DNA of 64,000 nucleotides from an uncultured Clostridia bacterium. Lineage in GTDB: Bacteria; Bacillota; Clostridia; Lachnospirales; CAG-274. A model generated the notes under the pieces. The model searched no databases. It was given only the letters and a program-made list of their open reading frames with translations, and was not told the DNA's origin. Shown piece after piece: positions 1 through 64,000 of this stretch; positions within the stretch are counted from its first letter, which is position 1, and every line of letters starts with the position of its first letter. The stretch lies in contig CALWLD010000005.1 of NCBI GenBank assembly GCA_944381435.1, positions 1 to 64,000 on the forward strand, read 5' to 3'. The position numbers were made by a program, and so were the translations under genes.

Positions 1-113
1 TTACTTAAAATTTAATTTTCTACCTTAGGTAGTCTTTTTTGTGATGTCTGTATAAATTGGTGCAGTTCACTTTGTCTTCACCCTTTTTATAATATAAAAT
101 TAAAAATTTAATT

Positions 114-680
114 TTATATACTGCTAACACAATGCCATATACCAGATGATATAATATCAGCCATATTCATAACTAAAGATAACCTTATGTTTTGTAAGTT
201 AGATAAGCTAAATTTATTATTATTAATAATACCTTTTATATAAATATCACCTACAGGTTGAAGGTTTTTGTTAGCACCAGCACCAGGCTTTAAGCTACCT
301 TGCCCAAGGCTTATATAATTTACATATTCATTGCTACCTAAAGATGCATCTATAGCTATTAATATATAGTTTTTATGGTTTAGGTTTATATTTTTTATAG
401 TTTCGTTTAGGTTTTTTGCGTGTACAGGGTTATCTAGCGTACCATATATAGAAATATTGTTTTTAAATGGTAGCTTAGATAGCTTGTATCCAACAAGAGG
501 TCCCAAGCTATCTCCTGTAATTTTATCTGAGCCAATGCATAAAAAGATTATATTTTTATTGTTATGTTTATGTTCATTTAATATGTTAAAAAAATAAGAT
601 TTAAACTCTAAAATTGCAAATTGTGATTTACAATTTACATAATTAGGTAAAAAATTACTATTTTTTAAAGCATTATTCAA
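114..680 (-). CDS. yyaC: YyaC-type spore protein (DUF1256), putative germination-associated peptidase
   Basis: This 188-residue protein matches the YyaC/DUF1256 family, a spore-associated family of the GPR-like peptidase fold found only in endospore formers. Visible family motifs are CIGSDKITGDSLGPLVG (residues 48-64), GTLDNPVHA (80-88), DASLG (111-115) and KPGAG (131-135). The start is a TTG at 680, preceded by AAGGAG and an 8-base gap. The gene diverges from the LysM-kinase-spo0A run, so the spore theme continues on both sides. The first 40 residues are lysine and asparagine rich and variable, as is usual ahead of the conserved core. No substrate is proved for the family; the peptidase role rests on the family name. 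Confidence 0.88.
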   Translation of the reverse strand: MNNALKNSNFLPNYVNCKSQFAILEFKSYFFNILNEHKHNNKNIIFLCIGSDKITGDSLGPLVGYKLSKLPFKNNISIYGTLDNPVHAKNLNETIKNINLNHKNYILIAIDASLGSNEYVNYISLGQGSLKPGAGANKNLQPVGDIYIKGIINNNKFSLSNLQNIRLSLVMNMADIISSGIWHCVSSI

Positions 681-1018
681 TTTAACAACTCCTTAAATAT
701 ATATAATTTTTACAAGTATTTAAAAATTGTATAATATTTTATAAAAATTTAATTAATATTATATATTTTGCAAAAAAAATAATAAAATATACACTAAAAT
801 AATTAAAATTAGTATTAAAATAATATATAAAAAATGTAAATATTATGTAAAAAATAGTGAAAATTGTAAACAGTTAATAAAAGTTGTAAAAAAATAATTA
901 CAAATGGAAATAAAAAAATCTTGACTAGCGACAAACTTTTCCATAAAATGTAAATAGTATATGCTAATATTTTTATAAATAGACAAAACTTATATTATAT
1001 GTTTAAGGAGAGTTATTT
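681..1018. other. Divergent intergenic region, no gene seen
   Basis: This 338-base gap separates yyaC from the LysM gene. It is almost all A and T with short runs of A. I see one good promoter for the rightward genes (listed separately) and no convincing RNA gene or open frame. A Spo0A-box-like heptamer on the minus strand near 930 matches the TGTCGAA consensus only partly, so I do not annotate it. Confidence 0.6.
921..949 (+). promoter_or_regulatory. Predicted sigma-A-type promoter of the LysM-kinase operon
   Basis: TTGACT at 921-926 is followed after 17 bases by TAAAAT at 944-949. It lies about 70 bases before the start codon at 1019, which has an AAGGAG ribosome site. Assigned by similarity to the vegetative consensus only. 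Confidence 0.55.
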
Positions 1019-2239
1019 ATGAAAAAAGAAAAAAATAGTATTAGTTTGCCTAAAAACATAAAACAAATGGGAAATATTGATGAAAGCTTTAAAATTTATG
1101 TAGAAGACTATGTTTTTACATATTTGCAACAATACTCTAAAAGCTCTAAAGGAGAAGAGCAGATAGCCTTTTTAATAGGAGATGAATATACCATAGATAA
1201 TAATAAAGTTTTATTTATAAACGGTGCTGTTAAAGGGGAAGATACCATAGTAGAAGATGGTATGGTAAAATTAACTAAAAAATCTTTTGAAAATGCCAAA
1301 GAACAAATAAATACATATTTTGAAAATAGCAAGATAGTAGGTTGGTTTTATTCTCAGCCTGGATTTTCAGATTATATAAACGAAGGGTACATAGAGCATC
1401 ACAAAGAATATTTTAAAGAAGAAAATCAGGTGTTTTTTTTAAGCGACCCTTTAGAGAACATAGGAGGGTTTTATAGATTTTACCAAAACGACTTTAAAAG
1501 CGTTAACGGCTTTATTATATACTATGAAAAAAATGAGGCAATGAGCGAATATATGCTAAATAATAAGCCTAATAATATGAGAGAAGAAGAGGAAAAATTT
1601 AAGGCTAAAGATGAAAGGCTTATAAACATTAGCAGGCAAAAAAGAGCAAATAACCAAAGCATAAATGCTCTTAAAGAGTATAAAAAAATGTCTAGCATAT
1701 TTAGCTCATTAAGTGCGGTTTTGTTTCTTATATGTTTTATAATGGGGGCAGGGCTTATACAAAGCGATGATAAAATAGCAGAGCTAGAAAAAAGGCTTGC
1801 CAAGCTAGATGAAAGCTACAGATATATATTAGCACAAATAAAAGATGACAATGTACAAAGTGTTTTTGCTCAAAACAGCCAAGCATTAACAGAGGGAACA
1901 ACAGAAGTTACAACAAAAGAGGAGATAAACCAAACAACACAGGCTAAAACAGAGGAAACAACACAAGCTACAACACAAGCTACAACAAAAGAAGAAACTA
2001 AGGAGGAGACTACCTTAAACAATACTATTAGTACACAAATAAACAGTGAAACAACTACGAAGCAAAACATAAATACACAAAATTTAAAAAAATATGAAGT
2101 TAAAGAAGGTGATAGCCTAGAGTTAATAAGTAAAAAAATATATGGAAATAGAAGCAAAATAGAAGAAATAATGGCTTTAAACAATCTTGAAGACCCAGAT
2201 AAAATTTACGTTGGAATGACTTTATTATTACCTAATTAA
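1019..2239 (+). CDS. Membrane-anchored LysM protein with a degenerate JAMM/MPN-like domain
   Basis: The protein has 406 residues. Residues 20-175 look like a JAB/MPN metalloprotease fold: EEQIAFLIGD (46-55) sits where family members carry the conserved glutamate, and GWFYSQPGF (108-116) sits where an active JAMM enzyme reads W-x-HSHPGF. Both zinc-binding histidines are replaced (Y and Q), so the domain should be catalytically dead. A charged linker follows, then one membrane helix (about 224-246), a short coiled coil (249-272), a threonine/glutamate-rich stalk (290-350) and a C-terminal LysM domain (358-405) that would bind peptidoglycan outside. The predicted topology puts the dead MPN domain in the cytoplasm. 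It stops 19 bases before the kinase start, so the two are probably co-transcribed. Function unknown; a cell-wall-linked partner of the kinase is an inference. Confidence 0.75.
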   Translation: MKKEKNSISLPKNIKQMGNIDESFKIYVEDYVFTYLQQYSKSSKGEEQIAFLIGDEYTIDNNKVLFINGAVKGEDTIVEDGMVKLTKKSFENAKEQINTYFENSKIVGWFYSQPGFSDYINEGYIEHHKEYFKEENQVFFLSDPLENIGGFYRFYQNDFKSVNGFIIYYEKNEAMSEYMLNNKPNNMREEEEKFKAKDERLINISRQKRANNQSINALKEYKKMSSIFSSLSAVLFLICFIMGAGLIQSDDKIAELEKRLAKLDESYRYILAQIKDDNVQSVFAQNSQALTEGTTEVTTKEEINQTTQAKTEETTQATTQATTKEETKEETTLNNTISTQINSETTTKQNINTQNLKKYEVKEGDSLELISKKIYGNRSKIEEIMALNNLEDPDKIYVGMTLLLPN

Positions 2240-2258
2240 ATATATGGAGGATATAGCT

Positions 2259-2921
2259 TTGTATTTTTGTAAAGATAATTTATCAAAAGATATAACAATA
2301 GCATTAGCTCACGAGGTTAAAAACCCTGTTTCTCTTATAAAGGCTAACATAGAGCTTTTAGAACTTGAAAATGTGTTAGATAACCATCAAAAAAACGTTA
2401 AAATGATAAAAAATCAGCTTAATAAAATTACAAAAATAATGTCAGATTTTATGTATTTTTGTGATTATGAGCATAAAGATAACAAAGAAGATATAAATAT
2501 ATATTATTTAATAAAAGAACATATAGAAAACTTAAAAATATATAAAAACATAGATTTTTATATTCAATGCAAAGATGACATAAAAAATTTAAGCATTAAA
2601 GCGTCTTATTTTAAAATATGTATTATATTATCAAATATTTATAAAAACTGTATAGAGGCTATAGAAAAGGAAAAAGGCTTTATAAAAACAAAAATATATA
2701 TAAAAGATAAAAAGCTTTTTATAGATTTTATAGATACAGGCAAAGGCATAGAAGATAATATATTAAATGATATATATAAGCCGTTTTTTACAAACAAGAA
2801 AAACGGTACAGGCCTAGGTATACCTATATGTATTAATATAATAAAAAGCCTAGAAGGTGAATTTTATATATTTAACAACAAAGACAAAGGTTGTGTAACA
2901 AGGATTGTTTTAAATATTTAG
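2259..2921 (+). CDS. Small soluble histidine kinase beside spo0A
   Basis: The 220-residue protein has a dimerisation/phosphoacceptor helix and an ATPase domain but no sensor domain and no membrane helix. The H-box is LAHEVKNPVSLIKA with the histidine at about residue 18. The N-box (NIYKN, 126-130), G1 box (DTGKG, 159-163) and the F/G2 region (FFTNKKNGTGLG, 176-187) are all intact, so it should be an active kinase and not a Spo0B-like phosphotransferase. I place the start at TTG 2259: GGAGG at 2246-2250 is 8 bases before it, and the upstream in-frame ATG at 2244 overlaps that ribosome site. The HEVKNP H-box resembles those of sporulation kinases. Its position two genes before spo0A suggests it phosphorylates Spo0A, which is not shown by sequence alone. 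Confidence 0.82.
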   Translation: MYFCKDNLSKDITIALAHEVKNPVSLIKANIELLELENVLDNHQKNVKMIKNQLNKITKIMSDFMYFCDYEHKDNKEDINIYYLIKEHIENLKIYKNIDFYIQCKDDIKNLSIKASYFKICIILSNIYKNCIEAIEKEKGFIKTKIYIKDKKLFIDFIDTGKGIEDNILNDIYKPFFTNKKNGTGLGIPICINIIKSLEGEFYIFNNKDKGCVTRIVLNI

Positions 2922-2992
2922 CATATTATCTTAAAATAGGTTATTTGAAAAAAACTATAAAATATTTTATAATTATTTTTAATATTTATTAC

Positions 2993-3107
2993 TACAATTA
3001 AGGTATGACTTAATATTTTTAATTGAAATTTATATACGGTTTTTTGCATTAAATTAAAAATATTTTAGAAGTTCCTGTTTTTAAAAGCAAAGCTTTCAAA
3101 AAATTGT
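2993..3107 (+). repeat. R1 element, copy a
   Basis: This copy starts ACTACAATTAAGGTATGACTT and ends with a small hairpin in which TTTTTAAAAGC and GCTTTCAAAAAA flank a short loop, then ATTGTATTT. The element lies between the kinase and the CYTH gene and ends just before the AGAGGTG ribosome site of the CYTH gene. See the R1 finding for the other copies. Confidence 0.7.
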
Positions 3108-3127
3108 ATTTATTAAGAGGTGATTAT

Positions 3128-3592
3128 ATGAAAAATATGGAAATAGAAAGAAAGTTTTTAGTAGAATATATACCTAATTTAGAAAATGTAAAAAAATATT
3201 ATATAAGACAAGCCTATATATGTACAAACCCTGTTTTAAGAATAAGGCAAAAAGATGATAAATATTTCTTTACCTTTAAAGGAAAGGGTGATATACAAAG
3301 AAAAGAGCTAGAAGAAGAAATAACGAAAGAAGAATTTGATAACTTACTAAAAAAGATAGAAGGGCAAGTTATAACAAAAACAAGGTATATAATACCTATA
3401 GATAACAATTTAAAGGCAGAGCTAGATATTTACGAAGGCAGTTTAGAAGGCTTTAAAAATGTTGAGGTAGAGTTTGAAAATATAGAAGATGCACATAATT
3501 TTATACCGCCTAAATGGTTTGGTAAAGACATTACAAAGGATATAAAATATACCAATGCTTATCTTTCTAAAATATCTAATAATAATGTTTAA
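3128..3592 (+). CDS. CYTH-domain protein (triphosphate tunnel metalloenzyme family)
   Basis: This 154-residue protein starts with the CYTH signature MEIERKFLV, giving the ExExK metal-binding motif (E5, E7, K9). Other expected strands are visible: YIRQAY, then LRIRQKDDKYFFTFKGKG with the basic phosphate-binding residues, the KELEEEIT acidic strand, KTRYIIP, KAELDIYEG and VEVEFEN. The length fits the short bacterial members, which hydrolyse tripolyphosphate or similar triphosphates with a divalent metal. The start at ATG 3128 follows AGAGGTG with good spacing; a longer frame from 3104 has no ribosome site. It ends 18 bases before the spo0A start. Substrate cannot be told from sequence, and a link to sporulation is only positional. 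Confidence 0.82.
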   Translation: MKNMEIERKFLVEYIPNLENVKKYYIRQAYICTNPVLRIRQKDDKYFFTFKGKGDIQRKELEEEITKEEFDNLLKKIEGQVITKTRYIIPIDNNLKAELDIYEGSLEGFKNVEVEFENIEDAHNFIPPKWFGKDITKDIKYTNAYLSKISNNNV

Positions 3593-3610
3593 CTTATGGA
3601 GGAAATCGTT

Positions 3611-4390
3611 TTGAAAAAGGATATAATAAGTGTTTTAATTGCAGATGATAACAAAGATTTTTGTGATATTTTAAAAAATTATTTAGATAAACAATCAGAT
3701 ATAGAGGTAATAGATGTAGTACATAACGGCTTAGAGGCCTATAACAAAATATTAGATATAAAGCCAGATGTTGTGCTATTAGATGAGGTTATGCCACACC
3801 TTGATGGACTTGGGGTTTTAGAAAAGCTTGAAAACATAAAAGATTTAAAAACTATGTGTATTATGCTAACAGCAGTAACAGAAGAAAGAGTTACACAAAG
3901 AGCGTTTGCTCTAGGGGTAAAATATTATATAGCAAAGCCTTTTGATATGGAGCTTTTAGTGTCTAGGATAAAGCAAGTTAAAGAAAATTTAGACTATAAG
4001 AAAAATGATAACAAAACAGGTTTTAACTATAATAATTTAGATTTAGAAACAAGAGTTACAAACATTTTACACGAAATAGGGGTGCCAGCACATATAAGGG
4101 GTTATCATTATATGAGAGAGGCAATCATTATGGCTATAGGAGATATTGATGTTTTAAATTATATAACAAAAGAGCTTTATCCATCTATAGCTAAAAAATG
4201 TAACACAACGCCTAGCAGGGTGGAAAGAGCTATAAGACACGCCATAGAGGTTGCTTGGAGCAGAGGCAGGATAGATGCTATTGATAACCTTTTTGGTTAC
4301 ACTATAAACAATCATAAAGGCAAACCGACAAACAGTGAGTTTATAGCACTTATAGCAGATAGGTTAAGGTTAGAGCTTAAAGTTAGCTAG
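3611..4390 (+). CDS. spo0A: Spo0A, master response regulator of sporulation
   Basis: The 259-residue protein has an N-terminal receiver domain and the Spo0A-specific C-terminal DNA-binding domain. In the receiver: the acidic pair in IADDNKDF (about D12-D13), phosphoacceptor aspartate in [11 protein letters not shown] (about D58), LTA threonine (about 87) and AKPFD lysine (about 109). The C-terminal core is very well kept: [19 protein letters not shown] and the recognition helix region [20 protein letters not shown] (about 199-218). I start it at TTG 3611, 8 bases after GGAGG (3598-3602); the ATG at 3596 overlaps the ribosome site. The usual neighbour in clostridia, spoIVB, is absent. Instead spo0A follows a histidine kinase and a CYTH gene. 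A GAGGGTGAAGAC hairpin follows the stop. Confidence 0.95.
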
Positions 4391-4395
4391 AAAAT

Positions 4396-4816
4396 GAGGG
4401 TGAAGACAAAGTCTTCACCCTCAAACTATATACAAAATAATTTTTATAAAATCCATAGCATAAATATGAAAAAATGAGCGAAGCTCAAGGGGGTACGGGG
4501 TACTCCCCGTAAAGGGGCGGGGGGCTGGTTTAGATAAAAAACGAACCCCTTGTCTTAAAACTAAAACACTTAAAATTATAAATAAATATAAAAAGATTGT
4601 CGACTTTGTCGACAATCTCTGGTGAAGACTTTATCTTCACCCTTATTATAATTTTAATATTTTATGGTAAAGGCAATATAATAGAAATTATCTATTCCCA
4701 CCCACCGCCCTTATTCTAGGGCTTTGCCCTAGAACCCTTTAATTACTTAAATATTTATGGTAGAAGGTTTTAATATTATTTTGTCTACAGTCTTAATGTG
4801 AAGACAAAGTCTTCAC
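4396..4816 (+). repeat. R2 composite element, full copy 1
   Basis: This fills the gap between spo0A and the dehydrogenase gene. In order: hairpin GAGGGTGAAGAC/GTCTTCACCCTC (4396-4422); module B, with a GC-rich core at about 4485-4530; hairpin AGATTGTCGAC/GTCGACAATCT (4594-4618); hairpin around 4620-4641; module A reversed (about 4645-4795), holding the palindrome CTAGGGCTTTGCCCTAG; and hairpin GTGAAGAC/GTCTTCAC (4798-4816). Module A ends in ATTTTGTCTACAGTCTT, the inverse of the end of other copies. The same modules in opposite order and orientation lie at 35465-35898. No coding frame of substance is present. Confidence 0.75.
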
Positions 4817-4845
4817 CCTTCAAGCTTTTAGCAAAAGCTACAATA

Positions 4846-5589
4846 TTATTTATTTTTATTTATTTGTATTTTATAAGCCAATTTCATAATTAAGGTATAA
4901 GGCATTAACCTTATAAAAAAGGGAAGCATTTTTGCATAGCTTGGGATAATAATAGTTTTTTTAGAAAACATTTTATCTATTGCATATTTAGATGCAAAGT
5001 AAGCATTAAGCCCTTTTATTTTACCATTAAGCCCTGCATTTTTATGAAAATTGGTATTAATAGTTGCAGGGCAAAACGCACCTATATATACATTAGATTT
5101 TTTTCTTTTAAGCTCATCTTTTATAGCAAGGCTTAAGCTTAATACATAAGATTTGCTTGCATAATAAGAAGATAACAAAGGGCTAGGGAAAAAGCTACCT
5201 ATAGAGGCCACGTTTAAAACATAGCCATAATCTTTTTTAACCATATCTTTTAAAAAAAGCTTTGTTAAAAGATGAAGAGATTTTATGTTTAAATCTATCA
5301 TATTAAGCTCTTTTTCTACATCTGTATCTAAAAAATTGCCAAATATACCATAGCCTGCGTTATTTATTAATATATCTATGTTTTTAGCTTGTTCATAAAG
5401 CTTATAGCAGTTTTTGGTTATAGATAAATCCATATCTATTATTGTGCAGTTTTTTATATTTTTAAATGTATCTTCTAGCTTTTTTCTATCTCTAGCAACA
5501 ACTATTATGTGATAACCTTTTTTAGAAAGTATAAAAGCCATTTCTTTGCCTATACCTTGGCTTGCACCTGTTATTAAAGCTTTTTTCAT
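4846..5589 (-). CDS. Short-chain dehydrogenase/reductase (DltE-like SDR)
   Basis: This 247-residue protein is a classical SDR oxidoreductase with an NAD(P)-binding Rossmann fold. It shows TGASQGIG (residues 7-14), an ARDRKKL segment after the second strand with basic residues that favour NADPH, NNAG (76-79), the catalytic serine in NVASIGS (about 129) and the YxxxK pair Y142/K146. Sequence style (LITGASQGIGKEMAFILSKKGYHIIVVAR) resembles the DltE/YqjQ group of broad, poorly defined substrates. The C-terminal 40 residues are hydrophobic and basic (IIIPSYAKMLPFFIRLMPYTLIMKL in pieces), perhaps membrane-associating. Its ATG overlaps the last four bases of cca, so the two are translationally coupled. 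Substrate unknown. Confidence 0.85.
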   Translation of the reverse strand: MKKALITGASQGIGKEMAFILSKKGYHIIVVARDRKKLEDTFKNIKNCTIIDMDLSITKNCYKLYEQAKNIDILINNAGYGIFGNFLDTDVEKELNMIDLNIKSLHLLTKLFLKDMVKKDYGYVLNVASIGSFFPSPLLSSYYASKSYVLSLSLAIKDELKRKKSNVYIGAFCPATINTNFHKNAGLNGKIKGLNAYFASKYAIDKMFSKKTIIIPSYAKMLPFFIRLMPYTLIMKLAYKIQINKNK

Positions 5590-6794
5590 ATATTTTTACC
5601 TATATAGCTTAATAAAAATTCTTTGTTGTTTTTATCTGGTTCTTCTATAACTAGGTTTAACAAAGCTTTTAAGCTATCTCCTATCAATTTGCCATCTGTT
5701 ATGCCTATTTCCTTTAAATCGTTACCTGTTACTGCTAAGGTTTTTAAAGAAAAACAATGATTTTTTCTAATAGTTTCGTCTATTTCATCGTATATATTGT
5801 CATATTTTTTACATTGTACTAAATCATTTTCTATAAGGCTTATAGAAAACTTAATTTCTAATATTTTTTTAAATAAATCTACATCAATTAGGCTCATTAG
5901 CTTTCTTGTTTCTAGCCTATCATCTATAAAATCATAGTTTAAATATTTTAAAATGGTTTTAGCATCTTTTATAGTTTTGTTATCTAGCTTTAGCCTTTTT
6001 AAAAGGTTTTCAGCTTCATTTTCATTTAAGTTGCTAATTAAAAAGAAAAGCCTTAAATCTTTAGAAAGTTTTTTTAATATAAATATATTTTTTTTATAGT
6101 TTGTAAAAATATGCTCTATCTCTGGTATAAAATATTTATATAAGCCTGTCTTTTCTAAAAGGTTAAGCTTTTCTATATAATCACTTTTTACAAGCTTTAA
6201 AAACTCATCTCTTGTTCTTTCTATGCTAATGTTTTTAATTAAGCTAGCGTTATCTATTATGGCATTAAATGTTTTTTCTTCTATATCAAAGCCAAGCTGG
6301 GCAGAAAAACGAACCCCCCTCATCATACGAAGGGCATCTTCTTTAAATCTTTTATCAGCATCGCCTACACCTTTTATAAGCTTATTTTTAATATCTTCTC
6401 TACCGTTAAAGGTATCTACAAAGCCTTTGTTTATGCTATATGCAATAGCGTTCATTGTAAAATCACGCCTGCTTAAATCTTCATCTATTTTTTCGCTAAA
6501 GATAACGTTTTCAGGGCGTCTGTTATCTTTATATTCTCCATCTATACGGTATGTTGTAACCTCAAAGTTTTGTTTATCTATAACAACAGTAACAGTGCCG
6601 TGTTCTATGCCTGTATCTATTGTATGGCTAAATATATTTTTTATATCTTGTGGCAGTGCATTTGTTGTTATATCAAAATCTTTAGGGCTAAAGCCTAATA
6701 AATAATCTCTAACACAACCGCCTACTATAAATCCTTCAAAGCCGTTTTTTTCAAGCTCATCTATTATATATACAACAGGTTTAGGTATGTTCAC
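5586..6794 (-). CDS. cca: CCA-adding tRNA nucleotidyltransferase
   Basis: The 402-residue enzyme is a class II nucleotidyltransferase that repairs or adds the 3' CCA of tRNA. The head domain is clear: GFIVGGCVRDYLLG (residues 21-34), catalytic DxD in KDFDITTNA (D39, D41), then RRDFTMNAIAY (conserved RRD), and KDALRMMRGVRFSAQLGF-type segment with ERTRDEF (about 204-210), the NTP-selecting helix. The tail is the variable alpha-helical body, with no HD phosphohydrolase motif seen. The start is GTG 6794, five bases after GGAGGG; no better start lies upstream. It shares four bases with the downstream dehydrogenase gene. It diverges from tcdA, another tRNA-maturation gene. Confidence 0.9.
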   Translation of the reverse strand: MNIPKPVVYIIDELEKNGFEGFIVGGCVRDYLLGFSPKDFDITTNALPQDIKNIFSHTIDTGIEHGTVTVVIDKQNFEVTTYRIDGEYKDNRRPENVIFSEKIDEDLSRRDFTMNAIAYSINKGFVDTFNGREDIKNKLIKGVGDADKRFKEDALRMMRGVRFSAQLGFDIEEKTFNAIIDNASLIKNISIERTRDEFLKLVKSDYIEKLNLLEKTGLYKYFIPEIEHIFTNYKKNIFILKKLSKDLRLFFLISNLNENEAENLLKRLKLDNKTIKDAKTILKYLNYDFIDDRLETRKLMSLIDVDLFKKILEIKFSISLIENDLVQCKKYDNIYDEIDETIRKNHCFSLKTLAVTGNDLKEIGITDGKLIGDSLKALLNLVIEEPDKNNKEFLLSYIGKNI

Positions 6795-6938
6795 AGTATC
6801 CCTCCTTTTAGGTATTTTTTATATAATAACATATTTTAGGCTATGTTATCAATTATAAAATAACATATATAAACATTAGACAAAACTTAAAAAAAGTGTT
6901 AAAATATATAAGAAGTTTAAAAGGATAGGAAGGTAAAG

Positions 6939-7688
6939 ATGGATACCCTTACTAGAACAGAAATTTTAATAGGAAAAGATAAAATAGAAAAGTTAAAAAA
7001 TGCAAAAATTATAATATTTGGCGTAGGAGGTGTTGGCTCTTTTTGTGTGGAGGCTATAGCTCGCTGTGGCGTAGGTAACATACACATTGTAGATGATGAC
7101 ACCATATCTATAACTAATATTAACAGGCAAATCATTGCAACCCATAGCACAATAGGCAAAGATAAAATACAGGTTGCAAAAGAACGTATATTAGATATAA
7201 ACCCTAGTGCAAATGTAGAGGCATCTAAGCTTTTTTATACAAAGGATACAAAAGATAGTATAGATTTATCTAAATACGATTACATAATAGATGCAATAGA
7301 TACAATATCTTCTAAAATACTTCTTATAGAAGAGGCAAACAGGCTAAATGTGCCTATCATTTCATCTATGGGTACAGGTAATAAGCTAGACCCTACAAAG
7401 TTTGTAATTACAGATATATATAAAACATCTATGTGCCCTTTAGCAAAGGTTATGCGTTATGAGCTTAAAAGGCGAGGCATAAAAAAATTAAAGGTTATAT
7501 ATTCCACAGAAAAGCCTATAAAGCCAGCCCCAATAGTTTTAGATGAAAATGCAAAAAGCACAAGCGATTTTAGAGATACAAATAAAAGAAGAGAAACTCC
7601 AGGGAGCATATCTTTTGTACCTTCTGTTGCAGGGCTTATGATAGCTAGCTATGTAATAAACGATATTTTAAAAACAAATAACAAATAA
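6939..7688 (+). CDS. tcdA: tRNA threonylcarbamoyladenosine dehydratase (TcdA/CsdL, ThiF-E1 superfamily)
   Basis: This 249-residue protein belongs to the E1-like adenylating family and best fits TcdA, which cyclises t6A37 of tRNAs to ct6A using ATP. Visible features are the nucleotide-binding GVGGVGS (28-34), DDDTISITNINRQ (the DD and NRQ motifs that contact ATP), the GKDK segment, the DAIDTISSK switch, and SSMGTGNKLDPTKF followed by the crossover-type region CPLAKVMRYELKRRGI. The closing GSISFVPSVAGLMIASYVI is typical of the TcdA group and separates it from MoeB and ThiF. A likely promoter (TTAGAC, 17 bases, TAAAAT near 6877-6905) precedes it. The epimerase gene starts 11 bases after its stop. 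Confidence 0.9.
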   Translation: MDTLTRTEILIGKDKIEKLKNAKIIIFGVGGVGSFCVEAIARCGVGNIHIVDDDTISITNINRQIIATHSTIGKDKIQVAKERILDINPSANVEASKLFYTKDTKDSIDLSKYDYIIDAIDTISSKILLIEEANRLNVPIISSMGTGNKLDPTKFVITDIYKTSMCPLAKVMRYELKRRGIKKLKVIYSTEKPIKPAPIVLDENAKSTSDFRDTNKRRETPGSISFVPSVAGLMIASYVINDILKTNNK

Positions 7689-7699
7689 AGAGGTAAAAT

Positions 7700-8848
7700 A
7701 TGGAAAAAATAAAAGTTCTAAGTATTTTTGGTACAAGGCCAGAGGCTATAAAAATGGCACCTATTATAAAGGAAATGGAAAAATGTGAACATATAAAACA
7801 AGAAGTTTGCGTTACAGCGCAACATAGAGAAATGCTAGACCAAGTTTTAAATATATTTAACATAAAGCCAGACTATGACCTTAACATAATGACACAAAAC
7901 CAAACCCTTACAGGCATTACAATAAATGCATTAAAAGGCCTTGAAGATGTGCTTTCAAAGGCAAGCCCAGATGTTATATTGGTGCACGGAGATACAACAA
8001 CAACTTTTGTAGGCTCGCTAGCTGCCTTTTATCAAAAAATAAAAATAGGGCACGTAGAGGCAGGGCTTAGAACATATAACAAATATGAGCCTTTCCCTGA
8101 AGAAATGAACAGAAAGCTAACAGGAGCGATGGCAGATTTACATTTTGCACCAACAAGCCTTTCAAAAGAAAATTTATTAAAAGAAAATATAGACGAAGAA
8201 AATATTTTTGTAACAGGTAATACATCTGTAGATTGTGTAAAAACTACAGTTAATAAAGATTATGTTTTTTCTTGTGATGTACTTAACCATATAGATTATA
8301 AAAACAAAAAAATAATTACAATGACTGCTCATAGAAGAGAAAACCTAGGTAAGCCTTTAGAAAATATTTGCTCTGCTATATTAAAGCTTGTAGAGGCTAA
8401 TGACGATATAGAGGTTGTATATGCAGTGCATTTTAACCCTCTTGTAAGAGAGGTTGCTAACAAAATATTAGGAGGCAATGACCGTATACACCTTATAGAC
8501 CCTGTAGATATGACAGATATGCATAACTTGATAGACCGCTCTTATATGGTTATGACAGATTCGGGAGGGCTACAAGAAGAAGTGCCTTCTTTAAAAAAGC
8601 CTGTTTTAGTTTTAAGAAATGTTACAGAGCGTCCTGAAGGGGTTAGCGCTGGTGTTTTAAAGCTAGCAGGCACAGAAGAAGATACAATAATATCTTTAGC
8701 TACAGAGCTTTTAAGCAATAAAGATAGCTACAACGCTATGGTTAATGCTAAAAATCCATTTGGCGATGGCAATGCATCTAAACGTATTGTAGAGGCTATT
8801 TTATATCATTTTAATATAATAGATAAAAAGCCAGAAAACTTTAATTAA
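7700..8848 (+). CDS. wecB: UDP-N-acetylglucosamine 2-epimerase (non-hydrolysing)
   Basis: The 382-residue enzyme interconverts UDP-GlcNAc and UDP-ManNAc, the precursor for ManNAc-containing cell-wall and surface polymers. It has a GT-B fold. Motifs: FGTRPEAIKMAP at the N-terminus, VHGDTTT, GHVEAGLRT, EPFPEEMNR with the catalytic acids, MTAHRRENLG, and DSGGLQEE near residue 290 for UDP binding. Length is normal for the family (370-390). In Bacillus the orthologue is called mnaA and it is also found next to atpI in several Firmicutes, as here. It starts 11 bases after tcdA, preceded by AGAGG. The acceptor pathway is not encoded in the window. Confidence 0.93.
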   Translation: MEKIKVLSIFGTRPEAIKMAPIIKEMEKCEHIKQEVCVTAQHREMLDQVLNIFNIKPDYDLNIMTQNQTLTGITINALKGLEDVLSKASPDVILVHGDTTTTFVGSLAAFYQKIKIGHVEAGLRTYNKYEPFPEEMNRKLTGAMADLHFAPTSLSKENLLKENIDEENIFVTGNTSVDCVKTTVNKDYVFSCDVLNHIDYKNKKIITMTAHRRENLGKPLENICSAILKLVEANDDIEVVYAVHFNPLVREVANKILGGNDRIHLIDPVDMTDMHNLIDRSYMVMTDSGGLQEEVPSLKKPVLVLRNVTERPEGVSAGVLKLAGTEEDTIISLATELLSNKDSYNAMVNAKNPFGDGNASKRIVEAILYHFNIIDKKPENFN

Positions 8849-8912
8849 AAACTAGATTTTTTTAACTAAAAGGTATATAATATATATGTTGTATATTTTA
8901 GGAGATGATGCT

Positions 8913-9173
8913 ATGAATAGTATTGCAAAAGCACTATCTAAACTTACACAAGTTGGCATAACTATGGTTGTAACTATTGGGATTTGTATTTTAGCTGGAA
9001 AATACCTTGATAAATGGCTTGGTACAAATATGATATTTTTATTTATATTTACAATACTAGGCATAGGGGCAGCCTTTAGAAACCTTTATGTAATGGTTAT
9101 GCTAGACTATAAAAAAGAAGAAAAAAAAGAACAAGCAAAACGAGAAGAAGACTATAAAAATATTAAAAAATAA
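8913..9173 (+). CDS. atpZ: AtpZ/AtpI-like F1Fo-associated membrane protein
   Basis: This 86-residue protein has two membrane helices (about residues 12-31 and 39-58 in the short form) followed by a strongly charged K/E tail. The arrangement KLTQVGITMVV, then GKYLDKWLGT, then a second helix, matches the AtpZ family, which works with AtpI in inserting c-ring subunits or moving divalent cations for the synthase. The start at ATG 8913 follows GGAG (8901-8904); a longer frame from 8886 lacks a ribosome site. A second AtpI-like gene follows 22 bases later, giving the usual Z-I pair ahead of atpB. Confidence 0.8.
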   Translation: MNSIAKALSKLTQVGITMVVTIGICILAGKYLDKWLGTNMIFLFIFTILGIGAAFRNLYVMVMLDYKKEEKKEQAKREEDYKNIKK

Positions 9174-9195
9174 TACTATTTATTAGGAGAAACAT

Positions 9196-9558
9196 ATGAA
9201 TCTATCTAATACATTAAAACAAATAATAATAACAACTATTGCCTTGTTTTTTATAATAACAGGTATTAGTGTTTTTATTGTAAAAGATATAAAAAGTTTT
9301 ATTATAGGGCTTTTGTTTGGTACAATATTTTCTATATTAAAGCTTATACTTTTAGAAAAAACTTTAAACAAGGCAATGGGTATGTCTAGCTCAAAGGCTA
9401 TAAATTACACTAGAATACATTACACCCTTAGGTTTTTCTTAACCTTTGTTGTCCTTTTTGTAGGCTATTTAAGAGGGTTTGATATTATAGGAGTTGTAAT
9501 AGGTATTTTGCTAACAACCCCAGCTGTTTATATTGTAAATTTTAAAAATAAAGCTTAA
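9196..9558 (+). CDS. atpI: ATP synthase subunit I (AtpI family)
   Basis: The 120-residue protein has four predicted membrane helices and little else. It fits the ATP synthase I family: an N-terminal helix, a GLLFGTIFSILKLILL segment, a KAINYTRIHYTLRFFLTF segment with the basic residues between helices, and a C-terminal helix. These proteins act in assembly of the c ring and are not part of the finished enzyme. It lies between atpZ and the promoter of atpBEFHAGDC, from which it is separated by 382 bases of repeat-rich DNA, so it may be transcribed with atpZ as a separate unit. Confidence 0.8.
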   Translation: MNLSNTLKQIIITTIALFFIITGISVFIVKDIKSFIIGLLFGTIFSILKLILLEKTLNKAMGMSSSKAINYTRIHYTLRFFLTFVVLFVGYLRGFDIIGVVIGILLTTPAVYIVNFKNKA

Positions 9559-9589
9559 TATACACAAATTGTTAAAAAAATTCAATACA

Positions 9590-9735
9590 GATATAAATTT
9601 TATTAACATAAAATTTAATAATAAAATCAGTGAAAGATATAAATTTTATTAACATAAAATTTAATCTAGTATAAATTTTACTTTGTAAAATAATAAATCA
9701 AGGAAAGATATAAATTTTACTTTGTAAAATTTAAT
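9590..9735. repeat. Four iterated small palindromes ahead of the atp promoter
   Basis: Two perfect 30-base copies lie at 9590-9619 and 9636-9665, each able to fold as AAATTTTAT-TAAC-ATAAAATTT. Two related units (ATAAATTTTACTTTGTAAAAT) follow at about 9668-9700 and 9707-9735. They end six bases before the -35 box of the atp promoter. They could be a binding array for a regulator or an AT-rich upstream element. Together with the next entry they account for the 382-base gap between atpI and atpB; the rest, 9771-9930, is plain AT-rich leader. Confidence 0.7.
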
Positions 9736-9740
9736 CTATA

Positions 9741-9770
9741 TTGACAATTTTATAACAAAGAGTGTATAAT
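9741..9770 (+). promoter_or_regulatory. Promoter of atpBEFHAGDC
   Basis: TTGACA at 9741-9746 and TATAAT at 9765-9770 are perfect consensus boxes with an 18-base spacer. About 160 bases of AT-rich leader follow before the GGGAGG ribosome site of atpB. Confidence 0.8.
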
Positions 9771-9940
9771 ATATATTTGAAAGTTTAATTATTTTAACAT
9801 TAAAATTTATTAATATTAATTAAATAGTTTATTTAATAAAATATTTATATTTTATAATTTATAAATATTTTATTTTAAATAAATAGGCTTATTAGCCTAG
9901 TAGTTTATCTACAAAAAAAATTGAGAAGGGAGGTAAATAT

Positions 9941-10633
9941 ATGGACTTTGGTGCTAAAATTATAACCCAAATAGGCGGTGTAAACATTACACAAACAATG
10001 ATGAACACTTGGATAATAATTATTGCTCTTACAATAGTTGCTTTAATACTTAGAGCCAAGATAAACAAGTTTACAGATGTTCCTACAACTAAGCTTCAAA
10101 ACATAGTTGAGCTTATTATAGAATCTATGGAAAACTTTGTTATACAAAATATGGGTGAAAAATACAAATATTTTGGTAATTGGTTTTTTGGTGTTTTCTG
10201 TTTTGTTTTAACATCTAACTATATAGGGTTATTATCTTTTAGGTCGCCAACAGCAGACCTTGGAACAACTCTTGCTCTTGCCCTTGCTACATTTACACTT
10301 ATACACTTTATGGGTATAAAGGTAAACAAAGGGGGATATTTTAAAGGGTATATTGAACCAATGCCTGTTTTATTACCGCTTAATATTATAGGTGAAGTTG
10401 CTACTCCTGTATCTCTTAGCCTACGTTTATTTGGTAATATCTTAGGTGGTACAATAATTATGGGTCTTGTAAATCACGCTATATCACAAGGTCACGTTAT
10501 ATTACAAGTAATAGGTTTTGGTGCTATAACACCTATCTTACACGCGTATTTTGACGTGTTTGCTGGTTTTTTACAAACCTTCATTTTTGTTATACTTAGT
10601 ATGACATTTATTAAAGATAAAATTGGCGAATAA
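9941..10633 (+). CDS. atpB: ATP synthase Fo subunit a
   Basis: This 230-residue membrane protein is subunit a, which forms the ion half-channels beside the c ring. The conserved stretch PVSLSLRLFGNILGG holds the essential arginine that faces the c-subunit carboxylate, and the C-terminal HAYFDVFAGFLQTFIFVILSMTFI is the last helix pair. Five to six hydrophobic segments are visible. The start at ATG 9941 follows GGGAGG closely. It is the first gene of an eight-gene operon in the standard order. The length is on the short side of the family (about 220-270) and typical for clostridia. Given the c-subunit residues, it probably conducts sodium. Confidence 0.95.
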   Translation: MDFGAKIITQIGGVNITQTMMNTWIIIIALTIVALILRAKINKFTDVPTTKLQNIVELIIESMENFVIQNMGEKYKYFGNWFFGVFCFVLTSNYIGLLSFRSPTADLGTTLALALATFTLIHFMGIKVNKGGYFKGYIEPMPVLLPLNIIGEVATPVSLSLRLFGNILGGTIIMGLVNHAISQGHVILQVIGFGAITPILHAYFDVFAGFLQTFIFVILSMTFIKDKIGE

Positions 10634-10684
10634 AAGCCAAGTTTAAACAAATTATAATTATTAAACAATTTTTTTAAATTTTAG

Positions 10685-10951
<267 letters not shown>

Positions 10952-11011
10952 TATTAAAAAATTTTTCTATATTAATTTTTACATAGAGAAATGAAAGGAG
11001 GGCAATCTTTC

Positions 11012-11530
11012 TTGGATAGCTTTATACTTAGCTTAGACATACAGCTTTTATATACAGTTATTATTCAGTTAATATCTACAGGTATTTTATGTACTATCTT
11101 ATCAAAGCTTTTATATAAACCTGTTACAGAGTTTTTACAAAAACGTAGAGAAAGAATTGAAAATAGCATAAATGAGGCAAATGAAAAACTTGCAGATGCT
11201 GACAGTCTTAAAGCAGAATACGAAATCAAACTTAAAGAAATTGAAAAAGAAAAAGCTACTATTTTAGAAGAGGCTCGTGCTAGAGCTAAACAAAACGAGG
11301 CTTCTATAATAGAAGAGGCTAAAAAAGAAGCAGAAGCTATTAAAAACAGAGCTATGCTTGACATTCAAAGAGAACAAGAAAAAGCTAAAGAAGAAATTAG
11401 ATTACAAATTATCGAGGTATCTTCTTTAGTAGCTAGCAAATTTATTAGTGAAAACATAGGCGAAGCTGAACAAAACAAGCTTGTTGACCAAGTTATTGCA
11501 GATTTGGGGGAAGTTAAATGGCAAAATTAA
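11012..11530 (+). CDS. atpF: ATP synthase Fo subunit b
   Basis: The 172-residue protein has one N-terminal membrane helix and a long charged coiled coil (KRRERIENSINEANEKLADAD and onward) that forms the peripheral stalk. The C-terminal ASKFISENIGEAEQ part contacts the delta subunit. I place the start at TTG 11012: GGAGGG (10997-11002) lies 9 bases upstream, whereas the in-frame ATG at 10991 comes before the ribosome site and would add seven odd residues. The gene overlaps atpH by 13 bases, a coupling common in this operon. Confidence 0.92.
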   Translation: MDSFILSLDIQLLYTVIIQLISTGILCTILSKLLYKPVTEFLQKRRERIENSINEANEKLADADSLKAEYEIKLKEIEKEKATILEEARARAKQNEASIIEEAKKEAEAIKNRAMLDIQREQEKAKEEIRLQIIEVSSLVASKFISENIGEAEQNKLVDQVIADLGEVKWQN

Positions 11531-12054
11531 TTTCTAAAAGATATGCAGTTGCTCTTTTTGAATTAGCAAAAGAAACAGATAAAATGGATTTATTTAACCA
11601 GCAAGTAGAATTAATATATGATTCTATAAAAAATGATAAAGACTTTTTAACTGTTTTAAATCACCCTAGAATATCTGGCGGTGAAAAATTTAATCTTTTT
11701 CAAAACATATTTAAAGATAATATTTCAGAAGAAATTTTAGGGCTTATTTCTATTATTGTTAAGAAAAATAGAGAAACTGAAATGCTAGAAATATTAGAAA
11801 CATTTTTAGAGCTTGTAAAAGACTATAAAGGCATTACAACAGCCTATGTATATTCGGCAATAGCTCTTAAAGATGAACAATTAGCAAAAATAAAAGAAAA
11901 CTTATCTAAAAATTTAAATAAAGAAGTTATTATTAAGGCAGATGTTAAACCAGAGCTTATAGGTGGTTTAGTTATTAATGTAGATGGCAAGGTTATAGAT
12001 AACTCTATAAAATCTAACCTAGAAAACATTAAAAAACGCCTTATTAATAATTAA
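11518..12054 (+). CDS. atpH: ATP synthase F1 subunit delta
   Basis: This 178-residue protein is the delta (OSCP-like) subunit that ties the peripheral stalk to the top of F1. The pattern is typical: AKLISKRYAVALFELAKE at the start, the LNHPRISGGEKFNLFQNIF helix region, and the C-terminal AIALKDEQLAKIKENLSK followed by IKADVKPELIGGLVINVDGKVIDNS in two parts, which is the family's best conserved segment. It overlaps the end of atpF and is followed 21 bases later by atpA. Nothing unusual was seen. Confidence 0.94.
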   Translation: MAKLISKRYAVALFELAKETDKMDLFNQQVELIYDSIKNDKDFLTVLNHPRISGGEKFNLFQNIFKDNISEEILGLISIIVKKNRETEMLEILETFLELVKDYKGITTAYVYSAIALKDEQLAKIKENLSKNLNKEVIIKADVKPELIGGLVINVDGKVIDNSIKSNLENIKKRLINN

Positions 12055-12075
12055 GTAAAGGAGTGTAACCCGTAA

Positions 12076-13581
<1,506 letters not shown>

Positions 13582-13596
13582 TAAAGAGGTGATATA

Positions 13597-15869
<2,273 letters not shown>

Positions 15870-15892
15870 TATTAGCGAAAGGACGGATTGCT

Positions 15893-16297
15893 ATGGCAGA
15901 AGCAAAAATACGTGTTCGTATAGTTACTCCTACAAAGGAGCTTTACAACGATGAGGCAACTATGGTTATTATGCGTGGGTCAGAAGGTGATTTAGGTGTT
16001 TTAAAAGGACATCAACCTTTCATAACAACCCTAGACTATGGTGTTTTAAAAATTAAAAATGGCGAAGAAGAGCTAGTTTCTACTCTTTTTGGAGGCTTTG
16101 TAGATGTTACACCAGATTTAGTAACTATCCTTACAGATTCTGCTGAATGGTTAGAAGATATTGACGTTCAAAGGGCAGAAGAAGCTAAAAGAAGAGCAGA
16201 AGAAAGGCTTAATAGCAAAGATGCTAACATAGACTTTTTAAGAGCAGAGCTTGCGTTAAAGCGTGCTAACATAAGGCTTAATAGCAAAAAATATTAA
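15893..16297 (+). CDS. atpC: ATP synthase F1 subunit epsilon
   Basis: The 134-residue epsilon subunit has the N-terminal beta-sandwich (IRVRIVTPTKELYNDEATMV, then GDLGVLKGHQPFITTLDYGVL) and the C-terminal helical hairpin rich in alanine and arginine (RAEEAKRRAEERL, LRAELALKRANIRL) that can inhibit rotation. It closes the atp operon and is followed by an AT-rich hairpin at 16333-16371 that probably ends transcription. The start is ATG 15893 after AAAGGACGG. Confidence 0.94.
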   Translation: MAEAKIRVRIVTPTKELYNDEATMVIMRGSEGDLGVLKGHQPFITTLDYGVLKIKNGEEELVSTLFGGFVDVTPDLVTILTDSAEWLEDIDVQRAEEAKRRAEERLNSKDANIDFLRAELALKRANIRLNSKKY

Positions 16298-16332
16298 TTA
16301 TAAATCTTTTTAAATAAAGATATGGCTTATAA

Positions 16333-16371
16333 AAACCTAAAAAGTTATATTAATTATAGCTTTTTAGGTTT
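16333..16371 (+). terminator. Hairpin after the atp operon
   Basis: A perfect 12-base stem, AAACCTAAAAAG (16333-16344) with CTTTTTAGGTTT (16360-16371), has a 15-base loop and is followed by TAATTTGT. The stem is AT-rich and the U tract is poor, so it may be a weak terminator. Confidence 0.55.
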
Positions 16372-16393
16372 AATTTGTATTAAGGAGAAATTT

Positions 16394-16444
16394 ATGAAAA
16401 AAGGTATTATAGCACAAAAAATTGTAATAACCCATACAATATAG
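16394..16444 (+). CDS. Possible 16-residue leader peptide
   Basis: A short frame encodes MKKGIIAQKIVITHTI and stops with TAG at 16442-16444. It has a strong ribosome site (AAGGAG, 16382-16387) at correct spacing. Its last codons overlap the left arm of the hairpin that covers the ribosome site of the methyltransferase gene. That layout is the one used by leader-peptide attenuators. It could instead be a remnant or chance frame; the case rests on the good ribosome site and the hairpin. Confidence 0.45.
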   Translation: MKKGIIAQKIVITHTI

Positions 16445-16465
16445 ATTATTTTATTGTATGGGAGG
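16431..16465 (+). promoter_or_regulatory. Hairpin overlapping the methyltransferase ribosome site
   Basis: CCCATACAAT (16431-16440) pairs perfectly with ATTGTATGGG (16453-16462) over a 12-base loop. The right arm takes in the first two G of the GGAGG ribosome site (16461-16465). A ribosome stalled on the leader peptide would open the left arm and free that site. Confidence 0.5.
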
Positions 16466-16473
16466 AAATAAAA

Positions 16474-17205
16474 ATGAAAGAAAATAAATATGATAATGAA
16501 CAATTTTTTGAAAAATATAGTAAAATGAATCGTTCTATAAATGGTTTAAAAGGTGCAGGTGAATGGGAAGAGCTTAAAAAGCTTTTACCTTCATTTGAAG
16601 ATAAAAAAATATTAGATTTAGGCTGTGGATATGGCTGGCACTGTAAATATGCAGTAGATAATGGTGCTAGCTATGTTATAGGAACAGATATATCTAGAAA
16701 AATGTTAGATATAGCTAAAGAAAAAAACAACCATAAAAATATAGAATATATACAAGGTGCAATGGAAGATTTAACCTTTAAGGGACAATCTTTTGATGTA
16801 ATTATAAGCTCCCTTGCTTTTCATTATATAAAGGATTTTGATCCTTTGGTTGAAAATATAAGTAAATGGTTAAAAAAAGATGGAGAATTTATATTTTCTG
16901 TAGAGCACCCTGTTTTTACATCTTATGGTACACAAGATTTTATTTATGATGAAGAAGGAAATATAATATGTTTTCCTGTAGATAATTATTATTATGAAGG
17001 AAAAAGGGAAACAGCGTTTTTAGGTGAAAAGGTTATAAAATACCATAGGACAATTACAACATATATAAGCATACTTCTTAAAAATAATTTTATAATTAAA
17101 AATATAATAGAACCTATGCCATCTAAAGATATGCTAAATATACCAGGTATGTTAGACGAAATGAGAAGACCTATGATGCTTATTATAAAAGCAAAAAGGG
17201 CATAA
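16474..17205 (+). CDS. Class I SAM-dependent methyltransferase
   Basis: The 243-residue protein has the Rossmann-type methyltransferase fold. Motif I is ILDLGCGYGWHC (about 46-57), followed by the acidic ribose-binding VIGTDISRKML, the EYIQGAMEDL motif and FDVIISSLAFHYI. The C-terminal half (HPVFTSYGTQDFIYDEEGN onward) matches the SmtA/UbiE-like small-molecule methyltransferases annotated broadly in clostridia. It is not an Erm-type rRNA methyltransferase: the NLPY motif is missing. It stands alone between the atp operon and a binding-protein gene, behind a possible attenuator. Substrate unknown. Confidence 0.85.
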   Translation: MKENKYDNEQFFEKYSKMNRSINGLKGAGEWEELKKLLPSFEDKKILDLGCGYGWHCKYAVDNGASYVIGTDISRKMLDIAKEKNNHKNIEYIQGAMEDLTFKGQSFDVIISSLAFHYIKDFDPLVENISKWLKKDGEFIFSVEHPVFTSYGTQDFIYDEEGNIICFPVDNYYYEGKRETAFLGEKVIKYHRTITTYISILLKNNFIIKNIIEPMPSKDMLNIPGMLDEMRRPMMLIIKAKRA

Positions 17206-17251
17206 TTATACATTAATATACATAAAAATTTTATATTTATTAATAAAACTA

Positions 17252-17279
17252 TTGATTTTTTATTTTTTTGTAGTATAAT
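17252..17279 (+). promoter_or_regulatory. Promoter of the binding-protein gene
   Basis: TTGATT at 17252-17257 and TATAAT at 17274-17279 with a 16-base spacer, about 35 bases before the start codon at 17313. Confidence 0.55.
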
Positions 17280-17312
17280 ATAATAAAAACTATTTTTTAG
17301 GAGTGAATATAT

Positions 17313-18185
17313 ATGAAAAAATTTTTATCTTTAATCGTTGCTGCAGCGTTATCATTTTCTTTAGTAGCTTGTGGTAATGCAGGAAGCGACGCTAGCTCTT
17401 CTACAGAGGCTACAAACAGCGAAAGCCAAGCTAGCGAAGGTACACAAGCTGAAGGTGACGATTCTTTAGCTAAAATTCAAGAAAAAGGTGAGCTTGTTAT
17501 GGCTACATCTCCAGATTATCCACCTTATGAATTTAAAATTATAGAAGATGGAAAAGAAAAAATTGTAGGTTTTGATATTGCTATAGCAGAAGAGATAGCA
17601 AAAGATATGGGCGTTAAACTTCGTATTTCTGAAATGGATTTTAACGGGCTTTTACCTGCTTTAAATGCTAATAAAGCAGATATAGTTATGGCTGGTATGA
17701 CACCAGATGAAGAACGTTCTAAAGCTGTTAATTTCTCTGAGATATATTATCTTGCAGAACAAGGTATTATGGTATCTGCTGAAAATAAAGATAGCCTTAA
17801 TACTTTAGAAAGTTTTGCTGGTAAAAAAATTGGCGTTCAAAAAGGCTCTGTTCAAGAAAAAATAGCTATGGAGCAAATGCCAGATGCTAAAATTGTATCT
17901 TTAGTTAAATTACCTAACATTATTTTAGAGCTTAAATCTGGAAACATTGATGCAGCTATTGTAGAATTACCTGTTGCTAACGGATATGTAAAGCAATATC
18001 CAGAGCTTGCTATATCTGATGCTAAAGTTAAAGATGAAACAGGTGGATCTGCTATCGCTATTAAAAAAGGTAATGATGCTCTTACAGAACAAATAAACTC
18101 TACTATAAAAAGATTACAAGAAGAAGGTAGCATTGATAAGTTTGTAGTAGAAGCTAATGAACTTGTAGACGGTTTAACTGAATAA
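17313..18185 (+). CDS. Amino-acid-type ABC transporter substrate-binding lipoprotein
   Basis: The 290-residue protein is a family 3 extracellular solute-binding protein. It has a lipoprotein signal with lipobox LVAC (cysteine 20), then a serine/glutamate-rich linker, then the binding core: LVMATSPDYPPYEF, VGFDIAIAEEIAKDMGVKL, MTPDEERSKAVNFSEIYY and GKKIGVQKGSVQE. These motifs are typical of polar amino acid or cystine/lysine/arginine binders. The permease and ATPase genes that normally follow are absent: a strong hairpin terminator comes right after the stop. It must either share a transporter encoded elsewhere or act as a solitary receptor. Own promoter and terminator make it a single-gene unit. 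Confidence 0.9.
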   Translation: MKKFLSLIVAAALSFSLVACGNAGSDASSSTEATNSESQASEGTQAEGDDSLAKIQEKGELVMATSPDYPPYEFKIIEDGKEKIVGFDIAIAEEIAKDMGVKLRISEMDFNGLLPALNANKADIVMAGMTPDEERSKAVNFSEIYYLAEQGIMVSAENKDSLNTLESFAGKKIGVQKGSVQEKIAMEQMPDAKIVSLVKLPNIILELKSGNIDAAIVELPVANGYVKQYPELAISDAKVKDETGGSAIAIKKGNDALTEQINSTIKRLQEEGSIDKFVVEANELVDGLTE

Positions 18186-18229
18186 TAATTATAGTAAAAC
18201 TAAATACTAACACTAAAGTTTTTTAATAT

Positions 18230-18262
18230 AAAGAGTGAAGGAATTTTCTTCACTCTTTCTTT
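18230..18262 (+). terminator. Terminator of the binding-protein gene
   Basis: AAAGAGTGAAG (18230-18240) pairs with CTTCACTCTTT (18248-18258) over a 7-base loop and is followed by CTTT. Confidence 0.75.
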
Positions 18263-18342
18263 ATGATAACAAGATTGAGGATAATTAGGTTATTATATAA
18301 AAATAATTAATAACATAAATATTTTTATATAAATTAGAAATA

Positions 18343-18371
18343 TTGACTAATTCATACAAAAATGCTAGAAT
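18343..18371 (+). promoter_or_regulatory. Promoter of the BspA-like gene, with a long leader
   Basis: TTGACT (18343-18348), a 17-base spacer and TAGAAT (18366-18371). About 150 bases of leader follow before the AAAGGGGG ribosome site. Apart from this promoter and the preceding terminator, the 340 bases between 18186 and 18525 show nothing else. Confidence 0.6.
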
Positions 18372-18732
18372 AAAAATAACAAAGTGTAAAGGGGTGGTAA
18401 AATACTAAAAAATTTATTGCAACAAATATTTTTTATAATACTATAAATACAGAAAAGTATATAGTTTAGCTTATTTTCAGGTAGTTTATTTGTTGTATAA
18501 AAATAATATAAAAAGGGGGAAATATATGCTAAAAAATAAAATTTTATCAAGTTTTTTAGCTTGTGTAATATTTTTATCTACTGTGGCTGTACCATCTAAC
18601 TTGGTTTTAGCAGCACAGCTTGCAAATATTCAAGTTGTAGATAGTGAAGAAGGTAGTGAAACACCAAGCCAAGAAACTAGCTAAAACATAAGCGAAGAGA
18701 CATCAAGCGAAGAAAATAGTGAAAGCACAAGC

Positions 18733-18820
18733 GAAGAAATAAGCGAAGAAAGTAGCGAGACATCAAGTGAAGAAATAAGCGAAGAAAGTAGCGAGACATC
18801 AAGTGAAGAAATAAGCGAAA
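18733..18820 (+). repeat. 36-base tandem repeat coding for a Ser/Glu linker
   Basis: Two exact 36-base units (18733-18768 and 18769-18804) plus a partial third, within a wider stretch (18685-18850) of degenerate AGCGAAGAA-type repeats. They encode the SEESSETSSEEI-like linker after the signal peptide of the BspA-like gene. Confidence 0.8.
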
Positions 18821-21800
18821 GCACAAGCGAAGAAAGCATAGAGACATCAGAAAATATATTAAATGAGGATAAGATAGAAAATGATGATATGTCTCAATAT
18901 GCAAATACCAGTAACTTAATAATTGAAAATGGTATAATAAAAGGTTATAACTTAAGTTCTTCATCAATAGGTGAGTTGCATATACCAAGGTCTGTAGAAA
19001 TAGATGGTGTAGAGCAAGATATATTAGGTATAGATAATAGGGCTCTTGCAGGAATGGGTATAACAAAATTAACTTTTGCAGAAGATAGTGCTATAGAATA
19101 TATAGGAAGCTATGCTTTTGCAGAAAATGACATTACGGAGCTTATTTTACCAAATAGTATTGAGAGTATATATGATAGTGCATTTAGATCTTGTGAACTC
19201 TTAACAACTGTAGAATTAAAAGGAGCAACAATTATAGGGTTTTCTGCATTTAGAAACTGTACTCAATTAACTAATATACAGTTACCAGATAGTTTAACAA
19301 GTATAGAAGATTATGCATTTAATGGTTGTACTCAATTAACTAACATACAGTTGCCAAATAGTTTAACAAGTATAGGGTCTTATGCATTTAATGGTTGTAC
19401 TCAATTAACCAATATACAGTTACCAAATAGTTTAACAAGTATAGGGGTTTCTGCATTTGAAAATTGTAGAAAATTAGAGAGTATAGTGCTTCCAAGTAGT
19501 GTAACAAAAATAGGAAATGCTGCATTTAAAAATTGTACTCAATTAGGTAATGTAGAGATACTAAGCAATGTAACAAGCATAGGAAATGAGACATTTTATG
19601 GTTGTACTCAATTAACTAACATACAGTTACCAAATGGTTTAACAAGTATAGAATATGCTGCATTTAATGGTTGTACTCAATTAACTAGCATACAATTACC
19701 AAATAGCTTAACAAATATAGCATGGTCTGCATTTAATGGAGCTGGGTTAGAAAGTATAAAAATACCAAGTAACGTAAAATCTATAGGTTCTTATGCATTT
19801 AGTGAATGTGAAAATTTAACAAGCGTAGAGATACCAGAGGGTATAACAACTATAGAAGCGGGTTTATTTAGATTTTGTGAAAGTCTAACCAGTATAAAAA
19901 TACCAAATAGTGTAACAACTATAAAAGAAGAAGCATTTAGGTCTTGTACAGGATTAACAAGTATAAATATATCAAGCAATGTAACAAGTATAGAAAAAAA
20001 TGTATTTCAAGATAGTAGAAGTTTAACAAGTATATATATAGATCAATATATAAATGATACCAAAATTACTGAGTTTAATTGGGGTGCAAGCCAAAATACT
20101 ACTATATACTGGAAAGATACTGTTGATGATGGTGAATTTATTACAGATGGCGGATATAATTTACAAAGGTACAAAGGTACAAAAGCAAATGTTGTTATAC
20201 CAGATGGCATAACAAAGATAGGAGAATTTGCATTTAAAGGATGTAAAACTATAACCAGTGTAGAAATACCAAATGGTGTAACAGATATAGGTATTGGAGC
20301 ATTTAGTGAGTGTTATTATCTAGTAAGCATAGAAATGCCAAATAGTGTAACACATATAGGGAATGAAGCATTTAAAAGCTGCTCTAGTTTAAAAAATATA
20401 AATTTATCAAACAGTTTAACAGCTATAAGTCTAAGTACATTTGAAGGGTGTAGAGCGTTAACCAGTATAGAAATACCAAGCAGTGTAACAACTATAGAGA
20501 ATAAAGCATTTATGAACTGTATTGCGTTAGCAAATGTGGAAATGACAGATGGTTTAGTAACCATAAAATCAAATGCATTTTATAGTTGCATAAGCTTAAC
20601 CAGTATAGAAATACCAAGCACTGTAATAGATATAGGAGATAATATATTTTGGGGTTGTACAAATTTAACAAGTGTAGAAATTAAAGGAAAAGCAGATATT
20701 AAAATTCATTCTAGTGCATTTAATAAAAATTCTATTGTATATATGCAAGAATATACAATAGAAGAATTAAAGGCTAAGATTGGTTATCCTTGGAATGCTA
20801 AAGCCGTAGTAAGCAAAGGTACTTATGTATCTGAAGATAATGAGTTCTTAGTAGATATAAATGGTGAAATACTTAGTTATCTAGGTAGTAAAAGTAATAT
20901 TATAATACCAAATAAAATAAACACAATAGATGGCAATGAGATAGAAATAAAAGCTATAGGTATAAAGGTATTTGATGGTTATATTAGCTTAGAAAGCATA
21001 GAGATACCAGAAGGCATAACAAGCATAGGAGAATTTGCATTTAGAAACTGCTCTAATTTAAAAAGTATAAAGATACCAGAAGGTGTAACAAGCATATGAC
21101 AATATGCATTCGTATATTGTTATAATCTAGAAAGTGCAGAAATACCAAGTACTTTAGAAAGTATACCAAATCATACGTTTTCATATTGTAAGAAATTAAA
21201 AACTGTAGAAATATCAAAAGGTATAAAAAGCATAGGACAGCAGGCATTTGAAGGCTGTAATTTAGAAACTATTGAAATACCAAATAGTGTAACAGAGATA
21301 GGTAACTTTGCATTTTCAAATTGTACAGGTTTAAAAAGTGTGAAATTATCTGAAAATATAACAGTTATAAGCACTGCTTTATTTAGATGGTGTAGTAGCC
21401 TAGAAACTATAGAAATACCAGAGGGTGTAAAAACTATAAATAGTGAAGCATTTAAAGGTTGTACAAATTTAAGAATTGTAGAATTACCAAGCACTTTAAC
21501 CCAAATAGACTATGATGCATTTCAAAATACCTCAAATATAGAAGAGGTATATGTAAAAAAAGAGAAAGGTACAATTGATTTTACTAATACAGGAATAAAA
21601 GAAAAAGATGTACTTTACCTAGGACGATTTGTAGAAATAAATTATGAGGTATCTAGAAAAGATGGTAATAATTTTATAATATATGTTTCTTATAATGGAC
21701 ATAAGGAGATATTAACTAAAATAGAGGCTACAGGAAGACAAGACTATATACCAAATAATACAATTTTTTATGATGAAAACTATGAATATAACATAAAAGA

Positions 21801-22404
21801 TTTAAGAACACTTCAAGATAACTCATATGAATTCTATGCTAGTGGTGAATTTAAAAATAACCCACAGCATTTAAGAAGATTTGGAGTTAGCACGAATATA
21901 ACAGGTTTTGTAAATTATATTGATGAAAATGGAAATCATTTAAACATAAGAGCAGACCTAAAACACTATGAAAAAGGTGAAAAAATAAATTTAACTAAAG
22001 AAATACCAAATGGAACTGGGACATTTGTAGGTTGGGCAACATATCCAAATGCATCAATAGATGATGTTGTAACAGATGTATATATGAATGATACAAACAT
22101 TAATTTATATCCTGTATATCAACCAGTAGTTTCTGCAACAATCAATTTAGATTATAACTATCCACAAGGACAAAGCAAAGTTGTAACAGAAAACACATAT
22201 ATAGGAGCAAAATATAAATTACCAACAGTAGCAGAAGATAACAATCTAACTATTGAAGGATATACATTTAAAGGTTGGAGCTTATAAAAAGGTAGCACAA
22301 GCTATATGGATACAATAAATATAGATAAAGATGGTATAACTGTATATGCTAACTGGGAAAAGGTACAAAAACCAACAGAGCCACCAGTAAATCCAACAGA
22401 CCCA

Positions 22405-22640
22405 ACAACTACGACAGAAACAACAAGTACAACAACAGAAAGTACAACAGAAACAACAAGCATAACAACAGAAAGTACAACAGAATCAACAAGCACAACA
22501 ACAGAAACAACAAGTACAACAACAGAAAGTACAACAGAAACAACAAGTACAACAACAGAAAGTACAACAGAATCAACAAGCACAGTAACGGAAAGCACAA
22601 CAGAATCAACAAGCACAGCAACGGAAAGTACAACACAAAA
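22405..22640 (+). repeat. ACA-rich tandem repeats coding for a Thr/Ser/Glu stalk
   Basis: Irregular units of about 30-36 bases built from ACAACAGAAAGTACAACAGA and variants encode TTESTTESTST-like residues near the C-terminus of the BspA-like protein. Such stalks usually hold the binding part away from the membrane. The repeats are prone to length change. Confidence 0.8.
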
Positions 22641-23116
22641 TGTAGAAACAACTACAGAACAAACAACAAATGATAACCAAGAAATAATACCTCCTATAGA
22701 TAATGAAGACAACCAAGGTGGAGGAGAAGAAAATAATATAGGAGATACAGAACAGGTTATAAATGAAGAAACACCAAATAATGTATATACATTTGGTAAT
22801 CTAGAAGTTGTAACTCCAGAGCACGAAGAGCTAGCAAGAAGAGCTATATCTAATATTACATTAGAAGAGCAAGCCATAAATCAAACTGTAGATAACATAG
22901 TGGAAAATATGGCAAACAATGGTACTAACATACAAGAAAGAAGACTTACAGAAAAACCAGCCTTTGGTTTTGGCGTAGAAGGTAATATTAGTTTATTAAT
23001 AACGTTGCTAATATTATTAATAATTATAATAGTTGCTTATGTTGTTAAAAAACAAATAATTGATAAAGAAAAACAAAAAGATGAAGATGAAGATGAAAAA
23101 AATACATTAACTGTAT

Positions 23117-23156
23117 AAAAAATAAGCCTTGTAGATATCTACAAGGCTTATTTTTT
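23117..23156. terminator. Bidirectional terminator
   Basis: A perfect palindrome centred at 23136/23137 with A and T runs at its ends; it overlaps the stop codon of the BspA-like gene and serves the convergent gene at 23165. Confidence 0.85.
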
Positions 23157-23164
23157 ATAAGTAT

Positions 23165-23500
23165 CTAAATAGAGTTTATAATGTTATCAATAATACAGTC
23201 ATTAAATTCTTCGTATGTTAAGACATAATATTTATTATTATCTATATTTTTTAAGTCAATTTTATCTTTTATATAAGGTGATATTAAAACTTTATCGTAT
23301 CCTTCAGCTATAAGCTCTTTTATATCCTTATAACTTTCATCAGTTTCTGCCATATAGTCAATGTTATTATCTTTAAAATATTTGTTTAATTTATCTTGTA
23401 ATTTTTCACGTAAAGATTTTTTTAAGAAAATACCGTTATATCCAAAGGGTGCTGGCCTAGCTCCAACTATAGCTTTTGAGATAATAATTATTTTTTTCAT
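23165..23500 (-). CDS. Small protein of unknown function
   Basis: I do not recognise this 111-residue protein. It has a good ribosome site (GGAGGG, 6 bases before ATG 23500), so it is probably real. The pattern is alternating strands and helices: KKIIIISKAIVG, then a basic helix SLREKLQDKLNKYFKDNNI, then IKELIAEGYDKVLISPYIKDKIDL and YYVLTYEEF. This resembles a small Rossmann-like or PTS IIB-like fold, but the phospho-accepting cysteine of IIB proteins is missing from the first loop. It ends in the bidirectional terminator shared with the BspA-like gene. No operon partner. Confidence 0.6.
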   Translation of the reverse strand: MKKIIIISKAIVGARPAPFGYNGIFLKKSLREKLQDKLNKYFKDNNIDYMAETDESYKDIKELIAEGYDKVLISPYIKDKIDLKNIDNNKYYVLTYEEFNDCIIDNIINSI

Positions 23501-23804
23501 ATTTTACCCTCCATATATTAATTAAAAATAATTTTAATACATTTTTAAAAAGTTTTATATCTTTACCTTATAATAATGTAAATTTTATAATTTATATTAT
23601 AGCATATATTTTTTGTAAATCAATACAAAAGATAAATATATAGTAAATATATATAGTATTTTTATAACTGTAATCAATTTTTTGAATACTTTGTATTTAA
23701 AAACATATTCTTCTAAATATTTTATTCATAAAAATTAAAATAAAAAACGTTTATAATTTTTCATCTAAAAATATTAAGTCACATCTTGATTGCATAAATA
23801 AAAT
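23501..23804. other. AT-rich intergenic DNA, nothing seen
   Basis: About 300 bases with no credible frame, RNA gene or repeat. It separates the small gene at 23165 from a terminator and an R1 element at 23805-23967. Confidence 0.5.
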
Positions 23805-23836
23805 AAAAGATTGTTATTTTTAAATAACAATCTTTT
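23805..23836. terminator. Hairpin terminator for the minus-strand secreted-protein gene
   Basis: AAAAGATTGTTATTT (23805-23819) pairs with AAATAACAATCTTTT (23822-23836), a near-perfect palindrome with T runs on both strands. Confidence 0.7.
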
Positions 23837-23840
23837 ATTA

Positions 23841-23967
23841 ATTACAATTAAGGTACCACTTAATTTATTTAATTAAAATTTATATATGGTTTTTTGTATT
23901 AAATTTTAATTAAATAAATTTTAGGAGTGCCTGTTTTTGAATATAAAATATTCAAAAAATTAATTTT
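23841..23967 (+). repeat. R1 element, copy b (longest)
   Basis: This copy shows the structure best. ATTACAATTAAGGTACCACTT and the inverse TTTTAGGAGTGCCT bracket a long imperfect stem, with AATTTATTTAATT facing AATTAAATAAATT. A second hairpin follows, TTTTTGAATA with TATTCAAAAA. The element lies directly beyond the stop of the minus-strand gene at 23974. Confidence 0.75.
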
Positions 23968-23973
23968 ATAAGT

Positions 23974-25551
23974 TTAGTATTGATTTTCATTTGTCATATA
24001 ACCTGTAACGTTGTTTTTATCCATCCACATTTTTTTAGAAGCCATTAAAAACTCTATTGTATCATTTGTTTTGTTAAATAATCTGTTAAGTAAAACTTTA
24101 GTCTGGAACAAATCGTTATAAGTTAAATAAGGATAATCTTCCATCTTGTTTGTGTTTTTTGTATAATATAATGCATAATTTAAGTTACCGTCAGGGAGCA
24201 CCCATTGGTTTCTTGTATCTTCTATACCAAGGAGCATTTTATCTGCTGTTTCTAGGTATCTTTTTTCACCTGTTATGTTATATATTTCGTATAAAAAGTT
24301 CATTTCTGCAAGCTGATGGTTTAAAGAAACGTGAGTTTTTTCGTGAACACCTTTATGATAGCCATAATCTGCAACTAATATGCCACCATTTTGTGTAGGA
24401 TAGCTATCAGTTTCTGTAAATTTTAGGAAAAACTCAGCATATCTAACAGCATAAGCTAAAAATTCTTTATTGTTATAGTTTTGGTAAGCATATAATAAAC
24501 TTGTTGCAAAATCTGTGTTAAATCTTGTGTCGTAAAAGCCTGCACCTATTTTAAAATCTGTAAAAAGCCAGTCAGATTGAGGGCCTGTTTCCCAATATCC
24601 TAGTTGGTTTTGGTTTTTCATACAAGTTTCAGTCATAACATACCCTAAATTTTTAGAAAGAGGGTTTATTGCATATTTTGCAAAAGAAGCTCCTGTATAG
24701 TTAGATGGGTGCTTATATAGCACATCTGTTCCGCCAGGTTTATAGTTAGATGGTGTTTGGAAATAATAACCATCGTAGCTCCAACGTCTGTTTTCGGATA
24801 AATCGTGAGGTAAAAGCTCGTTAAAGCTTTTCATAGTGCTCCAATCTACAAGGCGTTTTGTAGATTCCATATACCAATATTCACCTATTAGGTCTTTATC
24901 TTGAGGGAAAGACATTTGTAAATCAAAATAACCATCTTTTTTAACAACTTTAACCATTTCTTCTTTATCTCTAGCAATAGTTAAAGTGTTGTTTGTAAAT
25001 ATATTTTTGTATACTCCAGGAACGCTAACTATGTAGCTATGTGTGTCTGTGTCTATAAATAATGTAGTATGTTTTAAGTTAGCAAGGTTAGATGTATTTA
25101 CCCATTGTTTTGTAGCTGGGTCTACATATCTAAATGTTATAGTGTTACCTTTTATAGGTATAGAAACATTGTATCTTTCAGGCTTTGTTTCTTTAAAGGA
25201 GAGCCTGTTCATATAGTAAGTATCGTTGTTTTCAAAAACTGTTTTTGTTGTTTTTGTAAATATATTTAAGCTATCTTGTGTTGTTTCTGTTGTTATAGGC
25301 GTAAATTTTGTAGGTGTATATACAGGTACATCTTTTATTATATTGTATATTTTTAAATCTTCACCTGTTAAAGGATTGCCATTTTTATCTTTTGGTATAT
25401 CATTAACTATTTCGTTAGCTTTATCTATAGCCAAGTTGGTATTAGAATTAGCGTTTACATTGTTATTTGAATTAGTATTAGCATAAACATTAGTTGTTAT
25501 AACAGATAAAGCCATAGATAAAGCTATTATCTGCTTTATATTTTTTTTCAA
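23974..25551 (-). CDS. Secreted protein with an alpha/alpha-barrel, possibly C5-epimerase-like
   Basis: The 525-residue protein has a signal peptide (KKNIKQIIALSMALSVITTN, cleavage likely after VYA) and an asparagine-rich spacer. Residues 80-240 look beta-rich. From about 290 to 520 there are repeating helix pairs with GFYDTRFNTDFATSLLYAY, AVRYAEFFLKF, SLNHQLAEMNFLYEIYNIT and RYLETADKMLLGIED, the pattern of an (alpha/alpha) toroid. The SLNHQLAEMNFLYEIYNITG stretch brings to mind the C-terminal domain of glucuronyl C5-epimerases, but I am not sure. It starts with TTG (25551) behind AAGGGGTG. It may act on a surface or extracellular polysaccharide. No neighbours inform the role. Confidence 0.6.
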   Translation of the reverse strand: MKKNIKQIIALSMALSVITTNVYANTNSNNNVNANSNTNLAIDKANEIVNDIPKDKNGNPLTGEDLKIYNIIKDVPVYTPTKFTPITTETTQDSLNIFTKTTKTVFENNDTYYMNRLSFKETKPERYNVSIPIKGNTITFRYVDPATKQWVNTSNLANLKHTTLFIDTDTHSYIVSVPGVYKNIFTNNTLTIARDKEEMVKVVKKDGYFDLQMSFPQDKDLIGEYWYMESTKRLVDWSTMKSFNELLPHDLSENRRWSYDGYYFQTPSNYKPGGTDVLYKHPSNYTGASFAKYAINPLSKNLGYVMTETCMKNQNQLGYWETGPQSDWLFTDFKIGAGFYDTRFNTDFATSLLYAYQNYNNKEFLAYAVRYAEFFLKFTETDSYPTQNGGILVADYGYHKGVHEKTHVSLNHQLAEMNFLYEIYNITGEKRYLETADKMLLGIEDTRNQWVLPDGNLNYALYYTKNTNKMEDYPYLTYNDLFQTKVLLNRLFNKTNDTIEFLMASKKMWMDKNNVTGYMTNENQY

Positions 25552-25591
25552 ATTAAAACACCCCTTAATATTTTTTGTAAGTCTACAAGTT

Positions 25592-25619
25592 ATTATACCA
25601 TTATTTTTGATATTTTCAA
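25592..25619 (-). promoter_or_regulatory. Promoter of the secreted-protein gene
   Basis: On the minus strand, TTGAAA (25619-25614), a 16-base spacer and TATAAT (25597-25592), about 40 bases before the TTG start. Confidence 0.55.
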
Positions 25620-26129
25620 TTTATTTTAATTAATTTTAATTTAATTGTAATATTTTACATTATGGTTTTTTATATAACAAAATATATTTTTCTACATAAA
25701 ATCTTATTTATTGTTATATTTTAATGGATAGGAAAATAACAATATTTTTACTTTAAATATAAATATAAATTTAGGTATATATAAATAAATTTATTTTAAA
25801 ATAAAGATAAAAAACATATAAAATATTGAAATTAATAAATAAAAAATATACAAAATATAAAAAATATATTATAATACATATATAAATTTACAAAAAATAA
25901 ACATAAATCCATTATATATACATACTTTTGTTTAAAAATATAGCTAAAATATATTATTATGTTATAATGATAAAAAATCGTTTTTAAGGAGGCTTTAAAA
26001 TGTAAAATAAATGAGTAAAAGAGAGAACAAAGCATATAAAATGCTTATTACATTATGGGTTGATAAGCTTTGCATAACCTTTGCTATAAATTGTCAAAAT
26101 TTTAAAATAATTATATAGGAGTAATAGAT
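25620..26129. other. AT-rich intergenic region with a start-stop motif
   Basis: Most of this 510-base region shows nothing. Near its right end a strong ribosome site (AAGGAGG, 25986-25992) is followed after 7 bases by ATG and at once by TAA (26000-26005). A 35-residue frame (26011-26118) begins 11 bases further with poor spacing to that site and ends just before the ribosome site of the YitT gene. I do not annotate it as a gene. Confidence 0.5.
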
Positions 26130-26990
26130 ATGGAAAGAAAAAATATTAAGCATATATGTTTTTTAGTAATTTTAAACATATTAGGTACATTTAGCTATGC
26201 AGTTGGCATAAATTGCTTTGCAGCCCCTCATAATATAGCACCTGGTGGAGCTAGCGGTATTGCAATACTTATAAATTATATATTTAAATTTCCTATTGGT
26301 ACATTTGTATTAGTATTTAATTTTCCCCTTTTAATTTGGATACTTATTAAAAAGTATTTTCCAAAATCTTTTGTATTTAAAACTTTAGCTACAACATCTA
26401 TGCTTTCTTTTATAACAGATTACATTGTTGTTTACATACCTGTTTATAAGGGCGATGCACTGCTTGCATCTATGTTTGGTGGGGCGCTTATGGGCATTGG
26501 ACTTGCCCTTGTTCATTTAGGAGCATCTAACACAGGAGGTATATCTCTTCTTGGAGTTATTGTGCAAAAGATAAAGCCTAAATTTCCTGTTGGAGGGCTT
26601 ATAGCAAGCCTTAACATAGCAGTTGTTATTGCATCTGGTTTTGTTTATAAAAATATAGAAAGCCTTTTATATGCTGTTGTTACGGTTTATATATCAGGTA
26701 TGTTTATGGATAAAATGCTTGAGCAAGCATCTAGAAAAAACCTTATGTTCATTATGTCTGAATGTACAGATATTGTAAGAAAAGCTTTGGTAGATGCTCA
26801 TAAGTCTATTACTATTTTAAAAGGCGAAGGTGGATATTCTAGCAAAATGCAAAGGGTTCTAATTTGTGCTACAACAAAAGATGACTGTGTGCAAATAGAA
26901 AAAATGATAAAATCATTAGATGATAAAGCTCTCATAATAATAACAGAAACTAAAAAGGTAGAGGGAAAAGGTTTTAAACATATGATATAA
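26130..26990 (+). CDS. YitT-family membrane protein
   Basis: This 286-residue protein belongs to the YitT family (DUF161 membrane domain plus C-terminal DUF2179). The first 200 residues hold five to six helices with the family signatures GINCFAAPHNIAPGGASGIAI and LALVHLGASNTGGISLLG. The soluble C-terminal domain (about 205-280) contains ITILKGEGGYSSKMQRVLICATT, the typical DUF2179 stretch with the G-x-G-G-Y-x motif. Family members are common in Firmicutes, often several per genome; no transported substrate is established. ATG 26130 follows AGGAG. It stands alone and ends about 90 bases before a strong terminator. Confidence 0.92.
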   Translation: MERKNIKHICFLVILNILGTFSYAVGINCFAAPHNIAPGGASGIAILINYIFKFPIGTFVLVFNFPLLIWILIKKYFPKSFVFKTLATTSMLSFITDYIVVYIPVYKGDALLASMFGGALMGIGLALVHLGASNTGGISLLGVIVQKIKPKFPVGGLIASLNIAVVIASGFVYKNIESLLYAVVTVYISGMFMDKMLEQASRKNLMFIMSECTDIVRKALVDAHKSITILKGEGGYSSKMQRVLICATTKDDCVQIEKMIKSLDDKALIIITETKKVEGKGFKHMI

Positions 26991-27081
26991 TAAAAGATTA
27001 AATGCTTTAATATGCTACAATAAGCTATTAATATAGCAGATAAGATGTTTTATTTTAAAGGAGATATGGTTTAAACTTTAT

Positions 27082-27110
27082 AAACCCACCCAAAAGGGTG
27101 GGTTTATTAT
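27082..27110 (+). terminator. Terminator after the YitT gene
   Basis: AAACCCACCC (27082-27091) pairs with GGGTGGGTTT (27096-27105) over AAAA, followed by ATTATT. It also faces the convergent gene at 27197. Confidence 0.8.
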
Positions 27111-27111
27111 T

Positions 27112-27190
27112 GTAATTAAGGTACAACTTAGTTACAATAAATTTTAGGAGTACCTGTTTTTGACAACAAAGTGTTCAAAAAATTGATTTA
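27112..27190 (+). repeat. R1 element, copy c (short form)
   Basis: TAATTAAGGTACAACTTA is followed by only a short inner part and then TTTTAGGAGTACCTG, so the first hairpin is compact. The second hairpin reads TTTTTGACA with TGTTCAAAA. It lies between the YitT terminator and the stop of the minus-strand gene at 27197. Confidence 0.7.
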
Positions 27191-27196
27191 TTTCAA

Positions 27197-27865
27197 TTAA
27201 GCTCCTATTTTTACATTGGAAGGGTCTACATAGCTTATGCTTTCATCTTTTAAGTTTATTTTAAATGTAAACTGTTCAAAATATCCTTCATTTGTTTTTT
27301 TATCGTTATAATTTAACAGTACTGCTGTAGAAAAATCATCATTGATGTTATATAGCATATTTAATGAGCTAGCATCTACATTAGCATTAAGGTTGCCTTT
27401 ATCGGCATATATATTGCTTAAAGAGCTAATATCTGCTGTAGAAAAATTTATATTTATTTTATCATTATTAAATGTTTGGTTAAGAGGTGTTATATCTAAT
27501 AAATAATAGTAATTATCTGTAGTTATTGCATAAACATCAAAGGAGACACTGCCCTCTATCTTTTTCTCTTCATCAAAAATATCAGAAGACACTGTATAAG
27601 AAACAAATTTCTTGCTTTTAAGCTCTTTTTCTATTTCTTCGTTAGTTAAATTAAGGCTAGATAAAGCATCGTCAAGGCTTACAAAGCCATCTTTTAATTT
27701 AGAGTTATAAAAGTTTTCTAGGTAATCTTCATTGTTATTATTTACATTTAAAGAGGCAGAAACATTTTTTATATTTTCTTCTTTTTTAAAATAAGAGAAA
27801 AACATAAATATAAAAGCTATAACAACAATGATACAAACAGGAATAATAATTTTAATATTTTTCAT
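27197..27865 (-). CDS. Membrane-anchored protein of unknown function
   Basis: I do not recognise this 222-residue protein. It has one N-terminal membrane helix (about residues 5-24: IKIIIPVCIIVVIAFIFMFF) without a lipobox, a short basic stop FKKEE, and then an extracytoplasmic part rich in asparagine, aspartate and serine with a mixed strand pattern. Residues 60-85 (VSLDDALSSLNLTNEEIEKEL) look like a helical pair. A ribosome site GGAGGG lies before ATG 27865. It diverges from recX and converges on the YitT gene across an R1 element. No partner genes. Confidence 0.6.
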   Translation of the reverse strand: MKNIKIIIPVCIIVVIAFIFMFFSYFKKEENIKNVSASLNVNNNNEDYLENFYNSKLKDGFVSLDDALSSLNLTNEEIEKELKSKKFVSYTVSSDIFDEEKKIEGSVSFDVYAITTDNYYYLLDITPLNQTFNNDKININFSTADISSLSNIYADKGNLNANVDASSLNMLYNINDDFSTAVLLNYNDKKTNEGYFEQFTFKINLKDESISYVDPSNVKIGA

Positions 27866-27970
27866 ATAAGACCCTCCTTATAATATAATAATATTTATTA
27901 TATCATATATAAAAAAATAAACTATTTATTTTTTTACTAAATTTATGTTATAATAATAAAGGTGATTTAT

Positions 27971-28591
27971 TTGATAATAACAAAAATAGAAAAACAAAAA
28001 AATAATAATAAACGATATTCTATATTTATAGATAACGAGTTTGCCTTTGGCATAGATGAAATAGATTTGTTATATTATAAGCTTAAAGAAAACGAACCTT
28101 TAGATGAAGAAAGGTACAATTATATAGCTAATAAACTTTTGTTAAAACGAGCTAAAGATAAAGCTTTAAAATATTTAGGTTATAAAATGCGTTCTAAAAA
28201 GCAGGTTATAAAAAAGCTACAGGAATATGAATTTCCTCCTGAAGTTATAGCTAAAGTAATAAAAGTTTTAGAAAGATATAACTATATAAATGATGATGAA
28301 TTTGCAAAGGCTTTTATAAAAGATAAAATAAATTTAAAAAAACACGGTGTTTTTAAAATAAAATATGATTTAAAAATGCTAGGCATAGAAGAAGAAATTT
28401 TTTCAAAATATCTATATAATGAAAAATTTGTAAAAGAAGAAGAAAAAGCAAAAGAGCTATTAGATAAAAAGCTAAACGGTAGATGCTTGCAAGATTTAGA
28501 ATATAAAGAAAAGCAAAAGATATATGCTTATCTAGCAAGGCGAGGCTTTTCTTATGATAGCATAAACAAAGCATTTAACCATTACAATTAA
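27971..28591 (+). CDS. recX: Regulatory protein RecX
   Basis: This 206-residue protein fits RecX, which binds RecA filaments and restrains recombination. RecX is made of repeated three-helix units: KDKALKYLGYKMRSKKQVIKKL, FPPEVIAKVIKVLERYNYINDDEFAKAF and KINLKKHGVFKIKYDLKMLGI-type blocks are all visible (the last in two parts), as are the DDEFA and RRGF motifs near the ends of their repeats. The likely start is TTG 27971, five bases after AAAGGTGA; a GTG at 27962 is in frame but overlaps that site. The last three codons and the TAA stop (CATTACAATTAA) are part of an R1 element, so the element may have supplied the present C-terminus. Confidence 0.85.
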   Translation: MIITKIEKQKNNNKRYSIFIDNEFAFGIDEIDLLYYKLKENEPLDEERYNYIANKLLLKRAKDKALKYLGYKMRSKKQVIKKLQEYEFPPEVIAKVIKVLERYNYINDDEFAKAFIKDKINLKKHGVFKIKYDLKMLGIEEEIFSKYLYNEKFVKEEEKAKELLDKKLNGRCLQDLEYKEKQKIYAYLARRGFSYDSINKAFNHYN

Positions 28592-28705
28592 GATATGACT
28601 TAATATTTTAGAGAAAAAATTATAAACGTGTGTTTGTTTTAATTTTTAAGAATAAAATATTTAGGAATATCTGGTTTTGAATAAAAAGTATTCAAAAAAT
28701 TGATT
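28582..28705 (+). repeat. R1 element, copy d
   Basis: The element begins ATTACAATTAAGATATGACTT, in which the TAA is the recX stop, and ends TTTTGAATA, loop, TATTCAAAAAATTGATTAT just before the ribosome site of the TPR gene. The first hairpin is weaker here, with AAGATAT facing ATATCT. Confidence 0.7.
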
Positions 28706-28726
28706 ATATGTTGGAGGAATATGAAT

Positions 28727-30259
28727 ATGAATAAAAACAAAAGAGCTTCTTTGAGAAAAGAGTTTTTAGAATCTTATAAGGCTAAAGATTATTTAGCTTC
28801 TATAGATAATTTAGAAAATATATTAAAGCTATATAGTGAAGAAGAAAAAGAAACTATAGAATATTGCACAGATGTATATAACTTAGCATATATACAGCAA
28901 ATGTTAGGAAAATTTAGCCTATCTATAAATTACTATAAAAAGTTATTGAAAATTTTAGATAAAAAAGAATATGATGTTAATAATAAAGAAGACATAGAAA
29001 GAATAGATTTTATAGTTAGCATAGAAAATTGCCTTGGAGTTTGCTATGGTAAAAGCTCTATAAAGCAGACTTTTTCCATAAATTGTTTTGAAAGAGCCTT
29101 AAATTTAACAAAAAAATATTTAATGCATAAAGATTTAAAAGATAAAGATTTATATACAGAACGTTTCCTAAGCACGCTACATAACATAGGTTCATCTTAT
29201 TACGATATAGGGCAATATGAAGATGCTATATATTATTTTTTAGAAGAACTTTCTAACAGGAGCAACCAGGGCAACATAGAACGTGTAGATAACTTAAATT
29301 ATCTAGGATATTGCTATGAAAAGCTAAAAAAATATGACGATGCTATAGGATATTTTAAACAAGCTTTAGATATTATAAAAGTGTTATTTAGCTTAACATC
29401 TGAAGAATATATAGCCAATGTTTATTACATAGCTTCTGTATATTCTAAAATGGGAGATTATGATAAAGCTATAAAAAATTACGAGATAGCTTGTAACCTT
29501 TTAGAACAAAAGGTAGATAAAAAGCACCCTTATGTTGCTGAAGCTTTTTCTAAACTATCTGATAACTATTTAAAAGCAGATAGAGCACAAGATGCACTTG
29601 ATATACAGCTAAAATCTTTAAACATAGTTAAAGAAACTGTAGGAGAAAAGCATATGTTTTATGCATCGGCGTTAAAAAGAACAGGGGATATATATTATAT
29701 ATTAGGAAACTATGAAAAAGCCTTGTTTTATTACGAAACAGAAAACAGCATAAAAGAAGAAATCATAGGCATATATAACGAAGAATTTGTAAATTCTTTA
29801 TTAAACCTTATAAATGTTTATGTAAAGACTAATAAAAAAGACAAAGAGGAAGAAGCTAAAAACAAGCTTTTAAAAATGGTTGATTTTGATTTACCTAAAA
29901 AATCTTATGAAAAAGCACTTCTTGTTTTATGTAAAATATACATAACTAACGATTTAGCAAAAGAGCTTTACGATATATACGAAAACTATAAATACGTAAA
30001 CGATACAGATAGCTTTGACGATATGATAAAAAAGGCAAAAGATATAGAAGAAGATATAATAGAAAAAAACAAAACATTAGATGATATTTATGAAGAGGAA
30101 GAAGAAATTGACGAATTAGAAGATTTTAGAGAAGATATTTTTGATGGCATAAAAAATTTATTTGACGGCATAAAAGAAGAAATTGACAAAATTGAAAGAA
30201 AACAGAAAAAAGAAGAAAATAAACAAGATAACGACGAAGAAAAAGAAGATAATATCTAA
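28727..30259 (+). CDS. Tetratricopeptide-repeat protein
   Basis: This 510-residue cytoplasmic protein is built mostly of TPR units. Clear ones include YNLAYIQQMLGKFSLSINYYKKLL, LHNIGSSYYDIGQYEDAIYYF, LNYLGYCYEKLKKYDDAIGYF, YYIASVYSKMGDYDKAIKNYE, FSKLSDNYLKADRAQDAL and KRTGDIYYILGNYEKALFYYE (some longer than given). The last 80 residues are extremely acidic and then mixed charge (about 430-510), likely a flexible tail. No signal peptide or enzymatic domain is present. TPR proteins act as scaffolds or as peptide receptors; no partner is identifiable. I start at ATG 28727, 9 bases after GGAGG; an ATG at 28721 is too close. The gene follows recX across an R1 element. Confidence 0.8.
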   Translation: MNKNKRASLRKEFLESYKAKDYLASIDNLENILKLYSEEEKETIEYCTDVYNLAYIQQMLGKFSLSINYYKKLLKILDKKEYDVNNKEDIERIDFIVSIENCLGVCYGKSSIKQTFSINCFERALNLTKKYLMHKDLKDKDLYTERFLSTLHNIGSSYYDIGQYEDAIYYFLEELSNRSNQGNIERVDNLNYLGYCYEKLKKYDDAIGYFKQALDIIKVLFSLTSEEYIANVYYIASVYSKMGDYDKAIKNYEIACNLLEQKVDKKHPYVAEAFSKLSDNYLKADRAQDALDIQLKSLNIVKETVGEKHMFYASALKRTGDIYYILGNYEKALFYYETENSIKEEIIGIYNEEFVNSLLNLINVYVKTNKKDKEEEAKNKLLKMVDFDLPKKSYEKALLVLCKIYITNDLAKELYDIYENYKYVNDTDSFDDMIKKAKDIEEDIIEKNKTLDDIYEEEEEIDELEDFREDIFDGIKNLFDGIKEEIDKIERKQKKEENKQDNDEEKEDNI

Positions 30260-30297
30260 AAATTGGCTTAATATTTTTTATATATTATAAGCATAAT

Positions 30298-30330
30298 AAA
30301 AGCATAGGTTCTCACCTATGCTTTTATTAT
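30298..30330 (+). terminator. Terminator of the TPR gene
   Basis: AAAAGCATAGGT (30298-30309) pairs with ACCTATGCTTTT (30314-30325) over a TCTC loop. Confidence 0.8.
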
Positions 30331-30408
30331 TTATTATCAATAAGATAGTTTAATAAATAATAAAAACAATTATTTTTTAAACTTAATTTATTAAGGAGGG
30401 CTATATTT

Positions 30409-30573
30409 ATGAGAAAAATGACAACAGCAGGTTTAATAACAACAGGTGTAGTAGGTATAGTTGGCTTAGCTTATGCTATGACAGATAAAAGAATGAGAAA
30501 CAAAATGGCTAACGACGGTAAAAAAATGCTAGATAAAGCAGGGGATATGGTTTCAAAAATGGACATATTTTAA
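30409..30573 (+). CDS. 54-residue small membrane protein
   Basis: A short gene encodes one membrane helix (TAGLITTGVVGIVGLAYAM) followed by a basic amphipathic tail (DKRMRNKMANDGKKMLDKAG). AAGGAGG lies 11 bases before ATG 30409, and the frame ends inside a strong terminator, so it forms a complete single-gene unit. The small helix-plus-basic-tail design resembles YtxH-like or DUF3918-like proteins of Firmicutes, but the match is by general look only. Function unknown. Confidence 0.65.
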   Translation: MRKMTTAGLITTGVVGIVGLAYAMTDKRMRNKMANDGKKMLDKAGDMVSKMDIF

Positions 30574-30604
30574 AAATAGTGAAGGCAAAGCCTTCACTAT
30601 TTTT
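30572..30604. terminator. Bidirectional terminator
   Basis: AAAAATAGTGAAGGC (30572-30586) pairs with GCCTTCACTATTTTT (30590-30604) over AAA. It lies between convergent genes. The GTGAAG-GC-AAA-GC-CTTCAC core resembles the small hairpins of the R2 elements. Confidence 0.85.
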
Positions 30605-30607
30605 AAG

Positions 30608-31915
30608 CTAGAAGTTAAAGTCAGATGAAAGGTTTAAAAAGTTTTCATAGAAAACACCTGTATATTTATCATAATAAATAAATGTTCCATATTCAAAACC
30701 ATTTTTCATTACTTTGTGGTTTATTTCAAAAATATAATACCTGCCTAAATCTTCTTTTCTTTGTATATTTTCTAATATTTTAAATTCTTCTGATGCTTTT
30801 TCTTTTACAATTTTTTCTACCTCTTCTATAGGCTTAGCCTTTAAGCTTATAGATTTATCTTCTAAAGCAATTATATCTATATATTCTCTGTTAGAAGATA
30901 TGTTAAAATTTAAATATTTTTCAAAAAAATCAGTAGATAAATAAAGATTATTATTTACATTTTTAACTAAAGCTTTATCTTTTAAGTTGTTAGCTAAAAT
31001 ATCACCTGTTTTAACATTAACAGATACATTATCAATAGTAATGGTGTTATCTTTAGGGTTATAAATTAAATCTTTATTTATAAAGTTGCAAACAAGCCTA
31101 ACAGGTAAATAAGTTACATTATTTTCTGTAATAGGGTTAGCTTTCGTAACGATACCACCGTTTATAAGAAGCACGCTAGGTTTTTCTTCATTTTTATAGA
31201 TTGTATATAAATCGCTATCATATAGTATAGTGGAGAAACTACCCATATAAAAGGTAGGGTTTGCAACATTATTTTTATACATATTTATAGCAAAATCTAG
31301 CCTTTTTTCTTTATTTAAATCATTATTTAAAGCAACAGATAAAAAAGTTAAGCCTTTATTAATATTTAATTTTTCTAAAAATTCACTTTCTGTAACTTTT
31401 TTGTTATTATAGAAATATTCTTCTGTAAAATTAACTCCAAAGTTATAATAAAGAGTAGTTTTAAAGCTACCTAATAATGTTGTACTAGCGTTATCATCGC
31501 CTTTTTTATAGTTTATTTTATAATATTCTATAGTATTATTTACATCTATATTATTTGATTTAAAATATAACCCATCGTTGTTATTGCTTGTAAAATAGCT
31601 TATAGGATTTGATATATATTTAGATGGTGTTTTAACATCAGGTTCTAAAGTTAATATCTTTTTTGTTTTACCGTTTTCTATAGTAAATATTTCATAAATA
31701 AACAAATACTTATTATTTACTTCATTATATTTATAGGTAAATAACTCTGGGATATTATCTTTATCTAAATCGTAAACAAAAATTTCTTTTATTTCTTTAT
31801 CTTGTTTAATATGGTTTAAATATATATTTTTGTAATCTATAGTTTCTGCATTAACAGGTATGGTAAGTAAAAGTGTGAAAATACATAATAAAAGCAGATA
31901 TTTAACATTTTTCAT
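30608..31915 (-). CDS. Secreted protein with a copper-amine-oxidase N-domain-like (stalk) region
   Basis: The 435-residue protein has a signal peptide (KNVKYLLLLCIFTLLLTIPVNA, cleaved after NAE or nearby). Residues 30-70 hold a short DLDKDNIPELFTY repeat of the VCBS or EF-like type. In the middle, VLLINGGIVTKANPI, then NNVTYLPVRLVCNFI and NPKDNTITI (about 250-300) match the Cu-amine-oxidase N1 domain common in clostridial surface proteins, where it has a structural, probably wall-associated role and binds no copper. I start at ATG 31915, 8 bases after AAGGGGG; the ATG two codons upstream is too close. It diverges from nothing and follows serS at 15 bases or so, so the two may be co-transcribed. 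Exact role unknown. Confidence 0.75.
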   Translation of the reverse strand: MKNVKYLLLLCIFTLLLTIPVNAETIDYKNIYLNHIKQDKEIKEIFVYDLDKDNIPELFTYKYNEVNNKYLFIYEIFTIENGKTKKILTLEPDVKTPSKYISNPISYFTSNNNDGLYFKSNNIDVNNTIEYYKINYKKGDDNASTTLLGSFKTTLYYNFGVNFTEEYFYNNKKVTESEFLEKLNINKGLTFLSVALNNDLNKEKRLDFAINMYKNNVANPTFYMGSFSTILYDSDLYTIYKNEEKPSVLLINGGIVTKANPITENNVTYLPVRLVCNFINKDLIYNPKDNTITIDNVSVNVKTGDILANNLKDKALVKNVNNNLYLSTDFFEKYLNFNISSNREYIDIIALEDKSISLKAKPIEEVEKIVKEKASEEFKILENIQRKEDLGRYYIFEINHKVMKNGFEYGTFIYYDKYTGVFYENFLNLSSDFNF

Positions 31916-31935
31916 AGGCATAACCCCCTTAAAGA

Positions 31936-33222
<1,287 letters not shown>

Positions 33223-33287
33223 TTAAAATATTTGTACCTATATACTTTGTATTTTATAAAATTATATGCTAATTTTAAAATAAAAAA

Positions 33288-33545
33288 CGTCCTAAAATAA
33301 ATTTTACATTAAAATAAAACTTATTTTAGGACGAGAATAACCCGTGTTGCCACCTAAATTGCTATTTATAAATAGCCACTCATTAAAGCTATAAAGGGCT
33401 TACCCTATGGCTCTTAACCATAAGCTTTGAAAGTGGAACTCTATAATAAAATGCTAATTTACACCAACCATTAACTCTCTAAAATTTTATTTATAGATTA
33501 GCTTTCATTCATATACAAAAGTATAAACGCTGATACATATTGAAT
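33288..33545 (-). promoter_or_regulatory. T-box leader of serS (serine)
   Basis: On the minus strand the leader contains the T-box sequence AGGTGGCAACACGGG (33355-33341). It is followed by a terminator stem, GTCCTAAAATAA with TTATTTTAGGAC (33332-33289), and a run of T. Upstream, in stem I, GGTTGGTGTAAATT precedes AGC (33455-33453), a serine codon that fits as specifier. This explains most of the gap before serS; 33582-33693 beyond it shows nothing. Confidence 0.85.
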
Positions 33546-33552
33546 TTTATAT

Positions 33553-33581
33553 ATTATACCAAAAATTTTTTTATTTTTCAA
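33553..33581 (-). promoter_or_regulatory. Promoter of the serS T-box leader
   Basis: On the minus strand, TTGAAA (33581-33576), a 17-base spacer and TATAAT (33558-33553), placed just before the T-box leader. Confidence 0.7.
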
Positions 33582-33693
33582 GTATTTTTATGTATACAAT
33601 AAAAAAAATAGGTAATAATTATATTGTACCACTCATTTCCCCCTAATTTTTGAGTGAAATTTAAAAATTGCTTAGTTAAACAGGTAATTTGAT

Positions 33694-33722
33694 AAAGCCC
33701 TATAGGTTATCTATAGGGCTTT
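33694..33722 (-). terminator. Terminator after the YesL-like gene
   Basis: AAAGCCCTATAG (33694-33705) pairs with CTATAGGGCTTT (33711-33722) over GTTAT. Confidence 0.75.
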
Positions 33723-33732
33723 AAGGTTAGCT

Positions 33733-34380
33733 TTATATATTTTCATTAGAGGTTTCTTGCTCTTTTTCCATTTCTTGCATTTTTCTAATATAAATATCAA
33801 AGATATGGTTAAATATATAAGAGTTAAAAAAGGCTAATATACCAGGGACAAAGACTAAAACAGGAGGGACACGCGTTGCAGATAAAATAATAACAACGGC
33901 TAATATAACCATAAGAGTAGTCCAACCTAGATGCCTTATAGACATTATAAAAGAAAATTTAAACATATTTTTAGTAGTGTTTTCAAATTTACATATTAAA
34001 GGGAAAATATATAAATTTATAACGCTGTATATAAGAAATATTATCCAAAGCACATAGTACATAAATACACCTTTTGTTGTAGGTATAAATTTAAAATAAT
34101 AAATATCTACAATAAGGACTACGCCTATGATAAATAAAATAAGCCAAACTAAAGTGCTTTGTTTAAAATTTTGTTTAAAAGATTTTATAAAATCTCTTAT
34201 AAGGTAGCCTTCTTCATCTTTAGCAAGCTTTAAAAACACATAATATAAGGCTGTGTTTGCAGCTCCTATTGTAAAGATAGGTATACAAAATATAAGATAT
34301 ATAACACTTAAAAAACAAGCATCAAAAAATTTGCCAACAAAACGCCAAGCAGGGTTGTCTAAATCAAAAAAACCGTTCAT
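33733..34380 (-). CDS. YesL-family membrane protein (DUF624)
   Basis: The 215-residue protein fits DUF624: an N-terminal NPAWRFVGKFFDACFLSVIYLIFCIPIFTIG-type start (here given in part), the conserved PIFTIGAANTALYYVFLKL segment, and five to six membrane helices. YesL members often sit next to ABC sugar transporters for plant cell-wall or host glycans, but no transporter lies here. The C-terminal tail is cytoplasmic and charged (MQEMEKEQETSNEN). ATG 34380 follows AGGAGG. It diverges from trxB. The exact function of the family is not known. Confidence 0.88.
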   Translation of the reverse strand: MNGFFDLDNPAWRFVGKFFDACFLSVIYLIFCIPIFTIGAANTALYYVFLKLAKDEEGYLIRDFIKSFKQNFKQSTLVWLILFIIGVVLIVDIYYFKFIPTTKGVFMYYVLWIIFLIYSVINLYIFPLICKFENTTKNMFKFSFIMSIRHLGWTTLMVILAVVIILSATRVPPVLVFVPGILAFFNSYIFNHIFDIYIRKMQEMEKEQETSNENI

Positions 34381-34445
34381 TTTTACCTCCTAATAATAAA
34401 TATTAAGTATTATAGCATATATTTTTAATTATTGCAATTACAGTA

Positions 34446-34474
34446 TTGACATTGTAATTTTAAAAATGTAATAT
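34446..34474 (+). promoter_or_regulatory. Promoter of trxB
   Basis: Consensus TTGACA (34446-34451), a 17-base spacer and TAATAT (34469-34474), about 30 bases before the ATG at 34505. Confidence 0.75.
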
Positions 34475-34504
34475 AAGGATATAATATAAGAAGAGGTGAT
34501 ATTT

Positions 34505-35434
34505 ATGCATAATGAAAACATATATGATGTGGTTATAATAGGCTCTGGGCCTTCTGGCCTTGCTGCTGCTATTTATGCAGAAAGAGCAAAGCTTAAAACA
34601 ATAACCATAGAAAAGCAATATATGAGCGGTGGCCAAGTTTTAAACACTTACGAGGTAGATAACTATCCAGGCTTACCTGAGATAAACGGCTTTGATATGG
34701 GGCAAAAATTTAGACAACACGCAGAAAAGCTAGGCTCACAGTTTATAAAAGATGAAGTGTTAGAGCTTGAAATAATGGATGATATAAAAAAGGTACATTG
34801 TAAGAAAAACGAGTTTTTAACAAGAACTGTTATAATAGCAACAGGAGCAAACCATAGAATGCTAGAGGTTAAAGGTGAAAAAGAGCTATATGGCAAGGGG
34901 GTATCTTATTGTGCTACTTGTGATGGAGCTTTCTATAAAGAAAAAACTGTAGCAGTTGTTGGTGGAGGCGATGTTGCTTTAGAAGATGCTATCTTTTTAT
35001 CTAGGCTTTGTAAAAAGGTATATCTTATTCATAGAAGAGACGAATTTCGTGGTGTAAAAATTTTACAAGAAAAAGTTTTTTCTATTAGCAATATAGAAGT
35101 TATATGGGATAGCGTTGTAGATGAAATATGTGGAGATAACGAAGTTAAAGCTATTAATATATCTAATGTAAAAACAAATGAGAAAAAAACATTAGATGTA
35201 GATGGGGTTTTTGTTGCAATAGGTATTGTGCCTAATAGCCATATATTTGAAAAACATTTAAAGCTAGATGATGGAAATTATATTATCGCTACAGAAGACT
35301 GCAAAACATCTGTAGAAGGGGTTTTTGTGGCAGGCGATGTTAGAACAAAAGCTTTAAGGCAAATAGTAACTGCTGTTTCTGATGGAGCTAATGCTATTAC
35401 ATCTGTAGAAAAATATTTAGCTACAAAATTTTAA
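34505..35434 (+). CDS. trxB: Thioredoxin reductase
   Basis: This 309-residue flavoenzyme passes electrons from NADPH to thioredoxin. It shows the FAD-binding VVIIGSGPSGLAAAIYAER, the redox-active CATC (C136, C139) in GVSYCATCDGAFY, the NADPH-binding VVGGGDVALEDA with the HRRDEFR motif that selects NADPH, and the closing GVFVAGDVRTKALRQIVTAVSDG region that binds FAD. Length and order are standard. It has its own promoter and starts at ATG 34505 behind GAGGTG; three extra codons upstream are in frame but lack support. No thioredoxin gene is adjacent. An R2 element begins about 30 bases after the stop, its first hairpin probably serving as terminator. Confidence 0.95.
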   Translation: MHNENIYDVVIIGSGPSGLAAAIYAERAKLKTITIEKQYMSGGQVLNTYEVDNYPGLPEINGFDMGQKFRQHAEKLGSQFIKDEVLELEIMDDIKKVHCKKNEFLTRTVIIATGANHRMLEVKGEKELYGKGVSYCATCDGAFYKEKTVAVVGGGDVALEDAIFLSRLCKKVYLIHRRDEFRGVKILQEKVFSISNIEVIWDSVVDEICGDNEVKAINISNVKTNEKKTLDVDGVFVAIGIVPNSHIFEKHLKLDDGNYIIATEDCKTSVEGVFVAGDVRTKALRQIVTAVSDGANAITSVEKYLATKF

Positions 35435-35464
35435 GATTAGCTTAATTGCAATAAAGATATAAAC

Positions 35465-35898
35465 AAGGGTAAAGATAAAGTCTTTACCCTTGTTTTAGAG
35501 TGCAGACAAAATAATATTAAAGCCTTATACCATAAATATTTAAGTAATTAAAGGGTTATAGGGCAAAGCCCTAGAAGAAGGGTGGTTGGCGGGAACAGAT
35601 AATTTTTATCATTTTGCCTTTACTCTAAAATATTAAAATTACAAAAATGACGAAAACTTTGTATACAACTTGAAATAAGGGTAAAGGAGATTGTCGACAA
35701 AGTGGACAATCTTTTTGCAATTTTTAAATTTTTTATTTTAAGGTAAGGTTATCAATACTCTAAACCCACCCACCACCCTATGCGGGGACACCCCGTACCC
35801 CGCCCATCTGCGTTCCGCTTTTTGATGTTTATGATATTAATTTTTATAAAAATTATTTTGTCTACAGTCTGAAGGGTAAAGATAAAATCTTTACCCTT
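35465..35898 (-). repeat. R2 composite element, full copy 2, inverted relative to copy 1
   Basis: In order: hairpin AAGGGTAAAGAT/GTCTTTACCCTT (35465-35491); module A (about 35510-35672) with the palindromic AGGGCAAAGCCCT; hairpin AGATTGTCGAC/GTGGACAATCT (35688-35712) followed by TTTTT; module B reversed (about 35735-35862) with GCGGGGACACCCCGTACCCC; and hairpin AAGGGTAAAGAT/ATCTTTACCCTT (35872-35898). The order is the mirror of copy 1 at 4396-4816. The outer hairpins read GTAAAGA where copy 1 reads GTGAAGA. The whole gap between trxB and the FlgN-like gene is this element. Confidence 0.75.
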
Positions 35899-35934
35899 GT
35901 TTATATAATTTAATATGCTTTTTAGCTTTGCATA

Positions 35935-36405
35935 TTATTTGTTTGTGTTATTTTTATATTTTTTTAGCATATTATCTTTAGAAACTTTTAAAGTTTTTAC
36001 TTTTTCTACGTTCATAAGGTTATTTTTAATGTTTATATTTTGTAAATTTTTATTTTTTTCTTCTTGTATGCGAATTTTAAAATCTAGCTCTGTTATTTCT
36101 TGTATTTTATGTTTAAGTGTTTTTATATCTTCTTTAAAAATATCTTTGTGTTTGTTAAGGTTACCTTTAAAGCTTTCAAAAATGCTTAAGAACATATCAT
36201 CTATGCTAACAAGCTCATCTATTAGCTTCTGCTTTTCTTCTATGGATATATCAAGAAATGGCAATGTATCTTGGTTTTTGTTATTTTCAAAAACAAGCTT
36301 TTGGTTTTTTGTAATGTTTAATATTAAGCTTAATAGCTCAATCTTTCTATCTAAAAGATAGGTTAAATTGTTTATTTTGTTATATATTTCTTCTAAATCT
36401 TTCAA
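35935..36405 (-). CDS. FlgN-like coiled-coil protein
   Basis: The 156-residue protein is almost wholly helical, with heptad patterns through residues 1-130. The start (LEEIYNKINNLTYLLDRKIELLSLILNITKNQKLVF, in part) followed by LPFLDISIEEKQKLIDELVSIDDMF resembles FlgN, the chaperone for flagellar hook-filament junction proteins FlgK and FlgL. No flagellar gene lies nearby, so the assignment is tentative; a generic coiled-coil protein is the alternative. It starts with TTG 36405 behind AGAGGTG. It lies between an R2 element and the divergent T-box of ileS. Confidence 0.5.
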   Translation of the reverse strand: MKDLEEIYNKINNLTYLLDRKIELLSLILNITKNQKLVFENNKNQDTLPFLDISIEEKQKLIDELVSIDDMFLSIFESFKGNLNKHKDIFKEDIKTLKHKIQEITELDFKIRIQEEKNKNLQNINIKNNLMNVEKVKTLKVSKDNMLKKYKNNTNK

Positions 36406-36467
36406 AAAAACACCTCTTAAAACGATATTTTAACAATATATTGTTATTTTATCACATAAATTTACTC

Positions 36468-36496
36468 TTTACAAATTTATTTTAAAAATGTATAAT
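36468..36496 (+). promoter_or_regulatory. Promoter of the ileS T-box leader
   Basis: TTTACA (36468-36473), a 17-base spacer and TATAAT (36491-36496). Confidence 0.7.
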
Positions 36497-36524
36497 AAAA
36501 GAAATATGTAAATGCTTTGATAAG

Positions 36525-36749
36525 GACAGTAGGTATATATTCTTAGTTTAGCGAGCTAGGGACGGTGGAAGCCTAGCCAAAAGGTTTATACTGAAAATCA
36601 CCTTTTAGCAGTAAACCGAAAGTAAGTTTATAAAAATTATTAGTAGGCTTTAACGTACCCCTACGTTACAGGGTTTGAGAGGGTAGCTTTAGCTATCAAA
36701 TCAGGTGGTACCGCGTTTATTACGTCCTGTTATTTTGCAGGGCTTTTTT
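36525..36749 (+). promoter_or_regulatory. T-box leader of ileS (isoleucine)
   Basis: Stem I carries AGTAGGTATA and GACGGTGGAAGCC, and ATC at 36597-36599, an isoleucine codon in the position expected of the specifier. The T-box AGGTGGTACCGCG is at 36703-36715. The terminator TCCTG/CAGGG followed by CTTTTTT is at 36725-36749. This accounts for the gap before ileS. Confidence 0.9.
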
Positions 36750-36777
36750 GCATTTACAAAAATTTAAGGAGGTTTTT

Positions 36778-39700
36778 ATGTACGATAAGGTTTTAACTAA
36801 TTTAGACTTTGTTGAAAGAGAAAAAGAAATTTTAAGCTTTTGGAAAGAAAATGACATTTTCCAAAAAAGTATAGATAACAGAAAAGACGGGGAGGTTTTC
36901 ACATTTTTTGATGGACCACCTACGGCAAACGGTAAGCCACACATTGGACACATTTTAACACGTACTATAAAAGATATTATCCCACGTTATAAAACAATGA
37001 AAGGCTATAAAGTTTTAAGAAAAGCAGGCTGGGATACACACGGCTTACCTGTTGAGCTTGAGATAGAGAAAAAGCTTGGCATAAGCGGTAAACCACAAAT
37101 AGAAAAATATGGTGTTGAGCCTTTTATAAAACAATGTAAAGAAAGCGTATTCACTTACGAAAGCTTATGGAGAAAAATGAGTGATAGGGTAGGTTTTTGG
37201 GCTGATATGGATAACCCTTATGTAACTTATCATAACACTTATATTGAATCTGTTTGGTGGGCTTTAAAACAAATTTGGGATAAAGGCTTATTATATAAAG
37301 GACATAAAATAGTGCCTTATTGCCCACGTTGTGGTACATCTTTATCTAGCCACGAGGTTGCTCAAGGTTATAAAGATGTTAAAGACAAATCTGCCTTTGC
37401 AAAATTCTTAGTAAAAGGCACAACAAACGAGTTTTTACTTGCTTGGACAACTACACCTTGGACGCTTCCATCAAACGTAGCTTTAACTGTTAATGCAGAT
37501 GAAGACTATGCAAAAGTTGAGCTTAACGGAGAAAAATATATTTTAGCAGATGCTTTAGTTTCTAAAGTTTTTGGGGAAGAAGAAAAACCTGTTGTTTTAG
37601 AAAAAGTAAAAGGTGCTAGCCTTAAAGGTTTAGAATACGAACCACTTTTTGATTATGCTAAAGATATAGTAAAAGATAAAAAAGCTTATTATGTAGTTTG
37701 CGATTCTTACGTTACACTTACAGACGGTACAGGTATAGTACACTGTGCACCTGCATTTGGTGAAGACGATTCTCGCGTTGGTAAAGATAACGATTTACCT
37801 TTTGTACAGCTTGTAAACGAAGAAGGTAAATTTTTACCAGAAGTTACAGATTTTGCTGGTGTATTTGTTAAAGATGCCGATATTGATATTATTAAAAAAT
37901 TAAAACAAGAAAACAAGCTTTTAAAAGCAGAAAATTACGAACATAGCTATCCTTTCTGCTGGAGATGCGACACGCCTTTATTATATTATGCTAGAGACAC
38001 TTGGTTTATAGCTATGACAAAAGTGCGTGATATGTTAGTAAAAAATAACAATACAGTAAACTGGATGCCAGATAACATTAAACAAGGACGTTTTGGTAAT
38101 TTCCTTGAAAACGTTATCGATTGGGGCTTATCAAGAGAGCGTTATTGGGGTACACCTCTTCCTATTTGGGAATGTAGCTGTGGACATAAAGAGGCTATCG
38201 GTAGCATTGAAGAGCTAAAACAAAAATCTAGCGATTGCCCTGATGAAATAGAGCTTCATAAACCTTATATTGATAATGTACACTTAAATTGTCCTAAATG
38301 TAACGGCAAAATGAAACGTGTTACAGAGGTTATTGACTGTTGGTTCGATTCTGGCTGTATGCCTTTTGCACAATGGCATTATCCATTTGAAAATAAAGAA
38401 ATATTTGCTGAAAACTTCCCAGCAGATTTTATATCAGAGGCAATAGACCAAACAAGAGGTTGGTTCTACACGCTTATGGCTATATCAACTTTATTATTTG
38501 ATAAAGCACCATATAAAAACGTTATCGTTTTAGGCCACGTGCAAGATAAAGACGGCAAAAAAATGAGCAAACACACAGGAAACGTTGTAGACCCTTGGAC
38601 TGTTTTAGACAAACAAGGTGCAGATGCAGTTAGATGGTATTTCTATACTAACAGCTCTCCTTGGTTACCTAACAGATTTTACGAAGAGGCTGTAAACGAA
38701 GGTCAACGTAAATTTATGGGTACTTTATGGAACACTTACGCTTTCTTTGTTTTATATGCAAACATAGATAACTTTAACCCTAACGATTACAAGCTAGAAT
38801 ATGATAAGCTTGCACCTATGGATAAATGGATTTTATCAAGGCTTAATTCTTTAGTTAAATTTGTAGATGAAGGCCTTGAAAACTATAAACTTACAGAAAC
38901 ATCAAGAGCTATGACAGATTTTGTAGATGAGCTTAGCAACTGGTATGTAAGACGTTCAAGAGAGCGTTTCTGGGGCAAAGATATGCCACAAGATAAGGTT
39001 AATGCTTATATGACGTTATATACAGTTTTAACTACAATTACAAAACTCTCTGCTCCTTTTACACCGTTTATTGCAGAAAGCATATATCAAAACCTTGTTT
39101 GTAAGGTAGATAAAAATGCTCCTGAAAGTGTTCACCTTTGCGATTATCCTAAATACGATGAAAAACTTATTGATAAAAAGTTAGAAGAAGATATGGATAT
39201 AGTTTTATCTATTGTTGTTGCAGGGCGTGCAGGTAGAAACACTGCCAACATTAAAAACCGTCAACCTATAGGGAATATGTTTGTTAAAGCTAACAAAAAC
39301 CTTGATGATATGTTTATAGATATTATTAAAGAAGAGCTTAACATTAAAAACGTAGAATTTAAAGACGATGTTTCTAGCTTTGCAAGCTATAACTTTAAGC
39401 CACAGCTTAGAACTCTTGGTAAAAAATACGGTAAACTTGTACCTTCTATAGGCAATTATCTTAAAGAAAATGATGGTATTAAGCTTATGAATGAGCTTAA
39501 AGAAACAGGCTTTATTAAGTTTAGCGTAGAGGGCGAAAGCATTGAGCTTGCAGAAGAAGATGTTTTAATAGAAACTGCTCAAATGGAAGGCTATGTATCT
39601 GAAAGCGATAAAAACATTACTGTTGTTTTAGATACAAACCTTACAGAAGAACTTTTAGAAGAAGGCTTTGTAAGGGAAATAATTAGTAAAATCCAAACAA

Positions 39701-39909
39701 TGAGAAAAGAAGCAGGCTTTGAAGTTTTAGATAAAATAACTGTTTATTATTCTAACAATGAAAAAATTAAAAACATTATTTCTAAAAATATAGAACAAAT
39801 AAAAGAAGATGTTTTAGCAACAGATATTTTAAACGATGCTAAAGACGGCTATACTAAAGATTGGAACATTAACGGAGAAGATGTAACATTAACTGTTGTT
39901 AAAAACTAA
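36778..39909 (+). CDS. ileS: Isoleucyl-tRNA synthetase, long second-type (IleS2-like)
   Basis: This 1043-residue class I synthetase charges tRNA-Ile. The HIGH motif is PHIGH (residues 54-58), the KMSKS loop reads KMSKH (595-599), and the editing domain [15 protein letters not shown] is intact. Two CxxC pairs in the middle (CPRCGTS and the CSCGHKE/CPKCNGK region) suggest zinc sites. Length near 1040, the [17 protein letters not shown] stretch and KMSKH fit the IleS2 clade, which includes eukaryotic enzymes and mupirocin-tolerant bacterial ones, so tolerance to mupirocin is likely but inferred. The start at ATG 36778 follows AAGGAGG; a longer frame reaches back into the T-box terminator and is not real. 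A T-box controls expression. Confidence 0.96.
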
Positions 39910-39917
39910 TAAATAAT

Positions 39918-39946
39918 AAAAAGCGTAGATAAAATCTACGCTTTTT
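39918..39946. terminator. Bidirectional terminator between ileS and dapL
   Basis: AAAAAGCGTAGAT (39918-39930) pairs with ATCTACGCTTTTT (39934-39946) over AAA. It lies between convergent genes. Confidence 0.85.
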
Positions 39947-39947
39947 A

Positions 39948-41147
39948 TTATTTAAATAAAGTTTTAAATCTATCCATAGCTTCGATAGTAGCTTCTCTGC
40001 TACCAAAAGATGAAAGCCTGAAATAACCATCACCGTTTTTACCAAAGCCAACGCCAGGTGTACCTACTACAGCTATTTCATTTAACATTTTATCAAAGAA
40101 ATCCCAAGAGCCCATATTATCAGGACATTCAAACCAGATGTAAGGAGAGTTAATACCGCCGTAATAGTTAATACCGCATTCTTCCATAGTGTTTGCAATT
40201 ATTTTAGCATTTTCTTTGTAGTAATTGATAGTGTCTTTAGACATTTTCATACCTTCTTCGCTAAATACAGCACAAGCACCTTTTTGGATAATATAAGGTA
40301 CACCGTTAAATTTTGTAGTTTGGCGTCTGTTCCACATTTGGTTAAGGCTCATATCTGTACCTTTTGAGCTTTTTATAACAATATCTTTAGGAACGATAGT
40401 ATAACCACATCTAGTGCCTGTAAAGCCTGCTGTTTTAGATAAAGAGCAAAACTCTATAGCACATTTTCTAGCACCTTCTATTTCAAAAATGCTAGTAGGT
40501 AAGTTATCATCAGATATAAAGCACTCGTAAGCTGCATCAAATAAAATGATAGCTCCAATCTCTAATGCATAATCTACCCACATTTTAAGCTGTTCTCTGT
40601 TATAGCAAGCACCTGTAGGGTTGTTAGGAGAGCAAATATATATTAAATCTGCTTTTTTGCTTTTATCAGGAAGAGGTAAAAAGTCGTTATCTTTGTTAGC
40701 ATCTATGTAAACAATTTCTCTGCCGTTCATAATGTTTGTATCTACATAAACAGGATAAACAGGGTCTGGTATCATAACTGTGTTATCTACAGAAAAAAGG
40801 TCTGTTATGTTACCAGTGTCTGATTTAGCACCGTCAGATACAAAAATTTCACCAGCATCTAAAGAAACACCTTTTCTGTCATAATAATCTTTGATGGCGT
40901 TTCTTAAAAAGTCATAGCCTTGCTCTGGGCCATATCCTTTGAAAGTGCTTTCGTTTGCCATTTCATCAACAGCTAAGTGTAAATTTTCTATAACAGCTTT
41001 GTTGAGAGGTTTTGTAACATCGCCTATACCAAGACGTATAATTTTTTTATCAGGGTTTTCTTCGCTAAATTTGCTAACTCTTTTAGCTATATCAGAAAAA
41101 AGATAGCTTTCTTTTAAGTTTAAATAATTTTCGTTTAACTTTACCAT
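39948..41147 (-). CDS. dapL: LL-diaminopimelate aminotransferase
   Basis: The 399-residue PLP enzyme converts tetrahydrodipicolinate to LL-diaminopimelate in one step, feeding lysine and peptidoglycan synthesis. Typical features are the N-terminal ENYLNLKESYLFSDIAKRV, RLGIGDVTKPL, the GYGPEQGYDFLRNAI segment, SPNNPTGACY, the PLP lysine in EFCSLSKTAGFTGTRCGY and RLSSFGSREATIEAM near the end. This DapL variant avoids the succinylase and acetylase routes and is known from several clostridial and other anaerobic lineages. I start at ATG 41147, 8 bases after AAGGAG; a GTG three codons earlier overlaps that site. The terminator shared with ileS follows. Confidence 0.95.
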   Translation of the reverse strand: MVKLNENYLNLKESYLFSDIAKRVSKFSEENPDKKIIRLGIGDVTKPLNKAVIENLHLAVDEMANESTFKGYGPEQGYDFLRNAIKDYYDRKGVSLDAGEIFVSDGAKSDTGNITDLFSVDNTVMIPDPVYPVYVDTNIMNGREIVYIDANKDNDFLPLPDKSKKADLIYICSPNNPTGACYNREQLKMWVDYALEIGAIILFDAAYECFISDDNLPTSIFEIEGARKCAIEFCSLSKTAGFTGTRCGYTIVPKDIVIKSSKGTDMSLNQMWNRRQTTKFNGVPYIIQKGACAVFSEEGMKMSKDTINYYKENAKIIANTMEECGINYYGGINSPYIWFECPDNMGSWDFFDKMLNEIAVVGTPGVGFGKNGDGYFRLSSFGSREATIEAMDRFKTLFK

Positions 41148-41213
41148 TGTATCCACTCCTTATGATATATATTTTTATAATTATAACATAAATTGAAAAA
41201 AAATCAAGTTACT

Positions 41214-42476
41214 TTATGCTAACATTTTGTCTATTGTAGCAATTTTTACACAAAGACAAAATATATCCATTGCCTTTTTAAGCTCTTCTATGCTAGGAAA
41301 AGAAGGGGCAAGCCTTATGTTGCTATCATTTGGGTCTAGCTTTTTAGGATAGGTGCTTCCTGCATCTGTTAATATAACCCCAAGCTCTTTACACATAGAT
41401 ACAACCTTTTTAGCTAGGCCATTTTCTGTATTTACAGATACAAAATAACCTCCTTTAGGCTCTTCCCATTTTAAGATAGGGTTATCTTTAAAATTTTCTT
41501 TTAGTGTATTTAAAACTATATCAAATTTAGGCTTTAAAATGTTTGCGTGTTTATCCATAAATTTTAAGGTGTTTTCTTTATCTTTTAAAAACTTAACTGT
41601 TCTTAATTGGTTTATTTTATCGTATCCTATAGTTTGTATAGATAGGTGCTTAAGAGTATCTTTTATTGTGTTATCACTGCCTGCTAAAAGGGAAATTCCT
41701 CCTCCTGGAAAGTTTATTTTAGATGTGGAAAAGAAATAATAAATTCTATCTTCTGTGTTATATTTTTTACAAGCATCAAAAATGTTATAAAGATTAATTT
41801 TTTCATAAACATAGTGTATAGCATAAGCATTGTCATAAAAAATTTTAAAATCTTTTGCCTTTGTTTCCATTTTGGCAAGCCTTTTTATCGTCTCATCGCT
41901 ATAGCAAGTGCCAGTAGGGTTAGAATACAAAGGAACACATATTATACCTTTTATGCTTTCATCTTCTTTGCAAAGAGCCTCCACCATATCCATATCTATG
42001 CCATCTTTTGTAATAGGTATATTTATCATTTCAAAGTTAAATTTTTCTAATATATCAAAATGCCTATCATATCCAGGTACAGGGCATAAAAACTTTACCT
42101 TATCAAGCTTATGCCAAGGGGTATAGCCATTGTAGCCAAATATATATAACCTAGATATAGCATCATATATCATATTTAAGGTAGAATTACCTCCTATTAT
42201 GATGTTTTTGCTAGCAATATCTAAAAGGCTTCCAAAAAAATCTTTAGCTTCTTTTATACCATCTAATATGCCGTAGTTTCTTAAATCTATGTTATCGCTA
42301 GATATATAATCTTTTATATTTAACATATCATTAGATAAATCTAGTTGTTCTTTACAAGGCTTACCTCTTGACATATTTAAGTCTAGCTTTAGAGATAAAT
42401 AGCCATCATATTGTTTTTGTAAATCTTGTTTTAAATTTATAAGTTCTTCTTTAGATAAGGTATTAAAATCTATCAT
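41214..42476 (-). CDS. Class I aminotransferase, AspC subgroup with PF12897-like sequence
   Basis: This 420-residue PLP enzyme belongs to the aminotransferase subgroup typified by actinobacterial and clostridial aspartate aminotransferases of type Ic. Visible are LDLNMSRGKPCKEQLDLS near the start, GGNSTLNMIYDAI, the SNPTGTCYSDE motif, the FYDNAYAIHY stretch, the PLP lysine in FFSTSKINFPGGGISLLAG and RLAPSFPSIEEL at the end. The likely reaction is aspartate and 2-oxoglutarate to oxaloacetate and glutamate. It lies in tandem upstream of dapL on the same strand, separated by 66 bases, and the two may share transcription; aspartate is also the starting point of the DAP pathway. Confidence 0.85.
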   Translation of the reverse strand: MIDFNTLSKEELINLKQDLQKQYDGYLSLKLDLNMSRGKPCKEQLDLSNDMLNIKDYISSDNIDLRNYGILDGIKEAKDFFGSLLDIASKNIIIGGNSTLNMIYDAISRLYIFGYNGYTPWHKLDKVKFLCPVPGYDRHFDILEKFNFEMINIPITKDGIDMDMVEALCKEDESIKGIICVPLYSNPTGTCYSDETIKRLAKMETKAKDFKIFYDNAYAIHYVYEKINLYNIFDACKKYNTEDRIYYFFSTSKINFPGGGISLLAGSDNTIKDTLKHLSIQTIGYDKINQLRTVKFLKDKENTLKFMDKHANILKPKFDIVLNTLKENFKDNPILKWEEPKGGYFVSVNTENGLAKKVVSMCKELGVILTDAGSTYPKKLDPNDSNIRLAPSFPSIEELKKAMDIFCLCVKIATIDKMLA

Positions 42477-42489
42477 ATAATGCTCCTTT

Positions 42490-43023
42490 CTAGCTAAGCT
42501 TAAATAAAAAGCCTAAAAATCCACCAAGTGCTACATAAAAAATAGGGTGTTTTTTATATTTTAAAATAAGAAATAATATTATAAAAAATATAATAATTTT
42601 TTTTACATCAAAGCCAAGGGAAAACATAGCCGTGTTAAAAATTGTTATAAAAGATACCCCTATAAGCCCTGTAACAACAGGTCTTATTATGCTAAATGTA
42701 TTTATTACGTATTTACTATTTTGAAACCTTGTTAAAAAATTAGATATTATTATAATAACTATATAAGAAGGTAGCACAAGAGCAAAGGTTGCAACCAATG
42801 CACCTAAAACACTTGCTATGTGAAAGCCTACATAGGTTGCCATATTAACGCCAATAGGCCCAGGGGTAGATTCTGATATGGCAAGCATATTTGTAAGCTC
42901 AGATACATTGTACCAGCCTTTTGTATCTATTAGCTTGTTTAAGAAAGGAAGGGTGGCAAGGCCTCCACCTACAGAAAAAAGCCCTATTTTAAAAAACTCT
43001 ATAAATAGCTCTAAATATATCAT
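42490..43023 (-). CDS. Chromate-transporter-family protein, second half
   Basis: The 177-residue membrane protein is a single-domain CHR family member. It shows the family start LYLELFIEFFKIGLFSVGGGLATLPFL (in part), with the FSVGGG motif, and the STPGPIGVNMATYVGF motif that corresponds to the second conserved region. Five or six helices are predicted. In long-chain transporters both halves are fused; here they are two genes overlapping by four bases (ATGA at 43020-43023), so a heterodimer is likely. Short-chain CHR pairs occur widely in Firmicutes. The natural substrate is uncertain: chromate or sulfate export is inferred from the family. Confidence 0.88.
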   Translation of the reverse strand: MIYLELFIEFFKIGLFSVGGGLATLPFLNKLIDTKGWYNVSELTNMLAISESTPGPIGVNMATYVGFHIASVLGALVATFALVLPSYIVIIIISNFLTRFQNSKYVINTFSIIRPVVTGLIGVSFITIFNTAMFSLGFDVKKIIIFFIILFLILKYKKHPIFYVALGGFLGFLFKLS

Positions 43024-43568
43024 TTTAAAGCCTCCTTGTTGTTAAATTTTGTGAAAAATATGCTAAAAATAACACAAGCAAAAATAATATACACAGGGGA
43101 TATTTTAAGCACAAGGTTTAATATAAAAGCTATAGAACATAGCAAAAATGCAATTTTACTTTTAACGTTTTTCTTTAAAAAGCTAATAAAAGCATCTAAA
43201 ACAAGGCAGGCAACAGCTATTTTTATGCCAGCAAAAACATACATAACCCATTGTATGTGTAAAAAGTTTTTGATAAAGCTAGCTATCACCATAATTATTA
43301 TAAGAGAAGGGCAAACCATACCAAAGGTAGAAAACACAGCTCCTATTTTCCCTTTTAGCTTATATCCTACAAAGGTTGCTGTGTTTATAGCTATTATCCC
43401 TGGGGTGCATTGCCCTATGGAATAATAGTTCATAAGCTCCTCTTCTGTTGCCCATTGTTTATTTTGCACAAGCTCTCTTTGTAACATAGGAAGCATAGCT
43501 ATGCCTCCTCCAAAGGTTAAAGAACCTATTTTAAAAAACACTATAAAAAGCTCAATTAATATTTTCAT
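43020..43568 (-). CDS. Chromate-transporter-family protein, first half
   Basis: The 182-residue protein is the partner of the previous entry. It carries ELFIVFFKIGSLTFGGGIAMLPML (in part) with the FGGG motif, QWATEEELMNYYSIGQ and CTPGIIAINTATFVGYKL, the counterpart of the PGP-type motif. The two halves differ in sequence and probably insert in opposite orientation, as is known for paired short-chain members. ATG 43568 follows AAGGAG. An R2-derived repeat lies directly upstream, so the promoter of the pair may lie in or next to it. Confidence 0.88.
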   Translation of the reverse strand: MKILIELFIVFFKIGSLTFGGGIAMLPMLQRELVQNKQWATEEELMNYYSIGQCTPGIIAINTATFVGYKLKGKIGAVFSTFGMVCPSLIIIMVIASFIKNFLHIQWVMYVFAGIKIAVACLVLDAFISFLKKNVKSKIAFLLCSIAFILNLVLKISPVYIIFACVIFSIFFTKFNNKEALK

Positions 43569-43608
43569 AAAAACTCCTTAAATTAAAAAGTAATATATAG
43601 TATTTCAG

Positions 43609-43867
43609 GCTATAGGCAAAATACTATTCAAAGTAACTTTTTTCCTACAACCTCTAATATTATATAATATTTCAGACTGTAGATAAAATAATATTAAAGT
43701 CTTTTACCATAAATATTTAAGTAATTAAATGGTTCTAGGGCAAAGCCCTAGAAGAAGGGTGGTGGGCGGGAATAGATAATTTCTATCATCTTGCCTTTAT
43801 TCTAAAATATTAAAATTACAAAAATGGCAAAAACTTTGTCTACAACCTCTAATATTATATAATATTT
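43609..43867 (+). repeat. R2 module A copy between 28-base direct repeats
   Basis: A module A copy (about 43673-43839) with CTAGGGCAAAGCCCTAG is bracketed by two perfect 28-base direct repeats, CTACAACCTC and onward, at 43645-43672 and 43840-43867. Just left of it, 43609-43644 looks like the two ends of another copy joined with the interior lost. This fills most of the 385-base gap between the chromate genes and the glycosyltransferase gene. Confidence 0.7.
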
Positions 43868-43953
43868 TTATTATTTTTTAAATAGTAGTTTTTAAAATTG
43901 TTAATTTGTGGTATAATATATAATATTTTATAAATAAATATGAGGGTGAAAAG

Positions 43954-44898
43954 ATGAAAACTATAGATATTGTTGTGCCTTGTTATAACGAGAGCCAAGT
44001 TTTAAATATACTTTATAACGCACTAGAAGAAATTGTACAAACTGTGCCAGACTATAAATTTACATATATATTTGTAGATGACGGTAGCGTGGATAACACG
44101 CTTTCTATAATAAAAACCCTAGCTAAAGATGATGATAAAGTTAAATATATATCATTTTCTAGAAACTTTGGCAAAGAATCTGCTATGTATGCAGGGCTTT
44201 TACAATCTAGTGGAGATATGGTTTTAATAATGGATTCGGATATGCAAAACCCACCTTCTATGATACCTAAAATGATAAGCTATATAGAAGAAGGATACGA
44301 CTGTTGCGGAGGTTACCGTGCTGATAGAAAAGGTGATGGAAAGCTTAGAACATTTTTTACTAACAATTTTTATAAGCTAACTAACAAAATATCAGAGGTT
44401 AATATGCCAAACGGTGCTGGAGATTTTAGGCTTATGACAAGAAAAATGGTTAATGCGGTGCTTGCTCTTAGCGAGGTGCAACGTTTTTCTAAAGGTATTT
44501 TTAGTTGGGTTGGCTTTAACACAAAATGGATAAGCTTTGAAAATGTGGACCGTGCAGCAGGGGTTAGTAAATGGAACTTTTTTAAGCTATTTTCCTATGC
44601 AATAGATGGGATAACAGCCTTTTCTACATTCCCTTTAAAAATAGCATCTATTTTAGGGTTTTTTATATCTTGCTTTTCCTTTATATATTTAATATATATT
44701 GTTTTAAAAACGTTAATTTTAGGGGTAGATGTGGCAGGTTATGCATCTATAATTACAATTAACTTATTTATAGGTGGTATAATTATATTATCTTGTGGTA
44801 TTCTTGGAGAATATATAGGTAAAATTTATTTAGAGGTTAAAAAAAGACCTATTTATATAACAGCAGAAACTAACATAGAAGATAAAAAAGAAAAATAA
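43954..44898 (+). CDS. Family 2 glycosyltransferase with two C-terminal membrane helices
   Basis: The 314-residue protein resembles GtrB/DPM1-type enzymes that load a sugar from UDP onto a polyprenyl phosphate. The GT-A domain shows VVPCYNESQVL, FVDDGSVDNTL, SFSRNFGKESAMYAGL, the metal-binding DSDMQ (94-98) and GDFRLMTRKMV. Two membrane helices follow (about 229-252 and 264-290), then a short basic tail. Such proteins usually act with a flippase and a membrane transferase to decorate wall polymers or lipids; neither partner is adjacent. A TATAAT at 43912-43917 may be its -10 box, with a weak -35. ATG 43954 follows GAGGGTG. Confidence 0.88.
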   Translation: MKTIDIVVPCYNESQVLNILYNALEEIVQTVPDYKFTYIFVDDGSVDNTLSIIKTLAKDDDKVKYISFSRNFGKESAMYAGLLQSSGDMVLIMDSDMQNPPSMIPKMISYIEEGYDCCGGYRADRKGDGKLRTFFTNNFYKLTNKISEVNMPNGAGDFRLMTRKMVNAVLALSEVQRFSKGIFSWVGFNTKWISFENVDRAAGVSKWNFFKLFSYAIDGITAFSTFPLKIASILGFFISCFSFIYLIYIVLKTLILGVDVAGYASIITINLFIGGIIILSCGILGEYIGKIYLEVKKRPIYITAETNIEDKKEK

Positions 44899-44966
44899 TT
44901 TTATTAAAACAAAATATGCTTTATTTCGTATTATATATAAAATCTTACAAATGAGGAGAAAATAAT

Positions 44967-46715
44967 ATGAAAAGAAAATTATATGCAATTTTATTAACAA
45001 GTATTTTAGCTTTTAATGGTTTTACACCTATTGTAGCTAAAGCAGAAGAGGCTAGCATAAACAAAGAGGTAAGCCAAGATGTAGCTAAAGCTCGTAAAGC
45101 AGATTTAGATTTTTTATTAAAAACTTTAGAAGAAAAACACCCAGATATGTATAACAAAAATGAAAAGGAAGTTTTTTTAGAAAAAGCTAAAGAAATAGAA
45201 GAGAAATTAGACAAAATGAGTGATTTTGATTTTGTATTGGCTTTATCAGAAATAACAGCACTTATAGGTGATTCTCATACAAAGGTTAGCCTTAACACAG
45301 TTGCAAATCAGGCTTTACAAATGCCTTTAGGTTTAATGCAGGTAGAAGAAGGTATTATGGTTGTAACTATTGATGAGAAAAACAAAGAGGCTTTAGGTGG
45401 TATTGTAATAGGTATAAATGGTATGTCTATTGATGATGCTAAAAAGAAAATGATGCCTGTAATAAGCTATGACAATGAAACTTACCTAGATGCTAACTTT
45501 TTAGGTTATTTTAATATATATAATATATTAGAATATACAGGTATATTAAGCTCTCCAAAGGATATTACATTAAATATAAAAATAGGTGAAGAAGAGAAAA
45601 CTATAAAGCTAGATGCAGTGCCTATAGAAGAAATGGCTAATGTAAAGCTTGAAAGGTTAGAAAATAAAATACCAACTAAAAGAGATAAAAGTAAAATATA
45701 TTTTAAAAATGAAATAGCTAAAGATACATTATATATCCAATACAATTCTTGTATAGAAGATGAAAATTTACCTATGGAAGATTTTGCAAAGCAAGTACAA
45801 GAAGATATAGTAAAAAATGGTTATAAAAAGGTTATAGTAGATTTAAGAAATAACGGCGGTGGCTCTGACGGTGTTATAATGCCTTTAATGTATGCTTTGG
45901 AAGAGGGGATAAAACAAGATGGCTTATCTGTTTATGCTTTAACAGGTAGTAATACTTTTTCATCTGCTCTTATTAATGCAGTAGAGTTTAAAGAGATAGG
46001 GGCTACTATAGTTGGAGGAAATACAGGAGGTAGCGTAGACCATTTTGGTGAGGTAGGTATGTTTGAACTTCCAAATAGTAAAATACAGGTAAGATATTCT
46101 AATAAATATTTTGATTTATCAACATTGTTAAAAGAGGCAGAGCCTTATGATATGGAAGCTTTCAAACCAGATGTTTATAAAGAGCAAACAAGAGAAGATT
46201 ATTTACAAGGAAAAGATACAGCTATAGAATATATTTTACAAGATACAAGCATAAAAAACACACCTAAAACAAATTTAACACGTGAGCAACTTGCAGTGGA
46301 GATAGGAAAAGATGCAGATACACGTAAAGCTGGTAAGCCTTTAAAATCTTTAGATTATACCTTTGAAGATATTAGCAGAATATCCTATAGCACACCTTAT
46401 ATTGCATATGCAAACTTAAACAGTATTATGGTTGGAGAAAACGAAAAACAATTTTTACCAAGCAAAGATGTAACAAAAGGGGAACTTGCTGTAGTTTTAT
46501 ATAGATATACTAACTTACTAAATATGCCTTTAGATAGCTTAACAAAAGAAAATGTGGAAATAAAAAATGCAAAAAGTTATCAACAAGAGGCTATAAAAGC
46601 TATTGTAGGGACACAGCTATTACCTGTTGAAAATGGTGTTTTTGATAGCAGTCAGGTTGTAAGCATTAAGGAATTTGAAAATATATTTAGTCAATTTAAA
46701 AATAATATTAAATAA
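44967..46715 (+). CDS. Secreted S41-family serine protease with SLH-type C-terminal anchor
   Basis: The 582-residue protein has a signal peptide (KRKLYAILLTSILAFNGFTP, cleaved near AKA-EE). The S41 (C-terminal processing peptidase-like) domain follows: ALIGDSHTKV (98-107), a PDZ-like section, VDLRNNGGGSDG (291-302), the nucleophile serine in SNTFSSA (328-334) and VGGNTGG (349-355). From about 430 two degenerate S-layer homology repeats are visible (TREQLAVEIG; YTFEDISRIS, TPYIAYANLNSIMVGE, KDVTKGELAVVLYRY), which would hold it to wall polymer. The catalytic lysine is not obvious, so activity is not certain. A single-gene unit ended by a strong bidirectional terminator. Confidence 0.82.
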   Translation: MKRKLYAILLTSILAFNGFTPIVAKAEEASINKEVSQDVAKARKADLDFLLKTLEEKHPDMYNKNEKEVFLEKAKEIEEKLDKMSDFDFVLALSEITALIGDSHTKVSLNTVANQALQMPLGLMQVEEGIMVVTIDEKNKEALGGIVIGINGMSIDDAKKKMMPVISYDNETYLDANFLGYFNIYNILEYTGILSSPKDITLNIKIGEEEKTIKLDAVPIEEMANVKLERLENKIPTKRDKSKIYFKNEIAKDTLYIQYNSCIEDENLPMEDFAKQVQEDIVKNGYKKVIVDLRNNGGGSDGVIMPLMYALEEGIKQDGLSVYALTGSNTFSSALINAVEFKEIGATIVGGNTGGSVDHFGEVGMFELPNSKIQVRYSNKYFDLSTLLKEAEPYDMEAFKPDVYKEQTREDYLQGKDTAIEYILQDTSIKNTPKTNLTREQLAVEIGKDADTRKAGKPLKSLDYTFEDISRISYSTPYIAYANLNSIMVGENEKQFLPSKDVTKGELAVVLYRYTNLLNMPLDSLTKENVEIKNAKSYQQEAIKAIVGTQLLPVENGVFDSSQVVSIKEFENIFSQFKNNIK

Positions 46716-46730
46716 ATGTTGAGGAAGTGA

Positions 46731-46780
46731 AAAAAAGTGGATAATAATTTTATAAAAATAAAATTATTATCCACTTTTTT
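46731..46780. terminator. Bidirectional terminator with a 22-base stem
   Basis: A perfect 22-base stem (46731-46752 with 46759-46780) over a 6-base loop, starting AAAAAAGTGG and ending CCACTTTTTT. It lies between the convergent protease and mfd genes. Confidence 0.85.
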
Positions 46781-46797
46781 ATGTAATATAAATATAT

Positions 46798-46833
46798 TGT
46801 TTTTTAACACAAAGTATTTAAAAAATTGATTTT
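46798..46833 (+). repeat. R1 element, copy f (second hairpin only)
   Basis: TGTTTTTTAACACAAAG followed by TATTTAAAAAATTGATTTT matches the second hairpin and tail of R1. It touches the stop of mfd. The first hairpin is missing. Confidence 0.55.
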
Positions 46834-49800
46834 ATTTTAAATTTAAGAATATATCTTTAAGGTTGTTTACAAAAGTATCTTTATTGTCTTTAACGTTATA
46901 TTGTAATGCACCGTCAAAAGAAAAGCTTCTGTTAGTTTCTAAAAGGTTTTTAAGGTTTTCAATATTAACTTTGTTATCCTCATTAAAGCGTATAGAAACA
47001 ACGTTACCGCATTGAGATATTTTATTAACACCTATGTTGTTTGCATAAGATTTCATAAGAGCAATGTCTAAAAGGTTTTGAACCATTTTTGGTATATTGC
47101 CAAATCTATCTTGCAGTTCATCTTGAACATCTAAGAAATCATTTTCTGTTTTTATGTTAGCTATTTTTTTATACATTTCTAACTTTTGTGTTTCATTTTC
47201 TATATAGCTAGGAGATATAAAAGCATTTATTGAAATATCTACCAATGTTTCAAACTCTTTAACTTCTTCACCTTTAAGCTCTCTTACGCATTGGTCTAAA
47301 AGCTTACAGTACATTTCATAGCCTATAATGTCCATATGCCCGTGTTGTTGAGCACCAAGAAGGTTGCCTGCTCCACGTATTTCTAAATCACGCATAGCTA
47401 TTTTAAAGCCTGAGCCAAACTCTGTAAATTCTTTTATAGTTTGTAGCCTTTTTTCAGATGTTTCTTGTAAAACTTTATCTTTTTTATACATAAGATAGGC
47501 AAAAGATGTTTTGTTAGACCTACCAACACGCCCTCTAAGCTGATAAAGCTGGCTAAGCCCCATTGTATCAGCATTGTTTATTATAATAGTATTTACATTT
47601 GATATATCAAGGCCTGTTTCTATTATTGTTGTACAAACAAGAACGTTTATCTCATTTTTCATAAAGCCAATCATAGCTTTTTCAAGCTCACGCTCACTCA
47701 TTTGCCCGTGGGCAAAAGAAACAACAGCATCTGGCACCAAATTTTGTATTTTTAAGGTTTCTTCTTCTATGTTGTTTACACGGTTATGTAGATAATATAC
47801 TTGTCCACCTCTTGCAAGCTCACGGTTTATAGCATTTCTTATAGATTCTGTGTCATATTCTAAAACATAAGTTTGAACAGGCATTCTTTCACGAGGAGGC
47901 TCCTCTAACAAGCTCATATCCCTAATGCCAGTCATACTCATATGAAGGGTACGAGGGATAGGGGTTGCAGATAGGGTTAAAACGTCCACGTTATCTTTTA
48001 AAGCCTTTAGCTTTTCTTTATGCTTAACACCAAAGCGTTGCTCTTCATCTATAATAATAAGCCCCAAATCTTTAAAGTTTATATCTTTAGATAAAACCCT
48101 ATGTGTACCTATTATAATATCAACATTTCCTTTTTCAAGACCTATAAGAGCTTCTTTTTGTTGCTTTTGCGTTCTAAACCTGCTAAGAACATCAACGTTA
48201 ATAGGATAGTTTTGCATTCTTTTAGAAAATGTTTGATAATGTTGTTGAGCAAGTATTGTTGTAGGCACTAAAAATACAACTTGCTTTTTATCTTGAACAG
48301 CTTTAAAAGCAGCACGGATAGCAACTTCTGTTTTGCCAAAGCCAACATCACCGCATATAAGCCTATCCATTACCTTTGTGCTTTCCATATCTTTTTTTAC
48401 ATCTTCAATAGCGTTTATTTGGTCATCAGTTTCTTCATAAGGGAAGCTATCTTCAAATTCTGTTTGCCATACATTATCTTTAGAAAATACAAAACCTTTA
48501 GCATTTTGCCTTTTAGCATAAAGCTCAACCAAATCTTTAGCTAAAAGCTCAATAGCTTTTTTAGCTTTAGCCTTAGCAATGCCCCATTGTTTGCCACCAA
48601 GCTTATTAATTTTTGGTGCAGAGCTACCTCCAGCTATATATTTTTGTACCATATCAAGCTGGTTTACAGATACATATAACACGCCGTCATCTTCATAGCC
48701 TAGCTTTAGGTAATCTTTGCTAACACCATCTGTAATCATTTTTTCTATGCCACGAAAAACAGCAACGCCGTGGTTATCGTGAACAACATAATCACCAACT
48801 TTAAGGTCTGTAAAGCTTTCTATCTTTGTGCCTTTTTTCTTTTTGGTAGGTTTTTTCTTTTTCTTTTCTTCTCCAAAAATTTCTTTGTCTGTAAATACAA
48901 TAAATTTTTCATCAGGATATTCAAAGCCATTGTTTAAGCTACCACGTATAATATATACGATGCCGTTATGAAGCTCATAGGTGCTATCTTGAAGTTTATC
49001 TTCAGTTAAAAAAACTGTGTTTATGTTATTATCGTTAAATTCTTTGGTAAGCCTTTCACAACGGGTGCTACCGCTTGCTAAAAACGCAATTTTATAGCTT
49101 AAATCTTTATAGCTTTTTAGCTCTTTATATAAATTTTCTATATTGTTTCTTTCTAAAAAAGAGCTTTTTACGTTAAATGTTATGTATTCTTTAGGTGAAA
49201 AATCTTTTATTGTTTGCTCTAGGTTAGTTAATAAAACCTTGTTAAAATCATTTGAAAAAGACAATATTTCATCATATTCAAAAATCATTTTGTTTTGGCA
49301 AGGTAAAATTTCACCTTTTAATATACGGCCTTTTAAGCTTTCTAAAAATTCATTTTTTACAACATTTGCTTTTTCTCTTATACGGTTAGGCTCATCAAAA
49401 TAAATGATTGTGTTTTTATCTAGATAGTCTAATAAAGTTATGTTATCTTCATAAAAAAATTGCATAAATTTATCTATGCCAGAGAAGGTTTTGCTATGCT
49501 TTAGCTTTTCGATAGTTTCTTGTATATGGTTTGTTAATGTATCAAGCTCTGTTGTTTTGTTATTTTTTATGAAAGTTTTTTTGCTATCTTCAAATTCTTT
49601 TAAAATGTTTTTTATAGCAGTTTGTATGTCATTTTCTTCATAAACAAGCTCACGCATAGGATAAATAGTTATGTTGTTAATATTTTCTATAGACCTTCCA
49701 GAGAAAGAATCTAAAAGCCTAATAGAATCTATTTCGTCGCCCCAAAGCTCAATCCTAAAGGCGTTTTCAAAGATAGGGCTAAAAATATCTATTATGCCAC

Positions 49801-50323
49801 CACGGATAGAAAACTGACCAATACCATCTACGCTATCGTGTTTTTCATAGCCCATAAAAACAAGTTTTTTAGCTAAATCTTCAAGGTTTATAGTATCTCC
49901 AATTTTAAAATTTAAAATAAAGTTTTTAAAAATATCTTTTTTTACAAGCCTATCAAACAAAGCCTCTACAGATAATACAATTACTATTTTATCCCCAGAT
50001 AATATATTTTTAATAACGTCAAAACGATATTTTATAATATCACGGCTTTTAACATCAGCGCTATAAAAAACAACGTCTTTGCTAGGATAATAAAAAACTT
50101 TATCTTTAAAGAAAAGCTTTAAATCGTCATAAAATCTTCTAGCTTTAAGCTCATTTTCACAGATAATAAGGCTTGAGTTATTAAGGTTATTAAATATGCT
50201 ATAAACAATATGGCTTTTTTGAGATTCTAAAACATTAGATAAAGACAAAGGCTGTTTTTTTGCTTTTAAACAATTAAATATAGTTTCAAAATTTTTACTT
50301 TTTATATTGTTAAATATGTTCAT
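46832..50323 (-). CDS. mfd: Transcription-repair coupling factor
   Basis: The 1163-residue protein removes stalled RNA polymerase and recruits UvrA. Its order of domains is complete: a UvrB-like N-terminal part with GIGQFSIRGGIIDIFSP, the RNA-polymerase-interacting CarD-like domain (KVGDYVVHDNHGVAVFRGIE), the RecG-like helicase motor with Walker A GDVGFGKTE (around residue 660) and the DEEQRFGVKHKEKLK Walker B (around 760), motif VI QLRGRVGRS, and the C-terminal TRCF domain. A KKKKKPTKKKKGTK basic stretch before the CarD domain is unusually long. It follows pth on the same strand at 11 bases, the common order in Firmicutes. Confidence 0.97.
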   Translation of the reverse strand: MNIFNNIKSKNFETIFNCLKAKKQPLSLSNVLESQKSHIVYSIFNNLNNSSLIICENELKARRFYDDLKLFFKDKVFYYPSKDVVFYSADVKSRDIIKYRFDVIKNILSGDKIVIVLSVEALFDRLVKKDIFKNFILNFKIGDTINLEDLAKKLVFMGYEKHDSVDGIGQFSIRGGIIDIFSPIFENAFRIELWGDEIDSIRLLDSFSGRSIENINNITIYPMRELVYEENDIQTAIKNILKEFEDSKKTFIKNNKTTELDTLTNHIQETIEKLKHSKTFSGIDKFMQFFYEDNITLLDYLDKNTIIYFDEPNRIREKANVVKNEFLESLKGRILKGEILPCQNKMIFEYDEILSFSNDFNKVLLTNLEQTIKDFSPKEYITFNVKSSFLERNNIENLYKELKSYKDLSYKIAFLASGSTRCERLTKEFNDNNINTVFLTEDKLQDSTYELHNGIVYIIRGSLNNGFEYPDEKFIVFTDKEIFGEEKKKKKPTKKKKGTKIESFTDLKVGDYVVHDNHGVAVFRGIEKMITDGVSKDYLKLGYEDDGVLYVSVNQLDMVQKYIAGGSSAPKINKLGGKQWGIAKAKAKKAIELLAKDLVELYAKRQNAKGFVFSKDNVWQTEFEDSFPYEETDDQINAIEDVKKDMESTKVMDRLICGDVGFGKTEVAIRAAFKAVQDKKQVVFLVPTTILAQQHYQTFSKRMQNYPINVDVLSRFRTQKQQKEALIGLEKGNVDIIIGTHRVLSKDINFKDLGLIIIDEEQRFGVKHKEKLKALKDNVDVLTLSATPIPRTLHMSMTGIRDMSLLEEPPRERMPVQTYVLEYDTESIRNAINRELARGGQVYYLHNRVNNIEEETLKIQNLVPDAVVSFAHGQMSERELEKAMIGFMKNEINVLVCTTIIETGLDISNVNTIIINNADTMGLSQLYQLRGRVGRSNKTSFAYLMYKKDKVLQETSEKRLQTIKEFTEFGSGFKIAMRDLEIRGAGNLLGAQQHGHMDIIGYEMYCKLLDQCVRELKGEEVKEFETLVDISINAFISPSYIENETQKLEMYKKIANIKTENDFLDVQDELQDRFGNIPKMVQNLLDIALMKSYANNIGVNKISQCGNVVSIRFNEDNKVNIENLKNLLETNRSFSFDGALQYNVKDNKDTFVNNLKDIFLNLK

Positions 50324-50334
50324 AAAATCACCAT

Positions 50335-50925
50335 CTATTCGTCTTTTTTAAGCTTTTTATTAAATAAATTCATAGCGTTAGAAAGCCCGTTTTCTTTATC
50401 TTTTATAAATATTTCTATAGCATCTGTTGCGTTTGTTATGCCTTTTACAATGTCTTCTTCTTCATATTTATTAAATTTTGATAAAACAAAATTAGCAAGG
50501 GTAAAATGAGGCGGTTTTTGCCCTATGCCTATCCTAAGACGAGGGAAGCTATCGCTACCTAGCTGGTAAATAATGTTTTTAAGCCCGTTTTGCCCACCAT
50601 CAGAGCCTTTTTTTCTTATTCTTATAGAGCCTAAAGGAAGGTTTATATCATCGCATATAACTAAAATATCAGAAAGCTCTATGTCTTTATAAAAATTTAA
50701 AAAGTCCCTAACACATTCTCCGCTAAGGTTCATATATGTTAAAGGCTTTATAAGCAAAACTTTTTCCCCGTGGATTATCCCTTCACCGTAGATTGCTTTA
50801 AATTTATTTTTGTTAACATTAATGTTAAAATCATAAGCTAGCTTATCTATAGCCTCAAAACCAACGTTATGCCTTGTCCATTTATATTCATTACCAGGGT
50901 TACCAAGCCCTATTATAAGTTTCAA
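50335..50925 (-). CDS. pth: Peptidyl-tRNA hydrolase
   Basis: The 196-residue enzyme frees tRNA from peptidyl-tRNA dropped by ribosomes. Motifs: LIIGLGNPGNEYKWTRHNVGF with the catalytic histidine in TRHNVG, the YMNLSGECV segment with the conserved asparagine, VICDDINLPLGSIRIRKKGSDGGQNGLKNI (in parts; it holds the catalytic aspartate and the GGHNGL-type motif, here GGQNGL) and FPRLRIGIG. The change of the usual histidine in GGHNGL to glutamine is worth noting but seems tolerated in the family. It uses a TTG start (50925) behind AAAGGGGG. It lies just before mfd. Confidence 0.95.
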   Translation of the reverse strand: MKLIIGLGNPGNEYKWTRHNVGFEAIDKLAYDFNINVNKNKFKAIYGEGIIHGEKVLLIKPLTYMNLSGECVRDFLNFYKDIELSDILVICDDINLPLGSIRIRKKGSDGGQNGLKNIIYQLGSDSFPRLRIGIGQKPPHFTLANFVLSKFNKYEEEDIVKGITNATDAIEIFIKDKENGLSNAMNLFNKKLKKDE

Positions 50926-50943
50926 AATTAAGCCCCCTTTATT

Positions 50944-51363
50944 TTATATTTCTATTTTCATATATATATGAGGTATGTTAGCCTCTAAAAATTCATCTCC
51001 AAAAGCTTTAAAGCCTAGCTTTTCATAAAAATTTTTAGCATAAGATTGAGCGTGTATAAAAACCTCTTTATAGCCCATATTTTTAGCTTCATTTAATAAA
51101 AATTTCATTAAATGGCTTGCATACCCTTTGTTTCTATGTTCTTTTAACACAGCAACACGACCTATGTACATTTTATCATCTATCTTTATAAGCCTTCCTG
51201 TGCCTACAGGCTTGTTATCTATTTTTAATATCATATTTTTGGCATCTTTATCTGTTCCATCAAATTCTAGCTCTTTTTCTATTTTTTGTTCTTCTATAAA
51301 AACTTTTTTTCTTACATCAAAAGCAAGGTTTAGGTTGCTATCATCTAAAAAGAACATTTCCAT
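50944..51363 (-). CDS. GNAT-family N-acetyltransferase (YjcF/ElaA-like)
   Basis: The 139-residue protein has the GNAT fold. Strand 4 and the acetyl-CoA pyrophosphate loop are visible as YIGRVAVLKEHRNKGYASHLMKFLL, with the R/Q-x-x-G-x-G/A motif written RNKGYA. The beginning, FDVRKKVFIEEQKIEKELEFDGTD, is typical of the YjcF/ElaA group, for which substrates are unknown. AHAQSYAKNFYEKLGFKAFG-like end (here HAQSYAKNFYEKLGF) is also standard. It lies between noc and pth, 18 bases before the latter's start, so it is likely co-transcribed. ATG 51363 follows GGAGG. Confidence 0.88.
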   Translation of the reverse strand: MEMFFLDDSNLNLAFDVRKKVFIEEQKIEKELEFDGTDKDAKNMILKIDNKPVGTGRLIKIDDKMYIGRVAVLKEHRNKGYASHLMKFLLNEAKNMGYKEVFIHAQSYAKNFYEKLGFKAFGDEFLEANIPHIYMKIEI

Positions 51364-51386
51364 AAAAATACCTCCTTTTATAAAAT

Positions 51387-52187
51387 TTAATTAGTAGAAA
51401 CTTTAATTGTTATTTCATAGCCGTTTTCGTTTTTTATAAGGGAATAGTTAGTATCAACTCCCGATTGTTGCATAGTTTCTACAGCGTTTTTAATAGTATT
51501 TGTAAATATTCTTATATCTCCTATATAGCCTTTTATGTTTTTTTGGCTTTTAAGGCTTTCTCCGTTTAGCCTTTTTATAGTGTTATCTATTAGTTGTTCT
51601 GTTTTTTGTATGTTAAGGTTAAATTTTATAATTTTTTCTAAAACTTCTCTTTGAAGTTTTTCATTTTCAAGCTTTAACAAAGCACGAGCGTGCCTTTCTG
51701 TAAGCTTGTTTTGCAAAATAGTATTTTTAATATCTTTTTTTAGCTTTAAAATACGAAGCTTGTTAGATATGGTAGATTGTTTTTTTCCTATCATTTTAGC
51801 TATTTCTCCTTGTGTATATCCAAAATCTACCATTAAGGTTTGAAAGCCTTCTGCTTCTTCTATAAAGTTTAGGTTTTCTCTTTGTACGCCTTCTATCAAA
51901 GCCATACAAGCACTATCTTTTTTATTTATAGTAGTTATGATAGCAGGTATTTTAGCCATATTTATTTTTTTACAAGCTTTAAGCCTACGTTCACCTGCTA
52001 TAAGCTCATAACAACCTTTTACCTCTCTAACAAGGATAGGCTCTAGCACACCATATTTTTCTATAGATAAGGCTAAATCTTCTATAGCTTTTTCTTCAAA
52101 TGATTTTCTTGGTTGGTAAGGGTTTGGATAAATTTTTTCTACATCTAAATAAACTATTTCTTTTTGTGTATTAGTTAAACTTTGCAT
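51387..52187 (-). CDS. noc: Nucleoid occlusion protein (ParB family, Noc-like)
   Basis: This 266-residue ParB-family CTPase has YPNPYQPRKSF near the start, the CTP-binding box ELIAGERRLKACK (GERR 65-68), ALIEGVQRENLNFIEEAEGF and the helix-turn-helix YTQGEIAKMIGKKQSTISNKLR (about 124-145). The GKKQSTISNKLRILKLK and LTERHARALLKL stretches and its place right after rsmG match Noc more than Spo0J, which usually lies next to a soj gene. Noc binds DNA sites and the membrane to block division over the nucleoid. I start at ATG 52187 with GAGGTG six bases upstream; an extended frame has no ribosome site. I found no parS or Noc-site palindrome by eye. Confidence 0.82.
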   Translation of the reverse strand: MQSLTNTQKEIVYLDVEKIYPNPYQPRKSFEEKAIEDLALSIEKYGVLEPILVREVKGCYELIAGERRLKACKKINMAKIPAIITTINKKDSACMALIEGVQRENLNFIEEAEGFQTLMVDFGYTQGEIAKMIGKKQSTISNKLRILKLKKDIKNTILQNKLTERHARALLKLENEKLQREVLEKIIKFNLNIQKTEQLIDNTIKRLNGESLKSQKNIKGYIGDIRIFTNTIKNAVETMQQSGVDTNYSLIKNENGYEITIKVSTN

Positions 52188-52313
52188 AATGCACCTCTTA
52201 GAATTATATTTTAGGTGCATTATAGCATATATTTCCTGTGTATTTCCAATTATCTGAAAATTCTAAACAAAAAGATAATTACAAAATAATACTTTAAATA
52301 GCTATATATTTTG

Positions 52314-53024
52314 TCATTTAATAGGATTTTTAGATACCTTACCAGCTTTTCTTGGATATTGCTTAGGAGTTTGTCTTATTTTTTTTATAAAAACTAGCTT
52401 ATGCTCTATGTCTGTAAAAGGTATTTTTATAGTTTCTATTTTTTCTATCTCTCCTCCAAGGGTAGATATAGCTTTTTTAGCATCTATAAGCTCACTATCT
52501 AACAAAGGGCCTTTTAAAGCGATGAAATACCCTCCAACCTTTACAAAAGGTAAATCAAATTCGGCTAAAACACTTAAATTTGCAACGGCACGAGATACAC
52601 AAAAATCATATTTTTCTCTAAAATTTGCATCTTGCCCAGCATCTTCTGCCCTAGAATGTACGTAAGTTATATTTTGTAAATTTAGTTCATCACCTACACA
52701 TTTTAAAAAGTTTATACGCTTGTTTAAAGAATCTAAAAGGGTAGGGAGGCTATCTTTACAAAATATTTTTATAGGAAGGGCAGGAAAGCCTGCCCCTGTG
52801 CCTACATCTATAAAGGTTTTGTTGTTAAAATCTACAAATTTACATACAGTTAAACAATCTATAAAATGCTTTAATATAATTTCCTTATCATCTGTTATGG
52901 CAGTAAGGTTTATTTTATTGTTCCAATCAAGCAAAATATCTTTATATTTTAAAAAATTATCTATTTGCAAATCATCTATGTTAAGATTAAGCTCATTACA
53001 AGCATTCTTTAATAAATCTTTCAT
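52314..53024 (-). CDS. rsmG: 16S rRNA (guanine-527 N7) methyltransferase
   Basis: The 236-residue enzyme (GidB) methylates G527 of 16S rRNA with SAM. The sequence shows YKDILLDWNNKINLTAITD, the family start, the SAM motif FIDVGTGAGFPALPIKIF, LNKRINFLKCV, VHSRAEDAGQ, the CVSRAVANLSVLAEF region and YFIALKGP. The tail ends with RQTPKQYPRKAGKVSKNPI, the typical P-R-K-AG-P-x-K-x-P-L ending. It follows a small unknown gene by 10 bases and precedes noc. Order mnmE-mnmG-rsmG-noc is the conserved one with an inserted gene. ATG 53024 follows AAGGAG. Confidence 0.95.
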   Translation of the reverse strand: MKDLLKNACNELNLNIDDLQIDNFLKYKDILLDWNNKINLTAITDDKEIILKHFIDCLTVCKFVDFNNKTFIDVGTGAGFPALPIKIFCKDSLPTLLDSLNKRINFLKCVGDELNLQNITYVHSRAEDAGQDANFREKYDFCVSRAVANLSVLAEFDLPFVKVGGYFIALKGPLLDSELIDAKKAISTLGGEIEKIETIKIPFTDIEHKLVFIKKIRQTPKQYPRKAGKVSKNPIK

Positions 53025-53034
53025 AAAAAGCTCC

Positions 53035-53439
53035 TTAATAAGTTGTTTCTTTTGTTATTTTATATATCTTCCATTTGCTAATGTTATCAGGCTCATTTAT
53101 CATATAAAAATTTATAATCCCTTTAAATTTTAAATTTTTATCCATTATCAAAAAGGCATTTATTTTTTCATTTTTGTTTATATAAAAGCTTACTTTATCT
53201 AGGCTTTTATATAAATATTCATCGTTAAAAAATTCTTTTAATACGGATAAATTAATATCTTTATAATAAGCTTTGCTTATAAAGTTTTTTGCCTCTATAA
53301 GCTTGTTTTTTTTAATAAGCAAAATAAAACTTTTGCTAGTATATTGATGGTTTAATATACTAAAAAAAGGAGCTTTGCTATTATCTAAATGAAAGTAATT
53401 TTGTTTTTTATGTTTGTTTTTTATGGGTAAAAAAATCAA
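53035..53439 (-). CDS. Unknown protein inserted between mnmG and rsmG
   Basis: I do not recognise this 134-residue protein. It is basic and rich in K, N, F and Y, with no signal peptide, membrane helix or clear motif; a middle section (LLIKKNKLIEAKNFISKAYYKD) is helical and the end (INAFLIMDKNLKFKGIINFYM) looks beta-like. A good ribosome site (AAAGGAG, 7 bases before TTG 53439) and tight spacing to rsmG suggest a real, co-transcribed gene. mnmG and rsmG are usually adjacent, so this is an insertion in the conserved order. An R2 module lies directly upstream. Confidence 0.6.
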   Translation of the reverse strand: MIFLPIKNKHKKQNYFHLDNSKAPFFSILNHQYTSKSFILLIKKNKLIEAKNFISKAYYKDINLSVLKEFFNDEYLYKSLDKVSFYINKNEKINAFLIMDKNLKFKGIINFYMINEPDNISKWKIYKITKETTY

Positions 53440-53463
53440 GCTATCACTCCTTTACAGTATATT

Positions 53464-53663
53464 TTATAAAACATACTGTTATATTTTTGAAAACTCAAAT
53501 TTCTGTTTTAAGGCAAGGTGATTAATATTCTAAACCAGCCCGCCACCCTATGTGGGGAGTTCCCCACACCCCCGCGAGCTATTACTCATATTTTTCAATT
53601 AGTCATTAAATTTTATTTTGTCTATAGCTTGGCATTTTATGTTATAAAACATACTGTTATATT
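53464..53663 (-). repeat. R2 module B copy between 22-base direct repeats
   Basis: Perfect 22-base direct repeats (TTATAAAACATACTGTTATA and two more bases) lie at 53464-53485 and 53642-53663. Between them is module B with the GC-rich core GTGGGGAGTTCCCCAC and the end TTTTGTCTATAGCTTGG. The element lies between mnmG and the unknown gene at 53035. Confidence 0.7.
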
Positions 53664-53683
53664 ATTCTAAAAACACAAAAATG

Positions 53684-55555
53684 TTAAAGGTTTAAATAAA
53701 CTAAAAGCATATTTATATCAGCAGGGGATATACCTGATATACGAGAGGCGTGGCCTATGCTTTCTGGGCGTATTTTTTCTAGGTTTTGCTTACCTTCTAG
53801 GCTTAAGCTCATAACCTTGTTATAATCTATATCTTTTGGTATACGCTTTTTCTCAAGCTTTTTAAATTGTTCTACCTGTCTTAATTGTTTTTCTATATAG
53901 CCTTCATATTTTATTTGTATATTAACTTGTTCTTCTATATCATAAGAAAGCTCTGGTCTATCTTTATCAAGAGGAGCAAGGGCAGTGTAAGAAAGCTCTG
54001 TTCTTTTTATAAGGTCTGTAAATTTGATGCCTGTTGATAAAGGCGTGCTGTTATATTTTTCTAAAAGACTGTTTACCTCATCGCTAGGGGCGATAGATAT
54101 TTTTTTAATACGTTTTATATCTTCTTCTATCTTTTTCTTTTTATCTAAAAATCTGTTATATCTATCTTCTGTTATAAGCCCAACCTTATAGCCTATTTCT
54201 GTAAGCCTTAAATCTGCGTTATCTTGTCTTAAAAGCAAGCGATATTCAGCACGAGATGTCATCATACGATAAGGCTCTAGGCTACCTTTTGTAACTATAT
54301 CATCTATCAAAACACCTATATAAGCCTGAGACCTATCTAGCACTAAAGGCTCTTCATTTTTTATATATTTTGTAGCGTTAATACCAGCTATTATCCCTTG
54401 AGCTGCTGCTTCTTCATAGCCTGATGTACCGTTAAACTGTCCCGCACTAAAAAGCCCTTTTATGTTTTTAAACTCTAGGCTAAGTTTTAACTGGGTAGCA
54501 TCTATACAATCGTATTCTATAGCATAAGCATTACGCATTATTTTACAGTTTTCAAGACCTTCTATGCTCCTATACATTTCTATTTGTATATCTATAGGTA
54601 AAGATGTGCTCATACCTTGTACATACATTTCGTTTGTATCTTCACCTTCAGGCTCAATGAAAATTTGATGTCTTTCTTTATCGGCAAAACGTACAATTTT
54701 ATCTTCAATAGAAGGGCAATAGCGAGGACCTGTCCCTTCTATCATACCACCATACATAGCAGAGCGGTGTAAGTTATCATTTATTATTTGATGTGTTTTG
54801 CTGTTAGTGTAGGTAAGATAGCAAGGAAGTTGCTCTCTTTTTATATCTTCAGGTGTGTTTTCAAAAGAGAAAGGAACAATGTTTTCATCTCCATCTTGTA
54901 TAGACATTTTAGAAAAATCTACCGTTCTTTTATCAATCCTTGCCGGTGTACCTGTTTTAAAACGATACATTTTTATGCCAAGCTCTTCAAGGCATTTGCT
55001 TAAATGGGTAGCTTGTCTTAAGCCATTAGGCCCACTTTCTATAGCCATTTCACCGTATAAACATTTTGCCTTTAAATAAGTGCCGGCACATATAATAACT
55101 GCTTTACAGTTATAAAGAACACCATCTTCTTTTAAAACCCCAGTAACAACACCATCTTTAACTATTATTTCAGAAATTTCTCCTTGTACTATATCTAAAT
55201 TAGGTGTATTTTCTAAAACTTTTTTCATTTCTATATGATATTTGTTTTTATCAGCCTGTGCTCTAAGAGAATAAACAGCAGGGCCTTTGCTTGTATTAAG
55301 CATACGAGTTTGTATATAGCTTTTATCTATGTTTTTGCCCATTTCTCCACCTAGAGCATCTATCTCTCTAACAAGATGCCCCTTTGAGCTACCACCTATG
55401 TTAGGGTTACAAGGCATCATAGCTATGCTATCTAAGTTTATAGAAAATAAAACCGTAGAAAAGCCAATACGAGCAGCAGCAAGGGCAGCCTCACAGCCAG
55501 CGTGGCCTGCACCTATAACGGCAACATCGATGTTTTCTTGCGTTAGTATGTTCAT
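53684..55555 (-). CDS. mnmG: tRNA uridine-34 carboxymethylaminomethyl-modification enzyme MnmG (GidA)
   Basis: The 623-residue FAD protein works with MnmE to make cmnm5U34 at the wobble base. It begins with the FAD motif [21 protein letters not shown] (in part; 12-30), and shows [24 protein letters not shown] (in parts), GTPARID, the [12 protein letters not shown] segment with the conserved cysteine, [13 protein letters not shown], and [21 protein letters not shown] toward the end. The helical C-terminal domain that binds MnmE and tRNA is complete. ATG 55555 lies 13 bases after mnmE, behind AAGGAG. Confidence 0.96.
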
Positions 55556-55568
55556 TATAAGCTCCTTT

Positions 55569-56966
55569 CTATTTGCCTAAACAAAATTCAGAAAATATTT
55601 TGTCTATAACATCTTCATCTAGGCTTTCGCCTGTTATTTCGCCTAAATATCTATAGGCTTCTATTAAATCCATAGATATAAAATCTTCAGGCATTTTGTT
55701 TTCTATTGTTTCTAAAACATTTTTAAGGCTTTCTATGCTGTTATAAAGAGAATGTTTGTTTCTTTCGTTAGATATTAAAATATCTTCATTTACGTTTATT
55801 TCTCCATCGAAAAATAGCTTTTCTATTTTATCTCTTAATGTATCAAAGCCTAAATCTTCTTTAGCAGAAAGCATTAATATGTTATCTTCTTTTATATGCT
55901 CTTTTAAGCTATCTATGTTTAGGTTAGCCTTTAAATCTGTTTTGTTAATAAGCACTAATGTTTTTTTGTTTTTTATAAAATCTAAAATTTCTAAATCTTC
56001 ATCATCTAAAGGTTTAGAATTATCTAAAACAAGAAGGACTAAATCGCTATCTTTAGCATATTCTTTAGATTTTTCTACACCTATTTTTTCTATTACATCA
56101 TCTGTTTTTCTAATACCAGCAGTATCTACAATATTAAGCAAAGCACCGTTTATATTAAGGTTTTCTTTTAAAACATCTCTTGTTGTGCCAGCAATGTTAC
56201 TTACTATAGCTCTATCTTCGTTTAAAAGTACATTTAATATAGAGCTTTTACCTACGTTTGGCTTACCTAAAATAACTGTTTTTATACCTTCGTTTACAAT
56301 ACGTCCTGTGTCGGCAGTTTTTAAAAGCTTTTCTATTTTTAAAATAAGGTTTCTTGTGCCTTCTTCTATCATATTATAAGTCATTGTTTCGTCGTCGTGC
56401 TCTGGATAATCTATAGAGGCTTCTATATGAGCCGTCATTGTTATAATATCGTTTCTATATTCGTCTATTTTAGCTTTTAGCTTACCTTCTAGCCTGTTCA
56501 TAGCAGATTTATGGCTTATTTCTGTTTTAGCGTTTATTATATCAATAACAGCCTCAGCTTTGCTTAAATCTATCCTACCGTTTAAAAAGGCACGCTTTGT
56601 AAATTCTCCATTTTCTGCTATCCTTGCACCATTTTTTAAAACAGTGCTTAAAACAGCCTTTGTAGAGGCTTTGCCACCGTGGCAGTTTATTTCTATAACG
56701 TCTTCACAAGTATAAGTTTTAGGGGCTTTCATAACAGATAGCAAAACTTCATCTATTATTTGTCCATTATCTTGTATGGTGCCATAAGTTAGGGTATGGC
56801 TTTTATAATCTTGTATTTTAATATTTTTTTTATTGTTATCAAAAGGTATGAATATTTTGTTTGCAATGTTAAAGGCATCTTCACCGCTAACACGAACAAT
56901 ACCAATACCACCTTCACCAAAAGATGTGGCGATGGCTGCTATTGTATCAAATTCTTTAATTTTCAT
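55569..56966 (-). CDS. mnmE: tRNA modification GTPase MnmE (TrmE)
   Basis: The 465-residue GTPase pairs with MnmG. The N-terminal tetrahydrofolate-binding domain starts [22 protein letters not shown] (in part). The G domain has G1 GKPNVGKSS (234-242), the K-loop and switch region [20 protein letters not shown] (G3) and NKTD (G4). The C-terminus carries the CLGK version of the CxGK motif, with the cysteine needed for activity. Length is normal. It is separated from jag upstream by a hairpin-containing gap of about 150 bases, so it may start a separate transcript. Confidence 0.96.
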
Positions 56967-57065
56967 TTTATCAAGTCCTATCTATTTGTAAAATATAATT
57001 AACTAACAGTATTTAAAAAATAGCTATTCCCATATAAAATAAAGGGATAGCTAATTTTATAATAT

Positions 57066-57100
57066 AATTTATACCTTTGCTGTTAGCAAAGGTATAAATT
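57066..57100. terminator. Hairpins between jag and mnmE
   Basis: AATTTATACCTTTGCT (57066-57081) pairs with AGCAAAGGTATAAATT (57085-57100) over GTT. A second hairpin, TAGCTATTCCC with GGGATAGCTA, lies at 57021-57053. Neither has a strong T run, so partial termination within the minus-strand block is the likely effect. Confidence 0.6.
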
Positions 57101-57113
57101 TAAAGCTTGATTA

Positions 57114-57899
57114 TTATTTAGGTGATATAACAACATATCTAAAAGGTTCTTTACCCTCACTATAAGTTTTTACATAAGGGTCGTTTTGTAATGCACTGTG
57201 AATTATCCTTCTTTCGTAAGGGTTCATAGGTTCAAGGTTTACATTACGTCTTGTTTTTCTAGCTTTTTTGCCAAGGTTTATAGCAAGCTGTTCAAGAGTT
57301 TGTTTTCTTTTTTCTCTGTAGTCTTCTGTATCTATAGTAACAGACATATAGGCATATTTACCTTTGTTTACAACAAGGTTTGTAAGATATTGTAAAGAAT
57401 CTAAAGTTTGCCCACGTTTACCAATAACAACGCCAATATCTTTACCTTTTAGCTCTATAAATAAGTTATTTTTAGCATCTAGCTTAGCATCGATAGATAT
57501 TTCAACGTTCATTTTTTCAAAAACTTGTTTAAGGAAGCTTACTGCAATGCCAGGAGCACTTTTATTGATTTCTTTTTGTTTAACCTCGGTTTCTTCTTTT
57601 TTAAAGCTATCTTCAGAAACCATTTTAGGAATACGCTTTTGGGTAGTTTCTGTAGTTTTAGGTGAAATAACATCTTTTTCTATGTTTTTAGGCTCTTCTT
57701 TTAACTTAGTGTTTTCTTTTGTTTCATTATCTTCTTTTATTTTTACCAAAACTTTAGCAGGCTTGCTACCAATACCTAGAAACCCTTTAGATGCATCTTG
57801 CAATACAGTGTATTCTATGTTATCGATAGTGGTATTAAGCTCTTTTAAAGCTTCATCTATAGCTAAACTAACTGTTTTAGCTGTTTTTTGTATCTCCAT
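57114..57899 (-). CDS. jag: Jag/KhpB RNA-binding protein
   Basis: This 261-residue protein has the three expected parts: the Jag-N domain (1-50, with the GFLGIGSKPAKV motif), a variable lysine/glutamate-rich linker (55-115), a KH domain with GVVIGKRGQTLDSLQYL (GKRG loop near 158) and a C-terminal R3H domain with RRNVNLEPMNPYERRIIHSAL. Jag/KhpB works with KhpA as an RNA chaperone that affects cell division and elongation. It follows yidC in the same order as in other Firmicutes. ATG 57899 follows AAGGAGGAG. Confidence 0.93.
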   Translation of the reverse strand: MEIQKTAKTVSLAIDEALKELNTTIDNIEYTVLQDASKGFLGIGSKPAKVLVKIKEDNETKENTKLKEEPKNIEKDVISPKTTETTQKRIPKMVSEDSFKKEETEVKQKEINKSAPGIAVSFLKQVFEKMNVEISIDAKLDAKNNLFIELKGKDIGVVIGKRGQTLDSLQYLTNLVVNKGKYAYMSVTIDTEDYREKRKQTLEQLAINLGKKARKTRRNVNLEPMNPYERRIIHSALQNDPYVKTYSEGKEPFRYVVISPK

Positions 57900-57932
57900 A
57901 AAAACTCCTCCTTAAAATAATAACTACAAAAA

Positions 57933-58928
57933 TTACTTAGAAGCTAAGCCTTGCTCAGCAAATTTTTTCTCACAATAGCTGTTTAAGAAGATTTGTTGGA
58001 TAATTTGAACAATGTTACCTACTATCCAATATACAGCAACACCACAAGGGATTGATATAGTAAAGAATGTCATCATAATAGGCATAACAATGTTCATTAT
58101 TTTTTGTTGCATTTTTAAAGTTGGGTCATCAGATTTATTTTTTCTAGATATAACCCAGCTAGAAAGAAACGTTGTAAAACCAGATAACACAGCTAGCAAT
58201 ACTTTAGGGAAGCTAAAGCCAACAGTTTCTGCAAGGTTTATGCCAAAGAAATATTCAATGCTAGATTTTTGCTGTAAAAGGCTAGATATATCTAACGAAG
58301 GAAGCCCTGCTTGAACAGCCTCCCAGTTTTCAGGTGTAAACTTGTTTATTGCTTTAAGCATATCTGGTAATTGGCTAATGTCTATAGTCATACCACGAGG
58401 TACAAGAGGTTGTACGATAGGTACTAAAACATCAGGATAGTTAGGTGTTGCTAAAATTTGGTTAGCAATTTCTGTATATAAATTACCTATGTCTGTAACA
58501 AATAGGTAAGCATTTTTCATAATAAAGTATAAAGCGATAAATATAGGCAACTGTATGAAAATAGGTAAACAACCGCTAAGCGGGTTATAGTTATGTTTAG
58601 AATAAAGCTTGCTCATCTCTATTTGCATTTTCTTTGCAAGCTCTGGGTCTTTGTTACCTTTATATTTTTCTTGGATTTTTTTCATTTCAGGCTGTATTTT
58701 TTGCATTATATACATAGATTTTTGTTGTTTATAGTTAAGAGGTAATAACAATAACCTAACAATGACAGTAAATAAAATGATAGTTAAGCCAAGAGAATGG
58801 TCTGTTGTTATCATATAAACAAATTTAAAAACTATGTTTATTATAATACCTAATAACTTTGAAATAGGGCCAACGATAAAGCCAGGGTCTTTTTCTATAA
58901 TGTTTGTTAAAATAAAAATAGAGTTCAA
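57933..58928 (-). CDS. yidC: Membrane protein insertase YidC (SpoIIIJ/OxaA type)
   Basis: This 331-residue protein inserts membrane proteins such as the ATP synthase c subunit. It has the five-helix core of the Gram-positive type: the GLTIILFTVIVRLLLLPLNYKQQKS stretch (in part) with the conserved arginine that faces the hydrophilic groove, NPLSGCLPIFIQLPIFIALYF, and the last helices IPCGVAVYWIVGNIVQIIQQ. An extra loop of about 60 residues (PNYPDVLVPIV to EYFFGINL) lies between helices, as in other clostridia. There is no lipobox. It starts with TTG (58928), 8 bases after AGGAGG. It is followed by jag. Confidence 0.94.
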   Translation of the reverse strand: MNSIFILTNIIEKDPGFIVGPISKLLGIIINIVFKFVYMITTDHSLGLTIILFTVIVRLLLLPLNYKQQKSMYIMQKIQPEMKKIQEKYKGNKDPELAKKMQIEMSKLYSKHNYNPLSGCLPIFIQLPIFIALYFIMKNAYLFVTDIGNLYTEIANQILATPNYPDVLVPIVQPLVPRGMTIDISQLPDMLKAINKFTPENWEAVQAGLPSLDISSLLQQKSSIEYFFGINLAETVGFSFPKVLLAVLSGFTTFLSSWVISRKNKSDDPTLKMQQKIMNIVMPIMMTFFTISIPCGVAVYWIVGNIVQIIQQIFLNSYCEKKFAEQGLASK

Positions 58929-58949
58929 GATAAAATCCTCCTAATAAAT

Positions 58950-59162
58950 TTATGGTACAGGGTCATAACCACCTTTGCTAAATGGGTTGCATCTTAAAAT
59001 ACGCCATATAGTAAGGTATGTGCCTTTAAAAAAACCGTATTTTTGGTATGCCTCACAGGCATAGTTAGAGCAAGTAGGGTAATAGATACAGCAAGGTTTT
59101 TTCATAGGCGAGATAAATTTTTGATAAAATTTTATTATATATATACAACATTTTTTTAACAT
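58950..59162 (-). CDS. yidD: Membrane protein insertion efficiency factor YidD
   Basis: The 70-residue protein helps YidC-mediated insertion. The family core is complete: [32 protein letters not shown] (in parts) with the three conserved cysteines, then [17 protein letters not shown] short amphipathic helix at the start associates with the membrane. It lies between rnpA and yidC, the usual place. ATG 59162 follows AAGGGGG. Confidence 0.94.
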
Positions 59163-59192
59163 AAAGTAGCCCCCTTAACCTTTAAATTAAAA

Positions 59193-59540
59193 CTATTTAA
59201 TTGGTAAATTAAATAAATTATGTTTTGAAAAAAGATGGTTCATAGCTTTGTTTATATCGTGATAAGATAAGCCTTTTGCAGTGTTTCTTGCTATAACGAC
59301 AATGCTATAGCCTTGTTTAAGCTTATCCTCGTTTAAGCGATAGCTTTCTCTTATAAGCCTTGTAACACGGCTTCTTGTAACGCTATTTCCAACCTTTTTG
59401 CTAACTGATATACCAAGGAAATTTTCTAAAGAATTGTTCTTTACAACATACATAACTAAATACTTGTTAGCTATAGATTTTCCTTTGTTATATACAAACC
59501 TAAATTGATAAGTTTTTTTAAGAGATTTTGTAAAAAGCAT
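59193..59540 (-). CDS. rnpA: Ribonuclease P protein component
   Basis: The 115-residue protein assists the RNase P RNA in trimming the 5' ends of tRNAs. The RNR motif region reads KVGNSVTRSRVTRLIRESYR, close to the normal KVGNAVVRNRVKRLIRE; the asparagine in RNR is serine here. FRFVYNKGKSIANKYLVMYV and GYSIVVIARN fit the family, and length is normal. It follows rpmH with an intervening hairpin that may limit its expression relative to the ribosomal protein. Confidence 0.95.
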   Translation of the reverse strand: MLFTKSLKKTYQFRFVYNKGKSIANKYLVMYVVKNNSLENFLGISVSKKVGNSVTRSRVTRLIRESYRLNEDKLKQGYSIVVIARNTAKGLSYHDINKAMNHLFSKHNLFNLPIK

Positions 59541-59587
59541 ACTTTCATCTCCTATAATAAGATTTTATAATTATATTAATAAAACAT

Positions 59588-59612
59588 AAAGCCCACTAAA
59601 TAGCGGGCTATT
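59588..59612 (-). terminator. Hairpin between rpmH and rnpA
   Basis: On the minus strand AGCCC and GGGCT flank a 10-base loop and are followed by TTTATGTTTT. The stem is short. Partial termination after rpmH is plausible. Confidence 0.45.
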
Positions 59613-59665
59613 TAACCAATAAAAATATAGCATTGGTGTAATATGTTAAACATTGAAGATTTATA

Positions 59666-59800
59666 TTAAGCAGATAAAACCTTTCTACCTTTTCTACGTC
59701 TTCTCATTAAAACTTTTCTGCCGTTAGCAGTACTCATTCTTTTTCTAAAGCCGTGTACTTTACTTCTTTGTCTCTTTTTTGGTTGGTAAGTCATTTTCAT
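59666..59800 (-). CDS. rpmH: Ribosomal protein L34
   Basis: The 44-residue protein is L34 of the large ribosomal subunit. The sequence starts [20 protein letters not shown] and continues [20 protein letters not shown], which is the standard family sequence. ATG 59800 lies 8 bases after AAAGGAGGTG; the second ATG two codons on is also possible, since many L34 proteins begin there as MTYQP. It has a strong promoter. In most bacteria dnaA lies divergently just upstream; here a MATE-pump gene is there. Confidence 0.96.
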
Positions 59801-59847
59801 TTCAAAAGCACCTCCTTTGTTATCTTATATGCACAAGCACTAGATTT

Positions 59848-59876
59848 ATTATATTAAAAATAAGCTACATCGTCAA
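59848..59876 (-). promoter_or_regulatory. Promoter of rpmH
   Basis: On the minus strand, TTGACG (59876-59871), a 17-base spacer and TATAAT (59853-59848), about 45 bases before the start codon. Confidence 0.8.
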
Positions 59877-59894
59877 GTATTTTTGTACAAAAAT

Positions 59895-61208
59895 TTAATA
59901 ATTATATATAGGTTTAAATTTTTTATAATAATAAAGACAAACCAAAGCTCCCAAAAGCCTTGCAATAGGTACGGCAAGCCAAGCTCCCGTTACTCCAAAA
60001 AACATAGGTAACACAACAATGCCTGTGCTTTCAAAAACAAGAGCTCTTAAAAAAGATATAATAGCAGATACTCTTCCGTTTGAAAAGGCAGTAAACATAC
60101 CAGAGATAAATATTAATATACCAACAATTAAGAAACTAACAGAATATATTTTTAAGCCGTCCATTGTTAATTTAAAAACATTTGTTCCAGGCTCTGTAAA
60201 AAATCTTACCAACAAAGATGAAGAGCTAATAATAATTATATAAGCTATAAAAGATATTAAAAATACAAGCTTTATGCTTATAGAAATTAAGCTTTTTAAC
60301 ATAGGTATATCTTTGTTGCCGTAAAAAAAGCTAATACGAGGAGCAACCCCTATAGAATAGCCTAAAAATACAGCTGTAACTAAATATTGTATGTAAAGGA
60401 TAATAGTTATAGCAGCAACCCCGTCTTCTCCAACGTATTTAAGCATAACAACGTTAAAAAGGAAAGTTATTATACCGCTTGATAGCTGGGAAACCATTTC
60501 TGATGAACCGTTAGAGCAAGATTTTAAGATAACAGCTTTATTTTTGCTAGGTTTTGTAAAGTGTAAAAGGCTAGTTTTTTTAATAAAAAAGGATAAGCCT
60601 ATAAGAGCAGGCACAGCATAGCCAAGCCCTGTAGCTATGGCAGCACCTTTTATGCCAAAACCAAAAGTTACTATAAACAAATAGTCAAGGACAATGTTTA
60701 ATATACCCCCAGATACAGAAAGTATTAAAGCAATTTTTGCCTTGTTGATAGCTACCAAAAATTGTTCTACAACGTATTTAAGCATAGTAGGTGTTGCAAA
60801 AACTATCATATAAAACAAATAGCTTTTTGTATAATCATATAAGCTATTTTCTGCTTGCAAAAGCTTTAATATATATTCTATAAAGATTATGCTAGCTATA
60901 ATAATTGCTATGCTAAGGCAAAAAGTAAATAATATTATCAAAGAAAAGTCTCTTTTAGCCTCTATCTCCTTACCTTCTCCAAGCTTTGTCATAACTAAAG
61001 CACAGCCACCACTGCCTAGCATAATAGATGTTCCAAGAAGAAAATTAACATAAGGATAGGCAATGTTTACAGCAGAAAGAGCATCTGTACCCACAAACCT
61101 AGATACAAAAGCACCATCTACTATGGTATATAAAGACATAAAAGACATCATAAGTATGGTAGGAAAAACCAACCTAAAAACTTGAGATATTTTAAACTTA
61201 CTTTCCAT
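59895..61208 (-). CDS. MATE-family efflux pump, paralogue 1
   Basis: The 437-residue protein has twelve predicted membrane helices in two six-helix halves and belongs to the MATE drug/sodium antiporters of the MepA-like group. Conserved points include SLYTIVDGAFVSRFVGTDALSAVNIAYP (in part), GSGGCALVMTKLGEG, and KAALATGLGYAVPA-like GAAIATGLGYAVPALIGL in the middle. It is the same length as, and very similar to, the next pump. I start at ATG 61208, directly after AAGGAG; seven extra codons upstream fall in the ribosome site. An R1 element forms most of its 5' leader, and the promoter upstream resembles the MerR-type promoter of paralogue 2 but with a shorter spacer. Confidence 0.9.
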   Translation of the reverse strand: MESKFKISQVFRLVFPTILMMSFMSLYTIVDGAFVSRFVGTDALSAVNIAYPYVNFLLGTSIMLGSGGCALVMTKLGEGKEIEAKRDFSLIILFTFCLSIAIIIASIIFIEYILKLLQAENSLYDYTKSYLFYMIVFATPTMLKYVVEQFLVAINKAKIALILSVSGGILNIVLDYLFIVTFGFGIKGAAIATGLGYAVPALIGLSFFIKKTSLLHFTKPSKNKAVILKSCSNGSSEMVSQLSSGIITFLFNVVMLKYVGEDGVAAITIILYIQYLVTAVFLGYSIGVAPRISFFYGNKDIPMLKSLISISIKLVFLISFIAYIIIISSSSLLVRFFTEPGTNVFKLTMDGLKIYSVSFLIVGILIFISGMFTAFSNGRVSAIISFLRALVFESTGIVVLPMFFGVTGAWLAVPIARLLGALVCLYYYKKFKPIYNY

Positions 61209-61223
61209 AAAAAACTCCTTATA

Positions 61224-61310
61224 AATCAATTTTTACCACTTTATGTTCAAAAACAGGCACTCCTAAAATTTTTTTAATTAAAAAATTAAGAGGTGCCTTA
61301 GTTATAATTA
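61224..61310 (-). repeat. R1 element, copy e, in a 5' leader
   Basis: On the minus strand this copy starts AATTATAACTAAGGCACCTCTTA, then AATTTTTTAATT facing AATTAAAAAAATT, then TTTTAGGAGTGCCTG and the second hairpin GTTTTTGAACATAAAG. It ends directly before the AAGGAG ribosome site of MATE paralogue 1 and lies downstream of that gene's predicted promoter, so it should be transcribed as part of the leader. Confidence 0.7.
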
Positions 61311-61328
61311 ATAAATTATCTAAAGGAT

Positions 61329-61357
61329 ATGATAAACTATAAAAAATATATAGTCAA
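61329..61357 (-). promoter_or_regulatory. Promoter of MATE paralogue 1 (17-base spacer)
   Basis: On the minus strand, TTGACT (61357-61352), a 17-base spacer and TATCAT (61334-61329). The outer parts (TTGACTAT and TATAGTTTATCATAT) equal those of paralogue 2, but the centre is two bases shorter and lacks the CAGT-ACTG dyad. Confidence 0.6.
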
Positions 61358-61377
61358 TATTAATCTTTATATATTTT

Positions 61378-61505
61378 AAACTGTAGACAAAATAAATATT
61401 TATCAAAAATTTAAGCCATAGCCCACGGGGTGCGGGGTGTCCTCGCGTAGGGCGGTGGGTGGGTTTAGATAATTACAAAAAAGGTGTCAACTTTGTCAAC
61501 AATCT
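61378..61505 (+). repeat. R2 module B copy between the MATE paralogues
   Basis: It starts AAACTGTAGACAAAATAAAT, has the GC-rich core CCACGGGGTGCGGGGTGTCC, and ends with GGTGTCAACTTTGTCAACAA, a decayed form of the GTCGACTTTGTCGAC hairpin of the full copies. Confidence 0.65.
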
Positions 61506-62819
61506 TTAATATTTATATATTTTTTTATATTTTTTATAAAATAAAAAGCAGATAAAAAGGGCAAAACATTCAGCTATAGGAACAGCAAGCCATATACCAT
61601 TTACGCCTAAAAATATAGGTAAGATTATAATAAATCCACTTTCAAAGATAAGTGTTTTAGAAAAAGATACTATAGCAGATATTTTACCGTTTGAAAATGC
61701 AGTAAACATAGCAGACGTAAATATGTTAAAGCCTACAATTAAAAAGCTAAAAGAAAATATTTTTAAGCCATTTATTGTAATATCAAATACATCTGTACCT
61801 TTTCTTGCAAAAAAACCTACTAAAACAGGAGAAGCAATCAATATGAAAATAAATATACAGATAGATAAGGTAGCTATAAACTTTAAGCTAAAATTTATAA
61901 TACCTTTTGTCATATAGCTATCTTTATTTCCGTAAAAATAGCTTATTTTAGGAGATATCCCCATAGAATAGCCTAAAAATACAGCAGTTACTAAAAACTG
62001 TATATATAAAACAATAGTTATGGAAGATACACCAGCTTCACCAACATATTTAAGCATTGCTACGTTAAATAAAAAGGTTACAATACCGCTTGATAGCTGG
62101 GTTACCATTTCAGATGAACCGTTATAGCAAGATGCTAAAATTACCTTTATATTTTTGCTAGGTTTCATAAAGTGTAATAAATTTGTGTTTTTAATAAAAA
62201 ATGAAAGTCCTATTATAGCAGGGATAGCATATCCAAGGCCTGTAGCAATGGCAGCACCTTTTATACCAAGGTTAAATGTAACTATAAAAACATAATCTAG
62301 TATAATATTTAATATACCACCTAACAAGGTTAAGATAAGAGCTATAGTAGGCTTATTTATAGCTATTAAAAATTGCTCTACAATAGATTTTAAAATAGTA
62401 GGTGTTGCAAAAAGTATCATATAAAATAAATAATCTTTAGCATAAGGATATAAAGAGCCTTCTGCTTTTAAAAGCTTTAAAAGGTTTTCTATAAAAACAA
62501 GGCTTAATACAGTTATTATAATGCTTATGATAAATGCAAATGTAATTATTAAAGAAAAATCTTTTTTAGCCTCTATCTCTTTATCTTCTCCTAGCTTTTT
62601 CATAACTAAAGCACAGCCACCGCTACTTAGCATAATTGATATACCAAGCAAAAAATTAACATAAGGAAAAGCTATGTTAATGCCAGATAGGGCAGTGGTG
62701 CTTACAAAGTTAGATACAAAAGCACCATCTACCATAGTATATAAAGATAAAAACATCATCATAAGTATGGTAGGAGTTGTTATTTTAACAATTTGTGATA
62801 GCTTAAAGTTTTCACTCAT
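61506..62819 (-). CDS. MATE-family efflux pump, paralogue 2
   Basis: This 437-residue MATE transporter is a close paralogue of the pump at 59895, clearly a tandem duplicate: both share KFNISQ/KLSQ-type starts, PTILMM, SLYTMVDGAFVSNFVSTTALS and SSGGCALVMKKLGE in the same places. Substrate is unknown; the family exports cationic drugs and dyes or other compounds in exchange for sodium or protons. It diverges from a MerR-type regulator gene across 81 bases that contain a classical 19-base-spacer MerR promoter, so effector-dependent induction is likely. ATG 62819 follows AAAGGAG. Confidence 0.92.
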   Translation of the reverse strand: MSENFKLSQIVKITTPTILMMMFLSLYTMVDGAFVSNFVSTTALSGINIAFPYVNFLLGISIMLSSGGCALVMKKLGEDKEIEAKKDFSLIITFAFIISIIITVLSLVFIENLLKLLKAEGSLYPYAKDYLFYMILFATPTILKSIVEQFLIAINKPTIALILTLLGGILNIILDYVFIVTFNLGIKGAAIATGLGYAIPAIIGLSFFIKNTNLLHFMKPSKNIKVILASCYNGSSEMVTQLSSGIVTFLFNVAMLKYVGEAGVSSITIVLYIQFLVTAVFLGYSMGISPKISYFYGNKDSYMTKGIINFSLKFIATLSICIFIFILIASPVLVGFFARKGTDVFDITINGLKIFSFSFLIVGFNIFTSAMFTAFSNGKISAIVSFSKTLIFESGFIIILPIFLGVNGIWLAVPIAECFALFICFLFYKKYKKIYKY

Positions 62820-62853
62820 AATAAGCTCCTTTCATTGATTTAGCTTAATAAAT

Positions 62854-62884
62854 ATGATAAACTATACAGTAACTGGATAGTCAA
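62854..62884 (-). promoter_or_regulatory. MerR-type promoter and operator for MATE paralogue 2
   Basis: On the minus strand, TTGACT (62884-62879), a 19-base spacer and TATCAT (62859-62854). The spacer region holds the dyad ACTATCCAGT-T-ACTGTATAGT. A 19-base spacer with a central dyad is the hallmark of promoters that MerR-family activators untwist. Confidence 0.8.
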
Positions 62885-62900
62885 GAGGAGATTTATAAAA

Positions 62901-63722
62901 ATGAAAGAAAATTTTGAAAAATATCTTACAACAAACCAATTTGCCAAAATGTATAATATAAATAAAAAAACATTAATATATTATGATGAAATAAACCTTT
63001 TTAAGCCTTACTTTGTAAAAGAAAACGGATATAGATATTATTCCATACATCAAGGGAGCTTGTTTGAGGTTATCCTCATATTAAAGCAACTAGGTATGCC
63101 CCTTAAAGCTATAAAAGAATACTTAAAAAACAGAAACCCAGAAGAGCTAAACAATATATTACTAGAGCAAAAAGAAAATATAGAAAAACAGGTAGAAGAG
63201 CTTAACAGAATAAATAATATTATAAAAAACAGGCTTAATATTCTAGATAGCTATAAAGATATAAAAATAGGAAATATGCAGATAGAAGATTTAGAAGAAG
63301 AATATTTAGTTTTATCTAGCAATATGGAAAGCTTAGATGAAATTAACATAGGAAAGAGCCTTTGTGAATATGTATCTAAAATGTATAATAACAAGATATA
63401 TAATGGTTTTTGTTTAGGTGCTATGATAAAAGATAAAAACATAATAGAAGGAAATTATCTAAATTATTCTTATTTTTATACAAAGCTAGAGAAAAAGCCT
63501 AAAAACATAGAATATTTTACAAAGCCAAAGGGGAAATATTTAGTTTTTTATTATAAGGGGCATTGGACTAAATTTTATGAAATATACAGCATAGCAAAAG
63601 ATTATTTAGCAAAAAATAATTTAAAAATATCAGGATATAGCTATGAAGAATACATCAAAGATGATGCTACAGCTAAAACAGAAGAAGATTATATAACAAA
63701 ATTTATGATACAAATATCTTGA
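62901..63722 (+). CDS. MerR-family regulator with a GyrI-like effector domain (BmrR type)
   Basis: The 273-residue protein has an N-terminal MerR winged helix (FAKMYNINKKTLIYYDEINLFKPYFVKENGYRYY, in part, residues 16-50), a long dimerisation helix (about 80-118) and a C-terminal domain (about 120-270) like the GyrI/BmrR effector-binding fold, with GKYLVFYYKGHWTKFYEIY as the most typical section. Such regulators bind drugs or metabolites and activate an adjacent pump gene, as BmrR does for bmr. It diverges from MATE paralogue 2, whose promoter has the correct spacing and dyad. The ribosome site AGAGGAG precedes ATG 62901. Confidence 0.9.
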   Translation: MKENFEKYLTTNQFAKMYNINKKTLIYYDEINLFKPYFVKENGYRYYSIHQGSLFEVILILKQLGMPLKAIKEYLKNRNPEELNNILLEQKENIEKQVEELNRINNIIKNRLNILDSYKDIKIGNMQIEDLEEEYLVLSSNMESLDEINIGKSLCEYVSKMYNNKIYNGFCLGAMIKDKNIIEGNYLNYSYFYTKLEKKPKNIEYFTKPKGKYLVFYYKGHWTKFYEIYSIAKDYLAKNNLKISGYSYEEYIKDDATAKTEEDYITKFMIQIS

Positions 63723-63747
63723 AAAATAAAAAATATTATGATAAAAT
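63719..63747 (+). promoter_or_regulatory. Possible promoter of the gapN-like gene
   Basis: TTGAAA (63719-63724), a 17-base spacer and TAAAAT (63742-63747). It overlaps the stop codon of the MerR gene. Confidence 0.45.
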
Positions 63748-63784
63748 GGACTAAAAAAATAGGAAATGATAGGAGGTATTAATA

Positions 63785-64000
63785 ATGTTTCAAAATATAA
63801 AAGAAAATGATAAATACAAAAACCTTGTAAACGGAAAATGGATAAATAGCGAAAATAACGAATATATAGAAATAAAATCTGTTTTAGATGGCTCTACCAT
63901 TGGCTTTGTGCCTGCTATGAGCCAAAAAGAAGTGGATTTTGTCCTTGAAAACGCTAAAGATGCTCAAAAAAAATGGAGAGAAACATCTATAGATGAAAGA
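63785..64000 (+). CDS. gapN: NADP-dependent glyceraldehyde-3-phosphate dehydrogenase-like aldehyde dehydrogenase (partial)
   Basis: Only the first 72 residues are in the window; the gene runs off the right edge. The sequence MFQNIKENDKYKNLVNGKWI, then IEIKSVLDGSTIGFVPAMSQ and EVDFVLENAKDAQKKWRE, is the N-terminal part of an aldehyde dehydrogenase and is close to clostridial GapN, which oxidises glyceraldehyde 3-phosphate to 3-phosphoglycerate with NADP, making NADPH while bypassing ATP formation. The catalytic cysteine and cofactor residues lie outside the window, so the exact member cannot be proved. A strong AGGAGG lies 8 bases before ATG 63785. Confidence 0.75.
   Translation, partial: MFQNIKENDKYKNLVNGKWINSENNEYIEIKSVLDGSTIGFVPAMSQKEVDFVLENAKDAQKKWRETSIDER

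Follow-up and report, generated by a model that had tools for sequence, protein, structure and literature searches.

Architecture of the interrupted gene

The window (the whole 64,000-nucleotide stretch that was analysed) carries on its forward strand a BspA-like gene at 18526-23118, a single frame of 1531 codons that is interrupted by three internal stops, requires no frameshift at any point, and closes with a terminal TAA at 23116. The original prediction, three stops in one unshifted frame, is thus borne out. The start codon is an ATG preceded by an SD-like AAAGG. From N- to C-terminus the frame encodes a predicted signal peptide followed by a Ser/Glu linker, then BspA-type LRR_5 repeats and a Listeria-Bacteroides repeat, and finally a Thr-rich linker and a membrane tail.

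The first open piece (18526-18681, 52 codons up to the first stop) comprises the signal peptide and the start of the Ser/Glu linker, and its N-terminus matches those of intact proteins of the genus. Beyond the first stop, a TAA at 18682-18684, 804 open codons (18685-21096) contain Ser/Glu-rich linker and the main block of BspA-type LRR_5 repeats (PF13306, E-value 4.5e-164). The second stop, a TGA at 21097-21099, lies within an LRR unit, and the piece after it holds the remaining LRR units, a conserved C-terminal region and the start of the Listeria-Bacteroides repeat (21100-22284; PF13306, 3.1e-45; Flg_new, PF09479, 2.4e-6). This repeat is cut by the third stop, a TAA at 22285-22287, and its remainder, a Thr/Ser-rich linker, the conserved tail, a membrane helix and a charged end fill the last piece (22288-23115). 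The two Pfam LRR_5 matches, one on each side of the second stop, reach 537.7 and 153.6 bits (cut-off 27.7); the gene has 27 LRR units, and there are sequence matches to solved LRR surface proteins (PDB 4fs7, 4gt6 and others). Export and anchoring of the product are predicted from the hydrophobic N-terminus and the C-terminal membrane helix, both read by eye.

A perfect 23-bp inverted repeat at the gene end (23114-23159) is probably a terminator shared with the converging frame at 23165-23500, although it is absent from the list returned by the terminator scan. Elsewhere in the window, an ordinary T-box leader (36508-36732) precedes a class I tRNA synthetase gene.

The open pieces might each be made separately from internal starts. 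An ATG at 22306 with an upstream SD-like AAAGG could start a tail piece, and some product from this last piece is possible; in the long LRR piece, however, only one start has as much as a four-base SD-like match, and it lies far inside the piece (20512), and no signal peptide was recognised by eye on any piece after the first stop. We consider production in pieces very improbable.

Relatives and genomic setting

Intact relatives with stop-free frames of up to 2354 codons are present in three other genomes of the genus (G005, G001 and G004) and on contig C1 of the window's own genome (G000), and relative to these the reading frame is interrupted. The C-terminal region is 29-49% identical to those of intact genus members, with 45-49% for 21100-22284 against four intact places in G005, and the tail (22774-23115) is 46-72% identical to those of intact genus proteins. 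The tail occurs in five of the eight genus genomes (G006 has no more than a short, broken match) and in none of 53 others. This conserved end of large surface proteins (also loci L148-L150) consists of an EKPAFGFG-like motif, a membrane helix and a KKQIIDKEK-like end, and may serve as an anchor or sorting signal specific to the lineage.

The comparison with sister strains that had been proposed was run with a mixed outcome: intact family members exist elsewhere in the genus, but neither a same-species allele nor a gene at the same site was recovered. No such allele was found in 61 related genomes, in viral contigs, or in a genome-contig collection that may lack records of the genome to which the window belongs, and we therefore infer the inactivating changes rather than see them against an intact allele. 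At the matching site, the BspA-like gene is missing beyond the solute-binding gene in all five sister genomes that span it (G001, G003, G004, G006 and G007), where the solute-binding gene is followed by other conserved genes; the comparison leaves out G005, whose contig ends 2.9 kb on, and G002, which has no matching downstream order. The block from 23974 to 30259 differs in order and orientation from its counterparts in G001, G003 and G007, so that the BspA-like gene sits at a rearrangement point.

Sister genome G001 contains a remnant from the same family that is older and shows both stops and a frame change in a span of 190 bases, which indicates that members of the family do decay. Together these relationships suggest a family of accessory, genus-restricted surface proteins that are gained and lost between species. 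Titles and abstract openings returned by a literature search included nothing about this gene family in these clostridia. Two further LRR-type matches, each with an internal TAA, lie in a genome from a different family within the same order (G039:C42:431645-432725).

Internal stops across the genome

The window's genome is a draft of 2,156,706 bases in 38 contigs (98.8% complete), of which 488,902 bases (22.7%) were surveyed for stops lying between two open segments of the same frame, each of at least 60 codons. There were 117 such stops: 74 lie in the shadow of a better frame, another 36 have a start and an SD-like site after them, and seven are left over. Two of the seven are the first and second stops of the BspA-like gene. 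In two more the segment beyond the stop fails to score as coding, in another two an ATG comes immediately after it, and the last separates a phage gene pair (Baseplate_J, 124 bits; Sheath_initiator, 26.1 bits, under its cut-off of 32.9). In this pair (L115:10859-12382), sheath-initiator-like and baseplate J genes, the second gene apparently begins with a non-standard codon, downstream of a strong SD-like site.

No gene-interrupting stop besides those of the BspA-like gene was therefore found in the 488,902-base sample, which makes the interrupted frame more than a product of chance, with the qualifications that homology was not checked for each of the 36 start-associated cases (23 contexts were read, all three stops of the gene included), that the third stop of the gene itself falls in this class, so that a similar case could be hidden there, and that the coding-score filter caught only one of the gene's three stops. 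Among the seven LRR_5 genes of the genome, the gene at 18526-23118 is the only one with an internal stop. The same holds for the 40 LRR clusters in the examined loci (two of which, L032 and L089, are most likely one contig); one cluster, L043, has a frame change.

Errors in the assembly had been offered as one source of the stops. Error on an assembly-wide scale was rejected as unlikely, the survey of 22.7% of the genome having revealed no excess, and only the local form of the idea survives: merged repeat copies or strains, or miscalls at low coverage, would have introduced the stops into the consensus of a living, intact gene. The genome is a draft, and family genes in the sister genomes commonly lie at contig ends (C94, C21 and C65 of G001; C20 and C37 of G005), which indicates that the family strains assemblers. 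Low-quality reads, according to the available part of one study (PMC11017572), raise internal stops more than frameshifts, an effect that the stops without a frameshift would match. Against this, no other internal stop was found in the sample, and three nonsense miscalls imply about 62-71 substitution errors in the gene, yet its repeats fit the family profile: measured against a profile from 447 units of other loci its units average 28.7, and 24 intact frames range from 20.5 to 33.7. Sequence alone does not tell a recent pseudogene from an error in the local consensus; we regard the local error as unlikely, though worth keeping in mind.

Read-through or suppression of all three stops, with the gene expressed in full, had also been proposed, and it would suit the intact frame, SD-like site and domains. 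The second stop, a TGA followed by C, is in a leaky stop context. Two of the three stops, however, are TAA, and none of the seven tRNA genes in the sample is a suppressor, most tRNA genes lying outside it. Stop-codon recoding was rejected since release factor 2 is present in the genome and no other gene in the 488,902 of 2,156,706 bases was seen to need a stop read as a residue; the same two facts leave read-through without support, and we hold it to be extremely improbable.

Origin of the stops and state of the gene

Each stop had been attributed to a single G-to-T change, from GAA, GGA and GAA, respectively. This is likely for the first stop, the best guess for the second and no more than a possibility for the third. 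At the first stop, the proposed residue class follows serine at 15 of the 24 other linker positions, and in a low-complexity, soft alignment of relatives with this protein end the column holds that class in four of seven, a gap in two and a different residue in one. The residue proposed for the second stop is the commonest in its repeat column (11 of 24 other units), and the soft alignment of the family is mixed there. At the third stop the nearest relatives offer no aligned residue and only two of five equally spaced repeats fit, so that G-to-T at all three sites is a guess. At in-genome rates, which use substitution counts from repeat copies and treat change as reversible, the probability that all three stops arose by G-to-T is 0.016-0.034, or 0.06-0.11 if only two are counted; because codons of this class are in any case the most frequent nonsense targets of the gene, the pattern is weak evidence of bias.

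A bias caused by oxidised guanine had nevertheless been considered, and in the suggested check of mutM and mutY neither was above cut-off in any of the 13 genomes of the clostridial family (G000-G012). The fpg/MutM model has no match in the 13, and the MutY model gives only weak matches of at most 101.5 bits (cut-off 286.5), which are probably endonuclease III. All 13 genomes encode an OGG1-type glycosylase (OGG_N). According to the accessible portion of a review (PMC3397491), OGG1 is confined to a few bacteria, Firmicutes for the most part, and the clostridial enzyme cuts 8-oxoG whichever base lies opposite. A clostridial family that lacks MutM and MutY and bears OGG1 is a noteworthy side result for the study of mutation spectra.

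Dispersed repeats of about 90-200 bases, 85-96% alike, occur in the window at 1-87, 4620-4820, 23668-23803, 23814-23970, 35493-35677, 35687-35802, 43670-43854 and 61380-61481, and their further copies lie at other places in the window or on different contigs; they have no Rfam match at gathering score. Non-coding repeat copies of the genome with at least 88% identity have a transition/transversion ratio (ts/tv) of 1.28, with 51 of 242 differences of the G/T plus A/C kind, and coding copies with at least 80% identity have a ratio of 1.31 (49 of 361); directions of change are not resolved in this spectrum, and old and recent changes are mixed. Coding pairs of at least 92% identity form a thin class, a single pair with four differences and a ratio of 0.33. 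By comparison, mutY-deletion mutation-accumulation lines of Streptococcus pneumoniae have a ratio of about 0.1, and 16 indels against 831 substitutions, in the part of that report available (PMC11136922).

A mutator could in principle account for the gene: unrepaired 8-oxoguanine in cells without MutM and MutY would cause G:C-to-T:A changes, and these would make stops from common codons while indels stayed rare. The repair background of all 13 genomes is suggestive, the few indels of the mutY deletion would cover both features of the gene (to judge from the same part of PMC11136922), and the probability of three G-to-T changes in three rises from about 0.02 to 0.35-0.53 under mutY-deletion-like spectra whose weights are our own assumptions. 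The strong G:C-to-T:A excess of the MutY-deficient type is, however, not seen in the repeat copies of the genome, where both ts/tv values are ordinary, and there is uncertainty about the ancestral codons, most of all about the third. Furthermore, the repair set is alike across the clostridial family, so a mutator cannot single out the BspA-like gene. With the spectrum test negative, we give the mutator little credence. It is likewise a long shot that, in a family without MutM and MutY and with a base-unselective OGG1, oxidised guanine would yield G-to-T changes in bursts or in certain genes, so that nonsense would be the usual cause of gene death and frameshift a rare one, with the BspA-like gene as a visible example.

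That indels should already be visible in a decaying 4.6-kb gene proved too strong a premise. Non-coding dispersed repeats of the genome with at least 88% identity have 22 gap openings against 242 substitutions (0.091), and in wild-type S. pneumoniae lines indels arise at 8.43% of the substitution rate, a value from the available section of the same study (PMC11136922). At the in-genome ratio of 0.09, a gene would collect three nonsense changes ahead of its first frameshift with a probability of 0.04-0.065; treating the first stop as given raises this to 0.11-0.16. Over this whole range, about 0.04-0.16, the absence of a frameshift is a mild surprise, a little unusual but not striking.

Very recent loss, another of the options raised, is the best fit to a frame that is intact and domains that are kept on both sides of the stops, and we think it probable that a large BspA-like surface protein, secreted and membrane-anchored, was once encoded here and that the locus is now its young pseudogene; the strict end of the frameshift calculation (0.04) is mildly uncomfortable for this reading. 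The best LRR_5 match of the whole genome lies in this interrupted gene, so its decay is slight. Its family, restricted to the genus, would undergo gain and loss between species, and the gene itself sits at a break in conserved gene order. The first nonsense change would have ended production, probably at little cost, since such surface proteins are dispensable, and two further nonsense changes would then have arisen before any frameshift. Translation would end after the signal peptide and a short linker, so that no surface protein would be made. We infer the order of these events, the loss of the product and the neutrality of the changes from the sequence. The locus looks less like a new mechanism than like an ordinary accessory gene that was lost recently: it would be a clean case of loss caught at an early stage in a surface-protein gene, and it illustrates the extent to which a pattern of nonsense changes alone is readable before special mechanisms are invoked.

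Bacterial pseudogenes with internal stops, as described in the accessible part of PMC11017572, resemble this gene in having such stops in an otherwise intact frame; many of those cases are assembly errors accompanied by an assembly-wide excess, whereas no excess was seen in the sample of this genome. The intact genus members (G005, G001, G004 and contig C1 of G000) share the architecture and tail of the window copy, but have no stops, and none lies at the same genomic place. With BspA-like LRR_5 proteins in general (PF13306; PDB 4fs7, 4gt6) the likeness lies in LRR_5 repeats that score far above cut-off, and the window copy differs from them in its three stops and in an anchor tail that is restricted to the genus.
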